The notes below the pieces were generated by a model that saw only the letters and a list, made by a program, of their open reading frames with translations, searched no databases and had not been told where the DNA came from. DNA of 64,000 nt from Sandarakinorhabdus limnophila DSM 17366. Its GTDB lineage: Bacteria > Pseudomonadota > Alphaproteobacteria > Sphingomonadales > Sphingomonadaceae. Positions 1 through 64,000 of the stretch are shown here, in pieces (position 1 is the first letter of the stretch; each line of letters starts with the position of its first letter). The stretch lies in assembly GCF_000420765.1 (NCBI RefSeq), contig NZ_ATVO01000010.1:62001-126000 (forward strand), given 5' to 3'. A program made the position numbers and the translations under genes.

Positions 1-167
1 AGCCAGTAGTTTCGATCCACGCCCCCGCATGGGGGCGACGATGCTGACCGAAGGCAAGCCGGTGGGCGACTGGTTTCGATCCACGCCCCCGCATGGGGGC
101 GACGTTCAAGAACTGCCGGCTGCGCTCACTGGTGTCGTTTCGATCCACGCCCCCGCATGGGGGCGAC
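1..167 (-). CRISPR. Type I-C CRISPR array, leader-proximal end (3 repeats seen)
   Basis: Three identical 31-base units lie at 9-39, 73-103 and 137-167, with an exact 64-base period and two complete 33-base spacers (40-72 and 104-136). Bases 1-8 belong to a third spacer. Read on the minus strand the repeat begins GTCGCCCCC and ends GTGGATCGAAAC, and its GC-rich half forms a hairpin (GCCCCC/GGGGGC) as in type I-C repeats. A 32-base repeat is possible: the base flanking the first two units is the same, but it differs in the leader-proximal unit. The array lies downstream of cas2 and continues beyond the left edge, so its length is unknown. Transcription should run leftward, making 104-136 the newest spacer. 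Confidence 0.97.
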
Positions 168-358
168 AGGTGGCGTTTAAGACAATGAGAATGAACAGTA
201 AATCCAGCCTGCTGCGCGAACCGCCTTGACCCAGACGGGTTTCTGTCAACCAACCGATACCAAGAAACGATAGTGCGTTGTTTTGCCATCACTATTCAAC
301 AGCGCGAACATCACGGGATTTAACCAACAGCCTTAGGTTCGCGGGAGACCCGCTATCA
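168..358 (-). promoter_or_regulatory. CRISPR leader region
   Basis: This 191-base gap between the cas2 stop and the first repeat is less GC-rich than its surroundings and holds no convincing gene. By position it is the leader that would carry the array promoter and direct spacer acquisition. No unambiguous promoter boxes or IHF site could be fixed by eye, so the function is inferred from location. Confidence 0.7.
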
Positions 359-649
359 TCAAAACAACAACGGGCCAGCCAAGTCCATCGGCATCTTAGC
401 GCCGACATGCTCAACCCGCCGCTGCCCTTCAGCCCCCAACCGATAAAAGCGAAGGGAGTCCCGCTCAGCGTCAATCTTATCCATCAAGCGAGCGCGAAGC
501 TTGGTCCACTGCGCAGGATCAACCTCACATTCAAAAACCGAATTCTGCACGCGCTGACCGAAATCTTTGCATGCGTTGGCGATCCTACGTAAGCGCCGGC
601 GCCCTGCCGCGTCTTCGGTGTTCACATCATACGTGACGAGCATGAGCAT
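359..649 (-). CDS. cas2: CRISPR-associated endoribonuclease/integration protein Cas2
   Basis: A 96-residue protein starting MLMLVTYDVNTED, the beta1 strand of the Cas2 ferredoxin fold with its conserved Asp. RRLRRIANAC (about residues 18-27) and QNSVFECEVD (about 35-44) are the other conserved blocks. Length is normal for type I-C Cas2. In the family a Cas2 dimer bridges two Cas1 dimers in the adaptation complex that inserts new spacers. It starts 3 bases after the cas1 stop and is the last cas gene before the leader. A second in-frame Met at residue 3 (643) is an alternative start. Confidence 0.97.
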   Translation of the reverse strand: MLMLVTYDVNTEDAAGRRRLRRIANACKDFGQRVQNSVFECEVDPAQWTKLRARLMDKIDAERDSLRFYRLGAEGQRRVEHVGAKMPMDLAGPLLF

Positions 650-652
650 CCG

Positions 653-1693
653 TTATTTCCACAAAAACGGTGGGTAACCATCAAGATCGCCACGCAGATG
701 CCGCGAAAGCAACAGCGCCTGGATATGGGGCACGAGACCCAAGGGCATGGTTTCTCCCAGAAACGGATGGCGCAATACCCGCTTCTTGCGCTCCTGCCAC
801 GCCACCAATACCGTCTTTCGGCCATCTTCGGTCAATGATACCGCGCCGCCTTCATCAATCAGGAAGTCCGACGCCTGCACTTGGCCGCGGTTCACCAGGG
901 ACAATGCCATCCGATCTGCCATCACGGGGCGCAGTTCCTCCATGAGATCAAGCGCCAAACTCGCACGGCCAGGCCGATCCGCATGGAAAAGCCCAACTTG
1001 GGGATCAAGACCGACGCCTTCCAACGCCGAGCGGCAGTCATGCCCCAGCATGGCATAGAGGAACGAGAGCAAGGCATTGACCCGGTCTAGCGGCGGCCGG
1101 CGAGAGCGGCCTTGGAAGGAAAAGACGTCCCTGTTGCGCTGGATCATGCCATCAAAGGCGCTGAAATAGAGTTTCGCGGCATCGCCTTCATGACCCCGCA
1201 GCGTGTCGAGGTCGCTGATCAAGGCGGCCCGCCGGGCCACATAACCAAGATGATTTTCAGCTTGCTCAAGCGCTGAGCGCGATGCCGACGGCATGGTGTC
1301 CCCATGATCACGCAAGGCGCGTTGCAACACTGTGCGCTGGTTAGCCGCCTTGGCGGTCACGATCCCCCGAACCACCGGCACAGCGATCTGGGGATTATCC
1401 GCAGCGCGATATTGCGCGCGCCGCAGCAGGACATTTCCCGTGCGCGGCCCTTCCACGCGTGCAAGGAACTTGCCCTGAGGGCTCAGAAATGACAGCGCAA
1501 TGCCCGCCTGGGCACAGGCCTCCATCAATGCCGGAGACGCACCGGGACGACCAAAAGACACAACCCCCTCAACCAAGTGCATCGGAACCCGGCCTCGCTC
1601 AGCGCCATTAACCTCGATAACAATGTTGGCGCCATCCTTGCGGAGCCAAGCATTCTCACTGGTCACATATATCGTGTTGAGATGACGACGCAC
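653..1693 (-). CDS. cas1: CRISPR-associated integrase Cas1 (type I-C)
   Basis: A 346-residue protein. The frame is open further upstream (to 1882), but the GTG at 1693 is chosen because the I-C Cas1 N-terminus (RRHLNTIYVTSENAWL) begins there, 17 bases after the cas4 stop. The C-terminal alpha-helical catalytic domain is clear: LLSFLYAMLGHDCRSALE, then GLFHADRPGRASLALDLMEE with the metal-binding His and acidic residues. Cas1 integrates prespacers at the leader-repeat junction together with Cas2, with Cas4 trimming PAM-containing ends in I-C systems. No truncation is visible. Confidence 0.96.
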   Translation of the reverse strand: MRRHLNTIYVTSENAWLRKDGANIVIEVNGAERGRVPMHLVEGVVSFGRPGASPALMEACAQAGIALSFLSPQGKFLARVEGPRTGNVLLRRAQYRAADNPQIAVPVVRGIVTAKAANQRTVLQRALRDHGDTMPSASRSALEQAENHLGYVARRAALISDLDTLRGHEGDAAKLYFSAFDGMIQRNRDVFSFQGRSRRPPLDRVNALLSFLYAMLGHDCRSALEGVGLDPQVGLFHADRPGRASLALDLMEELRPVMADRMALSLVNRGQVQASDFLIDEGGAVSLTEDGRKTVLVAWQERKKRVLRHPFLGETMPLGLVPHIQALLLSRHLRGDLDGYPPFLWK

Positions 1694-1710
1694 GGCTTGG
1701 CGACCCCAAA

Positions 1711-2364
1711 CTACATGAGCGGCTGTTCGGACGCGGAACCGATTTGGCTCAACAGCCAATTCTGCACGGATGGTGGCTTCTCCAGTCGCGTCGGCGAACA
1801 CGTCTCGGCCAGCGAACAGCGCTGGCATGCAGGCTTGGCCTGTGGCGGTGGCGTCTTGCCGAATGCGATCATTTTCCGACACGCAGCCGCCATCTGCACT
1901 GTCAGACCCCGAAGCTCCGTATCAAACACCACTAAGATGCGCTTTCGGGTCACGCCATAAAACAGCGCACCCTCGAGCACAGGCACGCCAAACATCTCCT
2001 CGAGGCACAGGGCCTGCGCACACAACTGGACCTCATCAGCCCGATGGTTCTTGGGGCGGCCGCGCTTGTATTCAACCGGACAAGGCGTAGTGCCATGAAA
2101 CTCGACGGCATCGGCCTTGCCCGCCAATCCGTATTCAAGCGAACGCAAAACTAGCCCGCGCACAGTCCGGATTCCACCACGCCGATCCGGACGACCGCCA
2201 TCGACCCGTTGATGAACCAACCGGCCTTCCGCTGTGGCCCCATCTTCCGTCCACACTTGCTCGATATGGATCAAGGCGCATTGCCGTGGGCAAAAGAGGT
2301 AATGTTGTAAGGCCGACACCGGAACCAGCGCATCCTCCGCAGTTGGATCCGGTGGCAGCTTCAT
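1711..2364 (-). CDS. cas4: CRISPR-associated exonuclease Cas4
   Basis: A 217-residue protein. The ATG at 2364 is chosen over longer open frames because it lies 10 bases after the cas7 stop and precedes the typical Cas4 start (VPVSALQHYLFCPRQCAL). The first cysteine is in FCPRQC, and the C-terminal cluster is CQRCSLAETC (about residues 183-192), together ligating an Fe-S cluster. The PD-(D/E)XK nuclease core is seen as KADAVEF followed by PVEYKRGRPK. In the family Cas4 selects PAM-bearing prespacers and trims their 3' ends for Cas1-Cas2. Confidence 0.96.
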   Translation of the reverse strand: MKLPPDPTAEDALVPVSALQHYLFCPRQCALIHIEQVWTEDGATAEGRLVHQRVDGGRPDRRGGIRTVRGLVLRSLEYGLAGKADAVEFHGTTPCPVEYKRGRPKNHRADEVQLCAQALCLEEMFGVPVLEGALFYGVTRKRILVVFDTELRGLTVQMAAACRKMIAFGKTPPPQAKPACQRCSLAETCSPTRLEKPPSVQNWLLSQIGSASEQPLM

Positions 2365-2374
2365 AGCCTTAGGC

Positions 2375-3313
2375 TCAGCAGCGTTCGATGATCTCGACAC
2401 CGGCGTGCAGCCCCTCGCGATCGATGGTGACCGCATAATCGGCCCACTTTCGCGCCGGCGGCCAATTGTCAGTGGCATGACTGCCGACCGGCTGACGCGC
2501 CCCTTCATGAACGCGCCAGGTCTTGACCCGCTCGAACAACGACTGGGCCTGGGCATTGCCAAGCGCACTCTCATGACGGAACACGATCAGCTTGCGCGTG
2601 GCCATCTCACCGCGAGCGGCCGAACGGTCATGCTCGAACATCATTTCGAGGGATTGCCAGAGCAATTCGAGGTCGTCCTCGGAGAACCCGGTGCCCTTCG
2701 TCGCGTGGCTCGCCAACGGCGCCGAGATGAAACCATGGGCTCGATAAAGGCCGTAGGGAACGATGTGCTTGCGGCCCATCGTCCGTCCACCCTTTTCATC
2801 AGCGTCCTTCTCAGTGGTCGCGGCCATACGGGTGATCGAGATTTCCAGCGGGAGGATGGGCTCAACCGAACGCGCGAACGTCAACTGCACCGGTCCGCGC
2901 ACTTGGCCGGCATTGACGCCGGTCGTCATCACGGCCCCAAAGGTGCGGATGTCCCAGAAATTGCCGCACATCCAGGCGGTCAGTTCCCGGGACTTCTGCT
3001 GGTCCTTGGGCAGCTTCTTGAAATCCTCGTCCTTGGTCACCTCGGGCAGAACCGCGCCCCACGCCTTCTTGTGCTGGTTGTTGAGCGTGGCGCCCTCGCT
3101 CATGTAGATCTCGAAGCTAGGCAGATCGCCCTTGGCCGTCGCAACAAAGTTGCGGATCTTACGCTTCAACGCCACGTCAGACACGAGCCCGAGGTTCGTT
3201 TCCGGATCGAGACGCGGCATGTTCCCCGCGTCCGGGTCGCCGTTGGGGTTCCCATTGGCAACGTCGAAATACAGGACAAATTCATAGCGGTTGCAAACGG
3301 GGGTGCTCATCAT
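2375..3313 (-). CDS. cas7c: Cascade backbone protein Cas7 (Csd2), type I-C
   Basis: A 312-residue Csd2/Csh2-family protein with the RAMP-type N-terminus YEFVLYFDVANGNPNGDPDA, a signature of I-C Cas7, followed by SDVALKRKIRNFV. Seven copies form the crRNA-binding filament of the I-C Cascade in the family. The start overlaps the cas8c stop (ATGATG, so 3313 or 3310), indicating translational coupling. RTMGRKHIVPYGLYRAHGFI (about residues 177-196) is another conserved block. No damage is seen. Confidence 0.96.
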   Translation of the reverse strand: MMSTPVCNRYEFVLYFDVANGNPNGDPDAGNMPRLDPETNLGLVSDVALKRKIRNFVATAKGDLPSFEIYMSEGATLNNQHKKAWGAVLPEVTKDEDFKKLPKDQQKSRELTAWMCGNFWDIRTFGAVMTTGVNAGQVRGPVQLTFARSVEPILPLEISITRMAATTEKDADEKGGRTMGRKHIVPYGLYRAHGFISAPLASHATKGTGFSEDDLELLWQSLEMMFEHDRSAARGEMATRKLIVFRHESALGNAQAQSLFERVKTWRVHEGARQPVGSHATDNWPPARKWADYAVTIDREGLHAGVEIIERC

Positions 3314-5142
3314 TCGGCCTCGTGGTTGCCAGTGGTTTCATTCAGGTCATCGGACGAAATAATCTCGCCCTTGTCACTGCTCAGCTTGGCGCTTCGCTGG
3401 TGGTAGTATCCGACCACGAACTCGCCCTGGTCCTGCAGTCTTAGCGAGCGCGGCAGCGTTCCCTCGGGCCGCGGATCGAAGCGGCCATTGATCTCTTCCA
3501 GCTCCCGCTCAATGAGCGCCGCCCAGCCAGGCCTGTTCTTGCGCACTTTCGCCAAGTGGTTCTGCGCACCGCGGACAACGAGCGGGAAGACGCTCGCCGG
3601 CGTGGCGGACGCCGCCGCAAAATAGCGATCGCGAATGGAGGCATTCACCCGGCCTAGGGCAGCCCGCTGGGCAAGCTCATAAACGGCGAACAGCCGGCCC
3701 AATTGGTAGCCCGCATTGGCGTGGTCCCTCTTCAAACTCATCGGCGTCTCTCCTTGTTCGGGAAGCTCGGGATTTCGGCGGCCAAGGCGGACCAGCACCG
3801 CCCGGATCACGGCCGCATGCCAACCTGAGGCGGGGTCATCACCTGCGCGCAGGCGGATCAGGGCGGCGCTAAACAGGCTGAACGGATAACGCCCGCCTGT
3901 GAGCACTGCCCGCATCATTTCCCCGGCCAAGAGCGGCGGGATATTTTTGTATTCACGCTGCAAGGCCGTGGTGTTGACTAGAAGACGGTTGACCGATGGG
4001 GCAGCGCCCCAGCCCCTCGGCAACGGCTCAATGGCCAGATCCCGGTGGTGGTACGCAAGACGCTGGGCGAAAGCGTCCAGTGTGTCAGTCATCCAGAACC
4101 GAACAGACAAACGGGACGCGTTGGGGGAAAGGCCAAGAACATGGAACCGCGTGCCGTAGACAATGTCAGCGTGCAAATCGCCGAGCGGCTTGCCCTTGGC
4201 AACTGCCTCCAACTGCTGGCGCATCTTCAGCGCCTGGTCTTCATCGGATACATCGCTGTCGAGCCATTGCGCAAACAGGGCATCCGCAGCATTCTCCGCA
4301 GCGGCGTTGCTGGCATCCGCCCAAAACACAACGGTTGCATCACCGACAGGACGCTTCAACCGGTTCGGCCCATCCCGCGTAAGCAGGTGATTGAGGACAG
4401 CGCCATAGCGAAAAGCCGCCCCTTCCGTCGTGGGTGCATTCTCCCCCTGCTCCTTACCATATGACCTAAACGCAGGGTCGTTAAATGAAACCAACACGGC
4501 GCCCGACGACTGGGCACCTTCAACGCCCTTGATCGTGGGATGAAGGCGCGCAGGGGGACCGACTTCCCCGGTGACGAGGCAGGAAACTGCCGCCAATGGT
4601 TCCTGGGGATCCTCTGCTTCTATCAACGCTTTGGCGGCGGCGCGTTCGTGCAAAAAACACAGATCGCCATCAAGCCGGAACATCACGTTGGCATCGAGCA
4701 TATCGGTATGAAAAGGAGATCTACCAAAATACTCGGGGCGCCAACCCTCGATAAAACGTCGAAGTGAAGTAAGTCCTACATCATTAGAATCGAAAAGACG
4801 ATCAATATGCAAGGAACGAAATGCGTTCCAATGAACATTAGTGTATTGCCATTTATTCTTTTCTTCAGTCCGCGTAACGCCAAGTGAAAATTTTGTATTG
4901 TCCCATAAAAAAAATGCACGTGGCGTCGTGCCCGGCCGCGGAAACGAAGCTGGCACACGATATTGCTTGGGGGCCGGCTTCTTCCCCGAAACGTCGCGCA
5001 AATCCTGCACGTCAACAACCTGACCCGCGGGGTCGAGGACAATACACCAACCAAATTTTTCAGGGCTCCACCCAGGGGCAGCCACCTCTCCGCGTTCGTC
5101 GAGGCGCCGGTAATAGGCATCCAAGGCGTGAAGAACGCTCAT
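3310..5142 (-). CDS. cas8c: Cascade large subunit Cas8c (Csd1)
   Basis: A 610-residue Csd1-family protein beginning MSVLHALDAYYRRLDERGEV. It carries GWSPEKFGWCIVLD and the block FFLWDNTKFSLGV that marks the family. Length fits the usual 570-630. In type I-C the protein recognises the PAM and holds the non-target strand. The gene also often contains an internal start giving a small Cas11c subunit; one may exist in the 3' third, but no obvious internal ribosome site was picked by eye. Its start overlaps the cas5c stop by 4 bases and its stop overlaps the cas7 start. Confidence 0.95.
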   Translation of the reverse strand: MSVLHALDAYYRRLDERGEVAAPGWSPEKFGWCIVLDPAGQVVDVQDLRDVSGKKPAPKQYRVPASFPRPGTTPRAFFLWDNTKFSLGVTRTEEKNKWQYTNVHWNAFRSLHIDRLFDSNDVGLTSLRRFIEGWRPEYFGRSPFHTDMLDANVMFRLDGDLCFLHERAAAKALIEAEDPQEPLAAVSCLVTGEVGPPARLHPTIKGVEGAQSSGAVLVSFNDPAFRSYGKEQGENAPTTEGAAFRYGAVLNHLLTRDGPNRLKRPVGDATVVFWADASNAAAENAADALFAQWLDSDVSDEDQALKMRQQLEAVAKGKPLGDLHADIVYGTRFHVLGLSPNASRLSVRFWMTDTLDAFAQRLAYHHRDLAIEPLPRGWGAAPSVNRLLVNTTALQREYKNIPPLLAGEMMRAVLTGGRYPFSLFSAALIRLRAGDDPASGWHAAVIRAVLVRLGRRNPELPEQGETPMSLKRDHANAGYQLGRLFAVYELAQRAALGRVNASIRDRYFAAASATPASVFPLVVRGAQNHLAKVRKNRPGWAALIERELEEINGRFDPRPEGTLPRSLRLQDQGEFVVGYYHQRSAKLSSDKGEIISSDDLNETTGNHEAE

Positions 5143-5813
5143 CGAGCAACGTCGTCCGCCCAGAACGGCGGCACATCGATCACGCCATTGCGCATCTCCG
5201 CCCGGAAAAACCGGGACTCGTTTCGTCCGTCCGTGAAATCGATGTCGTGCAACATCCAGCCAAGGTCAGCATCGCGACGACCAGCGGGGAGTTTACTCGC
5301 TGGCAACGGATCGCCTTCGGCGAGCAACGCAAACTCCGCCGCGAACTCACGGGTGCCAAGGCACGGACGATGAAAGCACTGCCCCTGCGCTGCCCGGCGC
5401 TGGAACATCGCGGCGTGCTTGGCCGGGCTATCATCCGGCCCGGCCCGATCCGTCATCGAGAAATGGGCCTCGATGACATAGGCGACATCGACCAGGATCA
5501 AGGCGGCTCGCTGTTGTCGGTTTTCATCAACCAACAGGCCAAGGCCTTCGGTATCGCCACGTTTCATGGCGGCCGAAGCAGCGCTTACATTCACCTTCGC
5601 ACCCACCTCGTTACGCCGGATGGACTGAAAGCGAATGGGCTTCAGGATATGGATGCGATCGACATGCCAACGGACGGCGGGTTTCCAGTGGATCGCCTCC
5701 AGAATGCCGCGCGCTGCCGAGGGGGTGATAACGTCGTAGCTAACGCGCTCCACCTTCATCTCGGGCCTGGTGAAACAGGCACGCTCGCCCCAAACATGCA
5801 AACGAACAGCCAC
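5139..5813 (-). CDS. cas5c: crRNA-processing Cascade subunit Cas5c (Cas5d)
   Basis: A 224-residue Cas5d protein starting at GTG 5813 with an AGAGGA motif six bases upstream. LHVWGERACFTRPEMKVERV followed by PSAARGILEAIHWKPA is diagnostic of type I-C Cas5, which replaces Cas6 as the pre-crRNA endonuclease and then caps the 5' handle of the crRNA. PIRFQSIRRNEVG is the next conserved block. The stop overlaps the cas8c ATG. The 76-base gap to cas3 is the largest in the operon. Confidence 0.96.
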   Translation of the reverse strand: MAVRLHVWGERACFTRPEMKVERVSYDVITPSAARGILEAIHWKPAVRWHVDRIHILKPIRFQSIRRNEVGAKVNVSAASAAMKRGDTEGLGLLVDENRQQRAALILVDVAYVIEAHFSMTDRAGPDDSPAKHAAMFQRRAAQGQCFHRPCLGTREFAAEFALLAEGDPLPASKLPAGRRDADLGWMLHDIDFTDGRNESRFFRAEMRNGVIDVPPFWADDVAR

Positions 5814-5889
5814 AACCCATCCTCTGGTTCAGTGAATGCACAACAGGGTTTCCCCGGTTCGTCAAAAAGACGTCGGAACCATTGCCCAG

Positions 5890-8274
5890 TCAACAGAATA
5901 TGTTGTTCTCTGGCGACCGGATTGAAGAAAAATCGTCCATTTTTAAGCCAATATCTGGGTCGTATGTTGTAGGCACTGTTCCTGGGTGGCCCTCCAACAG
6001 GACGATAAACCGGTCACCATAATCGGCCGGACGGATCACTTGCGCTTGCCCGTTTGCCAACAGCGCATCACGGACATGGGGGGGGACTGACACTACATAC
6101 TGCTGCAAGCGGCGTTGCACACCCGCGGGCGGCACCGGCGAAAATGTCAAAGCCCGAACAGCATCCCTGGCGATGTCATCGTATGGAATGATGACCGGAT
6201 CCATCGTCTCGTCGATCAATCGAAATGCCGAGGCAATGCGGGCGTAAGGAAAGTCGGCCGTCCGGGCTGTGTGCCGTAGAGCAGGGACAACAGCAAACTT
6301 CTCGCCTTCAGGCAGTCGCGCGGCATCCAGGGCTTCATAGCCTTGCTGCCAGTACAGGGCTTCGTGATAGTCGCGAATAGCGTCCAACCCCAACACGTCG
6401 TCAATGTCGCGTCGCATCACCTCGCGCGCAGGTCCATAAAAAGCTTCAATCGTAGGAGGTGTCTTACGACCAGCGGTCTCGAACACGACCACGCGGCCGA
6501 GGCCAGCCTGTCGACCCTCGCGATTGCAGCGCCCGGCCGCTTGAGCAATGCTGGCCAAGCCGGCTGCCGCACGCCACACTTCTGGAAAATCCACGTCGAC
6601 GCCGGCTTCGATTAAACTGGTCGACACAAGGCGCACCGGTCGTCCAGCCGCCAAGTCCTCACGCACTTTAGCCAGGACCTCTCGTCGATGCAGGGCGCAC
6701 ATCAAGGTGGTGAGATGGCGACATCCCTCAAACCCCTCGGCGCGCAGCTTGGCAAACAGCTCCCGCGCATGGGCGCGGCTATTGACGATGCAGAGCATCT
6801 GGCGCTGCTCGGCGAACCGAGCCACGATTACATCATCATCAATGGGCTGGCGCAGCCACTCCACCCTGACGCGCTTCAGCTTCTGGTACAACTCGACAGG
6901 TTCGAGCGCCAATTCGCGTTCGGGCGGTATGTCCAACCCCTCTCGCTCTCCGGTGCGCTTCATCTGCTCGCTCTGCGGCAACGCCTTGTCATCACGGCGC
7001 AAGGCAGGCTGCGTGGCAGTGCAGAGTATGACCGTTGCTCCATAGTTCTTGGCCAACTCGTCCATGGCCGCCATGCATGGTCGAAGAAGATGAACCGGGA
7101 TAGATTGAACCTCGTCCAGGACGATCACGCTTTTCGCCAGATTATGGAGCTTACGGCATCGTGACGGGCGCGCGGCAAACAGACTTTCAAAGAATTGGAC
7201 CGCCGTCGTGACAACGACCGGGGCGTCCCAGTTTTCGGCATCGCGCCTCAGTTTGGCGAGGCCCTGGACACCCTCTGCTTCGGTGTCATTGCCAGTTGAT
7301 GGTGGATTCTGGTCCCAGTCAAAACTGGAGTGATGCTCCAGAACAGCACCCGCGCCCAATCCCACCTTATCGCGAAAAACAGCCGCGGTTTGTTCGATAA
7401 TCGACGTGAACGGGATGACATAAACCACACGCCGCAACCCATGGGCAGCAGCGTGCTCCAAGGCAAAACTCAACGAAGTGAGGGTCTTCCCGCCCCCGGT
7501 CGGCACGGTCAGGGTGAACAATCCCGGTGAGAGCGCGGCCTTGGCATTCGCGTGATCAAGAATGGCCGAGCGCAGTCGATTGAGCTCCGTATCAACGCGA
7601 CGATGATCCTTGAGGAAGGCGCGAAGCGTGTCGCGATGCTGTGCCATGATAACACCTCCCCGGCGGGGTGGTTCACTCCCATGCGCTTCGGCGTAGAAGC
7701 GTTCGGTTTCTAGGAAGTCCGCATCCACCAAGCAGGAAAATGCCATCCGTCCCAGGAAAGCGAGACTGAATGACCTGTCGATCCCATTTACACCACGGCC
7801 AATTGGCATCGACAGGAGTTGCGCCAGTAACGGCAAGGAGCCAGCTTCCTCTTGCCAGCCGGTATAATCTTCGACCTGTTTGTCCAACCGGCCGGAAAGA
7901 TCCGCACCATCCATCAAACCGCCATGGTGGGCAGCAATGCCATACGCCATCAGGCGCCCGATAGGCCCATTGCCGAAAAGTTGCACAACCTCTTTGGCGC
8001 CGGCGGTGCTGTGATCGGGCCCTCTCGCTGCGCCGGCGCCAACCGGCTGGCGAATATAGGCTTGATATGCGGCTGAACACTTGCCGATATCATGCATGGC
8101 ACCCATGACATGAGCCATGGACGCCGCGCCAAAATGAGACGCAAAATCGGCCGCACGCGAACCAACTGCGGCCAAGTGAACTGACAATGGCTCCCAGTGC
8201 TCGTTATCGCGGCCGGCAACTGAGTGGGCAAAGAGACGCAAGCCGATCTCCTCCTCCACCGTGTTTGAGCTCAC
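5890..8274 (-). CDS. cas3: CRISPR-associated helicase-nuclease Cas3 (HD-DExH)
   Basis: A 794-residue single-chain Cas3 starting at GTG 8274, with GAGGAG eight bases upstream. The N-terminal HD nuclease has His33, His61-Asp62 (in MHDIGK), His88 and His116-His117. The SF2 helicase has Walker A TGGGKT (259-264), the DEVQ box (387-390) and CTATQP as motif III. The C-terminal half carries SLIEAGVDVDFPEVWRA and QAAGRCNREG (motifs V and VI). In the family Cas3 is recruited by Cascade to degrade target DNA. It heads the operon; every catalytic motif searched for is present. Confidence 0.97.
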   Translation of the reverse strand: MSSNTVEEEIGLRLFAHSVAGRDNEHWEPLSVHLAAVGSRAADFASHFGAASMAHVMGAMHDIGKCSAAYQAYIRQPVGAGAARGPDHSTAGAKEVVQLFGNGPIGRLMAYGIAAHHGGLMDGADLSGRLDKQVEDYTGWQEEAGSLPLLAQLLSMPIGRGVNGIDRSFSLAFLGRMAFSCLVDADFLETERFYAEAHGSEPPRRGGVIMAQHRDTLRAFLKDHRRVDTELNRLRSAILDHANAKAALSPGLFTLTVPTGGGKTLTSLSFALEHAAAHGLRRVVYVIPFTSIIEQTAAVFRDKVGLGAGAVLEHHSSFDWDQNPPSTGNDTEAEGVQGLAKLRRDAENWDAPVVVTTAVQFFESLFAARPSRCRKLHNLAKSVIVLDEVQSIPVHLLRPCMAAMDELAKNYGATVILCTATQPALRRDDKALPQSEQMKRTGEREGLDIPPERELALEPVELYQKLKRVRVEWLRQPIDDDVIVARFAEQRQMLCIVNSRAHARELFAKLRAEGFEGCRHLTTLMCALHRREVLAKVREDLAAGRPVRLVSTSLIEAGVDVDFPEVWRAAAGLASIAQAAGRCNREGRQAGLGRVVVFETAGRKTPPTIEAFYGPAREVMRRDIDDVLGLDAIRDYHEALYWQQGYEALDAARLPEGEKFAVVPALRHTARTADFPYARIASAFRLIDETMDPVIIPYDDIARDAVRALTFSPVPPAGVQRRLQQYVVSVPPHVRDALLANGQAQVIRPADYGDRFIVLLEGHPGTVPTTYDPDIGLKMDDFSSIRSPENNIFC

Positions 8275-8282
8275 CCTGTTGG

Positions 8283-8350
8283 CTCCTCAATTAGCGAATT
8301 AATACAATATGATCTGAAGGGCTAGAATAAGCTGCCTGTTGTGGAGTCAA
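8283..8350 (-). promoter_or_regulatory. Possible cas operon promoter and ribosome site
   Basis: On the minus strand TTGACT (8345-8350) is followed 15-17 bases later by TATTCT/TTCTAG (around 8322-8329), and the ribosome site GAGGAG is at 8283-8288. The short spacer makes the promoter tentative, while the ribosome site is convincing. The region between is AT-rich relative to its neighbours. Confidence 0.35.
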
Positions 8351-8392
8351 CACCATACGCGACAAAGTCGGTGTCGGGTACTACCGGACGCT

Positions 8393-8728
8393 TTAATGGA
8401 TTGGATCGCGCCGGGTTTGCAGGAGGCTGTTTGGTTTCCGCCCACGCCATCGCGGCCCAACGGCCAACCCCAACGCGAATGACAGTGCCTCAAGTTTCCG
8501 CAGTTCCGCAAGTCTCCTACTGCGCTCGGCCTTGGCCGCTAGCGTTTCCCCGCCATGCCTATACTGCGGGTGGCTGGCGCCTCGCCTGATCGTGCCCGGC
8601 TTGCGTGCGCCATGGTATCGGCAAACAGCCATTCCGAACGCGGCTGGGTTGCGGCACTGATCCCCGCGCGCCTTGCACTTGGCTGTGCAGCGCTGGGTTT
8701 TGCCTGAGATGATGTTCGGGAGGGGCAT
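8393..8728 (-). CDS. Small Cys/His-rich phage-type hypothetical protein
   Basis: A 111-residue protein read from ATG 8728. The N-terminal half has a zinc-knuckle-like pattern: RCTAKCKARGDQC, then FGMAVCRYHGARKPG, followed by HPQYRHGGET and a basic helical tail (AERSRRLAELRKLEAL). Short proteins with this CxxKxxxGxxC...CxxHGG layout are common in phages and plasmids and have no assigned function. A DNA- or RNA-binding role is only suggested by the basic composition. It follows the truncated DUF3310 gene in the same direction, in what looks like a phage fragment. Confidence 0.65.
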   Translation of the reverse strand: MPLPNIISGKTQRCTAKCKARGDQCRNPAAFGMAVCRYHGARKPGTIRRGASHPQYRHGGETLAAKAERSRRLAELRKLEALSFALGLAVGPRWRGRKPNSLLQTRRDPIH

Positions 8729-8740
8729 CAACGGGTTTTC

Positions 8741-8857
8741 TTACATTCCCTCAAGGCAGTAGCCGGCAAACTCCTCTGGCGTCAGCTTGGCCTGTAGGTA
8801 GTCAATCGTCTCGATGCCGCCGACCTTGTAGTGGTCGGGATTGACTGCGTCCGTCAT
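8741..8857 (-). pseudogene. Truncated DUF3310-family phage protein
   Basis: A 38-codon reading frame. Its ATG (8857) overlaps the stop of the preceding gene (ATGA). The peptide NPDHYKVGGIETIDYLQAKL followed by TPEEFAGYCL matches the start of DUF3310, a short phage family that normally continues with GN-x-x-KY. Here the frame stops at TAA after CLEGM. One frame over, the same DNA reads GNVRK directly after CL, so a small indel seems to have cut the protein. Function of the family is unknown; some members sit beside phage nucleotide-metabolism genes. Confidence 0.7.
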
Positions 8858-9045
8858 ACGCCCAGCCTCGCCATCAGTTCGGCACGTTCCCGCGCGCTAC
8901 GCAGCATGGTGTACCGCTGGTGCAGACGCCGCACGATCCCGACGCGACGGCGCGTCGCCATCTCGACATCCAGCAGGCGCTTGACTTCGTCCTCCGGCAT
9001 GGACGTGAGCGCGGCAGCCAGCGACCGCCAATCAACCTTGTCCAT
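8854..9045 (-). CDS. Small hypothetical protein, phage-type context
   Basis: A 63-residue basic, helical protein (MDKVDWRSLAAALTSMPEDE, then RRRVGIVRRLHQRYTMLRSA) with no family I recognise. GGAG lies 11 bases before the ATG. Its stop overlaps the start of the DUF3310 fragment, and the two plus the Cys-rich gene form a three-gene minus-strand string typical of phage early regions. Nothing about its function can be said from sequence. Confidence 0.55.
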   Translation of the reverse strand: MDKVDWRSLAAALTSMPEDEVKRLLDVEMATRRRVGIVRRLHQRYTMLRSARERAELMARLGV

Positions 9046-9128
9046 TCTTCAACTTCTCCATTGCACAATACAGGACATGGCACGTTTTTCGTGAACGGCC
9101 GACCAGATGCGTTCGTCAATCGTTTTTT

Positions 9129-9260
9129 TCAGTCAGCATCACATAGACCTGCACGGCAGGGCGCTGGCCGCCCCCACAGTTCCGAGCACTCCGGGCAGAA
9201 CTGGTTCTGGCCCTCTGAAACAAAGCTCATCGGCAGAATGAAGAGCGTATCCCGCGGCAT
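9129..9260 (-). pseudogene. Possible DUF3088-like N-terminal fragment
   Basis: A 43-codon frame from ATG 9260, preceded by AGGATCAG. MPRDTLFILPMSF and FCPECSELWG resemble the N-terminus of DUF3088 proteins (DTLFLL...YCPxC...E), which normally exceed 100 residues. The match then ends in an unrelated Cys-rich tail and a stop. I read it as a remnant; the family assignment is from memory of the motif and is weak. The neighbouring bases 9046-9128 and 9261-9328 hold nothing I recognise. Confidence 0.3.
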
Positions 9261-9328
9261 CGGCTTTCTGATCCTCTTGTTGCGGGGCCATCCCGAGCGA
9301 AACAGCTCCCTTCGCGGCGGCTGAGCGG

Positions 9329-11038
9329 TCATTTGGTGGCCAGCCGCCACACACCGTCCCAACTGGCCGGCGGTGCGGCCATTAGCTGCCGGCAACGGGC
9401 CAGCAGGGCGATAGAGGGGCCATCATCGGGCAGCAGCGCCAGAGCGCGGGCAAAGCCGGCTTCGGCCGCGCTCCAGTTACCGGCGCGATAATGGGCAAGC
9501 GCCTCGGCATAGAAGCCGAACAGATCGGCCCGGTCGGCCGGCAGGCTATCGGCAAAGCCCGCCAGCTGATGGATCACCATCGGCTCGCTCTTGCCGCTCA
9601 CCATGATGGTGTCGATCTCGCGGGTGGCAATGGTCACGCCGGCCATGTCGGCGGTGGCGCCATCGATCAGCATCTTCGTGCCGTAAATTTTGTTGGTCGC
9701 TTCAAGCCGCGAACAGAAATTTACCGCATCGCCGATCACCGTGAAACTGCGGGCGTTGTTTGGCCCCACGCTGCCTACCACCACCTCACCGGTCGCCAGC
9801 GCGGCGCGGAAATCAATGCGCGGCACATCACGGCGCAGGCCTACTATATCGGGCACGCGGGCCTGAAAGGCATGCAACAGCGCCCGCTGGGCCAGCAGCG
9901 CAGTGCAGGCGGCGCGGGCTTGGGTAGCCGGATCGGCAAAGGGCGGCGCCCAGAAGGCCATGATCGCATCGCCGATATACTTGTCGACGATCCCGTTATG
10001 CTCGCGAATTGGACCGGTCATATCGCTGAAAAAGGCATTGAGCAAGGCAACAACGCTGCTGGGGGCCAGCCGCTCGCCAAGCCCAGTGAAGCCGACCAAA
10101 TCGGAAAAGTAGATGGTGGCAAGCTTTTTTTCACCGCCGGTTGCGCTTGCGCCGCCCTCGATTAGCCCAGAGACAACCCGCGGATCGATGAACTGGCCAA
10201 AGGTCTCCTTGATGCGGTCCTTTTCCTTCAGTTCGATCACCATGGCGTTGAAGGCGCGGGAAACATCACCGATCTCATCCCGCGTGGTGACTGTGACGTT
10301 AGCCTGATCTAGCTGGCCATCGCGGACCGCCCGGGCACCGGCCTGAAGGCGCAAAATGGGGCGGGTCAGGCCGCGGGCTACCAACCAGGCCAGTGGCATG
10401 CCGAGCAGCGTGGCAACCGCGATCATCAGGATATTGGCGCGCATGGCCTGTTCCTGATTGGCGGTGACGGCAAGGCCGATCTCGGTCACATAGGCTTTCA
10501 CCTCTGTATCAACGGCGGCCGACAGGCGCATCACGTCATCGGCCTGCGCCTGAACGTAAGCTAGTTCCACTGGGGTGGCTTCAAGCCGGCAGGCCGCCAG
10601 CGTGAGGCGCGACAAGCGGAGATGCTGGAACCGCAGCTCGGCGATCATCGGCTCCAGCCGCTGCAGCTTCATCCGGTCGCGTTCAAGAGCTGAGATGCGC
10701 GCTCCCAGCGCCCGGGCCGCTTCAGCCCGGAAGCCGACAATCTTACCAGCGCTGGCCTCGGAACGGGCGTCCACTTCGCAGGCCGCAACTGCGGTGGCAT
10801 CAGGCGTTGTGGTGCTAAATTTCGCGGTCACCCCCTGCTGACGGGTGATATCGCGCAGGTCGTTCAGCGCGCCGACCAGCGGAAAGAGCGAACGGCTCAA
10901 TGTCTCCAACTGGCGCTGCACGGACTGGCTCGACGATGCCGACCAGACCGAGGCTGCCGCCAGCATTACGAGCAGCAGCACGGCCATGCCAAAAATCTTG
11001 AAGCTGATAGAACGTAAGAGGCTAGCCATAGCCAACAT
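9329..11038 (-). CDS. Membrane-anchored class III adenylate/guanylate cyclase with HAMP
   Basis: A 569-residue protein. The frame is open upstream to 11344, but ATG 11038 (or 11029) directly precedes the membrane segment (MAVLLLVMLAAASVWS), so it is preferred. Order: TM1, a helical periplasmic region (about 40-210) rich in Arg/Leu, TM2 (ILMIAVATLLGMPLAWLVA), HAMP (RPILRLQAGARAVRDGQ...EIGDVSRAFNAM), then the class III catalytic domain. That domain has IYFSDLVGFT and KYIGDAIMAFW (metal Asp pair) and GPNNARSFTVIGDAVNFCSR. A TPR-like tail follows. It should make cAMP or cGMP in response to a periplasmic or membrane signal; nucleotide specificity was not assigned. A paralogue lies at 12905-15037. 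Confidence 0.88.
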   Translation of the reverse strand: MLAMASLLRSISFKIFGMAVLLLVMLAAASVWSASSSQSVQRQLETLSRSLFPLVGALNDLRDITRQQGVTAKFSTTTPDATAVAACEVDARSEASAGKIVGFRAEAARALGARISALERDRMKLQRLEPMIAELRFQHLRLSRLTLAACRLEATPVELAYVQAQADDVMRLSAAVDTEVKAYVTEIGLAVTANQEQAMRANILMIAVATLLGMPLAWLVARGLTRPILRLQAGARAVRDGQLDQANVTVTTRDEIGDVSRAFNAMVIELKEKDRIKETFGQFIDPRVVSGLIEGGASATGGEKKLATIYFSDLVGFTGLGERLAPSSVVALLNAFFSDMTGPIREHNGIVDKYIGDAIMAFWAPPFADPATQARAACTALLAQRALLHAFQARVPDIVGLRRDVPRIDFRAALATGEVVVGSVGPNNARSFTVIGDAVNFCSRLEATNKIYGTKMLIDGATADMAGVTIATREIDTIMVSGKSEPMVIHQLAGFADSLPADRADLFGFYAEALAHYRAGNWSAAEAGFARALALLPDDGPSIALLARCRQLMAAPPASWDGVWRLATK

Positions 11039-11187
11039 AGCCACGAGCGGCACTGCCTTACAAGCCGATATCCCGCATCCGGTAAGCTTGAGGTCATCTG
11101 GATCTTCGAGCAGTCGCACCTCTCCCGCCAATGGGACGCTGGACCAGCTCGGCATCACCCGGCCGTAATCCCCGCTGGATGAATGAG

Positions 11188-11400
11188 GTGGTCCCGGAAA
11201 ACCGGACACGGTGTTCGGCTGCTCCCGATCAGAGGGATGGACGGGAATGAAGCCCACGAGATAGCGCCACAGCGCGGACTTCAAGGCCAAGTTTGCGCTG
11301 GAGGCGATCCGCGTGGACCCGACGCTCGCGGCGCTGGGCAGCAAACACGGTAGCCCTGCTGATATTCAAGCGCTGAGACGCGATTACACTCGTCCGAGGT
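11188..11400 (+). mobile_element. IS3-family left end with decayed orfA
   Basis: Bases 11188-11210 (containing GGTCCCGGAAAACCGGACAC) look like an IS3-type terminal inverted repeat. An orfA follows from ATG 11247. After four codons the frame has TAG at 11262-11264, then continues RHSADFKAKFALEAIR and TLAALGSKHG, the helix-turn-helix start of IS3 OrfA transposases. Homology ends near 11400 and no orfB follows. This is a dead, truncated copy. Confidence 0.75.
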
Positions 11401-11494
11401 TGGGCTGCTGCTGCGTCGCCCAGCACCGACGCCGCCCATGTCGCCGTCCCCAAATCGATCGAAATCCTCTTTGCACGCCGAACCGCCCAAATTT

Positions 11495-11601
11495 GGACCC
11501 TCTGGTCTCTCTGACCCCTTTTCCTATACAGACCAGCCTGAGTTATCTGATTACTTTCAGTGCATATGTTAAGGAGAGAGGCCAGAGAGGCCAGAGGGTC
11601 C
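11495..11601 (+). repeat. Imperfect 22-bp inverted repeat around a 63-base AT-richer core
   Basis: Arm 11495-11516 (GGACCCTCTGGTCTCTCTGA...) is the reverse complement of arm 11580-11601 at 20 of 22 positions. The right arm is built from three near-copies of a 9-base unit (AGGCCAGAG, AGGCCAGAG, GGTCCAGAG). No gene lies within. It could be a structured transcript, a recombination site or the ends of a tiny non-autonomous element. The rest of 11401-11936 holds nothing I recognise. Confidence 0.6.
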
Positions 11602-11936
11602 AGAGTATGGTTACTGAACCGCAGTCGAGCACTTGGATGCGCCATTGGGCATATCAACAAGATCGGGCGCTCTGGGTAACGCACCGGGCAACATTGCCAC
11701 GTTTGGCAGCTGCGCATCGAAAAGCGCGGCGATCTGCAGCGCAGCGCTTCTTCGCGTCCTCGGGTTTGACGAGTGGGAAGAGCTATGGCAAATTAAATAC
11801 TAGCGGATGAGCATATCGTGGACGTCATCGGCGGGGAGCTTGCGGGATGTAGGCCTAGCGATGTGGTGCCGGAGGATATGGGAGCATCTTCTACAGCCGG
11901 CGCCTCTACGGTTAGGGCAGGCCAATGGAGAGATAA

Positions 11937-12308
11937 ATGCGCATTGCCAAACTTATCATGTTTTGCATTTTTGGCGTGGCAGCGATTCTGCCTTCGCCAG
12001 GGTTGGCTGATGGCAAGCAGAACTTCTCATTAGAAAACCGCACTGGCTACAAAATATCTGAAGTTTACGTTTCACCAGGCAAGGCGTCGACCTGGGAAGA
12101 AGACGTTCTCGGTGAAGATGAATTGGCAAATGAAGAAACCGTCACTATCCGTTTTTCGCGGTCAGATAAATCCTGTAATTGGGATTTAAAAGTTGTCTAT
12201 GATGACGGGGATACTTCCGAATGGGAAGATTTTGATCTTTGCAAAATTTCTATTATTCGTTTATTTTACAACAGAAAGAAAGGTACGAGCTGGGCTGAAA
12301 CGGAGTAG
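11937..12308 (+). CDS. Small secreted hypothetical protein
   Basis: A 123-residue protein with GGAGA seven bases before ATG. Residues 1-25 form a Sec signal peptide (MRIAKLIMFCIFGVAAILPS, cleavage near GLADG). The mature part begins NFSLENRTGYKISEVYVSPG, a pattern I associate with a family of small periplasmic beta-rich proteins of unknown function. Two cysteines (KSCNWDLKV, FDLCKIS) may form a disulphide. Base composition is clearly more AT-rich than the cyclase genes on either side, which suggests separate acquisition. No partner gene is adjacent. Confidence 0.7.
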   Translation: MRIAKLIMFCIFGVAAILPSPGLADGKQNFSLENRTGYKISEVYVSPGKASTWEEDVLGEDELANEETVTIRFSRSDKSCNWDLKVVYDDGDTSEWEDFDLCKISIIRLFYNRKKGTSWAETE

Positions 12309-12904
12309 AAACCATATTTTATAGCGCCAAAAGCGGGCTTTGAGCTCATGCACAACCCTGCCATCTGAAAGCAAGTCATCACGGTGAAGCTGACAATTAG
12401 TGCGCATATTTTCTAGGATAGCCCGTGGATGCAGGCAATGGCGTAATGCCTAGCCGTCGCCTCGCCCAGTTAGTTACAGCCAGCCAGTAGCATCGCTTTT
12501 GGCCAGTGCCGCAGCATCTCCCGGCAGTATTCGTCTAGGTGCTGGCCTTTGTCGGCCCGCCTCTTCATTGGTATGCTCAGCCCCTCCGATTGCTACGGAT
12601 CGCTGGCGGTCGCGGTACCTCTGCCGGCGCGCCTGCACATCTAGCCCTTATCAGGGACATTGTGCGAGGCTGCGCGTGGTTGGAGAAGCAGGGGGCAAGT
12701 CAGGTCAGATCAAGCGAGACGTGCTTGATCCGCTGGAGAACGCGTTTCCGAGTTTGGCTTCGCGGGGACAACAATGGGCATGCGAGGGCACAAACACTCT
12801 GAATACTGACATTCTCAGGTCAAATTGCGCTTAAGGGTTCCGCCTTCCCAGCAGTTGGAGGCACCGGCAAACACGACGCGGATCAACCCAGCCATTGCTC
12901 GCCA
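12309..12904. other. 596-base intergenic region
   Basis: No convincing gene. On the minus strand a 32-codon frame (12470-12568, MKRRADKGQHLDEYCREMLR) is preceded by GGAGGGG, but too far upstream, and has no recognised relatives. It is listed only as a possibility. Confidence 0.4.
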
Positions 12905-15037
12905 CTATTTCTGCTGCATCACCTCAGTACCGCTCCAGCCGGCCTCTGGCGGGGCAAGAGTATAACGCTCGGCGCGTTCCAGGAGCGTGTCGGCTGCAAG
13001 GTCTCCCGGGCGCAGGGCCGCTGCCGCCTGAAAATGCTGGCTCGCTGCCTCAACGGAGCCGGCCCAAAGGCAGGCAAGGCCCTGTTCATAGGCATCGCGC
13101 GCCTGAAGCCTGCTGGCGTCCACTTCTCCAGTGCGCCCCAGAAGTTCATAAACGACAGTTCCCTGCTGCCGGCCTTTTACGGCAACCCGGTCGAGGCGGC
13201 GCCATTCAAAGATATTGCCGGTTTCATCGCGCAGTTCTTCGGATGCCATGATCGACGTGCCATAAACCTTGTTCAGTCCCTCCAGCCGGCTGGCGAGGTT
13301 CACGGCATCACCCAGCGCGGTGTAGGCAAAGCGCTCCTGCGTGCCCATATTGCCGACGACGACGTCGCCAATGCCAAGTCCGATCCGCGCGCGAAACTCA
13401 ACCCGCTGCCCGGCGAACTGCGACAGGCGGTGCTGGGCATTAAGGGCAGACTGGCAGGCGCGAACGGCATGATCCGGCAGCGCCGATGGCGCGTTGTACA
13501 AGGCCATGATGCCGTCGCCCATGAACTTGTCGACAGTGCCGCCCTCATCAATGATGGCGCTGGTCATGAGCTCGAAATATTCTTTCATGGCCTCCACCAG
13601 ATCTTCTGGCGAGAGCCCCTCCGAAATCGCCGTGAAGTTTGCGATGTCGGAAAAATGGAGACTGAGGCGGCGGCGTTCGCCGCCAAGTGTTGCCTCTTGG
13701 CCGTCGGCTAGCAGGCTTCGCACCAGATCCTTGGGCACATAGTGACCAAAGGAACGCAGGCTCGCCTTCATGGACTCGATGGACAGATTGAGACTGGCGA
13801 TTTCGCGCACAATGGATCGCAAAGGCACCGTGCTGGAGAGATTGAACTGGCCGATGTCCTTGAACTCCCCCGTAATCGCGGAAACCCGGCGGGAAATGTT
13901 GCGGCTCACCAGGCCGATCAACAACAGCTCAATCGCAATGATCAGGATAATGATGGCAGCAATGTCACGATTGGTTTCCTTTAACCCGCCAATGAAATCG
14001 TCCGTCGGAGAGATCGTCAGTATCTCCCAGTCCTTGCCGAACTGTGACGGGAATGGCTTGCCAGCAACGATGAACTGCTGACCGGATTTATCAGTGAACA
14101 AATGGGGATGTTGAACGGCTTGGTCTCTGAGGCCGATGGCCTGCGTAAGCGTGGGATCAGCGATGTCGTTCAGGCTTGGCAGCGCCTCCTTCGCGGCGTT
14201 GCGGGGCACCATAAGGTCACGGTGGGACGCGGCGATAAGCCGGCCCGATTGATCATAGATCAGGGTGATGCTGTTGGCGCTCAGCCGATGTTCGTCGAGA
14301 TAGGCGGAGATGTTGGCGAGCGTGATGTTTGTGCCCACAAAGCCGACGAAGGCGCCGCCTGAAAAAACCGGCGTGCCAAGTGACATGACCAGAGAGCCTG
14401 TGTCGGGATTGATGGCCGGCTCGCCAAGGGCAAACCGGCCAGTTGCCTTGGCTGCCATGTAGTGGGGCAATTGGCGCAGATCGAGTTTGGTTGGCTCGGT
14501 ATAGGCGTTGCCCGTACCTTCACCCCAGGCTGCATAGAATGTTCGGTGGCGGACGCGGGCGGCACCGGGGGCATAGGCGTCGATATAACCGGCGTGCCAG
14601 TTTGCATTGCCGGGGATCAACGGGTCCGATCGGCGTCTGTCGGCGTCGATCCGCGAGACCACCCGGTGATAGCCATCCTCGAAACTTGTGTAGATGGCGT
14701 CGATATGGTCTGCGTCGATCAGGGCATGCCACAGCAGGTTGTTGGCGCTGTCTGCGCGGAATTGCCGGGGATTGGCAGCAGTAACCGCGGCGACAATCGC
14801 CATGTTGCGGGCAACGGAATCAATCAGTTCGACTGATGCCTGCTGTGTTTCAGCCATGTTGCGGTTGACCTGCCGCTCTAGGTTGGCGAGCGCCGAGCGT
14901 TCATTTTCCTGATAGCTGTACACAAGGATGCCCAGCAGTGGCGCCACGGCGAAGAGCGAAAACATCAGAAGCGTGACAACGCCAAAACTCAACTGAAAGC
15001 GCAAAGGCCGGGGCCCGAATGCGTGCGACTGGGACAT
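12905..15037 (-). CDS. dCACHE-sensor class III adenylate/guanylate cyclase
   Basis: A 710-residue protein from ATG 15037 with AAGG six bases upstream; a GTG at 15076 is the longer alternative. Order: TM1 (VVTLLMFSLFAVAPLLGILV), a large periplasmic dCACHE-like sensor (about 45-340, with YTSFEDGYHRVVSRID and SLGTPVFSGGAFVGFVGTNI), TM2 (IIILIIAIELLLIGLVS), a HAMP-like linker, and the class III cyclase domain. That domain has LHFSDIANFT, KFMGDGIMALYN and ERFAYTALGDAVNLASR. The tail is TPR-like. In the family the dCACHE domain binds small ligands outside and tunes cyclase activity. It is on the same strand as the cyclase at 9329, but about 1.9 kb apart, so not one operon. Confidence 0.88.
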   Translation of the reverse strand: MSQSHAFGPRPLRFQLSFGVVTLLMFSLFAVAPLLGILVYSYQENERSALANLERQVNRNMAETQQASVELIDSVARNMAIVAAVTAANPRQFRADSANNLLWHALIDADHIDAIYTSFEDGYHRVVSRIDADRRRSDPLIPGNANWHAGYIDAYAPGAARVRHRTFYAAWGEGTGNAYTEPTKLDLRQLPHYMAAKATGRFALGEPAINPDTGSLVMSLGTPVFSGGAFVGFVGTNITLANISAYLDEHRLSANSITLIYDQSGRLIAASHRDLMVPRNAAKEALPSLNDIADPTLTQAIGLRDQAVQHPHLFTDKSGQQFIVAGKPFPSQFGKDWEILTISPTDDFIGGLKETNRDIAAIIILIIAIELLLIGLVSRNISRRVSAITGEFKDIGQFNLSSTVPLRSIVREIASLNLSIESMKASLRSFGHYVPKDLVRSLLADGQEATLGGERRRLSLHFSDIANFTAISEGLSPEDLVEAMKEYFELMTSAIIDEGGTVDKFMGDGIMALYNAPSALPDHAVRACQSALNAQHRLSQFAGQRVEFRARIGLGIGDVVVGNMGTQERFAYTALGDAVNLASRLEGLNKVYGTSIMASEELRDETGNIFEWRRLDRVAVKGRQQGTVVYELLGRTGEVDASRLQARDAYEQGLACLWAGSVEAASQHFQAAAALRPGDLAADTLLERAERYTLAPPEAGWSGTEVMQQK

Positions 15038-15230
15038 TTTCAACCTTGGTGAAGAGGACTTGGGGAGATTATCCACCCCAAGTTTTGACGATCGGCGAGG
15101 CAGTGAGAGTTCACGTCAGGCTTGGCCCGGGGTGATTGGCATGCCGTATTGGCTTACAGCCCGGTAGAAGGGATATTTGACGGACATTGAGCATTGCGCG
15201 GTTGGCGCACAAAGCGAATGTATCAAGCAA

Positions 15231-15256
15231 GGTGGCGCGACTGCAGTCGCGCCACC
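15231..15256. repeat. Perfect 26-bp GC-rich palindrome
   Basis: GGTGGCGCGACTG is followed immediately by its exact reverse complement CAGTCGCGCCACC, with no loop. It lies 158 bases past the stop of the secreted-protein gene (minus strand) and upstream of the cyclase (minus strand). It has no adjacent T-run, so an intrinsic terminator is doubtful; a protein-binding palindrome or resolution site is equally possible. The rest of 15038-15414 (378 bases) shows no gene. Confidence 0.8.
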
Positions 15257-15414
15257 ACCCCCTTCAAATAGCTGCCAAAGCCGAACCCCACCTTGCCCCC
15301 CATCATTCCGCTGAGATGGTATCCGAGATTCCTTACTATATCCGATTTTATTTTTTGTTTTCGCGCCATAGGCACGTGACCTTTGTTTCGGATGCCATTC
15401 TAGCCAATATTATT

Positions 15415-15984
15415 TTACTGCACGGTGACAGCCGACTGCGTATAACCCGTCAATTCCCTACCCCTCGGAATCACAGCACTCTTGCCTGTAACGAACATCA
15501 AGCCCGCGGCAAAGAATACAGCGCCGAGCGCTGCAACAGTGTTTCCTTCCCCTTCCTGACGAAATTTTCCGTCAATGGGGATGATCTGCCCATTAAGGTC
15601 GATACGCCGAAGCGCAATTTCCATTTTTCCAGACTTTCCGAATACGCCCTTACCAGTCCGCATGGTCACTTCTCCAATCGCGGGCGTGCCGCTAGGAATA
15701 GCAGTTACGCCGTTAATCCGGACATCGTATGCGACAGTCAGTCTGAATGTGTGGCCAACCTTGATTTGGTCACCCTTTGACGAGAGTTCGTCGCTCATTC
15801 GAAGGATCACTTCAGTGTTCGATGGAATAACCACTTGTTGCGACGACGATCGCGAGGTTGACGCTGGCTGGTCGCTCGGCAGAGGCATCTGCTGCGCGGA
15901 TAAAGGTACGCCCGTACCCAGTACGCTCGTCAGCGCAATGACGGCATAAAGTCGGATTGAAGTCTTATCCAAACGTTTCGTCAT
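15415..15984 (-). CDS. Secreted hypothetical protein
   Basis: A 189-residue protein with a Sec signal peptide (about residues 1-31, RLYAVIALTSVLGTGVPLSA). A Ser/Gln-rich linker follows, then a beta-rich domain (VVIPSNTEVILRMSDELSSK, VRINGVTAIPSGTPAIGEVT) and a C-terminal hydrophobic segment (GNTVAALGAVFFAAGLMFVT, about 148-167). The IP-x-GT-x-I-GEV pattern recalls TrbI/SLBB-type beta barrels, but I do not assign a family. It is divergent from the XRE regulator, with only 26 bases between the starts, so the regulator might control it. Confidence 0.65.
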   Translation of the reverse strand: MTKRLDKTSIRLYAVIALTSVLGTGVPLSAQQMPLPSDQPASTSRSSSQQVVIPSNTEVILRMSDELSSKGDQIKVGHTFRLTVAYDVRINGVTAIPSGTPAIGEVTMRTGKGVFGKSGKMEIALRRIDLNGQIIPIDGKFRQEGEGNTVAALGAVFFAAGLMFVTGKSAVIPRGRELTGYTQSAVTVQ

Positions 15985-16010
15985 GTTGATAATGCCCTTT
16001 TTTTAACTCA

Positions 16011-16316
16011 ATGCTAACGAATTTCAGCCTTAATGGTCATTATAGTTCTTTGTTTTACAGTCGGCAACAGGGCGCGCTGTTGGGGGTGTCCAAAGAAAGA
16101 GACTGGTCCGCCGTATTGGGCGCAAACGTGCGTTCGCGACGAAAGGCGCTGCGAGTTACGCAAGAGGAGCTTGGATGCCGCGTAGGTGTGGATGTCCGAT
16201 ATTTAAGCGGGATTGAAAGAGGACAGGAGAACCCCTCTCTGAGGGTGATAATGGCGCTCTCACAAACCCTTGGCTGCTTACCAGCAGATTTGCTCGCTCT
16301 GACTTGGTCGCAGTGA
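16011..16316 (+). CDS. XRE-family helix-turn-helix regulator
   Basis: A 101-residue frame from ATG 16011. The true start may be GTG 16086, since the conserved part begins VSKERDWSAVLGANVRSRRK and neither start has a clear ribosome site. The HTH is RVTQEELGCRVGVDVRYLSG followed by IERGQENPSLRVIMALSQTL, typical of Xre/Cro single-domain regulators. There is no ligand domain. It is divergent from the secreted protein at 15415-15984. Confidence 0.85.
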   Translation: MLTNFSLNGHYSSLFYSRQQGALLGVSKERDWSAVLGANVRSRRKALRVTQEELGCRVGVDVRYLSGIERGQENPSLRVIMALSQTLGCLPADLLALTWSQ

Positions 16317-16402
16317 ACCGATTTTTTCGTGCGTGATCCTGCCCTGCCCCGTTTTGATTGGGCCAAAATCTGGAAAAGGCTCGGCCACGAACAAGGAATG
16401 GG

Positions 16403-16543
16403 ATGGCGAGGAAACACACGCCAGAGGCGATCGTCGGCAGGCTGCGTGCAGCGGAGATCGGGCTGGCACTGGGCAGAACTGGTGCCGATGCGTGTCGCCG
16501 GATCGGCATCACCGAACCGCGCTACAACCGCCGGCGCAAGTGA
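16403..16543 (+). mobile_element. IS3-family orfA stump
   Basis: A 46-codon frame (MARKHTPEAIVGRLRAAEIG, then CRRIGITEPRYNRRRK). This is the first half of an IS3/IS407-type OrfA, whose canonical form is HTPEQI...LREAEV...CRxLGVSExTYYRW. It stops exactly where the family continues into the leucine zipper, and no orfB follows. It is not the same orfA type as the remnant at 11247. Confidence 0.75.
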
Positions 16544-16572
16544 TCGGCCCTCACTGAGGGCGATCTGCCCGC

Positions 16573-17790
16573 CTAGGGCAACAGCTCGAACGTAAGTCCG
16601 GCATGCGCCTGCAGCCGTTCGATCAGCCTATCCCCAATAATCGTCGCTGGCGTCCAGAAGCCACCCGCCACCTCGGCAGGCACGTCTTTGGCAAGGCAAG
16701 CGGCGGCTTGGGACAACATCTTGGCAGTTGATCCGTAGCCGGGATCGCGGTCCCCTGTGACCCGGCACCCTATCGTGTCGCCCTTTGCGGTCGACCCGAG
16801 GAAAACAAGATCAAAGCCGCCCTCCAATTGCGCCTGTTCGCTGGGTCCTTCACCCGGCTTTGGCAGTACCATGGTCTGAAGCAGCCAACGCACAGGCGGC
16901 ACAGCCAAACCGACCATAAGGGCATTCACGCCCCAAGTTGCCGTTCGGGCCATCCGCTTGCCTTTCGCGCCCTGACCCGTCACCACCGCTTCCTCGTACT
17001 GGAATGCAGCACCATAGCTTTTGTTGCTCAAGGCGTTGGACCGATGCACCACCCGCGTGTTGATGCCCGCCATGACGAAGGGGGCAACCCAGCCGCCGTA
17101 GACATCATCATAGGCGATCTTCACATCCGGCTGTGTGACCGAGAAGCCATGGCCAGGCGGGCAAAGGCTATAGGGGTCTTTCAGCTCGCGCCGCAGATCT
17201 GCGTCGCCAACCGCTTCCTTGACCATGTTGATCATGCTCGCGATCGTGCCGCCCGACGCGCCGCCCTTGATGCTGACAACACGCATGTTGATCCGATCGC
17301 AGGGTTGGCCGAACCGTTCCAACGCATGGCGTTGCAAGAAATGGACGCCCAGATCGGAGGGGATGCTGTCGAAACCGCAGCAATGCACGATCCGCGCGCC
17401 GCTGGCCTTTGCATCGGCCGCATGGCGTGACTGCATCTTGCGGATCCACTGCGGTTCGCCCGTGAGGTCGCAATAATGGGTGCCGGTCGTGGCGCACAAC
17501 TTCACCAGCAGGTCACCATAAAGCGCGTACGGCCCGACGGTGGACATCACGACCTTGGTGCGGGCACACATTTGCAGCAACGCGTTTTCGTCAGCCGCGT
17601 CGGCCACAATAAGCTCGACCCCCGACAGCCCGATTGTATCGCTGAGCTGCTGCAGCTTGCTGCGTGACCGCCCGGCGATTGCCCAAACGATCGATCCATC
17701 GGCGAACTGCTCGTGCATATAGCGCGTAATGATCTGGCCGACGAAGCTGGTGGCCCCGTATACGATGATGTCGAATTTGTTTTCGGCCAT
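16573..17790 (-). CDS. Saccharopine dehydrogenase-like / trans-acting enoyl reductase family oxidoreductase
   Basis: A 405-residue protein from ATG 17790 (CAGGG five bases upstream); the open frame reaches 17859. The N-terminal Rossmann fold has IIVYGATSFVGQIITRYM and AIAGRSRSKL. Conserved blocks VVMSTVGPYALYGDLLVKLC, THYCDLTGEPQW and IVHCCGFDSIPSDLGVHFLQ mark the saccharopine-dehydrogenase-like group, which includes mycobacterial trans-acting enoyl reductases, rather than the true lysine enzymes. Substrate is unknown. It sits alone between an IS stump and the tRNA fragment. Confidence 0.8.
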   Translation of the reverse strand: MAENKFDIIVYGATSFVGQIITRYMHEQFADGSIVWAIAGRSRSKLQQLSDTIGLSGVELIVADAADENALLQMCARTKVVMSTVGPYALYGDLLVKLCATTGTHYCDLTGEPQWIRKMQSRHAADAKASGARIVHCCGFDSIPSDLGVHFLQRHALERFGQPCDRINMRVVSIKGGASGGTIASMINMVKEAVGDADLRRELKDPYSLCPPGHGFSVTQPDVKIAYDDVYGGWVAPFVMAGINTRVVHRSNALSNKSYGAAFQYEEAVVTGQGAKGKRMARTATWGVNALMVGLAVPPVRWLLQTMVLPKPGEGPSEQAQLEGGFDLVFLGSTAKGDTIGCRVTGDRDPGYGSTAKMLSQAAACLAKDVPAEVAGGFWTPATIIGDRLIERLQAHAGLTFELLP

Positions 17791-18042
17791 TTTACCCTGC
17801 TGCGTCCGTGATTTTTTATAAGCGCCCAGCCTGAAAACGTGGCGCTGATTGGCGTGCACCCCTGATTGTTACCGTTCAGAAGCAGAACCCTTGGCATTGA
17901 TGGCTGATGGTTGATGTGATGGCAACAGGGCTGGGATGTGACCGCCCCGTTTCGCGTGCGGCCTCAAGATGTTGTCGTCATGCGTCCAGGCAGCCAGGAT
18001 CGATCTGCCGCCCCTGTAACCAACGCATGATCGAGCTTGAGG

Positions 18043-18080
18043 TCAGCGGATCCCAGGTTCGAACCTTGGTGCGTCCACCA
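18043..18080 (+). other. Orphan tRNA 3' half (probable attachment-site scar)
   Basis: Bases 18053-18069 fold as a perfect T-arm (CCAGG, loop TTCGAAC, CTTGG with one G-T pair). They are followed by an acceptor strand TGCGTCC, discriminator A and encoded CCA (18078-18080). The match to tRNA seems to start near 18043. There is no GGACGCA 5' acceptor strand or D-arm at the expected distance, so no tRNA can be made here. The sequence resembles the end of a tRNA-Lys(CTT), but identity is uncertain. Such 3' duplications are left where islands integrate into tRNA genes. The upstream 17791-18042 has no gene. Confidence 0.65.
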
Positions 18081-18100
18081 TTTCCATTGCCAATCCGACG

Positions 18101-19381
18101 TCACCCGGTGCGATCGCGCAAGGCGTACCAGAGCATGCCGAGCACGTGCAGCGGGCCGCGCAACAGCGCGCCGCCGGGGAAGCCCGAGGGGGCCACGGCA
18201 GCGAACGGGGTGAAGCGAGATTCGTCGCCCAGCGCGGCTTCGGCGAGCAGGGCGCCGCCCAGGGTGGAGAGCACCGCGCCCTGCCCGGAATAGCCGTGCG
18301 CCCATAGCACGGGGCCATCGCGGCCGATGTCGGGAAGGCGGCTGCGGGTGATGGAGACGAGGCCGCCCCAGGCGTGAGCGATGCCAACGCCGGCCAGCAT
18401 CGGGAAGCTGCGTTCCAGGAACGGCCGCACGAAAGCTGCCATGTCGGCCGGCGGACGCGGGCTATAACGTTCGCCGCCGCCGAACATCAGCCGGCCATCA
18501 GGGGTGCGGCGGAAATAATTGACGACAAAGCGGCTGTCGCTCACCGCCTGGTTGCCGGGGATCAGGCCGGCGCCGCCATCGGGCAGCACGTCAGTGGTGA
18601 CGATATAATTGGCCACCGGCATGATGCGGCTGTGCACACGGGCGTTGAGCGGCCCGAGTAGCGCATCGCCGGCGACGATGGCCTGGGCGGCGGTGACACG
18701 GCCCGCCGAAGTGTGCAGCACCACGCCCCCTGCCCGCCGCTCCAGCCGCGTTACCGCGCTGTGTTCATGCAGCTGCGCGCCGGCCACAGCCGCCGCACGG
18801 GCGAGGCCGAGCGTGTGATTCAGCGTGTGGAAATGGCCGCCGCCGGCATCGAGCAGCCCGCCGTGGCTGGGGCTGGCCACGGCCGCTTGTGCCGCCGGCG
18901 CATCCAGAACCGACAGGCCGTGATAGCCGAGCTTTGCCGCTGCGTCGGCCTCGTGGGCGAAATCATCGAGGTCGCTTGGGCGCACGGCGGTAGTGAGGTG
19001 GCCGGTGAGCTCCAGATCGCAAGCAATGCCGTGCCGCGCCACCAGATCGACCACCAGATCGCGGGCCGACAGGGCGAGGTGGAACAGCGCGCCGCCCTGC
19101 TCCGCGCCGAAACGCGCCACCAGATCGGCAGCGCCCAGCCGCAGGCCCGGAATGATCTGCCCGCCGTTGCGGCCCGATGCGCCGTGGCCGATGCGGCCCG
19201 CTTCCAGCAGCATGACGCTGGCGCCTTGCTGGGCCAGGTGCAGCGCCGCCGAAAGCCCGGTGGCACCGCCGCCGATGATGGCGACATCGGCTTGGCAATC
19301 GCTAGCCAGCGCAGCGTGGGCCGGCGCGGCGTGGGCCGTCGCGGCATACCAACTCTGGTCGAAGGCGAGGCTGTCGTTCAC
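18101..19381 (-). CDS. puuB: Gamma-glutamylputrescine oxidase-like FAD oxidoreductase
   Basis: A 426-residue DAO-family flavoenzyme. The FAD-binding dinucleotide fold is VAIIGGGATGLSAALHLAQQ (about 33-52), followed by LLEAGRIGHGASGRNGGQI, typical of PuuB/OrdL. The C-terminal FAD-binding segment is WAHGYSGQGAVLSTLGG. By family and position it oxidises gamma-glutamylputrescine to the aldehyde. It is the last gene of the polyamine operon, and its start overlaps the end of the puuA-like gene by 4 bases. No damage seen. Confidence 0.88.
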   Translation of the reverse strand: MNDSLAFDQSWYAATAHAAPAHAALASDCQADVAIIGGGATGLSAALHLAQQGASVMLLEAGRIGHGASGRNGGQIIPGLRLGAADLVARFGAEQGGALFHLALSARDLVVDLVARHGIACDLELTGHLTTAVRPSDLDDFAHEADAAAKLGYHGLSVLDAPAAQAAVASPSHGGLLDAGGGHFHTLNHTLGLARAAAVAGAQLHEHSAVTRLERRAGGVVLHTSAGRVTAAQAIVAGDALLGPLNARVHSRIMPVANYIVTTDVLPDGGAGLIPGNQAVSDSRFVVNYFRRTPDGRLMFGGGERYSPRPPADMAAFVRPFLERSFPMLAGVGIAHAWGGLVSITRSRLPDIGRDGPVLWAHGYSGQGAVLSTLGGALLAEAALGDESRFTPFAAVAPSGFPGGALLRGPLHVLGMLWYALRDRTG

Positions 19382-20724
19382 ACCTTGAGCAGCAAATGGT
19401 CACGTTCCCAACTGCTGATCACGCCCTGGAAGGCCTCCAGCTCCGCGGCCTTGATGGAGGTGAAGCTGCGGAAGAAATAGTCACCCAGCAGCGCCCGCAC
19501 CGGATCACAATCGTTGAAGCGTTCCAGCGCTTCTTCCAGGCTGCGCGGCAGGGTGCGTTCGAAATTATAGGCGTTGCCCGAGGTTTTGGGCGACGGTTCC
19601 AGTTCCTCGGTCATGCCCAGATAGCCGGCAACCAGCGTGGCGGCCATGGCCAGATAGGGGTTGGCATCGGCGCCGGGCAGGCGGTTTTCAACGCGGCGGT
19701 TGTGGCGATCGGTGATCGGCACGCGCAGGCCGCAGCTGCGGTTGTCGCTGCCCCATTGCACGTTGATCGGCGCGCCATGATCCGGCCGCATACGGCGGAA
19801 ACTGTTGACATTCGGCGCGAACATCGGCGCCAGCGCCGGCAGATAGCCCTGCAGCCCGCCAACGAAATGGCGGAACAGCGGCGCATCGCTGCCATTGGCG
19901 TTGGCAAACAGATTATGGCCATCAGTCACATCCACCACCGATGTGTGCAGGTGCATGGCGCTGCCCGGCTGATGTTCCATCGGCTTGGCCATGAAGGTGG
20001 CATAAACGCCGTGTTTCAGTGCCACCTGCCGCACGATGCGTTTGAACAGCATCACCTGATCGGCCACCCGCACCGGATCGCCGTGCACGAAGTTGATCTC
20101 CAGCTGGGCAGTGCCGGCTTCGTGGATCATCGTGTCGAGGTTCAGCTCGGCGGCCTCGGCATATTCGTAGATCGCCTCGATCAGGTCTTCATGCTCGGTG
20201 ATGGCTTCCAGGCCATAAGGCTGCGACGAGGTTTCGGCGCGGCCCGAACGGCCCGCCGGTGGGGTGAGCGGGATATCGGGATCGGGATTGGGCGCAGTGA
20301 GATAGAATTCCAGTTCCGGCGCCATCAACGGCTTCCAGCCGCGTTCTTCACACAAGGCCACCACCCGTTTCAGCAGATGCCGCGGCGAGGAGGCCCACGG
20401 CGTGCCATCGGCGTGATGCGCATCGGCGAAAACATAGGCGGTGGGTGTCTTGAAGCCCGGCGCCACGCACAGCGTCGTGGGATCAAGGCGCAACACCATG
20501 TCGGGATCGGTAAACGCCTCCACATGTTCATCGACATCGGCATATTCGCCGGTGATCGTCAGCGAGAAGATCGACGATGGCAGGCGCAGCGCGTTGTTGC
20601 GGGAAAACTGCACCAGCTTGGCGGCCGGGAACACCTTGCCACGCAGCACGCCGTTCATGTCGGGCACCAGGCATTCCACTTCGGAAATGCCGTTGTCGCG
20701 AACCCAGTCACCAATATCGGCCAT
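19378..20724 (-). CDS. puuA: Gamma-glutamylputrescine synthetase-like (glutamine synthetase family)
   Basis: A 448-residue type I glutamine-synthetase-fold protein; AGAGGA precedes the ATG. The N-terminal beta-grasp has VECLVPDMNGVLRGKVFPAA. The catalytic blocks are APELEFYLT, TAQLEINFVHGDPV, GSAMHLHTSV (ATP/metal loop) and ENRLPGADANPYLAMAATLV. In the puu pathway such enzymes ligate glutamate to putrescine. It starts 10 bases after the aminotransferase stop and overlaps puuB. A second GS-like gene opens the same operon (26731-28095). Confidence 0.87.
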   Translation of the reverse strand: MADIGDWVRDNGISEVECLVPDMNGVLRGKVFPAAKLVQFSRNNALRLPSSIFSLTITGEYADVDEHVEAFTDPDMVLRLDPTTLCVAPGFKTPTAYVFADAHHADGTPWASSPRHLLKRVVALCEERGWKPLMAPELEFYLTAPNPDPDIPLTPPAGRSGRAETSSQPYGLEAITEHEDLIEAIYEYAEAAELNLDTMIHEAGTAQLEINFVHGDPVRVADQVMLFKRIVRQVALKHGVYATFMAKPMEHQPGSAMHLHTSVVDVTDGHNLFANANGSDAPLFRHFVGGLQGYLPALAPMFAPNVNSFRRMRPDHGAPINVQWGSDNRSCGLRVPITDRHNRRVENRLPGADANPYLAMAATLVAGYLGMTEELEPSPKTSGNAYNFERTLPRSLEEALERFNDCDPVRALLGDYFFRSFTSIKAAELEAFQGVISSWERDHLLLKV

Positions 20725-20734
20725 GTCCGTTCCT

Positions 20735-22108
20735 CTACAGTGCGCGCAACACCGGTTCAGCCTCGTCCAGCGCGGCGGCGATGATGCCGATCATCCGATC
20801 GATCTCGGCATGGGTGATGATCAGCGGCGGGCTCATCACGATCGAATCCTTCACGCCGCGCACCATCAAGCCCTTGGCGATACAGATATCCCGTACCACG
20901 ATTCCGGCCTTGCCGCCCCCGCCAAAACGCCGATTGGTGCCGGGTTCCGCGACGATTTCCACCGCACCGATCAGGCCCAGGCTGCGCGCTTCGCCCACCA
21001 GCGGATGCTTGGACAGTTCGGCCAGCCGCTGCGCCAAATAAGGCCCGGTGTCTTCCCGGGTGCGGCGGACGAGATCCTCGCGCTCGATGATCTCCAGGTT
21101 CTTCAGTGCCACCGCTGCGGCCGTCGGGTGGCCCGAATACGTGTAGCCGTGGACGAAATCATCCGGGTTGGACTTGATCGCCGCCACGATGAAATCGGCG
21201 ACACCCACCGCCGAAATCGGGAGATAACCGGACGAAAGCCCCTTCGCCATCGTCACCAGATCGGGCGTGATGCCATAATGCTGATGCCCAAACCATTGGC
21301 CGAGCCGGCCGAACCCGCAGATCACCTCGTCACAGCAGAGCAAGATGCCATATTTGCGGCAGATGGCTTCAACGCGCGGCCAGTAGCCGGCGGGCGGGAT
21401 GATGACACCGCCGGCGCCCTGCACCGGTTCGCCAATGAAGGCCGCGACATTCTCCGGCCCGGCGGCGAGGATGGCATCTTCCACCGCCTTCGCGGCGCGG
21501 GCGGCGAACGCGTCCTCGCTCTCATCAAAACCGTCTGCGAACTTGTAGGGCTGCATCACGTGCACGAAGCCGGGCAACAGCGGGCCACCTTGCGCGTGCA
21601 TCGGCGCCATGCCGCCCAGGCTCATGCCGGCGATGGTGGAGCCGTGATAGCCGTTGACGCGGCTGATGATCACCTGTCGCTGCGGCTCGCCCTTCACCTG
21701 CCAATAATGCCGCGCGGTGCGGATCAGCGTATCGATCGCCTCGCTGCCGGATGAATTGAAGAAGATGTGGGAAAAATGGCCGCCCAGCAGCCCTGACAGT
21801 TTCGCCGCCAGTTCCACCGTCGGCGGCGCCACCGTCTTGAAGAAGCTGTTGTAATAGGGCAGCTCAAGCATTTGATTATAGGCGGCTTCGGCCAGTTCGG
21901 TGCGGCCATAGCCAACATTCACGCACCACAGCCCGGCCATGCCATCGAGCAGGCGCACGCCGTCACCGTCGATGATGGTGCAGCCTTCACCGCGCACGAT
22001 GATGCGGCTGCCGCCCATATCCTCCACCGCCTGCCAATCCTGTTGCGGCGGCAGGTGATGGGCGACATCCAGCCGCTTGAGTTCGGCGATGTCGTAATTG
22101 CGGGTCAT
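20735..22108 (-). CDS. spuC: Class III aminotransferase (putrescine/polyamine aminotransferase)
   Basis: A 457-residue fold-type I PLP enzyme. Conserved parts are GMAGLWCVNVGYGRTELAEA (about 55-74), IFFNSSGSEAIDTLIRTARH, YHGSTIAGMSLGG, LLCCDEVICGFGR (PLP Asp) and TMAKGLSSGYLPISAV with the Schiff-base Lys. The SpuC/omega-aminotransferase pattern and location suggest that it transaminates putrescine or a related amine, with pyruvate as a usual acceptor. Its start overlaps the puuD-like stop by 4 bases. Having both a SpuC-type and a PuuA/B/D-type route in one operon suggests two parallel ways to handle polyamines. Confidence 0.88.
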   Translation of the reverse strand: MTRNYDIAELKRLDVAHHLPPQQDWQAVEDMGGSRIIVRGEGCTIIDGDGVRLLDGMAGLWCVNVGYGRTELAEAAYNQMLELPYYNSFFKTVAPPTVELAAKLSGLLGGHFSHIFFNSSGSEAIDTLIRTARHYWQVKGEPQRQVIISRVNGYHGSTIAGMSLGGMAPMHAQGGPLLPGFVHVMQPYKFADGFDESEDAFAARAAKAVEDAILAAGPENVAAFIGEPVQGAGGVIIPPAGYWPRVEAICRKYGILLCCDEVICGFGRLGQWFGHQHYGITPDLVTMAKGLSSGYLPISAVGVADFIVAAIKSNPDDFVHGYTYSGHPTAAAVALKNLEIIEREDLVRRTREDTGPYLAQRLAELSKHPLVGEARSLGLIGAVEIVAEPGTNRRFGGGGKAGIVVRDICIAKGLMVRGVKDSIVMSPPLIITHAEIDRMIGIIAAALDEAEPVLRAL

Positions 22109-22839
22109 GGCATCGTCTCCGGGTGCTGGCCGCGCAGGGCGCGCCCAAGAATATGAAAGAAGGTGGCGGCATCAGCATCGCTGTCGGCCGTCCATTCCGG
22201 GTGCCATTGCACAGCCAGTACGGGGGCAGCGCCGATGCGGGCGGACACCGCCTCCACCATGCCGTCGGACGCCACAGCTTCGACAGCGAGGCCGTCACCC
22301 AGCCGGGCAATGCCCTGGTAGTGGACGCTGTTGACATGCAGCGCCATCCGCCCGTGCGCGCGCGCCAGCAAGCCGCCGGGGGTGAGCGCTACATCATGGC
22401 GATGATCGAACATCTCCACGAAACCGACCTCGTCGGGCGCGTGGTGATCCCGCAACTCGCGGGACAGCGTACCGCCCAGCGCGACGTTGATTTCCTGCAG
22501 CCCGCGGCAGATGCCGAACAGCGGCTTGCCCCGCGCCAGCACGGCCTGCACCAGCGCCGCCATCATCGCATCGCGGCCGGGGTCGAACGGCGGATCGCCC
22601 CCATGCGCCTCGCCATAAAGCATGGGCTGCACGTTCGACGGGCTGCCGGTGAGCAGCACGCCGTCCAGCCGGTCGATCACCTCTTCCGCCGTCATCAGAT
22701 CGGGCATCGCTGGCACCAGCAGCGCGGCACAATCGGCATGGCGCATGGCCGCCGTCACATAACGGCTCATCACCGCCTGCGCTGGCTCCACGCCCACTTG
22801 CCGCGTGCAGCAGATGATGCCCAAAACCGGCCGGCTCAT
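22105..22839 (-). CDS. puuD: Gamma-glutamyl-GABA hydrolase (class I glutamine amidotransferase fold)
   Basis: A 244-residue peptidase C26 protein. The nucleophile Cys is in PLFGICRGLQEINVALGG, and the His-Glu of the triad is in VQWHPEW. DGVLLTGSPSNVQPMLYGE is the PuuD-type oxyanion strand region. It would release GABA from gamma-glutamyl-GABA, completing the pathway begun by PuuA and PuuB. It overlaps the ATPase gene and the aminotransferase gene by 4 bases on each side. Confidence 0.9.
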   Translation of the reverse strand: MSRPVLGIICCTRQVGVEPAQAVMSRYVTAAMRHADCAALLVPAMPDLMTAEEVIDRLDGVLLTGSPSNVQPMLYGEAHGGDPPFDPGRDAMMAALVQAVLARGKPLFGICRGLQEINVALGGTLSRELRDHHAPDEVGFVEMFDHRHDVALTPGGLLARAHGRMALHVNSVHYQGIARLGDGLAVEAVASDGMVEAVSARIGAAPVLAVQWHPEWTADSDADAATFFHILGRALRGQHPETMP

Positions 22840-23957
22840 GACAGCAGCACCGCGGGCGAACAGGCATGCCAGGCCAGCCAGACCTGTTCGCCCAGCGCGA
22901 AATCTTCCTGATCCCAGCGCGTCAGGTTGGAACGCAGCGCCTTCAGTTTCTGGCCATCAGGCAGCTTCACTTCATACAGGCTCTCGCTGCCGAGATAGGC
23001 GACGTGGGTGATGGTGCCGGCCACGGCGTTTCGACCGGCGGGTGCGTCGCCCAGAGCCGGCGGCGCTGGCGTGGCCTTGTGCAGCTCGATCTTTTCCGGG
23101 CGCAGCGCCAGCCACAAAGTGGTGCCGGCCGCACCGGTCACGCCGTGATCAAGGAATATCGGCTGTGCGATGCCCGCCACCGCCACTTCGGCGTGATCGG
23201 GCTCGTCCACCACAAGTCGCCCTTCCAGCATGTTCACCGAACCGATGAAATCGGCGACAAAGCGGCTGGCGGGGAACTCATACAGGTCAGACGGGCTGGC
23301 CACCTGCTGCAACAGGCCACGGTTCATCACGGCGCAGCGATCGGCCAGCGCCAGCGCCTCGTCCTGATCATGTGTCACCATCACGAAGGTGATGCCCACC
23401 TGCGCCTGCAACTGGCACAATTCGGTGCGCATCGCCTCGCGCAGTTTCGCATCCAGCGCCGACAATGGCTCATCCAGCAGCAGCACGCGCGGCCGTTTCA
23501 CCAATGCCCGCGCCAGCGCCACCCGCTGCCGCTGCCCGCCCGACAATTGATCGGGCCGGCGGCTGCCCAGCCCGTCAAGCTTGACCAGCGCCAGCGCCTC
23601 TTCCACGCGCATCGTGCGCTCGCCGCTGGGCACGCCATCCACCTTCAGGCCATAACCCACATTGTCGGCCACGCTCATATGCGGGAACACGGCGTAATTC
23701 TGGAACACCATGTTGACCGGGCGCTTGTTGGGCCCAACCTGCGTCACATCCTGACCGTCGATCAGGATGCGGCCTTCCGATGGCACTTCGAACCCGGCCA
23801 GCATGCGCAGCAAGGTGGTCTTGCCGCAGCCCGATGGGCCCAGCAGCGCGAAAAACTCGCCCTCCCGCACCTCCAGGTCGACAGCGTCCACCGCCACCAC
23901 TTTGCCGTACCGCTTGGTGACGCCTTCGAAGCGGATGATGGGCGATCCCTTGGTCAT
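22836..23957 (-). CDS. potG: Spermidine/putrescine ABC transporter ATP-binding protein
   Basis: A 373-residue protein. ATG 23957 overlaps the stop of the downstream-strand permease gene (ATGA), which fixes the start against a longer frame. Walker A is GPSGCGKTT, the signature is LSGGQRQRVALARAL and Walker B is VLLLDEPLSALD. The Q-loop is NMVFQNYAVFPHMSV, and a TOBE regulatory domain occupies the last 110 residues (LRPEKIELHK). PotA and PotG are hard to separate by eye; the potF-type neighbours favour a putrescine system. Confidence 0.9.
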   Translation of the reverse strand: MTKGSPIIRFEGVTKRYGKVVAVDAVDLEVREGEFFALLGPSGCGKTTLLRMLAGFEVPSEGRILIDGQDVTQVGPNKRPVNMVFQNYAVFPHMSVADNVGYGLKVDGVPSGERTMRVEEALALVKLDGLGSRRPDQLSGGQRQRVALARALVKRPRVLLLDEPLSALDAKLREAMRTELCQLQAQVGITFVMVTHDQDEALALADRCAVMNRGLLQQVASPSDLYEFPASRFVADFIGSVNMLEGRLVVDEPDHAEVAVAGIAQPIFLDHGVTGAAGTTLWLALRPEKIELHKATPAPPALGDAPAGRNAVAGTITHVAYLGSESLYEVKLPDGQKLKALRSNLTRWDQEDFALGEQVWLAWHACSPAVLLS

Positions 23958-24778
23958 GCGGCCTGCTTGGCGATATCCGCCCCCTGCAACCACAAGGCCA
24001 GCGCAGTGAGGCCAGCGGTGAGCAGGATGAGCAGGGTGGAGGCGGCATTGACCGCCGGGGTGACCGAGAAACGCACCATCGAATAAACCTTGATCGGGAA
24101 GGTGATCGTGTCCGGCCCGGAGGTGAAGAAGGTGATGACGAAATCATCGAGGCTGAGGGTGAAGGCCAGCAGCGCGCCCGCCACCAGCCCCGGCACCATG
24201 TGCGGCACCATGATATCGCGGAAGATCAGCCATTCGCCGGCGCCCAAATCGCGGGCGGCTTCGGCCAGGGCGCCATCGAAACTGGCCAGCCGCGCCCGCA
24301 CCACCAGCGCCACGAAACTGAACGAAAACGTGGCATGCGCGATGATGATGGCGCCGAGGTTCAACGGCCACGGCAGTTCGGTGGGCCATGGCACGATGGC
24401 GGTGAAGAACACCAGGAAGGCCACGCCCAGGCAGATTTCCGGCACCACGATCGGCAGGCCCAACAGCGCCTCCAGCGGGGCCTTGCCGGCAAAGCGAAAG
24501 CGCCACAGCAGCAGGGCGGCCAGTGTGCCGAGGATCAGGCTGATCAGGGTGGAGCTAGCTGCAATCACCAGCGAATTGCCGAACGCCGCCACCAGTTCGC
24601 CATCGTCGAACAATTCGGCATACCAGCGCAGCGAGAAGCCGCGCCAAACGGTGATGCGCCGGCTGTCGTTGAAGGAAAACACCACCAGCGCCAGCAGCGG
24701 CAGATAGAGAAACGCGCCGACCATCGCCAGCCACAGCCGCAGCGGCCAACGCGCCAGATAATCAAGCGGGCCCTTCAT
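23954..24778 (-). CDS. potI: Putrescine ABC transporter permease PotI
   Basis: A 274-residue inner-membrane permease from ATG 24778, overlapping the potH stop by 4 bases. The first TM is LWLAMVGAFLYLPLLALVVF, followed by FNDSRRITVWRGFSLRWYAE, a PotI/PotC hallmark. The EAA loop is EAARDLGAGEWLIFRDIMVP, which couples to the ATPase. About six TM segments are visible. It pairs with PotH to form the translocation pore. Confidence 0.9.
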   Translation of the reverse strand: MKGPLDYLARWPLRLWLAMVGAFLYLPLLALVVFSFNDSRRITVWRGFSLRWYAELFDDGELVAAFGNSLVIAASSTLISLILGTLAALLLWRFRFAGKAPLEALLGLPIVVPEICLGVAFLVFFTAIVPWPTELPWPLNLGAIIIAHATFSFSFVALVVRARLASFDGALAEAARDLGAGEWLIFRDIMVPHMVPGLVAGALLAFTLSLDDFVITFFTSGPDTITFPIKVYSMVRFSVTPAVNAASTLLILLTAGLTALALWLQGADIAKQAA

Positions 24779-25665
24779 CGCGCAGCCTCGCGTTCGGCGC
24801 TGCGGCGGCTGATGATCGCCTGCACCATCAGCGCCGCAAAGGTGAGATACATCAGCAGGAACGACAGCGCCGCGCCGAACGGCCAATCATTGGCGGAACG
24901 GAACTGGCGCTCGATCACGTTGGCGATCATCTGGCTGTTGGTGCCGCCGAGCAGATCGGGGGTGAGATAGGCGCCCAGCGCCGGAATGAAGGTGATGATG
25001 ATGCCCGAAACGATGCCGGGCAGCGCCAGCGGCACCACCACCCGCCACAGCGTGGCGAGATGGCCGGCGCCCAGATCCAGGCTGGCCTCGATCAACGAGC
25101 GATCCAGCCGATCCAGCGCGGCATAAAGCGGCAGCACCATGAACGGCAGGTGGACATAGACAAGGCCGATGACCACGGCGAAATTGTTGTTGATCAGCGG
25201 CAACGGCTCGAACGGCGGCAGACCCGGCACGATGCCCCACAGGGCACCAAGCCCGCTGTTGATCAGTCCTTCGGTGCGAAGGATGGCCATCAGCGCATAG
25301 GTGCGGATCAAGAGGTTCGTCCAGAACGGCAACATGATCGCCACCAGCAGCAACAGCTTGGCGCGCCGGCTGGCAAAGGTGATGGCCAGCGCAACCGGCA
25401 GGCCCAGGATGAAACACAGCACGGTGGTGAGCGCGGCAAAGCCCATGGATTTCAGCAATATCGCCAGATACAGCGGCTTCAGCGCGCGGGCGTAATTGCC
25501 CCAACTGCCGGTGATGGCGATATCAACCAGCGTGCGGTTCTCGCCGAAACTATACGTCCAGATCACCGCCAGCGGCGCCAGGAACAGCGCGAACAGCCAC
25601 ACCACCGGCGGCACACCCACGGCGGCAAACACGCCAGGCGCCTGGGAAGGCCGTTGCAACATCAT
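24775..25665 (-). CDS. potH: Putrescine ABC transporter permease PotH
   Basis: A 296-residue permease starting MM (25665 or 25662), overlapping the potF stop. TM1 is VVWLFALFLAPLAVIWTYSF. MLPFWTNLLIRTYALMAILR is the PotH/PotB signature. The EAA loop is EASLDLGAGHLATLWRVVVP. It forms a heterodimer with PotI in the family. Confidence 0.9.
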   Translation of the reverse strand: MMLQRPSQAPGVFAAVGVPPVVWLFALFLAPLAVIWTYSFGENRTLVDIAITGSWGNYARALKPLYLAILLKSMGFAALTTVLCFILGLPVALAITFASRRAKLLLLVAIMLPFWTNLLIRTYALMAILRTEGLINSGLGALWGIVPGLPPFEPLPLINNNFAVVIGLVYVHLPFMVLPLYAALDRLDRSLIEASLDLGAGHLATLWRVVVPLALPGIVSGIIITFIPALGAYLTPDLLGGTNSQMIANVIERQFRSANDWPFGAALSFLLMYLTFAALMVQAIISRRSAEREAAR

Positions 25666-26738
25666 GCCGCCATCACCCGCGTGATCGCCTCTTCCACGGC
25701 GCGGATATGGCCGATGCCCTGGAAACGGCCATATCCGCTCTTCGCCATGGCCGGGCCGCTGGGGAAGATCACCTGGTTGGTGCGATATTCCTCCGGCATC
25801 AGCGCCAGCGCCGCCGCATTGGGCGTGGGGAAACGGATGCTGTTGGCGATATCAGCGCCCACCTGCGCATCCAGCAGATAATTGATGAAACGATGGGCAT
25901 TGTCCGGCCGCGGCGCGCCGGTTGGCACGCACAGACAATCCGAATTGATCAACGTGCCTTCGCGCGGGATCACGAACGCCAGATCATCATCGTCGGCCAT
26001 CACCTGCGCGATGTCGCCATTATATTCCACCACCAGATCAATCTCGCCGCTGGCCAGCAGATCCTGGCCTTCGTCATGGTGGAACAATTTCACGTGACGC
26101 TTCTGGCGGATCAGCATCTGCGTCACCTGCTCCATGATCGCCGGCGTCACGGCGTTGACGGAGTGGCCGAGATATTTTGCCCCCAGCCGGATCAGATCAT
26201 CGCCTTCCGCCAGCAGCCCGATGCGGCCCGAATAGCGATCTGAATCGAGCACCCATTTCCAGCTATCAGGCACGCCATCCACTTGGCTTTTGCGGTAACC
26301 GATGCCCAGCGCCAGCCAGGTGTAGGGCATCGACCAGCGCCGGCCCGGATCATAAGGCACATCGACGAATTCCGGCGCCAGATTGGCCCGGTTGGGAATG
26401 CGTGCGTGATCGAGCGGGCTGAGCATCCCCGAAATCTGCAGCCGTGTGACGAACTCGTTGGAGGGCACGATCACATCGAAACCGGGATTGCCGGCCCGCA
26501 GCCGCGCAAACAGTTCGTCGTTATTGGCATAATGGCTCATGCGCACGTCGACGCCGGTGGCTTTGCTGAAATCGCCCAGCGTCGTCTCGCCGATATAGGT
26601 ATCCCAATTGTAGAAGTTCAGCCGCTGCTCCTCGCCATTGGCCCCCTTGGGGAAGGCGCGCGAACAGCCATCCAGCACCAGCGCCGCCGCCAGCCCACCA
26701 AAGCTGCGGCGGCTCAGATCAGGCCCAGAGTCAGGCAT
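25662..26738 (-). CDS. potF: Putrescine-binding periplasmic protein PotF
   Basis: A 358-residue extracellular solute-binding protein. ATG 26738 lies inside the last codons of the upstream gene (8-base overlap) and is chosen because the export signal follows: LSRRSFGGLAAALVLDGC, a Tat-like double-Arg leader ending at a Cys (lipobox-like, though Asp at -2 is unusual). The mature start, NFYNWDTYIGETTLGDFSKA, is classical PotF/PotD. It delivers polyamine to PotH/PotI. Ligand preference cannot be read reliably. Confidence 0.9.
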   Translation of the reverse strand: MPDSGPDLSRRSFGGLAAALVLDGCSRAFPKGANGEEQRLNFYNWDTYIGETTLGDFSKATGVDVRMSHYANNDELFARLRAGNPGFDVIVPSNEFVTRLQISGMLSPLDHARIPNRANLAPEFVDVPYDPGRRWSMPYTWLALGIGYRKSQVDGVPDSWKWVLDSDRYSGRIGLLAEGDDLIRLGAKYLGHSVNAVTPAIMEQVTQMLIRQKRHVKLFHHDEGQDLLASGEIDLVVEYNGDIAQVMADDDDLAFVIPREGTLINSDCLCVPTGAPRPDNAHRFINYLLDAQVGADIANSIRFPTPNAAALALMPEEYRTNQVIFPSGPAMAKSGYGRFQGIGHIRAVEEAITRVMAA

Positions 26739-28095
26739 TCGCCAGCACCCAATCGTAATCGAGCGCCGGCACCACCGCCATGTACCGCTCCTGCTCGGTG
26801 CGCTTGACGCTGGCAAACATGGCAAGCGTGGCAGCACCCAGATATTCGGGCAGGATGCGCCCGGCTTCCAGCGCGCGCACGGCGGCAAACCAGTCGCCCG
26901 GCAGCGCCGGCTGCGCCTCGGCCGCCGCATAGCCATCGCCGATCACCGGCGGGCCGGGATCGATCTGCTGGGTCAACCCGTGATGCACACCGGCCAGCAA
27001 TGCGGCGAGCGCCAGATAGGGATTGGCGTCGGCCCCGGCGATGCGATGTTCGATATGGCGGGCGGCATCCGGCCCGGCGGTGATGCGGAAACTGGTGGTG
27101 CGATTGTCCATGCCCCAGCTCGCCGCGACGGGCGCGAAACTGCCCGCCTTGAACCGGCGATAGCTGTTGGCGTTGGGCGCAAAGATCGCAAAGCTTTCGG
27201 CCAGCGCCGCCTTCAGCCCACCGATGGCATGCAGCAGCGGCGCATTGGGGCTGCCGTGCGGACTGGCGAAGATATTGGCACCGGCCGCATCATTAATGGA
27301 CACATGCAGGTGCAGGCCATTGCCGGCGGCATCGGCAAACGGCTTGGCCATGAACGTCGCCAGCATGTCGTGGCGGCGGGCCACCTGCTTCACCAGCCGC
27401 TTGTAGAGCACCACATCGTCCGCCACGCGCAACGGATCGGCGCGATATCTCAGGGTCAGCTCCATCTGCCCCGGCGCATATTCGGAAATCGCGGTTTCCA
27501 AAGGCAAGCCGGCGGCATCGGCGGCCGCCCACAGATCGGCCAGGAACGGCCCGGCATCATCCAGTTCTTCCAGGCCATAGGTGCCGTGGGTGGCCGGCCG
27601 CGCCCCGCCCATCCGCGCCGGCTGCGGCGGCTGGCCATCGGCGCGGCTGCGATCGACGAGATAGAATTCCAGCTCGCAGGCCACCACCGGGGTAAGGCCA
27701 TCAGCTTGGCAACGCGCCACCACGCGGGCCAAAGCCGCCCGGCAATCAATCTCACACACGCTGCCATCAGCTTCGAACAACGAGGTGATGACCGCAGCCT
27801 GCCCCGGCGCGGTGGGCACCAACGTGCCAGGCGCCGGACGGGCAAAGCGATCGCTGTCGCCATTTTCCCAAACCAGCCCGGTATCGAAACAATCCTGCCC
27901 CGTCACATCGGCGACCAGGATCGACACCGGCAACGGCCGCCCGGCACCATAAAGCGCCGCCAGTTCATGCACCCGGATGCGCTTGCCGCGCGCCGTGCCC
28001 GACAGGCCGGTGAAGATGATATCGACAAACTGCGTATCAGGATGGGCCGCCAGAAATTCCTGTGCCTCGGCCGGCAGCGCCACTGCGATTGTCAT
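26731..28095 (-). CDS. Second gamma-glutamylpolyamine synthetase-like protein (GS family)
   Basis: A 454-residue GS-fold protein. ATG 28095 is preferred, with AGGAG five bases upstream; a GTG two codons earlier is the alternative. Blocks: VACELEFYLVDRS, YAPGQMELTLRYRADPLRVA, GNGLHLHVSI and HRIAGADANPYLALAALL. It is clearly a paralogue of, not a copy of, the GS-like gene at 19378-20724: shared motifs are conserved but intervening sequence differs widely. It opens the nine-gene polyamine operon and may act on a different amine. Confidence 0.85.
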   Translation of the reverse strand: MTIAVALPAEAQEFLAAHPDTQFVDIIFTGLSGTARGKRIRVHELAALYGAGRPLPVSILVADVTGQDCFDTGLVWENGDSDRFARPAPGTLVPTAPGQAAVITSLFEADGSVCEIDCRAALARVVARCQADGLTPVVACELEFYLVDRSRADGQPPQPARMGGARPATHGTYGLEELDDAGPFLADLWAAADAAGLPLETAISEYAPGQMELTLRYRADPLRVADDVVLYKRLVKQVARRHDMLATFMAKPFADAAGNGLHLHVSINDAAGANIFASPHGSPNAPLLHAIGGLKAALAESFAIFAPNANSYRRFKAGSFAPVAASWGMDNRTTSFRITAGPDAARHIEHRIAGADANPYLALAALLAGVHHGLTQQIDPGPPVIGDGYAAAEAQPALPGDWFAAVRALEAGRILPEYLGAATLAMFASVKRTEQERYMAVVPALDYDWVLANA

Positions 28096-28389
28096 GTTCA
28101 CTCCTGCCCACCTGATCTTGCGCTACACTCGCAAAGCGCAGGCCTACCAGCAACCCCTTGGTGGTGGTCATTTGGCCCATGCGCGCCTTTGTTTGATCGT
28201 CACGCGGCACTGAAAATCACCATTCATTAACGACATTGATTGATTTGGCTGATAGCGGCGCGCAAGAATCGGGGAGTTTTCGGGGGAGACGCCCGCGCAT
28301 CGTCTCGAAACGGCGCCCGCACCTTAAGACGAAGGCTCCCGCATCGTTCGGGGCACGCCGGCGCTCCACGGCAGCTAAACGTAACAGAT

Positions 28390-28608
28390 CCAAATCTATT
28401 TCAAGCTGCCGCTCAATGGGAAGGAGACCGACGCCGCCAATACCTACGTGCTCTGCCTGGGCGCCCGCACCAGCGCCCAGAAGGACAGCTGCCAGGACGA
28501 AAGCGGCGGGCCGCTTACCCGCCGGTTGGGCTGGTTTCCACCGGGGTTGGCTGTGGCTGCAAGGGTGTGCCGGCGCTCTATAACAATGTCGCGTATTATG
28601 CCGAATAG
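28390..28608 (+). pseudogene. Decayed trypsin-like (S1) serine protease, C-terminal part
   Basis: One frame reads TYVLCLGARTSAQKDSCQDE followed by SGGPL, the S1 active-site serine motif (normally GDSGGP, here DESGGP). The sequel GLVSTGVGCGCKGVPALYNN followed by VAYYAE and a stop lies in a different frame, so a frameshift falls near 28520. No N-terminal half with the His/Asp residues was found upstream. Flanking 28096-28389 carries the polyamine operon's upstream region but no gene. Function is lost. Confidence 0.75.
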
Positions 28609-28701
28609 ATCGAAGCCGTGCAGCAGGGGGGAAGACCAGCGGCGTCACGCGCTGTGTGGTGGCACAATCCGGCCCGCGCAAACTGGCCTGTTCGGCCAAA
28701 C

Positions 28702-29868
28702 TCAATCCGCCCCGAACAAATCGCGGGTGAACAGCTTGCTTTCCACGTCGGCCAGATCAGGGCTCATCCGATTAGCCAGGATCAAGTCGGCCTCCGCCTT
28801 GAAAGCATCAAGATCGCGCACCACGCGTGATCCGAAGAACTGATCTTCGGCCAGCGCCGGTTCGTAGAGGATCACCGGGATGCCGCGCGCCTTGATGCGC
28901 TTCATGATGCCCTGGATCGAGGATTGGCGGAAATTGTCACTGTTGGCCTTCATCACCAGCCGATAGACGCCCACAGTGCGCGGCTTGCGATCAAAGATGC
29001 GCTGCGCCAGGAAATCCTTGCGAGTGCGGTTGGCATCGACGATCGCAGCGATCAGATTCTGCGGCACCGCGCCATAATTAGCCAGCAACTGCTTAGTATC
29101 CTTGGGCAGGCAATAGCCGCCATAACCGAACGATGGATTGTTGTAATGCAGCCCGATGCGCGGATCGAGGCCGGTGCCTTCAATGATCTGGCGCGCGTCC
29201 ATGCCGGCGGCCATGGCATAGCTGTCCAGCTCGTTGAAGAAGGCGACGCGCATGGCGAGATATGTGTTGGCGAACAGCTTGATGGCTTCGGCTTCGGCCG
29301 GATCGGTGAGCAGCACCGCCACGTCCTTTTTGGCCGCGCCTTCCAGCATCAGATCGGCAAACTGCCGCCCGCGCAGGCCGGTGTCGCCCACGATGATGCG
29401 CGATGGGTAGAGATTGTCGTTCAGCGCCCGGCCTTCGCGCAGGAATTCCGGAGAGAAAAACACATTGTCGCTGCCCAGATTGCGGCGCAGACGGGTGATG
29501 AAACCCACCGGGATGGTGGATTTCACCACCACCGACGCCGCCGGATTGGCCGCCAGCACAGCGCGCGCCACATTTTCCACCGACGACGTGTCGAAATGAT
29601 TGGTGTGGGGATCGTAATCGGTGGGCGTGGCGATCACCACCAGTTCGGCATCGCGGGCGGCGGCGGCCAGATCGGTCGTCGCCGCCAGCTGCAGCGGCTT
29701 GTAGGCGAGGAAATCCTCCAGCTCGGCATCGACGATCGGGCTCTTGCGGTTGTTGACCAGATCGACCCGCGCCGCGCTCACGTCCACCGCCGTCACGTCA
29801 TGGTTCTGCGCCAGCAGCACGGCGTTCGACAAGCCGACATAGCCCAGACCGACAACGGCAATCTTCAT
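28702..29868 (-). CDS. ugd: UDP-glucose/UDP-N-acetyl-sugar 6-dehydrogenase
   Basis: A 388-residue nucleotide-sugar dehydrogenase. The N-terminal NAD fold is [36 protein letters not shown] and [20 protein letters not shown] are family blocks. The catalytic Cys is in [15 protein letters not shown]. It oxidises UDP-glucose twice to UDP-glucuronate for polysaccharide synthesis. It stands alone on the minus strand, 78 bases from the VOC gene, with no polysaccharide genes in view. Confidence 0.93.
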
Positions 29869-29946
29869 GATCTACTCCACTGCACCGGCAGCAATACGCC
29901 GCCTATCTGGCGTGTTGCGCGCGGCCTTGCAATGCCGGTTCGTGTC

Positions 29947-30489
29947 TCAGTCGTCGCCGGGCGGCTGATGCAACCAAGCGGCATGTTTGGGCGCCTGCTT
30001 TGTTTCGCGCCATTCGGCCAGCATCGCCGGGGCAACTGCCTTTAGTTCGGCATATTGTTCCGCGGTACCGATGTTGCAGGCCAGTTCAAGGCGATGCCCG
30101 TTGGGATCGAAGAAATAGATCGATTTGAAGATGCCGTGCCAGGTTGGCCCCAGAACATCGATGCCCTGCCCCTCCAGATGCTCCTTGGCGCTGAGCAGTT
30201 CGGCCTCATTCTCCAATTCGAATGCGATGTGCTGCACCCAGGCCGGCGTGTTGGGGTCCTTGCCAATCTCCGGCTGGTTCGGCAGTTCGAAAAAGGCCAG
30301 CACATTGCCGCCGCCGCAATCAAGGAAAACGTGCATATAGGGATCATAGGCGCCGGTGGACGGCACATGATCCTCGGCAAAGGCCGTGGTGTAGGTCATG
30401 CCCAGCGTCTTTTCATACCAGGCCACGGTTTCGGCGGCGTCGCGGCAGCGATAGGCGACATGGTGGATGCGCTTGAGGGTCGGCGTCAT
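29947..30489 (-). CDS. VOC-family (glyoxalase/dioxygenase fold) protein
   Basis: A 180-residue single vicinal-oxygen-chelate protein: [20 protein letters not shown] (first metal His), [14 protein letters not shown] (second His), [13 protein letters not shown] (Glu ligand). It overlaps the hpd stop by 4 bases, so it is co-translated with 4-hydroxyphenylpyruvate dioxygenase and probably acts on a related aromatic or its breakdown product. The exact reaction is unknown. Confidence 0.85.
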
Positions 30490-31568
30490 TGGGCTGGCTC
30501 CACCTGCAGCACACCTCGCCGCACCTGGTTGCGCTCCATGCTTTCGAACAACGCCTTGAAATTGCCTTCGCCAAAGCCTTCATCACCCTTGCGCTCGATG
30601 AACTCGAAGAACATCGGGCCGACCATCGTCTCGGAAAAGATCTGGAGCAGCAGGCGTTTTGAGCAATCCGTGGTGCCATCCAGCAGGATGCCGCGGCTCT
30701 GCAATTCCGCGACCGGTTCGCCATGGCAGGGCAGGCGTTCGGCCAGCATCTCATAGTAAGTCGCAGGCGGCGGCGTCATGAACGGGGTGCCGATGGCCTT
30801 CAGCCGATCCCAAACGCCGAGCAGATCATCACAGGCAAAGGCGATGTGCTGGATGCCCTCGCCATTGTAGGCGCGCAGGAATTCCTCGATCTGGCCGCCA
30901 CCGCCCCTGCCCTCTTCGTTCAGCGGAATGCGGATCTTGCCATCAGGCGCGGTCATCGCCTTACTGGTCAGGCCGGTATATTCACCCTTGATGTCGAACC
31001 AGCGGATCTCGCGGAAACCAGCGATCCGCTCATAAAACGCCGCCCAGTGCGCCATGCGGCCGCAATAGACATTGTGGGTGAGGTGATCGATCACCTGCAG
31101 CCCGGCGCCAACGGGATTGCGCTCAACGCCGTCTTCATACACGAAATCAATGTCATAGATGGAAAGATCATCGCCGTACCGGTCGATGAGATAAATGATC
31201 GACCCACCAATGCCGCGAAAGCCCGGCAGGCGCAATTCCATCGGCCCGGTGCGGCTTTCCACAGGCTCGGCGCCGCGCTCCAGGGCTTCGGCATAGGCTT
31301 TCGCCGCATCCTTCACCCGCCAGCCCATGCCGCAGGCCGAAGCGCCATGTTCGGCGGCGAAATACCAGGCCGGGCTGTGCTTTTCGTAATTGGCGATCAG
31401 GTTGATGCCGCCCTGCCGCCACAGTTGCACATCCTTGGAACGGTGACGGGCGACCTGGGCAAAGCCCATGGCGGCAAACACCGGTTCCAGTACGCCCTTG
31501 GTGGGCGCACAGAATTCGATGAACTCAAAGCCGTTGAGGCCTAGCGGATTTTCGAGCAGATCGGCCAA
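30486..31568 (-). CDS. hpd: 4-hydroxyphenylpyruvate dioxygenase
   Basis: A 360-residue HPPD starting at TTG 31568, with GGGGAG five bases upstream and the expected N-terminus [20 protein letters not shown]; the only in-frame ATG is far upstream and out of family. Two VOC modules are present. Fe(II) ligands are visible as His in [10 protein letters not shown], His in [11 protein letters not shown] and Glu in [20 protein letters not shown]. It converts 4-hydroxyphenylpyruvate to homogentisate in tyrosine degradation. It is divergent from the Lrp-type regulator. Confidence 0.95.
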
Positions 31569-31702
31569 TGCGGCTCCCCATGAAAAATTACGCCCGTTAT
31601 AGTAGCGCAAACCATCGCCAATGTCTGTGCATGTTGGCGTCATGCAGGATAGATCGGCGCACAAGCCTTGCGCTAACGGAGAAAAGCCCGCACTATCCGT
31701 TC
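31569..31702. promoter_or_regulatory. Divergent promoter region between hpd and Lrp-type regulator
   Basis: The 134-base spacer must hold the promoters of both genes and probably sites for the Lrp-family regulator. Lrp sites are loose, so none is called. The ribosome site for hpd (GGGGAG) is at its left edge, while the regulator's ATG lacks a clear one. Confidence 0.4.
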
Positions 31703-32164
31703 ATGTTTGATGCCTTCGACCTCAAGATCCTCGCCCTTTGGCAGCAACGTGGCGACATTGGCCCGGTGGAAATGGGCGAAGCCATCCACCTGTCCGCCTC
31801 GCAATGCTCGCGCCGGATGGCTGCACTGAAAAAGGCTGGCCATGTGCGCGGTTTCCACGCCGTACTCGATCCGGCGGCTGTCGGCGTTGGCCTGATGGCC
31901 TATGTGCTGCTCACCATGAAGAGCCACTCACCGGAAGCGGCCGAGGCTTTCCGTGCCCGCATCATGGAACTGGATGAAGTGATGGAGTGCCACAAGCTGA
32001 CCGGGGAGGCCGACCTGATCCTGAAGGTCGCCACCCGCGATCTGGCCAGCTTCAACCAGTTGCTGTCCCACCGCATCCTGGCCGCGCCGGAAGTGGCAAC
32101 CGCGCGCTCCTCCATCATCCTCGATGAAGTGAAGAGCACGACGGCACTGCCAATCCGGGTTTAG
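31703..32164 (+). CDS. Lrp/AsnC-family regulator
   Basis: A 153-residue protein from ATG 31703 ([20 protein letters not shown]). The winged HTH is [20 protein letters not shown]. The RAM ligand/dimer domain spans about 70-150 ([40 protein letters not shown]). Divergence from hpd suggests control of tyrosine catabolism with an amino acid or keto acid as effector, which is inference. It converges on gcdH, and the two overlap by 4 bases at their 3' ends. Confidence 0.88.
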
Positions 32165-33375
32165 AAGAAAGCCTGCAGCCCCGTCTGGGCGCGGCCCAGA
32201 ATAAGCGCGTGGACGTCGTGCGTGCCTTCATAGGTGTTCACGGCTTCCAGGTTCATCACGTGGCGGATCACACCATATTCGTCGGAAACGCCGTTGCCGC
32301 CGTGCATGTCGCGCGCCACCCGGGCGATATCGAGCGCCTTGCCGCAGTTGTTGCGCTTCAGCAGCGAGATGGCTTCCGGTGCCAGGCGCTTTTCATCCAT
32401 CAGGCGGCCACCGGCCAGCGCCGCACACAGGCCCAGCGTGATCTCGGTCTGCATGTCGGCCAGCTTCTTCTGGATCAGCTGCGTTGCTGCCAGCGGCCGA
32501 CCGAACTGCTTGCGATCCAGCGTGTATTGCCGGGCGGCGTGCCAGCACCATTCGGCGGCCCCCATCGCGCCCCAGGCAATGCCGAAGCGCGCGTTGTTGA
32601 GGCAACCGAACGGGCCGGCGAGCCCTTCGACGCCTTTCAGGATGCGCTCTTCGGGCAGATGCACATCGGCCAGCACGATCTCGCCCGTGACACCGGCCCG
32701 CAGGGAGAATTTGCCTTCGATCTTGGGCGTGGAAAAGCCAGCATCGCCGCGTTCGACGATGAAGCCGCGGATCTTGTCGTCCTCGCACTTGGCCCACACC
32801 ACCGCGACATCGGCGAGCGGGGAGTTGGTGATCCACATCTTGGCGCCAGAAAGCAGCCAGCCGCCCTGCACCTTCCTGGCGCGGGTCTTCATGCCGGCCG
32901 GATCGGAACCGGCGTCAGGCTCGGTCAGGCCGAAGCAACCGATGAGTTCGCCGCTGGCCAGGCCCGGAAGATAGCGCTCACGCTGGGCTTCGGAGCCATA
33001 GGCATAGATCGGATACATCACGAGGGACGACTGCACACTCATGGCCGAACGATAGGCCGAATCCACCCGCTCCACCTCGCGCGCGATCAGGCCATAGGCC
33101 ACGTACGAAGTACCGGCGCAGCCATAACCCTTGATGGTGGGGCCGAGCAGGCCGGCAGCGCCGAATTTCTTCATCAGCGCCGGATCGAACGTCTCGTTGC
33201 GGTTGGCGAGTTTCACCACCGGCATCAGTTCGGCATCGCAGAAGGCGCGCGACGCATCGCGCACCATTGTCTCTTCTTCGGTCAACTGGCTGGCCAGCAG
33301 CAGCGGGTCTTCCCAATCGAACTTCGGCCACTTGGGCGCAAAATGCTGAACATCAGTGGCAGCGGTGGTGGCCAT
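32161..33375 (-). CDS. gcdH: Glutaryl-CoA dehydrogenase
   Basis: A 404-residue acyl-CoA dehydrogenase. [20 protein letters not shown] and [20 protein letters not shown] form the FAD/substrate site. The catalytic Glu is in [20 protein letters not shown], and [20 protein letters not shown] is the GCDH-type C-terminal block. In the family it oxidatively decarboxylates glutaryl-CoA to crotonyl-CoA in Lys/Trp catabolism. Length is normal. It is a single gene on the minus strand. Confidence 0.93.
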
Positions 33376-33466
33376 GATTGAAACTCCTCTTGTTGCCCTG
33401 CTTTAACCGCCAGTGGTCGCTCCGCCAAGGCTTGCAAGCCGCGACAAACGGGTTCAGCCTCGGGGT

Positions 33467-34477
33467 ATGAAGCTTGCCTCCTTGAAATCCGGCCGCGATG
33501 GCCGCCTCGTCGTTGTCACTGATGATCTGGCTTGGTGCGCCGCACCGCCGCCCATGTATCCCACGCTGCAATCGGTGCTGGATGATTGGGATCATGCGGC
33601 CCTGGTGCTGGAAGGGGTGGCGCTGTCACTGGCGCACGACGCGGTTCCGCATGCGCGGTTCCACGAACGCGCCGCCGCGGCACCCTTGCCACGCGCGTTC
33701 CAATGGGCCGACGGATCGGCCTATGTGAACCATGTCGAACTGGTCCGCCGGGCACGCGGTGCCGAACTGCCGGCGAGCTTCTGGCAGGATCCTTTGATGT
33801 ATCAGGGCGGCAGCGACCAGTTCCTGTGCCCGCGCGAACCCATCGCCTTCCACGATCCCGCTTGGGGCCTCGATCTCGAAGCCGAAGTCGTTGTCGTCAC
33901 CGGTGACGTGCGCCAGGGCGCCAGCCGCGAGGAAGCGCTGGAGGCCATTCGCCTGGTCGGCCTGGTCAACGATATTTCGCTGCGTGGCCTGATCCCCGAT
34001 GAACTGGCCAAGGGCTTCGGCTTCGTTCAGTCCAAACCCGCTTCGGCCTTGTCGCCCGTGCTGGTGACGCCGGCGGCGCTGGGTGAACACTGGCAGGATG
34101 GCAAGCTGATCGGCACGCTCAGCATTGATCTCAACGGCCAGCCGTTCGGTCGCGTTGAAACACATGTCGACATGACCTTCGATTTCGGCACGCTAATCGC
34201 CCATCTCGCCAAAACGCGGGCCATCGGTGCCGGCAGCATCATCGGTTCGGGCACGGTTTCCAACCGCGATGCCGATGGCGGCCCCGGCAAGCCCTGCGCG
34301 TACGGTGGCCTTGGCTATGCCTGCATTGCCGAACAGCGCATGATCGAAACCATCCTGTCGGGCTCACCGGCAACGCCATGGCTTAGCCCCGGCGACGTGG
34401 TACGCATCGAGATGCTAGACGAGCAGCACCGCAGCATTTTTGGCGCCATCGAGCAAGCGGTGGTAGCCGCCGGCTGA
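33467..34477 (+). CDS. Fumarylacetoacetase (FAH family)
   Basis: A 336-residue protein; ATG 33467 follows GGGG. MKLASLKSGRDGRLVVVTDD, RAFQWADGSAYVNHVELVRR, ASFWQDPLMYQGGSDQF and LDLEAEVVVVTGDVRQGAS are hallmarks of the bacterial ~335-residue FAH group that splits fumarylacetoacetate. The acidic metal ligands lie in the last block. With hpd nearby this is the final step of homogentisate degradation; homogentisate dioxygenase and maleylacetoacetate isomerase are not in the window. Confidence 0.88.
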   Translation: MKLASLKSGRDGRLVVVTDDLAWCAAPPPMYPTLQSVLDDWDHAALVLEGVALSLAHDAVPHARFHERAAAAPLPRAFQWADGSAYVNHVELVRRARGAELPASFWQDPLMYQGGSDQFLCPREPIAFHDPAWGLDLEAEVVVVTGDVRQGASREEALEAIRLVGLVNDISLRGLIPDELAKGFGFVQSKPASALSPVLVTPAALGEHWQDGKLIGTLSIDLNGQPFGRVETHVDMTFDFGTLIAHLAKTRAIGAGSIIGSGTVSNRDADGGPGKPCAYGGLGYACIAEQRMIETILSGSPATPWLSPGDVVRIEMLDEQHRSIFGAIEQAVVAAG

Positions 34478-34479
34478 CC

Positions 34480-34511
34480 CAGCTTGGCAACCAGAACCGG
34501 CTGCCAAGCTG
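34480..34511 (+). terminator. Hairpin after fumarylacetoacetase gene
   Basis: A perfect 10-bp stem (CAGCTTGGCA at 34480-34489, TGCCAAGCTG at 34502-34511) with a 12-base loop begins three bases after the FAH stop and is followed by TAATTTCT. The short T-run makes it a plausible but weak intrinsic terminator. Nothing further is seen up to 34669. Confidence 0.55.
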
Positions 34512-34669
34512 TAATTTCTCAGCCGCAGATCAGATACCGGCTCCAAGACTTGTCACCCATGCCATTTTCGGAGCGTTCAGTTAAGCCAGAGCCTAACGAT
34601 GACGGAAAGCAAGGGTAAGGTACGGCGGCCAGTGTGCGACCTCCGCCTCAGTAGGCAATACCCCGCCGA

Positions 34670-37600
34670 CTACTTCACCCGGTCCAGCGGCTTAAGCCCT
34701 GCGGCCTGCAGTGCGGCATTGACGGATGGCAATTCGGTCAATGCCGTTTCCAGCGCCTGCAACTGCCGCGCCAGCTGGCCCGACAGATCGGCAAACACCG
34801 CCTGCGCGCCATCGGTGGGCGCCGCATCTGCGCTGTCGATCACGCCGATCAGGCCGGCCAGCTTGTCGTTCAGCTTGATAGGATAGTTCAGCGGGTCCTG
34901 CCGGCTCTGGTTCGTCACCTGGTAGATCTCGGCTTCCACCGCCGCCAGCTTCGCCAGCAGCGCGGTTACCGGTGCCGGCAGCGGTTTGGCCTTGGCCTGC
35001 GCTTCGGCCTGTGCCCGCAAGCTGCGCACCAGCAGCACGGCCTTGTTGGCCTCTGTCACCTTGGCGGTGACGGCCTGGGCCAGATCATAGCGCGCCTTCA
35101 GATCAGCGTCGCTCACGCCCGTCACGCGCGGATCGCGCGTGATGGCAAAGCCTTGCTCCTGTTGCTTGCCATCGGTAATCAGCTGCGCCTTGTAGGCACC
35201 GGGCAGCGCCAGCACACCGCGGTTGCGGCTGGTCCACAGGATCATGCCGTCGAAATCGGTGAAGCCGGGATGGCGCATGTTCCAGGTGAAGCGGTTCATG
35301 CCCGGCTGCATCGCGGCTGTCGGCGGCCCCTTGGGCGCGTCGCCGCCGTCCTCATCATCGCCGCCGGCTGGCTTCTCGTCCTTCTTGGGGTCTTCGGTCT
35401 TGCCTTCGAAGCGTTGGATCAAGGCGCCATCAGGCCCGTAGATCGCGATACCCAGCGATTTGGGCGCGGCCTTCAGATAATAATCGATGGCAACGCCGGC
35501 ATCGACTGCGCGCACCGCCGGCGCCGGCGCAAACAGCCGGGTTTCCGGCGTGGCAGCGGCCTGCACCTGGCGCAGCACGTCGATGTTATCCATCACCCAG
35601 AAACTGCGGCCGTGCGTGGAGATCACCAGATCATGATCGGTCACCGCCAAATCCGAAACCTGCACCACGGGCAGATTGGCCTGCAGTTTGTGCCAGGCGC
35701 TGCCGCCATCAAAGCTGGCCCACACCCCGCGTTCGGTGCCGAGATAGAGCAGGCCGGGGCGCTTTACATCCTCCCGGATCGATCGCGCCATTTCGTCGGC
35801 AGGCAGGCCGGTGGCAATTTCCACCCACGTCTTGCCATAATCGCTGGTCTTCCAGGCGATGGGCTTGAAATCATCCAACAGGAAGCGATGGCCAACCACA
35901 TAGGCGGTACCGGGGCTGTGGGGGCTGTCTTCCACGGTGGTGATCTTGGTGAATTTCGGGAGCTTGGGCGGGGTGATGTTGGCCCAGTTGGCGCCGCCAT
36001 CGCGGGTGATGTGCACCAGACCATCGTCAGACCCGGCCCAGATCACGCCCTTCTCCAGCCGCGACGGGGCGAGCGCAAACACGGTGGCATAGGTTTCCAC
36101 CCCAGTCTGATCGCGCGTGATCGGACCGCCCGATGGGCCCAGCGTGGCAGGATCATGCGCGGTCAGATCCGGGCTGATCTTTTCCCAGCTCTGACCTTCA
36201 TTGCGGCTCTTCCAGACATGCTGCGAGGTGACATAGAGCGTGCCGGCATCATGCGGATCGAACAGGATCGGGAAGGTCCACTGGAAGCGCTCGGCAATGT
36301 CGCTGGCCGACGCGCCCATGGGATTGTCCGGCCGAACGGTGATGGTGCGGCTCTGTCCGGTGCGATGGTCGTAACGGGTGAGCAGGCCGCCATAGCTGCC
36401 GGCATAATAGATATCGGGATTGCGCGGATCGGGCGCCACATAGCCGCTCTCGCCGCCACCCACGGCGATACCATAGAGGCCGCCCAGCACATTCTGGTTG
36501 CCCCAGCCGCGCGACGGCACGCAGATGGTCGAATTGTCCTGCTGGCCGCCGCAGGCATAATAAGGTTTGTGGGCGGTCAGGCTGAGACGGTAAATCTGCG
36601 CCGTCGGGAAATTCTGCTTTGTCCAACTGGTGCCGCCGTTCACGGACACATTGGCGCCGCCATCATTGGCCTGCACCATGCGGTTGTTGTCGTCAGCCGC
36701 GATCCACAGATCATGGTTGTCGCCGTGCGGCACGCGGATCTTCTTGGGGAAGGTCTTGCCGCCGTCATCGGAGCGGTGGAAATTGACGTTGAGCACATAG
36801 ACGCGCTCCTTGTCCTTCGGGTCCGCCACGATGCGGGTATAGTAGAAGGCGCGCTGGCGCAGATCGCGGCTGTCGTTGCGCTTTTCCCAGGTCTTGCCGC
36901 CATCATTGCTGGCATAGACGCCGCCGGCCGCCTCATTCTCGATGATGGCGTACACGCGGTTGGGATCGACCGGTGACACGCTCACCCCGATCTTGCCGAG
37001 CAGGCCGTCCTTCGGCAGGCCGGGCGCCCGGCTGATCTCGGCCCAACTGGTGCCGCCATCAAGGCTCTTGAAAAGGCCGCTGCCCGGCCCGCCCGACGAC
37101 ATGCCCCACGGCTTGCGCCAGGCTTCCCACAGCGCTGCATATACCACATCGGGGTTCGAAGGATCGATGCTGATGTCCACGGCGCCGGTCTTGGCATCAC
37201 GATACAGCACCTTGCTCCACGTCTTGCCGCCGTCCTTTGTGCGAAACACGCCGCGATCGGGATTGTCAGCGCCATAATGGCCAAAGCCGCCGACAAACAC
37301 GGTGTCGCAATCCTTGGGGGCAATCCGCACGCGGCTGAAGTTGTGCACATCGGCCAGACCGATCTTCGCCCAAGTCTTGCCGCCGTCTGCGGTTTTCCAC
37401 ACACCATTGCCGGGCAGCACATTGCCGCGCAGCTGGCTTTCGCCGGTGGTTGCATAAACGATATCGGGATTGGCCTCACACACCGCCACCCCGCCAAAGG
37501 CCGCGGTGTCGGTCTTGCCGTCGGTCATCGGCTGCCAGCTGGTGCCGCCGTCGGTCGTCTTCCACAGGCCGCCGCCGGCTGCGGCAAACCAGTATTCGTT

Positions 37601-37789
37601 AGGACGTTTGACGCTGCCGATGGCCGAAATGGAACGGCCACCGCGCGCCGGTCCGATGTTGCGCCATTTCAGGCCGGTGAAATAGGCTTCCACCCCAGGC
37701 GGCGTGGTCGGCTTCGCCGCTTCTACCGCAAGGCCCTGCCCAGCCAACATCGCCGACAGGCTGGCAGCCATCATCCACACAGAACGCAT
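34670..37789 (-). CDS. Secreted BNR/sortilin-like beta-propeller protein
   Basis: A 1039-residue protein from ATG 37789 with GGGAGA six bases upstream. Signal peptide residues 1-25 (MRSVWMMAASLSAMLAGQGL). WRNIGPARGGRSISAIGSV opens the propeller. At least ten Asp-box/BNR motifs follow (KTTDGGTSW, KTADGGKTW, RTKDGGKTW, KSLDGGTSW, ASNDGGKTW, KTSDYGKTW). A Pro/Lys/Asp-rich insert lies near 820-850 (KTEDPKKDEKPAGGDDEDGG), and a C-terminal helical domain follows. Such proteins are often labelled glycosyl hydrolase or VPS10 domain, but catalytic function is unproven. It is paralogous to 41768-44740. Confidence 0.85.
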   Translation of the reverse strand: MRSVWMMAASLSAMLAGQGLAVEAAKPTTPPGVEAYFTGLKWRNIGPARGGRSISAIGSVKRPNEYWFAAAGGGLWKTTDGGTSWQPMTDGKTDTAAFGGVAVCEANPDIVYATTGESQLRGNVLPGNGVWKTADGGKTWAKIGLADVHNFSRVRIAPKDCDTVFVGGFGHYGADNPDRGVFRTKDGGKTWSKVLYRDAKTGAVDISIDPSNPDVVYAALWEAWRKPWGMSSGGPGSGLFKSLDGGTSWAEISRAPGLPKDGLLGKIGVSVSPVDPNRVYAIIENEAAGGVYASNDGGKTWEKRNDSRDLRQRAFYYTRIVADPKDKERVYVLNVNFHRSDDGGKTFPKKIRVPHGDNHDLWIAADDNNRMVQANDGGANVSVNGGTSWTKQNFPTAQIYRLSLTAHKPYYACGGQQDNSTICVPSRGWGNQNVLGGLYGIAVGGGESGYVAPDPRNPDIYYAGSYGGLLTRYDHRTGQSRTITVRPDNPMGASASDIAERFQWTFPILFDPHDAGTLYVTSQHVWKSRNEGQSWEKISPDLTAHDPATLGPSGGPITRDQTGVETYATVFALAPSRLEKGVIWAGSDDGLVHITRDGGANWANITPPKLPKFTKITTVEDSPHSPGTAYVVGHRFLLDDFKPIAWKTSDYGKTWVEIATGLPADEMARSIREDVKRPGLLYLGTERGVWASFDGGSAWHKLQANLPVVQVSDLAVTDHDLVISTHGRSFWVMDNIDVLRQVQAAATPETRLFAPAPAVRAVDAGVAIDYYLKAAPKSLGIAIYGPDGALIQRFEGKTEDPKKDEKPAGGDDEDGGDAPKGPPTAAMQPGMNRFTWNMRHPGFTDFDGMILWTSRNRGVLALPGAYKAQLITDGKQQEQGFAITRDPRVTGVSDADLKARYDLAQAVTAKVTEANKAVLLVRSLRAQAEAQAKAKPLPAPVTALLAKLAAVEAEIYQVTNQSRQDPLNYPIKLNDKLAGLIGVIDSADAAPTDGAQAVFADLSGQLARQLQALETALTELPSVNAALQAAGLKPLDRVK

Positions 37790-37856
37790 ATTCAGTCTCC
37801 CTTTTGCCGCCGTGTTAGCACCCGGGCAACAAGAGGCAATCGGCTTTGGCGAAAGC

Positions 37857-38294
37857 TCAACGGATAATGATGGCCGCAATCTCGTCGACCGGGTGGCCGG
37901 TCAGATCCTTGTCGATTTCGGCGACGATGCGGGCGCTCACCTCCCGACTGTAGTGGCGGCGCAGTTCAGCCAGCGTGCGCGGCGGTGCCACGATCACGAT
38001 TTCGGCCCCGTCGTCACCCCCTGCACGGCGGGCAAGCAAGCCGGCAGCTTCGGCTGCAAAACGATCCTCGGCTTGCTGGTGCCAATCGGTCTGTTCCATC
38101 GCGCTTGGCGTTCCGCTTGCACTGGAAAAGGCCCGGCCCGGCTGATCGCTGCCCAGATCGCGGGTCGGCGCACCGCTGCGTTCGGCGCTTGCTTCCACTT
38201 TCAGAACTGGATTGCGAAAATCTCCGCTGTTGCGGAGCAGCAGATATTTCTGGCCGTCAACAACCAGAACCAGAGCATCGTGGTGCAGGTTCAT
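37857..38294 (-). CDS. Host attachment protein family (AtsE-like)
   Basis: A 145-residue protein; ATG 38294 follows GGAGATGGGT. MNLHHDALVLVVDGQKYLLL, SAERSGAPTRDLGSDQPGRA and EDRFAAEAAGLLARRAG fit the pfam host-attachment family named from Agrobacterium. VIVAPPRTLAELRRHYS followed by KDLTGHPVDEIAAII completes an eRF1-like RNase-fold pattern. Its role outside Agrobacterium is unclear. No secretion signal. Confidence 0.8.
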   Translation of the reverse strand: MNLHHDALVLVVDGQKYLLLRNSGDFRNPVLKVEASAERSGAPTRDLGSDQPGRAFSSASGTPSAMEQTDWHQQAEDRFAAEAAGLLARRAGGDDGAEIVIVAPPRTLAELRRHYSREVSARIVAEIDKDLTGHPVDEIAAIIIR

Positions 38295-38381
38295 ACCCAT
38301 CTCCTCAAACAGAGTAACGGGCATATTACAGCGGCGATCGCTTCAATGCGCCAGCCGGGGTTTCCACGGATGCCGGCCTTT

Positions 38382-39164
38382 TCAGGCCAGCGCCAGCCAC
38401 AGGCTGTAGATGCTGCTGGCCACCAGCATCAGGCCCACCAAGACCAGCAAGCGGCCCGCGGGGACCCGGCTGGCAATGATGGCGCCCAGCGGTGCGGCCA
38501 GCAGCCCGCCAATCACCAGGCCGATCACGGCCGTGGAAAAGGCCTCCGGCCCCAGTTGGGTGACAAAGCTGACCGAAATCGCCATCGTCACCAAGAATTC
38601 GGCGGTGTTCACCGTGCCGATGGTGGTGCGCGGCGAAGCGCCCTGAATCAACAGGTTAGACGTGACGATCGGCCCCCAACCGCCGCCGCCCGCCGCATCC
38701 AGAAAACCGCCCACGAGGCCCAATGGTGGCACCAGGCGCGGCGCGCGGCGGGGCGGCCCATGGTCCAGCCGCCAAGCCCGCCACAGCAGATAGACGCCAA
38801 TGCCGGCCAGATAGGCCATCACGAACGGCCGCGCGAGACTGGCATCAATATTGGAGAGAACATAGGCGCCGGCCGCCCCGCCGATCATGCCCGGTATCGC
38901 CAGCCGCGCCAGCAGACCCCAATCGACATTGCGATAGATGATGTGGCTGATCGCCGAAGCCGCCGTGGTGAAACATTCGACCAGATGCACATTGGCCGAA
39001 GCCCGCGCCGGCGCCAGCCCCACCATGCCAACCAGCATCAGATTGGTGATCAGGCCAAAGGCCATGCCCAGCGCGCCATCAATCAGCTGCGCCAGGAAGC
39101 CGACCGCAATGAAGGGCAGCAGAGCCTGCACGAATTCGATGGAAAGATCGGGCAATGCCGTCAT
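38382..39164 (-). CDS. TauE/SafE-family sulfite exporter-like permease
   Basis: A 260-residue protein from ATG 39164; a TTG three codons earlier is possible. It has seven to eight TM segments; FIAVGFLAQLIDGALGMAFG is the first TauE repeat and GLVGGFLDAAGGGGWGPIVT the second, the paired repeat typical of the family. It exports sulfite or organosulfur anions in some members; substrate here is unknown. The stop codon lies within a small GGCC hairpin. Confidence 0.87.
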   Translation of the reverse strand: MTALPDLSIEFVQALLPFIAVGFLAQLIDGALGMAFGLITNLMLVGMVGLAPARASANVHLVECFTTAASAISHIIYRNVDWGLLARLAIPGMIGGAAGAYVLSNIDASLARPFVMAYLAGIGVYLLWRAWRLDHGPPRRAPRLVPPLGLVGGFLDAAGGGGWGPIVTSNLLIQGASPRTTIGTVNTAEFLVTMAISVSFVTQLGPEAFSTAVIGLVIGGLLAAPLGAIIASRVPAGRLLVLVGLMLVASSIYSLWLALA

Positions 39165-39299
39165 GCCGGGCAAAATCCCTGGCTGATATTGTGCATGGTC
39201 GATCCCTTCCGTCCGCCAGGGGAGTTACAGCACTGGTAACAGGTGATTTCGGTGCGGCAAACCACCGGAGCCGGCCGAAACACGGGGTTTGCGGCAATC

Positions 39300-41500
<2,201 letters not shown>

Positions 41501-41767
41501 CGGCCCCGGGATTGGGATTGGGACTGGACGGCATGCCAGCGTGTCTTTCCTTGGGTTCCAAGCCACACACGATGTTTGATGGACCTTTGGACATCAACAA
41601 ATCAAGATCAGTGGCCCGATTTTCCAGCGCTGACTATGACGTCTGGCAACGGCAGGGCAACAGGCGATTGGCCCAAAGCGCCCGCGCTTGCCAATCCCCG
41701 CCGCATCGGCTTGAGTCAGAAGCACACACGCGGCCGGACCATTGCGGCGTTCGGCAGGGAGCAGGGG

Positions 41768-44740
41768 ATGAAGATGAAGCAGTTATTGTTCCGGGCCGTT
41801 CTTCTGGCCAGCCTTGCCGCCCTGCCCGCACCTGTTGCCGCGCAGGTACAGGATCCCGCACAATGGTCGGGGCTGCATTATCGCCAGGTGGGCCCGTGGC
41901 GCGGCGGGCGGGTGACAGCGGTCGCCGGTGTGCCCTCGCAGCCCGACACCTTCTACATGGGCACCACCGGCGGCGGCGTGTGGAAATCCACGGATTCGGG
42001 CAATAGCTGGACCAACACCAGCGATGGCCAGATCGGTGTCGCCTCCATGGGCGCGGTGGCGGTGGCCGACAGCAATCCCCAGATCGTCTATGCCGGCAGC
42101 GGCTCGTCGAAGATCCGCAGCAACGTCTCGATCGGGCGCGGCATCTGGAAATCGGTGGACGGCGCCAAGACGTGGGCGTTCATGGGCCTGCGCGACGTTG
42201 GCCAGATTTCGACCATCCGCATCAACCCGGCCAACCCTGATGAAGTGTTCGTGGCCAGCACCGGCAACCCCTTTGCCTATGGAAAGGATCGCGGCGTCTA
42301 TCGCACCCGCGACGGCGGCAAGACGTGGACCAAGGTTCTTTTCATCAACGAGACGCTGGGCGCCGCCGATCTGGAGATGGCGTCCGACGATCCGAAAACC
42401 CTTTATGCCGCCATGTGGCACGGCATCCGCCGGCCGTGGACCATCACCTCGGGCAGCAAGGATGGTGGCCTCTACAAGTCCGTGGACGGCGGCGATACGT
42501 GGACAAAGCTGGCCGGCGGCCTGCCCACTGGCTTGTTCGGCAGAGCCAATATCGGCGTGTCCGCCGCCGCGCCGAACCGGCTCTATGCTTTGATCGAAGC
42601 CAAGCCGGGCGCCGGCCTTTATCGTTCCGAGGATCGCGGCCTTACATGGGCGCTGGTTAATGGCGACGGCAAGCTGACGACGCGGCCATTTTACTACACG
42701 ACGCTGGGCGTGGACCCGAACAATGCCGAACAAGTGTTTGTCGGCAACGAGGATTGGTTCCGCTCCACCGATGGCGGCAAGACGTTCAAGGACGAGCCCA
42801 CCCCGCACGGCGACAACCACGATGTGTGGATCAACCCGAAGAACAGCAATCTGATCGTGCAGGCCAATGATGGCGGCGCCAATGTCTCGCGCGATGGCGG
42901 CCGCACCTGGACGGTGCAATCCAACCAGCCGACGGCTGAAATCTATCAGGTCGCAGTGGACAACCAGTTTCCCTATCGCCTCTATGGCGCGCAGCAGGAC
43001 AATTCGACGGTTATCCTGCCGTCGCAGCCGACGGGCAACGGCCAAGCCTATATGGAAGGGCCGGGCTGCGAAACCGGGCCGATCATCCCCAAGATCGATG
43101 ATCCGCTGATGGTGTGGGCCGGCTGCAAGGGCCAGTTCAGCCGGCTCGATCTGCGCACCAACCGCAACGAGCAGCAATACTGGATCGGGAGCGAATCGCT
43201 CTATGGGGCGAACCCCAAGGATCTGCGCTTCCGCTTCCAGCGCGTCGCGCCGCTGGAAGTGTCCCCGGTTGAGCCCAACACCGTCTATTACGGCTCCCAG
43301 CACGTGCACCGGTCGAAGGACGGCGGCGTCAATTGGGAGGTGATCAGCCCTGATCTCACCGCCAATCCGCCGGAAGGCCGGATGGCGTCGGGCGATCCGA
43401 TCACCATCGATGCGACCGGCGAGGAAGTTTATTCCACCGTCTATGCCATCCGCGAAAGCGCGGTGCAGCCGGGCTTGATCTGGGCCGGGTCGAACGATGG
43501 CCTGATCCACGTCACCCGCGATGGCGGCAAGACCTGGGTGAACGTCACGCCCAAGGGCCTGCCGCCGGGCGGGCGGGTGCAGAATATCGATCCCGGCGTG
43601 CGCTCTGCCGGCACGGCCTATGTGGCCTATCACCGTTATCTGCTCGGCGATTTCAGCCCCCACGCCTATCGCACCGATGATTATGGCAAGACGTGGGTGA
43701 GGATCACCACGGGCATTGCCGCCGATGAACCGGTGCGCGTGGTGCGCGAAGACCCGGTGCGGCCGGGGCTGCTCTACGCCGGCACCGAATTCGGCATGCA
43801 TGTCTCGTTCGACCGCGGCGCGCATTGGCAGAGCTTCCAGATCGATCTGCCGGCCACCCCCATAACCGATATCCGCCTGGCGCACGGCGATCTGGTGCTG
43901 TCGACGCAGGGGCGCGGTTTCTACATTCTCGACAATATCGATGTGCTGCGCCAGTTGCAGGGAACGACGATCACCGCGCCGCAGCTGCTGAAGCCGGTCA
44001 CCGCCGTGCGCGTGTCGCCATCGGCCGATTATGGCACCGATCCCGGCCAAGGCCCCGAATATCGCCCGCCCGGCGCGATGATCGATTATGTGCTGCCAGC
44101 CGGGACAACGGCGGTTTCCTTGAGCATCGTGGATGCCAGCGGTACGGAACTGCGCCGCTTCTCCAGCGACAGCCCGGCCGCGCGGGCGGCGCGGGGCTAT
44201 CGTTACCGGCCGGTGTGGCAGACCAAGCTGGATGCCACGCCCGGCATGCACCGCCTGATCTGGGATCTGCGCCGCGGCAATGATCGCGGCCCGCTGGTAC
44301 CGCCAGGCGACTATACAGTGGTGATGACGGCCGGCAGCACGACGACGCGCCAGCCGCTGACCGTGGTGGCCGATCCGCGCGTGCTGGCCAGCGGCGTCAC
44401 CAACGCCGATCTGGAGGCGCAATATCAGCATAATCTGCGCGTCGGGAAACTGGCGGCCGATACCGGCGCAGCCGCCACCCGCCTGCGCGCCGCGCTGAAG
44501 GACACGACTGATCCGGCGAAGCTGGCCGCGCTGAACCGCATTGCCGCCCGCCTGCTCACGCCGCCCGTGCGTTACAGCCCGCCCGGGCTCGACACGCATG
44601 TGCGCTATCTGGCCAGCCAAACGGCGGATTTCGATGGCAAGATCGGCAACCATCCCACGGAGCGGTACGCCGAACTGCGCGCCGCCATCGATGCCATCGT
44701 GAAGGAGCTCGACGTGGCGCTGGGGCCGGCCAGGGGTTGA
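41768..44740 (+). CDS. Secreted BNR/sortilin-like beta-propeller protein
   Basis: A 990-residue protein; ATG 41768 has GGGAG six bases upstream. Signal peptide residues 1-25 (MKMKQLLFRAVLLASLAALP, cleaved near VAAQV). It opens with HYRQVGPWRGGRVTAVAGVP and carries Asp-boxes KSTDSGNSW, KSVDGAKTW, RTRDGGKTW, KSVDGGDTW, RSEDRGLTW, HRSKDGGVNW, HVTRDGGKTW. The C-terminal region (MIDYVLPAGTTAVSLSIVDA, MHRLIWDLRRGNDRGPLVPP) is an Ig-like module shared with the paralogue at 34670. Probably periplasmic or extracellular; function unknown. Confidence 0.85.
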   Translation: MKMKQLLFRAVLLASLAALPAPVAAQVQDPAQWSGLHYRQVGPWRGGRVTAVAGVPSQPDTFYMGTTGGGVWKSTDSGNSWTNTSDGQIGVASMGAVAVADSNPQIVYAGSGSSKIRSNVSIGRGIWKSVDGAKTWAFMGLRDVGQISTIRINPANPDEVFVASTGNPFAYGKDRGVYRTRDGGKTWTKVLFINETLGAADLEMASDDPKTLYAAMWHGIRRPWTITSGSKDGGLYKSVDGGDTWTKLAGGLPTGLFGRANIGVSAAAPNRLYALIEAKPGAGLYRSEDRGLTWALVNGDGKLTTRPFYYTTLGVDPNNAEQVFVGNEDWFRSTDGGKTFKDEPTPHGDNHDVWINPKNSNLIVQANDGGANVSRDGGRTWTVQSNQPTAEIYQVAVDNQFPYRLYGAQQDNSTVILPSQPTGNGQAYMEGPGCETGPIIPKIDDPLMVWAGCKGQFSRLDLRTNRNEQQYWIGSESLYGANPKDLRFRFQRVAPLEVSPVEPNTVYYGSQHVHRSKDGGVNWEVISPDLTANPPEGRMASGDPITIDATGEEVYSTVYAIRESAVQPGLIWAGSNDGLIHVTRDGGKTWVNVTPKGLPPGGRVQNIDPGVRSAGTAYVAYHRYLLGDFSPHAYRTDDYGKTWVRITTGIAADEPVRVVREDPVRPGLLYAGTEFGMHVSFDRGAHWQSFQIDLPATPITDIRLAHGDLVLSTQGRGFYILDNIDVLRQLQGTTITAPQLLKPVTAVRVSPSADYGTDPGQGPEYRPPGAMIDYVLPAGTTAVSLSIVDASGTELRRFSSDSPAARAARGYRYRPVWQTKLDATPGMHRLIWDLRRGNDRGPLVPPGDYTVVMTAGSTTTRQPLTVVADPRVLASGVTNADLEAQYQHNLRVGKLAADTGAAATRLRAALKDTTDPAKLAALNRIAARLLTPPVRYSPPGLDTHVRYLASQTADFDGKIGNHPTERYAELRAAIDAIVKELDVALGPARG

Positions 44741-44788
44741 GGCAAACCCGCTGTTGTGCGCCGGGCGGCTTTGGGGGATATCGCGGCC

Positions 44789-47700
44789 ATGACTGGCCCT
44801 GCCCCCTTTGCTGCCTTCGCCCCTGCCCTGTCTCCCGCCACGCCGTTACGGCAACGCATATCCGCCGCCTGCCGCACGCCGGAGCCCGAGGCGGTCGCGG
44901 CCCTGCTGCCGCTGGCCGAACTGCCGGCCGCCTTGCGCCCGAGCGTGGCCGCCACGGCTCGCGCGCTCGTCACAGCCTTGCGTGCCAAGGGCCAGCAGGG
45001 CGGCGTGGAAGGCCTGGTGAAGGAATATTCGCTGTCCAGCCAGGAAGGCGTGGCGTTGATGTGCCTGGCCGAAGCCCTGCTGCGCATTCCGGACAATGAA
45101 ACCCGCGACGCGCTGATCCGCGACAAGATCGCCGGCGGCGACTGGCAGGCGCATCTGGGCGACGGCAAGACGCTGTTTGTCAACGCCGCCACTTGGGGCC
45201 TGATGGTGACCGGCAAGCTGACAGCGAGCTTTGCCGAAACCGGGCTGGGCGCGGTTCTCACCCGGCTCATCGCGCGCGCCGGCGAACCGGTGATCCGCCG
45301 CGGCATCGACATGGCGATGCAGATGATGGGCGATCAGTTCGTTACCGGCGAAACCATCGAGGAAGCGCTGAAACGCGCCCGCCGGCTGGAAGCGCAGGGC
45401 TTTGCCTACAGTTATGACATGCTGGGCGAAGCCGCGACCACCATGGCCGATGCGAACCGCTATTTCGCCGATTATGAGCACGCCATCCACGCCATCGGCG
45501 CGGCGGCAGCCGGGCGCGGCCTGTATGATGGCCCCGGCATCTCGATCAAATTGTCGGCCCTGCACCCGCGCTATGCCCGCGCGCAACTTGACCGCGTGGT
45601 GGCCGAACTACTGCCGCGCGTGGCGGCGCTGGCCGAGTTTGCCAAGGGCTATGGCATCGGCTTCAACATCGATGCCGAAGAAGCCGACCGGCTGGAACTG
45701 TCGCTCGATCTGCTGGAAGCGCTGGCGTTGTCGCCGGTGCTGAAGGGCTGGGACGGCCTGGGTTTCGTGGTACAGGCCTATGGCAAGCGCTGCCCGTTGG
45801 TGATCGACTGGCTGATCGATCTGGCCCGCCGCAGCGGCCGGCGGATCATGGTGCGGCTGGTGAAAGGCGCTTATTGGGACAGCGAGATCAAGCGCGCCCA
45901 GGTGGATGGCCTCAGCGATTTCCCGGTGTTTACGCGCAAGCTGCACACCGATGTGTCTTACCTTGCCTGCGCCGCCAAACTGCTCGGCGCCCGCGATGCG
46001 GTGTTCCCGCAGTTCGCCACCCACAATGCCCACACGCTGGCCGCCATTCACACAATGGCCGGCCCGGATTTTGCCGTGGGCAGTTACGAATTCCAGTGCC
46101 TGCACGGCATGGGTGAGGCGCTGTATGAAGAGGTGGTGGGGCCGGACAAGCTGAACCGCCCGTGCCGCATCTATGCGCCGGTGGGCACCCACGAAACATT
46201 GCTGGCCTATCTGGTGCGGCGCCTGCTGGAAAACGGCGCCAACAGCAGCTTCGTCCACCGCATCTGGGATGAGGCTGTCTCCATTGAGGAACTGATTGCC
46301 GATCCGGTCGAGGAAGCCCGCGCACTGGGCGGCAGCCCGCACCCGGTCATCGCCCTGCCCGCCGCCATTTATGGCCAGCGGTGCAATTCGAGCGGGATCG
46401 ATCTCGCTAGCGAGCCGGCACTGGCCGCGCTTGCCGCGCGCCTGCAGGAAAGCGTGCAGCGGGACTGGACGGCAGCGCCGCTGATTCCGGGGCATATTTC
46501 CAGCGCCAGCCACGTGCCGGTGTGCAACCCGGCTGGCCGCAGCGATACCGTTGGCACGGTCGCATTTGCAACACTGGCCGATGTTGATCGGGCTGCCCAA
46601 TCTGCCGCGCAGGCAGTCCCGTCATGGTCCGCCGTTCCGGTCACCCAGCGCGCGGCGATGCTGGACGCGGCGGCTGACCGGCTGGAAGACGACATGCCGC
46701 TGCTGATGGGGCTGATCATTCGCGAAGCCGGCAAATCCGCCGCCAACGCCATTGCCGAAGTGCGCGAAGCGGTGGATTTCCTGCGCTACTATGCCGATCA
46801 GGCCCGCCAGACGCTCGACACCACCCACAACCCGCTCGGCCCGGTGCTGTGCATCAGCCCGTGGAATTTCCCGCTGGCCATCTTCATCGGCCAAGTCGCC
46901 GCGGCGCTGGTGGCGGGCAACGGTGTTATCGCCAAGCCGGCCGAAGAAACCCCGCTGATCGCCGCCGAAGCCGTGCGCATCCTGCACGCGGCCGGCGTGC
47001 CAGCCGAGGCGCTGCTGTTTATGCCCGGCGACGGCAGTATCGGCGCAGCATTGGTCGCGCGGCCGGAAATTGCCGGCGTGATGTTCACCGGCTCCACCGA
47101 AGTGGCCAAGCTGATACAGGCCGAACTGGCCCGCCATGGCGATCACCCGATCCCGCTGATCGCCGAAACCGGCGGCCAAAACGCGATGATCGTCGACAGT
47201 TCTGCCCTATCCGAACAGGTCACCGCCGATGTGATCGCGTCGGCGTTCGATTCTGCCGGCCAGCGCTGTTCGGCGTTGCGCATCCTGTGCCTTCAGGAGG
47301 ATATTGCCGACAAGCAATTGGCCATGCTCAAGGGTGCGCTCATTGAGCTGCGGTTGGGCAATCCTGATCGGCTGCGCATCGATATCGGGCCGGTGATCAC
47401 CGCCGAAGCGCAGGCCACCATCACCGCCCATATCGAACGCATGCGTGGCCTTGGTTGCCGCATCCACCAGCTGCCCCTGCCCGCCGAGGCCGCCCACGGC
47501 AGCTTCGTGCCACCCACCATCATCGAGATCGACAGCATCGCCCAGATCGGCCGCGAAGTGTTCGGGCCTGTCTTGCATGTCGTCCGTTTCCCGCGCGACG
47601 CCATGGCCGCGCTGGTCGATGCCATCAACGCCACCGGCTATGGCCTCACCTTCGGCCTGCACACGCGGCTGGATGAAACCATCGAAGCCGTCACAGCCAA

Positions 47701-48412
47701 GGCCGCCGCCGGCAACATCTATATCAACCGCAACATCATTGGCGCGGTGGTGGGCGTGCAGCCCTTTGGCGGGCGCGGCCTGTCGGGCAGCGGTCCCAAG
47801 GCTGGTGGGCCGATCTATATCGGACGGCTGGTGCAGTCGGAACCCAACACCGGACTTGCAGGTGGCCACGCGCCCGACCCGGCTGCGGTCGCCTGGGCGG
47901 AATGGCTGGAGGCCTCCAGCCTCGACGCCAGCGCCGCATTGGTGCGCGAGGCCATCGCCGGCGCCTTGACCGGCCTCAAGTTGGAACTGCCCGGACCGGT
48001 CGGCGAAACCAACCTTTATGCCCTCCACCCCCGCGGGCTTGTGCTGCTGATACCCGCCACCGAAGCCGGCCTTGCCGTTCAGGTCGGCGCAGCGCTCGCA
48101 GGCGGCAACAGCGCCGCCATCGTCTGGCCGGGCGGGCCGCCATCCGCCTTTGCCAGCGTGCCAGCACTGGTCAGCCAGCGGCTGACCTGGCTGCCGGATT
48201 TGCCCGCAACCGCCGATTGCGCCGCCGCGCTGGTCGAAGCCGTAACGCCCGGACTGCTGCCGCGGCTCGCCGCAATGGCCGGGCCGATCCCCATCGTGCA
48301 GCTCGTCGATGCAAGCGGCCGCTATCGCCGCGACTGGCTGGTGGAGGAAGTATCGACGTCGATCAACGTCACCGCGGCTGGCGGCAATGCCAGCCTGATG
48401 GCGATGGTCTGA
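44789..48412 (+). CDS. putA: Bifunctional proline dehydrogenase / glutamate semialdehyde dehydrogenase
   Basis: A 1207-residue PutA without the N-terminal ribbon-helix-helix DNA-binding domain. The PRODH barrel is about 160-500: GPGISIKLSALHPRYARAQL, VRLVKGAYWDSEIKRAQ, THNAHTLAAIHTMAG. The aldehyde dehydrogenase domain (about 560-1000) has SPWNFPLAIFIGQVAAALVA, VMFTGSTEVAKLI and nucleophile Cys827 in SAGQRCSALRIL. The last 200 residues are the degenerate ALDH-like oligomerisation domain. It turns proline into glutamate with channelling. ATG 44789 is weakly supported by a distant GGGGGA. The stop overlaps the next gene's start. Confidence 0.94.
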   Translation: MTGPAPFAAFAPALSPATPLRQRISAACRTPEPEAVAALLPLAELPAALRPSVAATARALVTALRAKGQQGGVEGLVKEYSLSSQEGVALMCLAEALLRIPDNETRDALIRDKIAGGDWQAHLGDGKTLFVNAATWGLMVTGKLTASFAETGLGAVLTRLIARAGEPVIRRGIDMAMQMMGDQFVTGETIEEALKRARRLEAQGFAYSYDMLGEAATTMADANRYFADYEHAIHAIGAAAAGRGLYDGPGISIKLSALHPRYARAQLDRVVAELLPRVAALAEFAKGYGIGFNIDAEEADRLELSLDLLEALALSPVLKGWDGLGFVVQAYGKRCPLVIDWLIDLARRSGRRIMVRLVKGAYWDSEIKRAQVDGLSDFPVFTRKLHTDVSYLACAAKLLGARDAVFPQFATHNAHTLAAIHTMAGPDFAVGSYEFQCLHGMGEALYEEVVGPDKLNRPCRIYAPVGTHETLLAYLVRRLLENGANSSFVHRIWDEAVSIEELIADPVEEARALGGSPHPVIALPAAIYGQRCNSSGIDLASEPALAALAARLQESVQRDWTAAPLIPGHISSASHVPVCNPAGRSDTVGTVAFATLADVDRAAQSAAQAVPSWSAVPVTQRAAMLDAAADRLEDDMPLLMGLIIREAGKSAANAIAEVREAVDFLRYYADQARQTLDTTHNPLGPVLCISPWNFPLAIFIGQVAAALVAGNGVIAKPAEETPLIAAEAVRILHAAGVPAEALLFMPGDGSIGAALVARPEIAGVMFTGSTEVAKLIQAELARHGDHPIPLIAETGGQNAMIVDSSALSEQVTADVIASAFDSAGQRCSALRILCLQEDIADKQLAMLKGALIELRLGNPDRLRIDIGPVITAEAQATITAHIERMRGLGCRIHQLPLPAEAAHGSFVPPTIIEIDSIAQIGREVFGPVLHVVRFPRDAMAALVDAINATGYGLTFGLHTRLDETIEAVTAKAAAGNIYINRNIIGAVVGVQPFGGRGLSGSGPKAGGPIYIGRLVQSEPNTGLAGGHAPDPAAVAWAEWLEASSLDASAALVREAIAGALTGLKLELPGPVGETNLYALHPRGLVLLIPATEAGLAVQVGAALAGGNSAAIVWPGGPPSAFASVPALVSQRLTWLPDLPATADCAAALVEAVTPGLLPRLAAMAGPIPIVQLVDASGRYRRDWLVEEVSTSINVTAAGGNASLMAMV

Positions 48413-49539
48413 TGGCCACCCTGTCCACCATAAACACCCCGGCGCTGGTGCTGGATCGCGCCATTGCCGCCCGCAACATGGCGCGCATGCAGGGCCATAT
48501 CGCCGGCGTCGCCCCCGGCGTGCTGTTCCGCCCGCATCTGAAAACCGCCAAGAGCATCGCAGTCGCCGAGATGCTGTTCAAAGGCGCCCGCCACCCCATC
48601 ACCGTTTCCACCCTGAAGGAGGCGGAACTGTTCGGCGCGGCTGGCTTCACCGACATTCTCTACGCCGTCGGCCTGTCACCGCAGAAGATCGCGCCGGTGC
48701 AGGCGCTGCGCGAACAGGGCATCAATCTCACCGTCGTCACCGACCATGTCGCCATGGCCGCTGCGATCTGTGCGGCTGCGCCTGGCGGCGAATTGCCGAC
48801 CCTGATCGAGCTGGATGTTGATGGCCACCGCGCCGGCGTCGGCTTCGATGATGGCGCGGCCCTCATCGCCATCGCCGCTGCACTGGGCCCAAATTTTGCC
48901 GGCGTGATTACCCATGCCGGCGGCTCCTATGCCCTGTCTGATCCGGCCGAACTGGCGCATTTCGCTGATCAGGAAGCCGCACGCGCCGCAACGGCTGCGC
49001 GCCTACTGGAACAGGCCGGCCATGCCTGCCGCATCGTCAGCATCGGATCGACCCCCACCGGCAATGCCGTGCGCAATCTTGATGGCATCACCGAATTTCG
49101 CGCCGGCGTCTTCATGTTCGGCGATCTGGTGATGCACGGGGTCGGCGTCTGCCCGCTTGAAGACATCGCCCTGTCGGTGCTGACTACGGTCATCGGCACC
49201 TATCCCGAACGTGGCCTGGTGATTGTCGATGCCGGCTGGATGGCGCTGTCCCGCGATCGCGGCACGGCGGGCCAGGCCATCGATCAGGGCTATGGCCTGG
49301 TGTGCAGCCTTGATGGCCAGGTGCTGGGCGATGTGATCGTGTTGCAGGCCAACCAGGAACATGGCGTGATCGGCGTGCGGCCGGGCGCCACCACCGGCCT
49401 GCCGACGTTCAGCGTTGGTGATCGCCTGCGCATCCTGCCCAATCACGCCTGCGCCACGGCGGCCCAGCATGGCTGCTATAAAGTGGTGGCAGGGTCACCC
49501 GCCATCGTCGACACTTGGGAGCGATTCAGTGGCTGGTGA
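48412..49539 (+). CDS. DSD1-family PLP enzyme (D-threonine aldolase / D-serine dehydratase-like)
   Basis: A 375-residue fold-type III PLP protein starting at ATG 48412, inside the putA stop (TGATG). The PLP Lys lies in LFRPHLKTAKSIAVAEMLF. IELDVDGHRAGVGF and ITHAGGSYAL are barrel strands. The C-terminal DSD domain ends with the metal pair His-x-Cys in RILPNHACATAAQH. It probably acts on a D-3-hydroxyamino acid; coupling to putA and RidA suggests amino-acid catabolism of D- or hydroxylated substrates. Confidence 0.87.
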   Translation: MATLSTINTPALVLDRAIAARNMARMQGHIAGVAPGVLFRPHLKTAKSIAVAEMLFKGARHPITVSTLKEAELFGAAGFTDILYAVGLSPQKIAPVQALREQGINLTVVTDHVAMAAAICAAAPGGELPTLIELDVDGHRAGVGFDDGAALIAIAAALGPNFAGVITHAGGSYALSDPAELAHFADQEAARAATAARLLEQAGHACRIVSIGSTPTGNAVRNLDGITEFRAGVFMFGDLVMHGVGVCPLEDIALSVLTTVIGTYPERGLVIVDAGWMALSRDRGTAGQAIDQGYGLVCSLDGQVLGDVIVLQANQEHGVIGVRPGATTGLPTFSVGDRLRILPNHACATAAQHGCYKVVAGSPAIVDTWERFSGW

Positions 49540-49924
49540 ACCGCAAATCCGCTGCGTGAATCCGGCTGATGCCGCGCCGCCCGGCGGCCATTATTCCCAC
49601 GCGGTCACTGCCGGTGGCTTCGTGTTCATCTCGGGCCAATTGCCGGTTCTCCCCTGTGGCACCCACGCGCCAGAGGCCTATTTCGCCACACAGGCGAACC
49701 AGGCGCTGGCCAATCTGTTTGCAGCGCTGGCGGCGGCCGGCGCATCGCGCCAAGCCATCGTCAAGGTCACGGTCTATGTGACGGATATCGCCGATTGGCC
49801 GGTCTTCAATGCGCTCTATGCGCAAGCCATGGGCGAACATCGGCCGGCCCGAACAGTCGTTCCCGTACCGGTACTGCATCACGGCTACCGGATCGAGATT
49901 GATGCCATCGCGCTGGCGGGCTGA
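49529..49924 (+). CDS. RidA-family reactive intermediate deaminase
   Basis: A 131-residue YjgF/RidA protein; GTG 49529 has GGAG eight bases upstream and overlaps the previous gene by 11 bases. GGHYSHAVTAGGFVFISGQL, VKVTVYVTDIADWPVFNALY and HRPARTVVPVPVLHHGYRIE are the conserved parts; the usual Arg of the active site is in RPART. Family members hydrolyse enamine/imine products of PLP enzymes, which fits the PLP gene just upstream. Confidence 0.9.
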   Translation: MAGEPQIRCVNPADAAPPGGHYSHAVTAGGFVFISGQLPVLPCGTHAPEAYFATQANQALANLFAALAAAGASRQAIVKVTVYVTDIADWPVFNALYAQAMGEHRPARTVVPVPVLHHGYRIEIDAIALAG

Positions 49925-50027
49925 TCTGCCGGCGGACCCGAAGTTATTATGGCTGACGGATAGACGCGTTGCGTTTTCGCTGCCTGCTGGCATGCAGCAG
50001 AAAATTCTTGGGCTCGGGGACAACAAC

Positions 50028-50258
50028 ATGCCGCTGCTGCCGGTGATCCGCTTTCTTGGCGTCGCCCTGATGTTCAGTCAGTCTGCGGCAGAAGCCAGTC
50101 AGGCGCAAACCGTGGCCGGCACCAACGCCGCGGCGGGCTCCGAGGCCTATCAATCCTTGCGATACAGGCTTGTCGGCCCGTTTCGCGCCGGACGCACCGT
50201 GGGTGCAGTCGGGATCGAGTGCTGCGTTCGTTGCTGCTGCCTCATCATGAAAATTTGA
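50028..50258 (+). pseudogene. N-terminal stump of a third BNR/sortilin-like gene
   Basis: A 76-codon frame after GGGGA. It begins with a signal peptide (MPLLPVIRFLGVALMFSQSA) and then SLRYRLVGPFRAGRTVGAVG. This equals the first strand of the propeller proteins at 34670 and 41768 (YRQVGPWRGGRVTAVAG). Homology stops abruptly and a Cys-rich tail and stop follow, so the rest of the gene has been deleted. Confidence 0.75.
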
Positions 50259-50306
50259 AGTCCTGCTCGGACTGCAGAACTTTGCCTTACAACAGCGGCC
50301 ATCGGC

Positions 50307-52058
50307 CTATCGCTGATAAACCACCTTGCCGCTGACGATGGTCGCCCGAATCCTGCCAGCCAGGATTTTTTCCGGAGCGGTCGCGGCAAGGGCGAAGGGA
50401 TCAATATCCATCACTGTCAGATCAGCCCATCGGCCCTTGGCAATGATCCCCGTCTGGTCTTCGCGGAAGGCGGCATAGGCCGACCAACTGGTATAGCCCC
50501 GGATCGCTTCTTCGACCGTCAGCCGCTCTGCCGGATACCATCCGCCGGGGGGCTGAAGCTGCTTGTCCTGGCGGGTGATCGCGGCATGGAGGCCATAGAA
50601 GATGCTGTGGTCGGAGCCCGGATTGTCGGCATTGAAGGTCAATCGCGCGCCGCCTGTGCGCAGCGAGCGCCAGGCATAGGCGCCAAGGATGCGCTGCGGG
50701 CCCAGACGATCTTCGGCCCAGCTCTTGTCCTCCACCGCATGGGGCGGCTCCATCGAGGCTATCACGCCCAGCCGGGCAAAGCGCGGCTGGTCTTCGGGCG
50801 AGATGACCTGGGCATGTTCGATCCGGTGGCGGCCCTGTGCGGTGTTGGGATCGGCCTTGCACTCCGCCTCAAGGAAATCGAGCACTTCGCGGTTGCCCGC
50901 ATCGCCGATGGCATGGATCCCCAGCTGGAAGCCGGCCTTCATCGCCGCCTTTGCCAGATCACGGTCAAAGCCATAACCGCTTCCGCTGATCCCGCGGTGG
51001 CCCGGCTTGTCGGCATAGTCGTCCAGCAGCCGCGCCCCACGCGATCCCAGTGCGCCGTCGTAATAGGCCTTGACCGCGCGCGTGACGAGCATGCTGTCGC
51101 TGTCCCGGTCAGGCCCCCTGGCGATCCACTGCCGCATCAACGGCGGATCGCGCAGCGAGAGCAGGGCATAGACCCGGATCGGCAGGCGGTTCTGGTCCTC
51201 CAGCTGCTGGAGTGCGGCCATCGCTTGGGCACCCACACCGGCCTCGTGCACCGCGACATAGCCGTCGGTGGCCATCTGACCCAGGCCCTTCAGCGCATGG
51301 CGCGCGACAATCGCCTGCGGCTCGGGCGGCACCGCCGCTTCGACCATCGTCGCCGCGCGGTTCAGGAAAAGGCCACTTGGCTCGCCATCCGGGCCCAGCC
51401 GCATCTCGCCCCCGACCGGAACCGGGCTGGCCTTGGTGATCTTGCCGGCATCGAGCGCGGCCTGATTGGTCCAGATGGCGAAACCGTGCAGACTGCGCAG
51501 CACCACCGGATGATCGGGCAACGCCGCGCTCAACTGCTGCTTGTCCGGATAGCGGTTGGCCCAGGCACCCTCGTCCCACCCGGCACCGAAGATCCATTCG
51601 CCCTTGGGGACGGACCGCGCCCGCTCGGCCACCTTTGCGACCGCCTGCGCTTCGGTAGCAACATCGGTCAGGTCGACCGATTCAAGCTTGGCGCCCAGTT
51701 CGATGAAATGGGTATGCGAATCGACCAGACCGGGGATCACGGTCGCGCCGTTCAGATCGATCACCCGGGTCCGCTTGCCGCGCAGCGCCAGCGCCCCCTG
51801 GTCGCTGCCGACATAGATAATCTTGCCGCCGCGGATCGCCACCGCTGCGGCATCGGGGTGCCACTTGCCGTTTGTGGTGGGCGCATCGGGCGCAGGCATG
51901 CCATCCAGCGAAGGCTCGCCCCAGCGCAGCGTATAGACATGGGCGTCGGTCAGAATCAGATCCGCACCGCCAGGCGCAGCCTTAGCCGTTGCCTGGTAAC
52001 TGACGGAGATCAGGACGACGCCGAGCACGCTTGCGAACAGACCCGCCTTCATATCCAT
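50307..52058 (-). CDS. Secreted YtcJ/NfdA-type amidohydrolase
   Basis: A 583-residue amidohydrolase-3 family protein; GGGAG lies four bases before ATG 52058. Signal peptide residues 1-27 (GLFASVLGVVLISVSYQATA). Metal motif LVDSHTHF (after VIPGL), VKAYYDGALGSRGARLLDDY, IHAIGDAGNREVLDFL (metal His) and RHRIEHAQVIS. The C-terminal beta domain has GRWADLTVMDIDPF. Substrate unknown; relatives hydrolyse amides or N-formyl compounds. Confidence 0.88.
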   Translation of the reverse strand: MDMKAGLFASVLGVVLISVSYQATAKAAPGGADLILTDAHVYTLRWGEPSLDGMPAPDAPTTNGKWHPDAAAVAIRGGKIIYVGSDQGALALRGKRTRVIDLNGATVIPGLVDSHTHFIELGAKLESVDLTDVATEAQAVAKVAERARSVPKGEWIFGAGWDEGAWANRYPDKQQLSAALPDHPVVLRSLHGFAIWTNQAALDAGKITKASPVPVGGEMRLGPDGEPSGLFLNRAATMVEAAVPPEPQAIVARHALKGLGQMATDGYVAVHEAGVGAQAMAALQQLEDQNRLPIRVYALLSLRDPPLMRQWIARGPDRDSDSMLVTRAVKAYYDGALGSRGARLLDDYADKPGHRGISGSGYGFDRDLAKAAMKAGFQLGIHAIGDAGNREVLDFLEAECKADPNTAQGRHRIEHAQVISPEDQPRFARLGVIASMEPPHAVEDKSWAEDRLGPQRILGAYAWRSLRTGGARLTFNADNPGSDHSIFYGLHAAITRQDKQLQPPGGWYPAERLTVEEAIRGYTSWSAYAAFREDQTGIIAKGRWADLTVMDIDPFALAATAPEKILAGRIRATIVSGKVVYQR

Positions 52059-52232
52059 TCACTCCCTGGCATGTTCGTCGTCAGATTGTTTGAGCCAGCA
52101 GGCGGCCCAGATTGGCGGAGGGTAGGCCTCATATGGCGTTGATGTTAGGCGGCGATCTTGCGGTGTTGCAAGCGCCGATGTTCGATGGCGAGGGGGAGCA
52201 ATCATATGCAATGGCGAACGTGGATTGGCTAG

Positions 52233-53180
52233 TTGGCTGTCGCTGCGGGTGCGGCGGCTTTGCTTATTGCGCTGGCGCCTTTTGCCTTCGCCGAACTGAC
52301 CATGGCCGCTGCCACGCTCGAAACGAACATCATGCCTGCGCCGGCCAATCCGGCGCAGTTCCGGCCACTGCCTGGCAGGGCCGCAGGAACGGTCATCGAC
52401 GGGCATTGGCGTGTCGAGAAGATTGCCCCGGGCACTTGGGCGATCGGCGAGCCCGCCGCCGATCCCGACAACTACGAATATCTGCTGGTCGGCAATCGCC
52501 GCGCGCTCCTGGTCGACAGCGGTGCAACCCGCAATCACGACATCCGCCCCGTCATTGATGGCCTCACGGCGCTGCCGGTTACCGTCGTTCCCAGCCACCT
52601 GCATCACGACCACACCAACGGTCTCGGTTTCTTTCGCGATATCGCACTGATCGACCTGCCGGAAACGCGTGCCCGGGCGCAGGGCAATGATGTGCGTCTG
52701 GGCCGCTACCAGTACGCCCGCCCGGAACCGGTCGACTTCACGGTGGCACAATGGATCAAGCCCGGCGAAACGATTGATCTTGGCGGGCGTTCCGTCACCA
52801 TCCTGTCTACGCCCGGCCATACCACGAATTTGGTTTCGGTCTGGGAGCCGGCCGGCAAGCGCCTCTATACCGGTGATTTCCTCTACCCGACGACGCTCTA
52901 TGCCTTCGCGCCGGACTCCAGCCTTTCAACCTATGTCACGACCATCGACAGGCTTCTTGCGATGATGCCGCGTGACACAAGGCTTTACGGTGCTCACTGC
53001 TGCCGCAATGGTGCCCCGCCGCAGGCGCCGTGGCTTTCGACGAGCGACCTTGAAGACACAAGAACCGCCATCAAGGGCATCCAGTCTGACGACCTGGAAG
53101 GCCGCGGGTTCATTTTCCGCCGCTTTCCGGTCAATGATCGGATGACGATGCTGACACTTTATCCGATCGCAAATCGGTAA
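52233..53180 (+). CDS. Secreted metallo-beta-lactamase-fold hydrolase, start disrupted
   Basis: A 315-residue frame beginning at TTG 52233. Zinc motif PSHLHHDHTNGLG (HxHxDH), STPGHTTNLVSVW (His), LYTGDFLYPT (bridging Asp) and LYGAHC define the MBL fold. The natural start seems to be ATG 52206, eight bases after GGGGGAG, giving MQWRTWIG, but codon 9 is TAG (52230-52232) just before the hydrophobic signal core (LAVAAGAAALLIALAPFAFA). Either the gene is knocked out, or it starts at TTG without the charged n-region. The catalytic domain itself is intact. Confidence 0.75.
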   Translation: MAVAAGAAALLIALAPFAFAELTMAAATLETNIMPAPANPAQFRPLPGRAAGTVIDGHWRVEKIAPGTWAIGEPAADPDNYEYLLVGNRRALLVDSGATRNHDIRPVIDGLTALPVTVVPSHLHHDHTNGLGFFRDIALIDLPETRARAQGNDVRLGRYQYARPEPVDFTVAQWIKPGETIDLGGRSVTILSTPGHTTNLVSVWEPAGKRLYTGDFLYPTTLYAFAPDSSLSTYVTTIDRLLAMMPRDTRLYGAHCCRNGAPPQAPWLSTSDLEDTRTAIKGIQSDDLEGRGFIFRRFPVNDRMTMLTLYPIANR

Positions 53181-53283
53181 CGCATTGGAGCGTGACGCGA
53201 AGGCCGGTGGCCCTCGCAAATTGTGGGCTTGCGCCCCCGTGGCGTGACGGCAAGCATGTGGGCGGACAAGAGGACCTGAAACG

Positions 53284-54528
53284 ATGACCATTATCTTCAC
53301 CAATCCCGAGATGAACGATCTGCGCATGTCGGAAAAGGCGCGGCCGCTGTTCGATGCCGTTGTCCGTCACATCAACGACAATGTCGTGCCGATTGCGGAG
53401 GAGTTCGAAGAGCTGGGCAAGGGCCGGGCCGATCGTTGGAGCTGGGCGCCGGGGCAGCTGGAATTGCTGCAGACGGCGAAGGACAAGGCCAAGGCGGCGG
53501 GCCTCTGGAATTTCTTCCTGCCCAATGCCGAAACCGGCGAGGGGCTGAGCAATCTGGATTATGCCTATATCGCCGCCGAACTGGGCAAGGTGCCGCTGGC
53601 ATCGGAATCATTGAACTGCTCGGCGCCCGATACCGGCAACATGGAAGTGTTGGAACGGGTTGGCACGAACGAGCAGAAGCAGCACTGGCTGGAGCCCCTG
53701 CTCGCCGGTGAAATCCGCTCGGCCTATGCCATGACCGAGCCTGATGTGGCCTCGTCTGATGCCAAGAACATCCGCACCCGCGCCGTGCGTGATGGCAAGG
53801 ATTGGGTGATCAACGGCGAGAAATTCTATATCTCGGGTGCCGGTGATCCGCGCTGCAAGGTGATGATCGTGATGGTGCGCACCAGCGACGATGGCCCGGC
53901 GAGCAGCCAGCAATCCCAGATACTGGTGCCGATGGACACGCCCGGCGTGAAGATCCTGGGGCCGATGCATGTGTTCAGCGAAGATCACGCGCCGCGCGGC
54001 CACATGCATCTGCGCTTTGAAAATGTCCGGGTGCCGTATGAAAACATCCTGCTCGGGGAAGGCCGCGGGTTCGAGATTTCACAAGTGCGGCTGGGGCCGG
54101 GCCGTATCCACCACTGCATGCGCACCATCGGCAAGGCCGAGATCGCGCTGGATTACATGGTGAAACGCGGCAATTCTCGCGAAGCGTTTGGCCGCCCGCT
54201 GATCATGCTGGGCAAGAATCTGGAACTGATCGCCCGCGCCCGCATCGAGATCGAGGCGATGCGGTTGATGGTGCTGAAGGCTGCCAAGGCGATGGACGTG
54301 CTCGGCAACCGCGAGGCGCGGGTATGGGTGAGCATGGTGAAAGCGATGGTGCCGGAAAAGACCTGCCAGATCATCGACCAGGCAATCCAGATCCACGGTG
54401 CCGCCGGCATTTCGCAATGGACACCGCTGGCCGAACTCTATGCCGACGTTCGCCACCTGCGCTTTGCCGATGGTCCGGACGAGGTGCACCACATGGTTGT
54501 CGGACGGCACGAGACGGGGCTGCACTGA
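53284..54528 (+). CDS. Acyl-CoA dehydrogenase (ACAD10/11-like)
   Basis: A 414-residue FAD acyl-CoA dehydrogenase: AYAMTEPDVASSDAKNIRTR (flavin loop), INGEKFYISGAGDPRCKVMI, RFENVRVPYENILLGEGRGF, RGNSREAFGRPLI and the C-terminal GPDEVHHMVVGRHE. The KNIRTRA and DEVHHM pattern is that of the ACAD10/11 branch. It catalyses the first oxidation of an acyl-CoA with unknown chain type. It stands alone on the plus strand. 54529-54713 downstream is empty. Confidence 0.9.
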   Translation: MTIIFTNPEMNDLRMSEKARPLFDAVVRHINDNVVPIAEEFEELGKGRADRWSWAPGQLELLQTAKDKAKAAGLWNFFLPNAETGEGLSNLDYAYIAAELGKVPLASESLNCSAPDTGNMEVLERVGTNEQKQHWLEPLLAGEIRSAYAMTEPDVASSDAKNIRTRAVRDGKDWVINGEKFYISGAGDPRCKVMIVMVRTSDDGPASSQQSQILVPMDTPGVKILGPMHVFSEDHAPRGHMHLRFENVRVPYENILLGEGRGFEISQVRLGPGRIHHCMRTIGKAEIALDYMVKRGNSREAFGRPLIMLGKNLELIARARIEIEAMRLMVLKAAKAMDVLGNREARVWVSMVKAMVPEKTCQIIDQAIQIHGAAGISQWTPLAELYADVRHLRFADGPDEVHHMVVGRHETGLH

Positions 54529-54713
54529 TCGTTCAGCCCGCCCTTGCAGCGGCCTGGTATCAAGGACACACGATCATTGACACCAGCAGTCGGTTCCGCC
54601 TCGATGGCCTTGCCCATGGCACAATCCGTTTTACAAGCGAACTTGGCGCATAAGGTCTAGGCGATCCCGCTTCGGCCTTCTTGCACTCGACGTCATCGAA
54701 CTGAGTAAAGTCG

Positions 54714-55688
54714 TTACAAGGTTCGGAACGTATTTTCGCTGGTCTGCCAAATCTCGACGATTGTGCGCAGCGCCGTGACAAACGCCAGCGGCTGATCGAG
54801 CATGAGGTGGTGGCGCGCCTGCGGAACAGCGATGATCGGAATATCGGCACCGCCCAATTGCCGGACATATTCAGCCGAGCCCGGTGTGAACAAAAGGCTT
54901 TCCGCGCCATACACGATGGCCTTGCGGCCCGGAACGGCAACAAGGCGCTTGCCCATCTCATGCCACCCCGGCTCCGCGTCATTCTGACGGAAAACTTCGG
55001 GATCAAACTTCCAGGTCCATTCCTCGCCGCTCCGGCGCAGCGAGTGAAAGGCCATGTAATCCATCAGAAATGGCTCACCGACAGGCTGCGGCGGGGAAAG
55101 CACGTATCGGCTGCGCGCGGTGGAATAGTCCGGATAGCGGCGTTGGGGCTTGTTGGGGTCGCCCGAGCCCGGACGCCCGTTTCCTTGCCGGTTCCGCTCC
55201 TCCAGCACCTCGGGTCGCAGAACCATCATATCGCACAGGATCAAGCCGGAAAATCGTTCCGCGGCCAACGCCATCGCGGTCAAGCCGACCGAAGCGCCAA
55301 AGCTGTGCGCAATGATGACAGGCTTGGCCAGTCCATCGAACAGCCCAAGCGCCTCGGCAACCCCGACCATCTCTGCGCCGCGCGCCTGCGCGTCGCACCC
55401 CGGCCGGTTGGCGCTATCGCCCATTCCCGACAGGTCATAGGCGATGACGTGACGGTCCCCAGCCAGAAACGGTGCGATGAATGCAAAGCACCGCGCATGC
55501 GCCAGAAAGCCATGCGTCATCAGGATCGGGGGATGCGAGGGGTCGCCCCACCGAAAATAATGGATGCGCGTTCCCGCGACGTCGATGAAGCCTTCCTCGC
55601 GTGGCACGGCGAGTGCTTCACGAAACCAGTCGGGCAGAGCATCAGGCCGCGGTGCCCAATGCGGGTCGATGTCATCACTTGCGTCCAC
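54714..55688 (-). CDS. Alpha/beta-fold hydrolase
   Basis: A 324-residue protein starting at GTG 55688, seven bases after AGGAGG; the frame is open upstream but lacks family features. The core is GTRIHYFRWGDPSHPPILMT followed by HGFLAHARCF (oxyanion HG). The nucleophile Ser is in VIIAHSFGASVGLT. The catalytic Asp probably sits in the C-terminal strand region, and the His in VPQARHHLMLDQP. Resembles epoxide-hydrolase/esterase-type enzymes; substrate not assignable. Confidence 0.85.
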   Translation of the reverse strand: MDASDDIDPHWAPRPDALPDWFREALAVPREEGFIDVAGTRIHYFRWGDPSHPPILMTHGFLAHARCFAFIAPFLAGDRHVIAYDLSGMGDSANRPGCDAQARGAEMVGVAEALGLFDGLAKPVIIAHSFGASVGLTAMALAAERFSGLILCDMMVLRPEVLEERNRQGNGRPGSGDPNKPQRRYPDYSTARSRYVLSPPQPVGEPFLMDYMAFHSLRRSGEEWTWKFDPEVFRQNDAEPGWHEMGKRLVAVPGRKAIVYGAESLLFTPGSAEYVRQLGGADIPIIAVPQARHHLMLDQPLAFVTALRTIVEIWQTSENTFRTL

Positions 55689-56250
55689 GCATGGGCCTCC
55701 TTGCAAACCACTCGCATTTAGCGGTCCTTTCACCTCAGGACAAAGCCCTGAGATGCTGCAGGTTTGATGGTGACAGTGGCGAGAAACTTCGCCGGTGAAC
55801 GACGTGAAGCTCATGGCGCCTTTCTGGGCGCAGCAGCATCGGCTGCTCAGCGTTGCCACCGCGCAACGCTGACCAACAAGATCAACTCCTCAGCGGCAAA
55901 TCGGGCGACTGAGAAACGGGCCCAGTTGAGGGCTCAAATGACTTCAAAGCGCAGGCTCCGGTGAGTTTGACAGTGCAAAGTCACGGAAAACGGGGAAAAT
56001 CCCTCCATCAGTAAAATCTATAATGATAACAATAATTTGGCGGTGGGCAAGAGCCTGCGAACAAATGCTCTTTCTGGTAAGGCTGTGATATTAAATTATA
56101 TTGCTCGCGATTTTGCTCATGGAGCTTCCGCTAGAAGCGACCATTATCGTAGCCTCAGCCGTTCGCATGCCTATTGCACCATCAAGCCCCCCGCCGTTCA
56201 TTCTGTAGGCCCGCATTCATCCAATTGACTTCCTCCTGCTTGGCAATAAA
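55689..56250. other. 562-base gene-free region
   Basis: AT-rich in its right half (for example around 56020-56110), with short frames but no recognisable gene. It holds the upstream regions of the hydrolase (leftward) and the TetR gene (rightward). The AT content differs from neighbours and may mark an old insertion boundary. Confidence 0.5.
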
Positions 56251-56266
56251 TTGTCAAAAATGACAA
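56251..56266 (+). promoter_or_regulatory. Candidate TetR operator
   Basis: TTGTCA and TGACAA flank AAAA to make a 16-base perfect inverted repeat 22 bases before the TetR ATG. A partly overlapping TGAC-N7-GTCA follows at 56261-56275. The location would let the regulator repress its own operon. Confidence 0.6.
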
Positions 56267-56288
56267 GATTAGTCAGAAGGAGGTTGCT

Positions 56289-56852
56289 ATGGCCGGTCGG
56301 CGGATCGACGATGAAAGGCGCGATGAAACTCTGGCAGCCTTCGAAGCCTGCGTGGTGCGCAAAGGCTTCGCAAAGACCACGTTAAGCGATGTTGCCGAAG
56401 CGGCGGGTCAACCGCGGCCCTTGGTCCGCTATTTTATCGGCAACCGCGCCGACATGGTGAGCGCGCTGATCGATCGGCTGCTCGAACGCGGCGAGGCTCA
56501 ATTTCGGCAACTGCCCAAGGATGGATCAGCCGGTCAAGCGCTCGACATCGTGCTCGACCAGATCTTTGCCGACGATACGACGAACATCGTGATTATGGAG
56601 CTTTGGCAATTGTCGCTGCGCGATGCTGCGCTGCGTGCGCGGTTGGCCGCGATCTATGACCGAGTAATCTTCGAGATAGCGGCGCTGATCGACGGGCCTG
56701 ATCCACGGGACCGCGCATTCTCTGCTGTCGCCATGGCATTCGGAGCAACCTTTTTCCGGCATTTGGGGCTCTGCCCGATGAATGCCGAGCATGTGCGCAG
56801 GGCATCTCACCGACTGCTCAGTGTCGACGATTTAATACTTAAAGGAGCTTAG
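56289..56852 (+). CDS. TetR-family transcriptional regulator
   Basis: A 187-residue protein with an AAGGAGG ribosome site. The N-terminal HTH is KGFAKTTLSDVAEAAGQPRP followed by LVRYFIGNRADMV, the TetR_N consensus. The C-terminal ligand domain (about 75-187) is of unknown specificity. It lies four bases upstream of the serine hydrolase and probably regulates it and itself through the palindrome at 56251-56266. Confidence 0.92.
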   Translation: MAGRRIDDERRDETLAAFEACVVRKGFAKTTLSDVAEAAGQPRPLVRYFIGNRADMVSALIDRLLERGEAQFRQLPKDGSAGQALDIVLDQIFADDTTNIVIMELWQLSLRDAALRARLAAIYDRVIFEIAALIDGPDPRDRAFSAVAMAFGATFFRHLGLCPMNAEHVRRASHRLLSVDDLILKGA

Positions 56853-56856
56853 TCAC

Positions 56857-58026
56857 ATGACACAAGTGAACATGATTGAGCTAGCGCTCTTCACCGGACA
56901 GGCACAATATGGCAATTTCTGCCGATACAAGGACATCCTGCCCGTTTCATGCATGGCTGCATCTTCCGCGCCATACGCATTTGCCGATGGTCCTGCAATC
57001 GCTCTACCAAAAACCTACAGGTTCGAGGGGGAGGAAAAATCTACCGAGGCCTTTCTGGCGGACACCGACACATCTGCCGTACTGGTTCTGAAGGACGGCG
57101 CTGTCGTGCACGAGCTTTACCGCCTGACAGGCGGGCGCGATGTGCAGTGGATTAGTTGGTCTGTAGCCAAGAGCTTCATCTCGGCGCTCGTGGGCATAGC
57201 CTTGGCTGATGGCGCAATCCGCAGCATCGATGAAGCAATTAGCGACTATGTCACCGTCGAGCCGGGTTCTGCCTATGATGGCGTCAGCATCAGGGATGTG
57301 CTGCAAATGTCATCGGGCGCGCGATGGAGTGAGGATTACTCAGACCCCGGGTCCGATGTGATGCGGCTGGGCGCGACCATGGCGGGTGTGATGACGCTCG
57401 ACACGTTCGTCGCGACCATGGTGCCGGAATCCAAGCCAGGCACTGTGTGTCGCTACAACAGCGGCGAAACGCAGGCGCTGGGCGCACTGCTGGTCAAGGC
57501 GACGGGTCGTTCGCTGACAGATTACATGCATGAAAAGCTGGTCGAGCCCCTCGGCTTTGAAGCGGATGCTTATTGGCTAGTTGACGGGACGGGCATGGAA
57601 ATGGCCTTTGGCGGGCTAAACATGACCGCGCGCGATTTCGCCAAGCTGGGCGAGTTGTACAGGAATAGCGGACTGTTGAACCGGCGACAAATTGTGCCGG
57701 AAGACTGGGTCAAAGCCTCGCTGCGCGCAGATGCGCCACACCTGCAACCGGGCCAGCCGATCCTCGCCGATCACAGCTTCGACCTGGGCTATGGTTATCA
57801 ATGGTGGCTGCCCGATGGTGAGCGGGGCGAGTTCAGCGCGATCGGCATCTACAATCAGCTCGTCTATGTTGATCCGTCGCGCGGGGTGACCATCGTCAAG
57901 CTCTCAGCCAATCCGGCCTACGGCACTACCATGGAAGAGGGCACCAACCGCGAGCTGGAAAACATAGCTTTGCTGCGAGCCATCGCCGCTGCGTTTGACA
58001 CAATCCCGACTACGCCATTGGCGTAG
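56857..58026 (+). CDS. Serine hydrolase, class C beta-lactamase fold
   Basis: A 389-residue protein of the EstB/6-aminohexanoate-dimer hydrolase type. The nucleophile motif S-x-x-K is ISWSVAKSFISALVGIAL, the Tyr motif is RYNSGETQALGALLVKATGR, and GYGYQWWLPDGERGEFSAIG is the third block. The N-terminus has an odd start (MTQVNMIELALFTGQAQYGN) before a possible signal-like stretch (PVSCMAASSAPYAFA), so the start is uncertain. It could cleave esters or small amides; it is not an obvious antibiotic resistance enzyme. Coupled to the TetR gene. Confidence 0.85.
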   Translation: MTQVNMIELALFTGQAQYGNFCRYKDILPVSCMAASSAPYAFADGPAIALPKTYRFEGEEKSTEAFLADTDTSAVLVLKDGAVVHELYRLTGGRDVQWISWSVAKSFISALVGIALADGAIRSIDEAISDYVTVEPGSAYDGVSIRDVLQMSSGARWSEDYSDPGSDVMRLGATMAGVMTLDTFVATMVPESKPGTVCRYNSGETQALGALLVKATGRSLTDYMHEKLVEPLGFEADAYWLVDGTGMEMAFGGLNMTARDFAKLGELYRNSGLLNRRQIVPEDWVKASLRADAPHLQPGQPILADHSFDLGYGYQWWLPDGERGEFSAIGIYNQLVYVDPSRGVTIVKLSANPAYGTTMEEGTNRELENIALLRAIAAAFDTIPTTPLA

Positions 58027-58054
58027 GTCTTTGCCTCCAGCCAGATCAGCGTGT

Positions 58055-58085
58055 CGACCGAACCTCGAAAGACGGGGTTCGGTCG
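58055..58085 (+). terminator. Strong hairpin after serine hydrolase
   Basis: A 13-bp stem (58055-58067 with 58073-58085, one G-T pair) with loop AAAGA starts 29 bases after the stop codon. A weak T-run (GGTTTTCT) follows 12-19 bases later. It probably ends the tetR-hydrolase transcript. Confidence 0.6.
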
Positions 58086-58127
58086 GGCAGAATGTCGGTT
58101 TTCTAGGACTTTAGGTGTGAATCGGCA

Positions 58128-58313
58128 TGGAATATTGACCCCTGTTGAGGGGTGATCGGCGTCCAAAATTGGCCCCCTGAACTGGCTTGGTTCAGTCTCT
58201 CGTGCTTTGCGCGGGAGCTGGTGAAGGGGATGCTGGTCGTGGAGACGGTGGCGCGGATCCGGCGCGAGTTTTTCGTCAAGGGCAAGTCGATCAAGGAGAT
58301 CGTGCGGGAGTAG
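58128..58313 (+). mobile_element. IS21-family left-end stump with istA start
   Basis: The stretch ATTGACCCCTGTTGAGGGG (about 58133-58151) followed by TGATCGGCGTCC resembles an IS21-type terminus. From ATG 58230 a 27-codon frame reads MLVVETVARIRREFFVKGKS followed by IKEIVRE and a TAG (58311-58313). This is the beginning of the IstA transposase (VETIAKIRRxYFVxGKSIKEI). The remainder and istB are missing. 58314-58519 shows nothing else. Confidence 0.75.
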
Positions 58314-58519
58314 CCCGTGACAATCACGCGACGCTCGGACCTGTACCCCCCGGTTCTCAGATTATGGCATTCGCCTTTGAGAGCCGCTTCGCAGATAGGG
58401 CCAAGCCCTTTGTAAGTTGGCGACTGCGGTGACGCCTGGCCAAGCGGATGCCCCATCGGGGAGCGGTTATGGTAACCGTAGCCCTTCAGGGCTTATTATC
58501 ATTTATATTCAATGCATAT

Positions 58520-58610
58520 TGGCGGAGCGGGAGGGATTCGAACCCTCGATGAGCTTTTGACCCATACACACTTTCCAGGCGTGCGCCTTCGACCACTCGG
58601 CCACCGCTCC
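58520..58610 (-). tRNA. tRNA-Ser(GGA)
   Basis: Minus-strand acceptor GGAGCGG (58604-58610) pairs with CCGCTCC (58524-58530), followed by discriminator G and encoded CCA. D-arm TGGCCGAGTGGTCGAAGGC, anticodon loop CTGGAAA (anticodon GGA), long variable arm as in class II tRNAs, and T-arm GAGGGTTCGAATCCCTC are all present. Intact. Confidence 0.97.
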
Positions 58611-58755
58611 GCGCACTGGAAGGGGCCCGATAGCAAGCGAGGGGCGGCGCGTAAACCGCAGACGCAAAAGATATATGGCAAATGAAAAGGGGCGACCCTT
58701 TCCCGACGCCGCCGTTGCTGACGAGCCCCAATCATTGAGAGATGGCCCTCCGGCC

Positions 58756-58985
58756 CTACTGCAGCAACTGCGTGACATGCTGGCCCACTGCTCGGCCCGC
58801 GGCAGCATCGCCTGCGCGGCCTGGTTGAGCATAAAGCCTTTAGACAAGCTGTTGGATTTCTGAGCAAAATCCGCATCCTCGACCCAGCTGCGCGAAACCT
58901 GCAGATTGGTGCTCTTCGCCGACAGGTTGTTCACCGTCGTCTCCTGCCGGTTCTGGACGGCACCGATGTTGGCACGATCGAGGGG
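58756..58985 (-). pseudogene. fliC: Flagellin C-terminal fragment
   Basis: The minus strand reads ANIGAVQNRQETTVNNLSAK, WVEDADFAQKSNSLSKG and LNQAAQAML, the conserved C-terminal D0/D1 helices of flagellin. The last residues (QHVTQLLQ, stop 58756-58758) lie in another frame, so an indel separates them. No N-terminal half exists here. It lies next to the tRNA-Ser. 58986-59294 contains no gene and should hold the promoter of the CHAT operon. Confidence 0.78.
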
Positions 58986-59294
58986 GTGCGGGTCATCCAG
59001 ACACTTCCACAAAACAAACACCGTTTTCGGTATGAAACAAAACGGCTGGCATAGGCGACCTGTTTATGTGGGCCCGAGCGCGAACAAGGGCGCTATCGCG
59101 GCATCGCCTTATCTGGACTTATCCGACCGAATAAAAACAATTTTTCTGGGTCGGCTTCAACAGCGCCACCGTCGGAACCGGCGAGTGAATTTCGGTTCCG
59201 GATTCGCAAGAACAGCCCTGCAGGAAAGACAATACTGCCGAAACTGGTTTCGGTTGACTGTGTCTGCAATAGCCAATCCGGTTACTAGCCAACC

Positions 59295-62200
59295 GTGCGT
59301 ACTCTAGTTCAGAATTTTGGTGTGCGAGTCGCCGATGCACGGTGCCTCGTCTCGCCCCGTGTTGCCCTGCTTTCTGGCGTATTCCTTTCTTTTACATTGC
59401 TTGCCGCAGCGTCGTCACTTGGCGCTCCAAAACTCCCGTTGTCTGACGTGGAAGCCCGTGCAGCACAATCCTGCGCCGACGCCGCCGTGACAAAGGGCAA
59501 AATGGCCGGCAAGCAGGCATCATCCAACTGCGCAGACGCCAGCGTAGGCAAGACTGTGCCTTCGAATGGTTCAAGCACGCAAAACCAGCCAGCGTTGGCA
59601 ACGCAACTGGTCGAGACGATCTTGGGCGAGCGCTGCGTGGCGCAGGAACGCCCTGAAGCCCCGGCATCCCGATTGCTTCCTCATGATCTGAGCATCACAT
59701 GCGAAGGCGTCGCGGTCGGGAGCCTGAGCTATTCCCTCATGTCGACCAGCGCAGGCAGTTTGGCAGATGTGTTTCGGTCGAGCCGTCAATTTGTGTCGAT
59801 GGGATCCAAACTCGATTGTGAACCGCCAAAATCTCTGACTGCTGGCGATGCACAAGGGGGTGTCCTCGCGTTCCCCTGTCGGCACCGGCGGGATGGTTGG
59901 CCAACCTTGGTGATGGTGAGTGCAGCTTCCAATGTGCTGCGCGTTGCTGAAGGTCCAGCATCGGCCTATCCCGTCCTGCGCCAATTGTCGGGATTGGAAG
60001 CTTCGACAACCTCGAGAACGCAGCAAGCAGAACAAGTCCGCTCGCTTTGGTCTACCCCGATCGCCATCGGCAGCGCGGCGGAGAAAGAGAAAATCGCAGG
60101 CTATCTGAGCAATGCGCGTGCGTCTGCTGGACAGTCTGCCTTTGCGGCTGCCGAACGAGAATTTCGCAAGGCGCTGGAACTGCAAGTCCGCCTCTATGGC
60201 GAAGACGATATGGCGACGAACGATGTGTTGCTGGACCTTGCAGTCACCGTCAGCAATCAGGGACGCCATGACGAAGCCGAGGCCTTGATCCGGCGCGCCG
60301 CTCCGATCGTGGAAAAGTCCCCCAAGCCTGCAGACCGCGCGCGCATGAGTGGGTATCAGGCCTTTGTCGCCGCCAATAAGGGGGGCTTTGAAGAAGCGCT
60401 GGTGCTCGCACGCGCGGCGGCGGCGCAATGGCGCGATATCGTCGCGCAAGCCGCGGGCACGGGTTCGCGATCCTTGTCGCAATTGCCGGGCATGACCAAT
60501 GGGTTCGAAGCTGAACTGGCCATGGCGCTGAACCTGGAAGCAGGAATGTTGCTGCGCACTGGCGACGTCACCGGCGCCTATGCCAGTGCCGCCGAGGCTG
60601 CTCTGATCATCAAGCGCGTTGATGGTGAGCCATCGTGGTGGGAAAGCGATACGCTTGTCACGCTTGGCAACGTGAGCAGCGCACAGGGCCGCCTTTCAGC
60701 AGCCGAAGCCTATCTCAAGAAAGCGATAGACCTGCGCAAACAGGCCTTTGGGGAAGGATTGGCCACCCTTCAGGCGCGCGTCGCACTTGGGCGGGCCTAT
60801 CAGGCTGAGCATATGAATGTTTCGGCCATCATTGTGTTTCGCGAAGCAATCGCGATTGCAAAGACATTGCCAAGAGACACGGCTCCGATCCGTGCAGACG
60901 ACATCATTCCGTTTGCCGAAGCCGTTGTTGAGGAAGCGGCACGCTACAGCGACCCTTCGGCAAAGCTTGGTCTGTTCACCGAGGTGTTCGATGCCTTTCA
61001 AATGGTCAGTTCCCCGGTTTTTGACCGGACAATGGCCCTGACGTCGGCGCGGTTATCGACACAAACGCCGGGACTTTCAGATCTGCTGCAACGCCTGGAT
61101 AGCGCAATGCAGAAGGAAGCTGGGCAGCGTCTGCAACTGGCAACCGAGCAAGCCCGATCAGTTGAGGACCGCAGCGCAGAAGCCGAAGAACAATATTCGA
61201 CCGAGATTACGGCGCAGGGCAAAATCATCGCCGAAGTGCGTAAAAACATCGTCGACAAGTTTCCCGATTTTTCGTCTCTGACCGATGCAAAGGGCCCGAA
61301 TTTGGACCAGCTGCGCGGGCGTCTTGGTGTTGATGAAGGGATGCTTGTTTACCTTGTTGGGAAAAAGACATCATTCGTCCAGCTTGTAACCAGGAACAAG
61401 ACCATAGTTGCACCGGTTCCCGTTGGAAGCGCAGCACTCGAGACGGTTGTGGCGCGCCTGAGGCGCGGCCTGGAGATCGAAGGGTCATCAGTCAATGATT
61501 TTGACTTGGATGCTGCACATGGTTTGTATCAAGAACTTTTTGCCGGATTGAAAGACGAGATCGCCGACTTAAAGCGGCTTGTGATTGTTCCGGCAGGGGC
61601 ATTGGCCAATCTGCCATTTGGGGTACTGGTAACGAAGCCGCCCGCGCTCGGCCAATATGTTTCAGCCCATTGGCTGACCAATGATTTTGATATTTCCTAT
61701 AGTCCGACGATCACCTCCTTTGTGAATTTGCGATCGACGCGCTCTGTCGGCCAGCATGCCCGCAAATTGCTTGCTGTGGGCAATCCGGTGCTGGCACCGC
61801 TGCAACGGGTCGCGGCACAGGAAGCTGCGTTCGCCAGCGTAATCAGCAGCTGCCAGTCGGGCGACATCATCCCGCCAGCATTGCTCCGCTCGCTTGCCTC
61901 CCTTCCGGATACGGCCAACGAAATTTATAATGTTTCCAAAGCGCTGGGTGGAAACGCAAGCGATATTCTTTTGGGCGGGCAGGCAACCGAACCCACGCTG
62001 CGCGAGCGCAATCTGGCTGATTATCGAATTCTGTATTTCGCGACACATGGCCTCTTGCCCGGGGAAATCCGCTGCCAATCGCAGCCCGGGATCGTGCTGA
62101 CGCCGCCAAGCGAACCGGCAGAAACCCATTTTGGCGATGGACTTTTTGACGCGAGTGAGATCGCAGCCTTGCCGATGACGGCCGATCTGGTTGTGCTGTC

Positions 62201-62519
62201 GGCCTGCAACACGGCGGCTTCCGGGAAGGCTGATGGCGGGCAGTCGCTGTCTGGCCTGGCAGCCTCATTCTTTCGGGCTGGCGCAAAGAGCCTGCTGGTG
62301 AGTCACTGGCAGGTGCCTTCGGCGGCGACTGGCGCACTTATGTCGTCCATGTTCGCTACCCTTTCCAAGACCCCGAACATGTCCGTTGATACGGCCTTGC
62401 GAACAGCCCAATTGAGCCTTTCGAAGGCCCCCGGATTTGCGCACCCGTTCTTCTGGGCGGCATTTGTCTTGATGGGTGACGGCGCCATAAAGCCCCTTGA
62501 TGAAGAACAGCGCCAATGA
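59295..62519 (+). CDS. Secreted TPR-CHAT caspase-like protein
   Basis: A 1074-residue protein from GTG 59295 (start uncertain; no clear ribosome site). A signal-like segment VALLSGVFLSFTLLAAASSL spans about 23-42. A Cys-containing variable region follows, then TPR-type repeats (about 270-520: FAAAEREFRKALELQVRLYG, QGRHDEAEALIRRA, QGRLSAAEAYLKKAIDLRKQ), a helical linker, and a C-terminal CHAT domain (about 750-1065). The catalytic dyad is His918 (YFATHGLLPG) and Cys971 (VVLSACNTAASG); VSHWQVPSAATG and HPFFWAAFVLMGDG complete the fold. CHAT proteins are separase/caspase-like proteases; substrate unknown. First gene of a three-gene operon. Confidence 0.9.
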   Translation: MRTLVQNFGVRVADARCLVSPRVALLSGVFLSFTLLAAASSLGAPKLPLSDVEARAAQSCADAAVTKGKMAGKQASSNCADASVGKTVPSNGSSTQNQPALATQLVETILGERCVAQERPEAPASRLLPHDLSITCEGVAVGSLSYSLMSTSAGSLADVFRSSRQFVSMGSKLDCEPPKSLTAGDAQGGVLAFPCRHRRDGWPTLVMVSAASNVLRVAEGPASAYPVLRQLSGLEASTTSRTQQAEQVRSLWSTPIAIGSAAEKEKIAGYLSNARASAGQSAFAAAEREFRKALELQVRLYGEDDMATNDVLLDLAVTVSNQGRHDEAEALIRRAAPIVEKSPKPADRARMSGYQAFVAANKGGFEEALVLARAAAAQWRDIVAQAAGTGSRSLSQLPGMTNGFEAELAMALNLEAGMLLRTGDVTGAYASAAEAALIIKRVDGEPSWWESDTLVTLGNVSSAQGRLSAAEAYLKKAIDLRKQAFGEGLATLQARVALGRAYQAEHMNVSAIIVFREAIAIAKTLPRDTAPIRADDIIPFAEAVVEEAARYSDPSAKLGLFTEVFDAFQMVSSPVFDRTMALTSARLSTQTPGLSDLLQRLDSAMQKEAGQRLQLATEQARSVEDRSAEAEEQYSTEITAQGKIIAEVRKNIVDKFPDFSSLTDAKGPNLDQLRGRLGVDEGMLVYLVGKKTSFVQLVTRNKTIVAPVPVGSAALETVVARLRRGLEIEGSSVNDFDLDAAHGLYQELFAGLKDEIADLKRLVIVPAGALANLPFGVLVTKPPALGQYVSAHWLTNDFDISYSPTITSFVNLRSTRSVGQHARKLLAVGNPVLAPLQRVAAQEAAFASVISSCQSGDIIPPALLRSLASLPDTANEIYNVSKALGGNASDILLGGQATEPTLRERNLADYRILYFATHGLLPGEIRCQSQPGIVLTPPSEPAETHFGDGLFDASEIAALPMTADLVVLSACNTAASGKADGGQSLSGLAASFFRAGAKSLLVSHWQVPSAATGALMSSMFATLSKTPNMSVDTALRTAQLSLSKAPGFAHPFFWAAFVLMGDGAIKPLDEEQRQ

Positions 62520-63322
62520 AGCGTGGCACCAGCCTTGGTCTGCTCGTGGGCGGTCTCATGATCGCTTCACAGTCCCTCGCGGCTCCGATGATCGTCGTCG
62601 AAGCGCGAGGCGCTGGTCTTCGACCGGGCATGCGCCTGGACAGCGCGGCAACAATTGATCTGAAGGACGGGGAACGCGTTACCCTTATTGGTGCTGACGG
62701 TCAGGCTGTAACGCTGCGCGGGACCTATGCGGGCGTGCTGACGAAGGCTGGTGGCGCAAGCCAGAATCCTCGGCTTGCGCTTGCCGCACTCATTTCAACG
62801 CGAAACGACCGTGCAAGCAAAGTCGGGGCGATCCGGTCCGGTGCAAATGCCGCGCCGCTGCCAGATCCGTGGCTCATCGATGTTTCAAGATCGGGTGCGC
62901 GCTGTATTCGCGAGGGCCAGCGACCCATTTGGTGGCGGCCTGACGGTTCTGGGGAGACGAAGTTCACTGTCTATCCGATCGACCGCTCGTGGCGCGCCGA
63001 TTTTGTGTGGCAAAAGGGGCAGACCCAAATGGCCGCGCCCGATCTTGCCAAGCTGGATGGTGTAAAAACCTTTCTCATCCAGGTGCCCGGGCAAGATAAC
63101 GCCATCAGTCTCAATGTCATCCCCGCTGATGTCGTCGATCCTCTCGTCCTGAGTTCCTGGATGCTTGAGAAGGCCTGCGTGCAGCAGGCCGATGCATATT
63201 TTCGCCAGATCCAATCGAATATCGATGGGCAAGGCGCTGCGCCTCTCCAAGTTTTAAGCCGTGACACCCCAGAAGTAACGACGCCTGCGCCAATGGTCGA
63301 CGCTGGGAAGGCGCCGCAATGA
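62516..63322 (+). CDS. Secreted protein, FecR-like N-terminal strand region
   Basis: A 268-residue protein overlapping the CHAT stop by 4 bases. Signal peptide residues 1-22 (RGTSLGLLVGGLMIASQSLA). The first part (LRPGMRLDSAATIDLKDGER, VTLIGADGQAVTLRGTYAGV) resembles the FecR-type beta module (paG..l..g..v.L...dG..v.L.G). The middle and C-terminal parts are unrecognised and contain two Cys (ARCIREGQRP, EKACVQQADAYF). Its position between CHAT and CHASE2 genes suggests a periplasmic partner; this is inference. Confidence 0.75.
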   Translation: MKRGTSLGLLVGGLMIASQSLAAPMIVVEARGAGLRPGMRLDSAATIDLKDGERVTLIGADGQAVTLRGTYAGVLTKAGGASQNPRLALAALISTRNDRASKVGAIRSGANAAPLPDPWLIDVSRSGARCIREGQRPIWWRPDGSGETKFTVYPIDRSWRADFVWQKGQTQMAAPDLAKLDGVKTFLIQVPGQDNAISLNVIPADVVDPLVLSSWMLEKACVQQADAYFRQIQSNIDGQGAAPLQVLSRDTPEVTTPAPMVDAGKAPQ

Positions 63323-64000
63323 GCAAGGCGCAGAAGCAGGCGTTGTCCGCAGCCCTGATCGCCATTTTTGCTGCGGTGGCTGCCATTTGTGCGGTGCGCT
63401 TTCTGGCGCCGCTGACAAACCTTGAGAACAAGGTGGCCGACATTCGCGTCGCCGCAATGCAGCCAGCGATAGCGCCCTCAAATGACATTGTGGTGGTCGC
63501 GATCAATGAAGATACGTTGACCGCCTTCCCGTATCGCTCGCCGGTTGACCGTGGCTTTCTGGCCGATGTTATCAGCCAAGTGTCGGCAAAGGGAGCACGG
63601 GTAATCGGCGTCGACATTATCATCGACCAGCCGACAGAGGCCACAAAGGACGCACGTCTCAAGCAGGTCCTGGCGACGACGCCGACACCGCTTTTTGTAA
63701 GTTACACCTCTTCCCCAAATATTGTGACCCCTGAACAATTGGCCTTTCTCAATGATTTTGTTCCTGCAAATCAACGGGCAGAGGCAAATTTGCTGTCGGA
63801 TCCATTTGATACACTGATCCGCAGGATCAATCCTGGTGGCGAACTGAAAAATGGCCGCATGGTGGACACGGCCAGTCACCCTGCTGGCTTTGTTCGGAAG
63901 GCCGTCACGCTCTTTGGTGGCACGGCGCCACTTACGCCCGTCGAGATTGCGTGGCGCCCTCGCCCTGACGCGGAAAGCCTGCCCTTTCCATCCTTCCCCG
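63319..64000 (+). CDS. CHASE2-domain sensor protein, partial (runs off the window)
   Basis: The frame opens at ATG 63319, overlapping the previous stop by 4 bases, and stays open for 227 codons to the edge. TM1 is about residues 9-31 (LSAALIAIFAAVAAICAVRF). LTNLENKVADIRVA, IVVVAINEDTLTAFPYRSPV and GARVIGVDIIIDQPT are hallmarks of the extracytoplasmic CHASE2 sensor domain. CHASE2 proteins normally continue with three TM helices and a cyclase, kinase or diguanylate cyclase output domain, which lies outside the window. Confidence 0.88.
   Translation, partial: MSKAQKQALSAALIAIFAAVAAICAVRFLAPLTNLENKVADIRVAAMQPAIAPSNDIVVVAINEDTLTAFPYRSPVDRGFLADVISQVSAKGARVIGVDIIIDQPTEATKDARLKQVLATTPTPLFVSYTSSPNIVTPEQLAFLNDFVPANQRAEANLLSDPFDTLIRRINPGGELKNGRMVDTASHPAGFVRKAVTLFGGTAPLTPVEIAWRPRPDAESLPFPSFP

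Follow-up and report, generated by a model that had tools for sequence, protein, structure and literature searches.

At the right-hand end of the window (the whole stretch of DNA analysed, 64,000 nucleotides), three overlapping genes encode a TPR-CHAT protein, a middle protein and a CHASE2-adenylate cyclase, and these three open an operon of five genes (Table 1). The original prediction had described three genes coupled through 4-base overlaps and a sensor cut by the window edge; all three ORFs and two such overlaps were observed, and the sensor gene continues past position 64000. The operon does not end at the sensor but runs on into tpsB and tpsA, which overlap by one base. The gene order is CHAT protease, small exported protein (predicted), CHASE2 adenylate cyclase, TpsB and giant TpsA. 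TpsB contained a POTRA_2 domain (PF08479, E = 8e-20) and a ShlB/FhaC barrel (PF03865, E = 2e-21), and TpsA, whose gene adjoins tpsB, carried an N-terminal TPS secretion domain (PF05860, E = 5e-24). The five genes form an operon for two-partner secretion (TPS, type Vb) that includes its own caspase-fold peptidase and cAMP sensor.

Table 1. Features of the operon. Position p of L002 corresponds to window position p+58999.
Feature	Position	Strand	Remarks
TPR-CHAT gene	59295..62519	+	GTG start, 1074 aa; ORF, Pfam
Predicted Sec signal peptide of CHAT protein	59295..59426	+	aa 1-44, cut after ...SSLGA; home-made heuristic, cut site by eye
CHAT domain	61512..62480	+	aa 740-1062; Pfam
His918 codon, putative catalytic	62046..62048	+	sequence, alignment
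Cys971 codon, putative catalytic	62205..62207	+	sequence, alignment
Middle-protein gene	62516..63322	+	268 aa; ORF
CHASE2-adenylate cyclase gene	63319..64000	+	cut by window edge; full gene 654 aa, end at L002 6284 = window-equivalent 65283
TpsB gene, beyond window	L002 6274-7983	+	PF08479, PF03865
TpsA gene, beyond window	L002 7983->13652	+	cut by contig end; C-terminus in L288 1-1662; PF05860

The peptidase, the middle protein and the sensor

The window CHAT protein matched the CHAT domain model (PF12770, E = 9e-56; 189.8 bits against a cut-off of 24) and, also above the Pfam cut-off, TPR_12 (PF13424, E = 1e-18). The codons for His918 and Cys971, which had been called intact, are both present in the window, and neither residue varied among 30 aligned homologues or among the 121 family loci. 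A domain above the curated cut-off combined with the His/Cys dyad places the protein among CHAT peptidases (clan CD, separase/caspase-like), and we regard the 1074-aa product as a putative periplasmic caspase-fold cysteine peptidase of a TPS-linked subfamily. Searched against PDB sequences, the A1 profile matched in the TPR region only, with no hit to the CHAT region at E<=0.01. The signal peptide previously suspected in the CHAT protein is visible, and a Sec-type signal peptide is likewise visible at the N-terminus of the middle protein. A home-made heuristic, which is not a trained predictor, called signal peptides in 58 of the 63 CHAT proteins of TPS type and in all 33 middle-family proteins. 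Of 25 cytosolic controls, it called none at the annotated start, and 2 when every start codon within the first 60 codons was admitted. Because 46 of 55 family CHATs outside the TPS clade also look exported by this heuristic, apparent export is not specific to TPS. Four cysteines conserved in the CHAT N-terminal domain (each in 29–30 of 30 sequences) suit an oxidising compartment.

The middle protein, the one protein whose structure was predicted, comprises a putative signal peptide, an N-terminal beta domain, an Ig-like domain and C-terminal helices, an architecture that may resemble that of MtxA; Cys 130 and Cys 221 are invariant. The middle gene precedes the CHASE2-cyclase gene in the window, the order expected for MtxA-like proteins, and most relatives have the reverse order. 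The protein had been described as FecR-like, an identity that was discarded because none of the 33 family members, nor the window protein, matched FecR (PF04773) at E<=1. Against PDB sequences, a profile search found nothing better than E = 0.45. An Azospirillum oryzae protein encoded ahead of a cyclase and ShlB was considered as a relative of the middle protein and rejected, as it gave no HMM match.

Extension past position 64000 identified the output domain of the sensor as a class III adenylate cyclase (PF00211, E = 1e-20), joined to CHASE2 (PF05226, E = 7e-33). The best PDB matches of the sensor were adenylate cyclases, and its active-site residues were judged by eye. Among the 121 CHAT loci, all 30 that hold a CHASE2-cyclase also hold the middle protein, which bears out the predicted co-occurrence of the trio and supports the view that a caspase-like peptidase, probably exported, is encoded alongside a periplasmic protein and a membrane sensor. 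The trio stands, but its interpretation as an envelope stress or proteolytic module was made without tpsB and tpsA, and the unit is a TPS operon. A conserved Crp gene upstream, as seen in Sphingobium herbicidovorans, was also considered and dropped: phmmer searches of the family and the named loci gave one match (L200), on the opposite strand.

Linkage of CHAT and two-partner secretion genes

TPS genes adjoin 61 of the 63 family CHATs that carry the distinctive N-terminal domain. At a 62nd locus (L054), which is cut by its contig, the CHAT gene follows a giant ORF with a tail, and the sole exception (L058) has CHAT, cyclase and middle genes with no TPS gene nearby. In the CHAT tree, those with this domain group on a single side, where 92 of 112 are TPS-linked; none of the 79 on the other side is. 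The linkage is kept through several gene orders, with CHAT first or last and with or without the sensor pair. Since CHAT and TPS genes occur without the sensor pair in 21 strong family loci, and in 11 more after extension, the steady partner of CHAT is the secretion system. Outside the family, 15 class genomes contain both CHAT and TPS genes, and in 8 of these the two lay within 30 kb of each other (0.7 pairs expected), on the same strand in 6 of 8 pairs. At the phylum level, 11 pairs were found in 9 of 35 genomes (1.8 expected), 9 of them on the same strand. The association recurs in Betaproteobacteria and in further Alphaproteobacteria; a single cyanobacterial case was seen, on a plasmid. 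These data establish gene content and order, the intact dyad and co-linearity across taxa. In Ruegeria, a C14 caspase with Sel1 repeats and no TPR match adjoins TpsA. The Caballeronia and Ruegeria copies adjoin type VI secretion genes.

Conserved C-terminal tails of TpsA

The 41 complete family TpsAs range from 1418 to 7555 aa, and 35 of them end in a conserved tail. A pair of cysteines precedes the tail in 39 of the 41, located 63–155 residues from the end; the two complete window-type TpsAs lack the pair. The majority consensus is IDEPVTGxGNxxLW, and that of the window clade, whose tails sit at the extreme C-terminus, is TPGxDxxYSxxG.... The tails of Acetobacteraceae, Caballeronia and Leptolyngbya differ again from both. 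In the soil sphingomonad Sphingobium herbicidovorans MH, plasmid pMSHV carries genes in the order CHAT, CHASE2, hypothetical protein, ShlB and a second hypothetical protein (TpsA), and this TpsA has the majority tail at its end. The tail of the window's own TpsA (TPGVDTRYSIVGSPIG) looked by eye like the majority tail, but this identification was rejected, as the majority model gave it no match and no score. Under the same model, shuffled versions scored as high as the originals in 39 of 200 cases for the M036 tail and in 117 of 200 for the M033 tail, and only M032 and L192 among window-clade tails beat all 200 shuffles. For these reasons the two tails were kept as separate dialects. A leave-one-out model built for the window clade ranked 8 of 9 tails above all of their 500 shuffles and the ninth (L187) above 485 of 500, although shuffles ignore kinship. 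These data demonstrate that TpsA tails are conserved within lineages.

A regular expression for the tail, fixed before new sequences were retrieved, matched 8 of 12 new tails strictly, against a background of 0.3–0.5% per window. The tail model matched within 30 kb of 53 of 65 CHAT-linked TpsBs as against 1 of 77 unlinked TpsBs, a specificity that partly reflects lineage, the model having been trained on CHAT-linked TpsAs. The single unlinked match sits in a 109-aa frame. The 12 CHAT-linked TpsBs without a nearby match comprised 4 of window type, 3 with short-type CHATs and 5 others, mostly on small contigs. One genome (G018, 85% complete) has the tail but no CHAT match. At E<=1e-3, all but three matches fell in large frames; the three, in G142 (109 aa), G074 (281 aa) and G114 (252 aa), might be additional substrates, fragments of genes or chance matches. 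TpsAs without CHAT served as controls. Among eight stretches, L268 held one long TpsA with its end, two TpsAs were cut (L271, L274), one was in pieces (L269) and four stretches had none; further controls were taken from plasmids. Stretches of Methylosinus, Azospirillum ramasamyi and Comamonas, in which no CHAT is annotated, were also examined. By eye, no tail was seen in the TpsAs of these three or of L268, all of which belong to other TpsA families.

A proposed role for the peptidase

In the LapA/LapG/LapD system, a giant adhesin is released by a periplasmic cysteine protease controlled by a cyclic-nucleotide membrane protein, and the operon described here is similar in its cysteine protease (predicted to be periplasmic), giant exoprotein and cyclic-nucleotide membrane protein. 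DegP and SphB1 (subtilisin type), which act in Bordetella FhaB processing, are serine peptidases, whereas here a caspase-fold cysteine peptidase is encoded in the operon. Csx29 of type III-E CRISPR is cytoplasmic. It shares with the window protein TPRs and a CHAT domain with a His/Cys dyad, and is a proven endopeptidase that makes one cut in its substrate, but is an RNA-activated partner of Cas7-11, unlike the window CHAT (PMC10028731, in excerpt). Bordetella FhaB/FhaC, like the operon here, involves a TPS exoprotein; its C-terminal prodomain is processed by DegP and periplasmic CtpA, and this trimming controls maturation and release (excerpt of PMC8263021). In Haemophilus, a disulfide loop keeps the C-termini of HMW1 and HxuA, partners of HMW1B and HxuB, in the pore, and these ends are expected to remain periplasmic; the excerpted text mentions no linked peptidase (PMC5422565). 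The C-terminal cysteine pair of most TpsAs here is comparable, the two window-type proteins lacking it being unlike HMW1/HxuA, and here CHAT lies in the operon. Magnetospirillum has MtxA with its own CHASE2-adenylate cyclase, a pair similar to the middle and sensor genes of the window (PMC4439547, in excerpt).

Our proposal is that CHAT acts on the periplasmic tail of TpsA, trimming or releasing it. Both the TPR-CHAT peptidase and the middle protein, which is MtxA-like, would reach the periplasm through Sec, and TpsB would thread giant TpsA to the surface. For most relatives in the family, the disulfide-closed TpsA C-terminus may stay in the TpsB pore with the short conserved tail in the periplasm. 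There the peptidase would dock by means of its TPRs and its N-terminal domain, which contains Cys, and cut or remove the tail, so that the exoprotein is matured or released. The middle protein and the CHASE2 domain might sense the status of this process and determine how much cAMP the cyclase makes, the role of the cyclase being purely conjectural. We give about an even chance to a TPS operon with a dedicated peptidase that cuts or removes the TpsA tail, and in which the middle protein and CHASE2 set cAMP. More tentatively, CHAT might be a dedicated type Vb C-terminal processing peptidase that cuts a lineage-specific periplasmic tail under control of the MtxA-like protein and the CHASE2-cyclase. 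Such a system, analogous to those of sortase and LapG type but with a caspase fold, would let cAMP signalling govern whether giant adhesins are released or locked on. It would also give CHAT proteins an extracytoplasmic role; that described in the sources is CRISPR immunity (Csx29; PMC10028731, in excerpt). In our literature searches, no description of a CHAT and TPS or CHAT and CHASE2 arrangement was found; for the broader searches this holds among the matches listed, and prior mention elsewhere is possible. A caspase-fold peptidase, a tailed exoprotein and a cAMP-making sensor in one conserved operon offer a testable answer on the maturation and shedding of surface proteins.

It is somewhat unlikely that CHAT serves chiefly as a TPR chaperone or adaptor in the periplasm, holding TpsA or the POTRA domains, with peptidase activity secondary, for example in quality control of stalled exoprotein. 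The large TPR region, the need of 1418–7555-aa cargoes for periplasmic handling and the degradation of HMW1 and FhaB by DegP upon impeded secretion (PMC5422565, in excerpt) would fit, but His and Cys are intact in 121 of 121 loci, and the Ruegeria caspase beside TpsA has no TPR match, only Sel1 repeats. We consider it unlikely that TpsB recognises the tail as a C-terminal anchor, with CHAT cutting elsewhere or acting on another protein. Tails do lie beyond the Cys pair, like the HMW1/HxuA anchor (PMC5422565, in excerpt), and at the extreme C-terminus in the window clade; against this, only 1 of 77 TpsBs without a CHAT neighbour had a tail match within 30 kb, and the TpsAs without CHAT showed no tail by eye, albeit in other TpsA families.

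A signalling or self-destruct module, in which an envelope threat switches on CHAT to cut cell proteins and the TPS genes are threat sensor or cargo, would recall CHAT in CRISPR immunity (Csx29; PMC10028731), CHAT proteins among putative conflict-system targets (PMC10907252; both papers in excerpt) and the type VI secretion genes beside the Caballeronia and Ruegeria copies. Apparent export of CHAT by the home-made heuristic, the 21 strong family loci with CHAT and TPS only, and the five operon proteins, in which Pfam revealed no other effector domain, make it very improbable. Finally, a three-gene envelope sensor operon might stand by chance ahead of an independent TPS operon, as the mtxA and CHASE2-cyclase pair of magnetic bacteria (PMC4439547, in excerpt) and the trio of L058 without TPS could suggest. 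This is extremely improbable, given that gene overlaps run through tpsA and that TPS linkage persists in 62 of 63 loci despite rearranged orders.

The operon past the window edge

The original prediction had described a secreted TPR-CHAT protein, a FecR-like middle protein and a CHASE2 sensor encoded by three overlapping genes, and these reading frames and overlaps were found as described. The window corresponds to positions 62001-126000 of contig C10 in a genome of 2.61 Mb (G000), and a further 8.6 kb past its edge was covered by stretch L002. There, the output domain of the CHASE2 protein, which the prediction had left to be identified, proved to be a class III cyclase domain at the end of the gene; the closest solved structures for this domain were adenylate cyclases. 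The end of the cyclase gene is overlapped by a gene for TpsB, the outer-membrane transporter of two-partner secretion (TPS), which contains POTRA_2 and ShlB domains. It is followed by the gene for the exoprotein TpsA, which contains a TPS secretion domain, PATR repeats and YDG repeats, and runs off the contig. The three window genes are thus the first three of a five-gene TPS operon.

The assembly break falls within the tpsA YDG repeats (end of L002, start of the contig C5 stretch L288 and start of contig C3). Because YDG repeats continue at the start of contig C5, where the protein terminates in ...SGTPGVDTRYSIVGSPIG, this contig most likely holds the lacking end of the window's TpsA. Another frame of 1737 aa, matching the YDG part, was observed at the start of contig C3.

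Coordinates of the operon and of further features observed
Feature	Location	Strand	Remark
TPR-CHAT protein	window 59295-62519	+	
Middle protein	window 62516-63322	+	
CHASE2-adenylate cyclase	window 63319->64000	+	
TpsB	window-equivalent 65273-66982		
TpsA	window-equivalent 66982 to contig end		
tRNA-Ser (GGA)	window 58520-58610	-	0.7 kb upstream of operon; possible island junction
Vps10/BNR-repeat protein	window 41432-44740		
Proline utilisation A (PutA)	window 44756-48412		
TetR-type	window 56289-56852		weak match; directly before PF00144 gene
Beta-lactamase-fold (PF00144) protein	window 56857-58026		
Second TpsB-type gene	G000:C7:212755-213606		no CHAT match near
Middle protein, two tandem copies within operon	L049 5648-7322; L074 12533-14359		
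C14 caspase-family gene, Ruegeria conchae	L292 19206-21140		directly after FHA-type TpsA; more caspase-family genes, as well as type VI secretion genes, close by
Secreted-looking hypothetical, adenylate cyclase, ShlB in a row, Azospirillum oryzae	L283 10989-15605		no annotated CHAT gene
Patatin, caspase-family, serine protease and CHAT gene cluster, Pseudosulfitobacter plasmid	L278 1482-11404		
Gene annotated cAMP phosphodiesterase CpdA, Sphingobium plasmid	L289 4614-5462		~8 kb from lone TpsB-type gene
Tail-motif match, 109-aa frame	G142:C1:1871078-1871125		
Tail-motif match, 281-aa frame	G074:C1:2496137-2496187		
Tail-motif match, 252-aa frame	G114:C1:145943-145999		

Linkage of CHAT and TPS genes

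PF12770 was present in 74 of 149 Sphingomonadaceae genomes. Stretches of up to 20 kb around the 120 strongest other matches were combined with L002 (the best 121 of 143 rows, weaker and fragmentary rows being excluded), and neighbour genes were detected using HMMs iterated from the window genes. The CHASE2-cyclase was in view in 30 and the middle protein in 31 of the 121 CHAT loci; TpsB was in view in 51, three of which (L034, L079, L091) were short CHATs with weak TpsB scores, and the TpsA N-terminus in 47.

With L079 and L091 set aside, 63 loci are distinguished by an N-terminal domain in their CHAT protein. Fourteen of these had no TPS gene in view before extension, and in all but one (L058) a same-strand ORF of 2295-2481 aa left the stretch just upstream of CHAT. 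When 12 of those 13 loci and L149 were extended upstream, TpsB was found in 13/13, separated from CHAT by a frame of 2759-7555 aa; a TPS-domain HMM matched this frame in five, and the other eight were named TpsA on position and size. In the final tally, TPS genes adjoin 61 of the 63 loci. L054, cut by the contig, has its CHAT after a giant ORF bearing the tail motif, and in L058 no TPS genes accompany CHAT, the cyclase and the middle protein. The commonest gene order was CHAT-cyclase-middle-TpsB-TpsA, the window's was CHAT-middle-cyclase-TpsB-TpsA, and CHAT-TpsB-TpsA, TpsB-TpsA-CHAT and TpsB-TpsA-CHAT-cyclase-middle also occurred. We regard the operon and its conservation as firm.

The 53 family CHAT loci without the N-terminal domain (such as L048, L066 and L085) form a second, mostly exported-looking TPR-CHAT set, among which no neighbour gene was widely shared; five have in common a large protein that is FecR-like by eye.

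A tree of 191 CHAT domains from 201 loci (10 dropped for lacking a domain match of 220 residues or more) split into one side of 79 rows, none TPS-linked, and another of 112 rows, 92 TPS-linked (SH-aLRT 93, quick search). The TPS-link label changed 12 times versus 63.7 in shuffles (0/500 as low), a clustering that near-copies favour. Of the 20 rows on the TPS side that lack a link, several sit at contig ends or after giant ORFs.

In a class-level draw of 142 genomes (G000 and G091 set aside), CHAT and TpsB were both present in 15, and in eight of these they lay no more than 30 kb apart (0.7 pairs expected; 6/8 on one strand). A phylum-level draw of 249 genomes, own family set aside and part of the rows taken in, gave 11 pairs in 9/35 genomes versus 1.8 expected, nine on one strand. 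Linked loci were also seen in Burkholderiaceae, Niveispirillum, Reyranella, Phenylobacterium, Acidocella and Neoroseomonas, and on the Sphingobium herbicidovorans plasmid pMSHV. In Caballeronia (L279, L293), type VI secretion clusters surround the CHAT-ShlB-FHA operons. In the cyanobacterium Leptolyngbya boryana, the start of a CHAT gene lies 5 bases past an FHA-type gene with a TPS domain; an annotated TPS gene was absent at both other cyanobacterial CHAT regions examined, and TPS genes were absent from the stretches examined around Bradyrhizobium, Methylobacterium, Agrobacterium and Aminicenantes CHATs.

Conserved C-terminal tails of TpsA

A conserved C-terminal motif was noticed in 30 complete TpsAs (the L099 frame being left out as likely wrong). 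A regular expression written before further loci were fetched matched 28/30 of this discovery set, with a background of 62/12300 internal windows and 35/12300 shuffled tails. The C-terminus was visible in 12 of 15 further loci; eight matched strictly and four were close variants as judged by eye, and the three still cut (L081, L082, L120) had tail matches in the later genome search. That search, with the 24-position model A3 over 149 genomes (E<=1e-3), gave 62 matches: 55 within 30 kb of a CHAT gene on the same strand, five on different contigs of fragmented genomes (one of which, G018, had no CHAT match) and two in short frames elsewhere. The tail was nearby in 53/65 CHAT-linked TpsB versus 1/77 unlinked TpsB, a contrast that reflects within-lineage specificity and is no independent proof, since A3 was trained on CHAT-linked TpsAs. 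The 12 linked TpsB without a nearby tail comprised four window-type, three short-type and five others; four of the latter were on small or broken contigs, and G047 has a match just over threshold. Tail matches in short frames (see table) are possibly extra substrates, gene pieces or chance.

A Cys pair lies 63-155 residues from the end in 39 of 41 complete TpsAs, and both without it are window-type. The majority tail model did not match the window's TpsA tail; a separate conserved tail characterises the window clade (in leave-one-out tests, 8/9 tails beat all 500 shuffles), and the TpsAs of Acetobacteraceae, Caballeronia and Leptolyngbya end differently again.

Probable CHAT export and a proposed role in TpsA processing

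The CHAT His and Cys are kept in 121/121 family loci, and the N-terminal domain retains four of its Cys in 29-30 of 30. Among PDB sequences (E<=0.01) only the TPR region found a match, the CHAT region none. For the apparent signal peptide of the original prediction, a heuristic scan was positive in 58/63 TPS-type CHATs; it missed the CHATs of L036 and L032, near relatives of the window's CHAT whose start sites are uncertain. The scan was also positive in 46/55 other CHATs, 1/3 short CHATs and 33/33 middle proteins, and in 0/25 cytosolic controls at annotated starts (2/25 at any start). Export thus appears general to the CHATs of Sphingomonadaceae, and on its own is no evidence for a TPS function.

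As described in a TPS review, TpsA C-termini of the HMW1/HxuA type form a disulfide-loop lock and are expected to remain periplasmic, and maturation-protease genes apparently lie outside TPS operons (PMC5422565). DegP and periplasmic CtpA process the C-terminal prodomain of FhaB (PMC8263021). The parts of the present system are of known kinds; their combination appears new. Because a probably exported CHAT peptidase is encoded together with TpsA, whose conserved tail follows a Cys pair, we propose that the peptidase would process the periplasmic TpsA tail. We give this general mechanism about an even chance; a version in which the tail would be a dedicated signal is more doubtful. The cyclase and middle-protein pair is likely a regulatory add-on, since only some of the loci have it.
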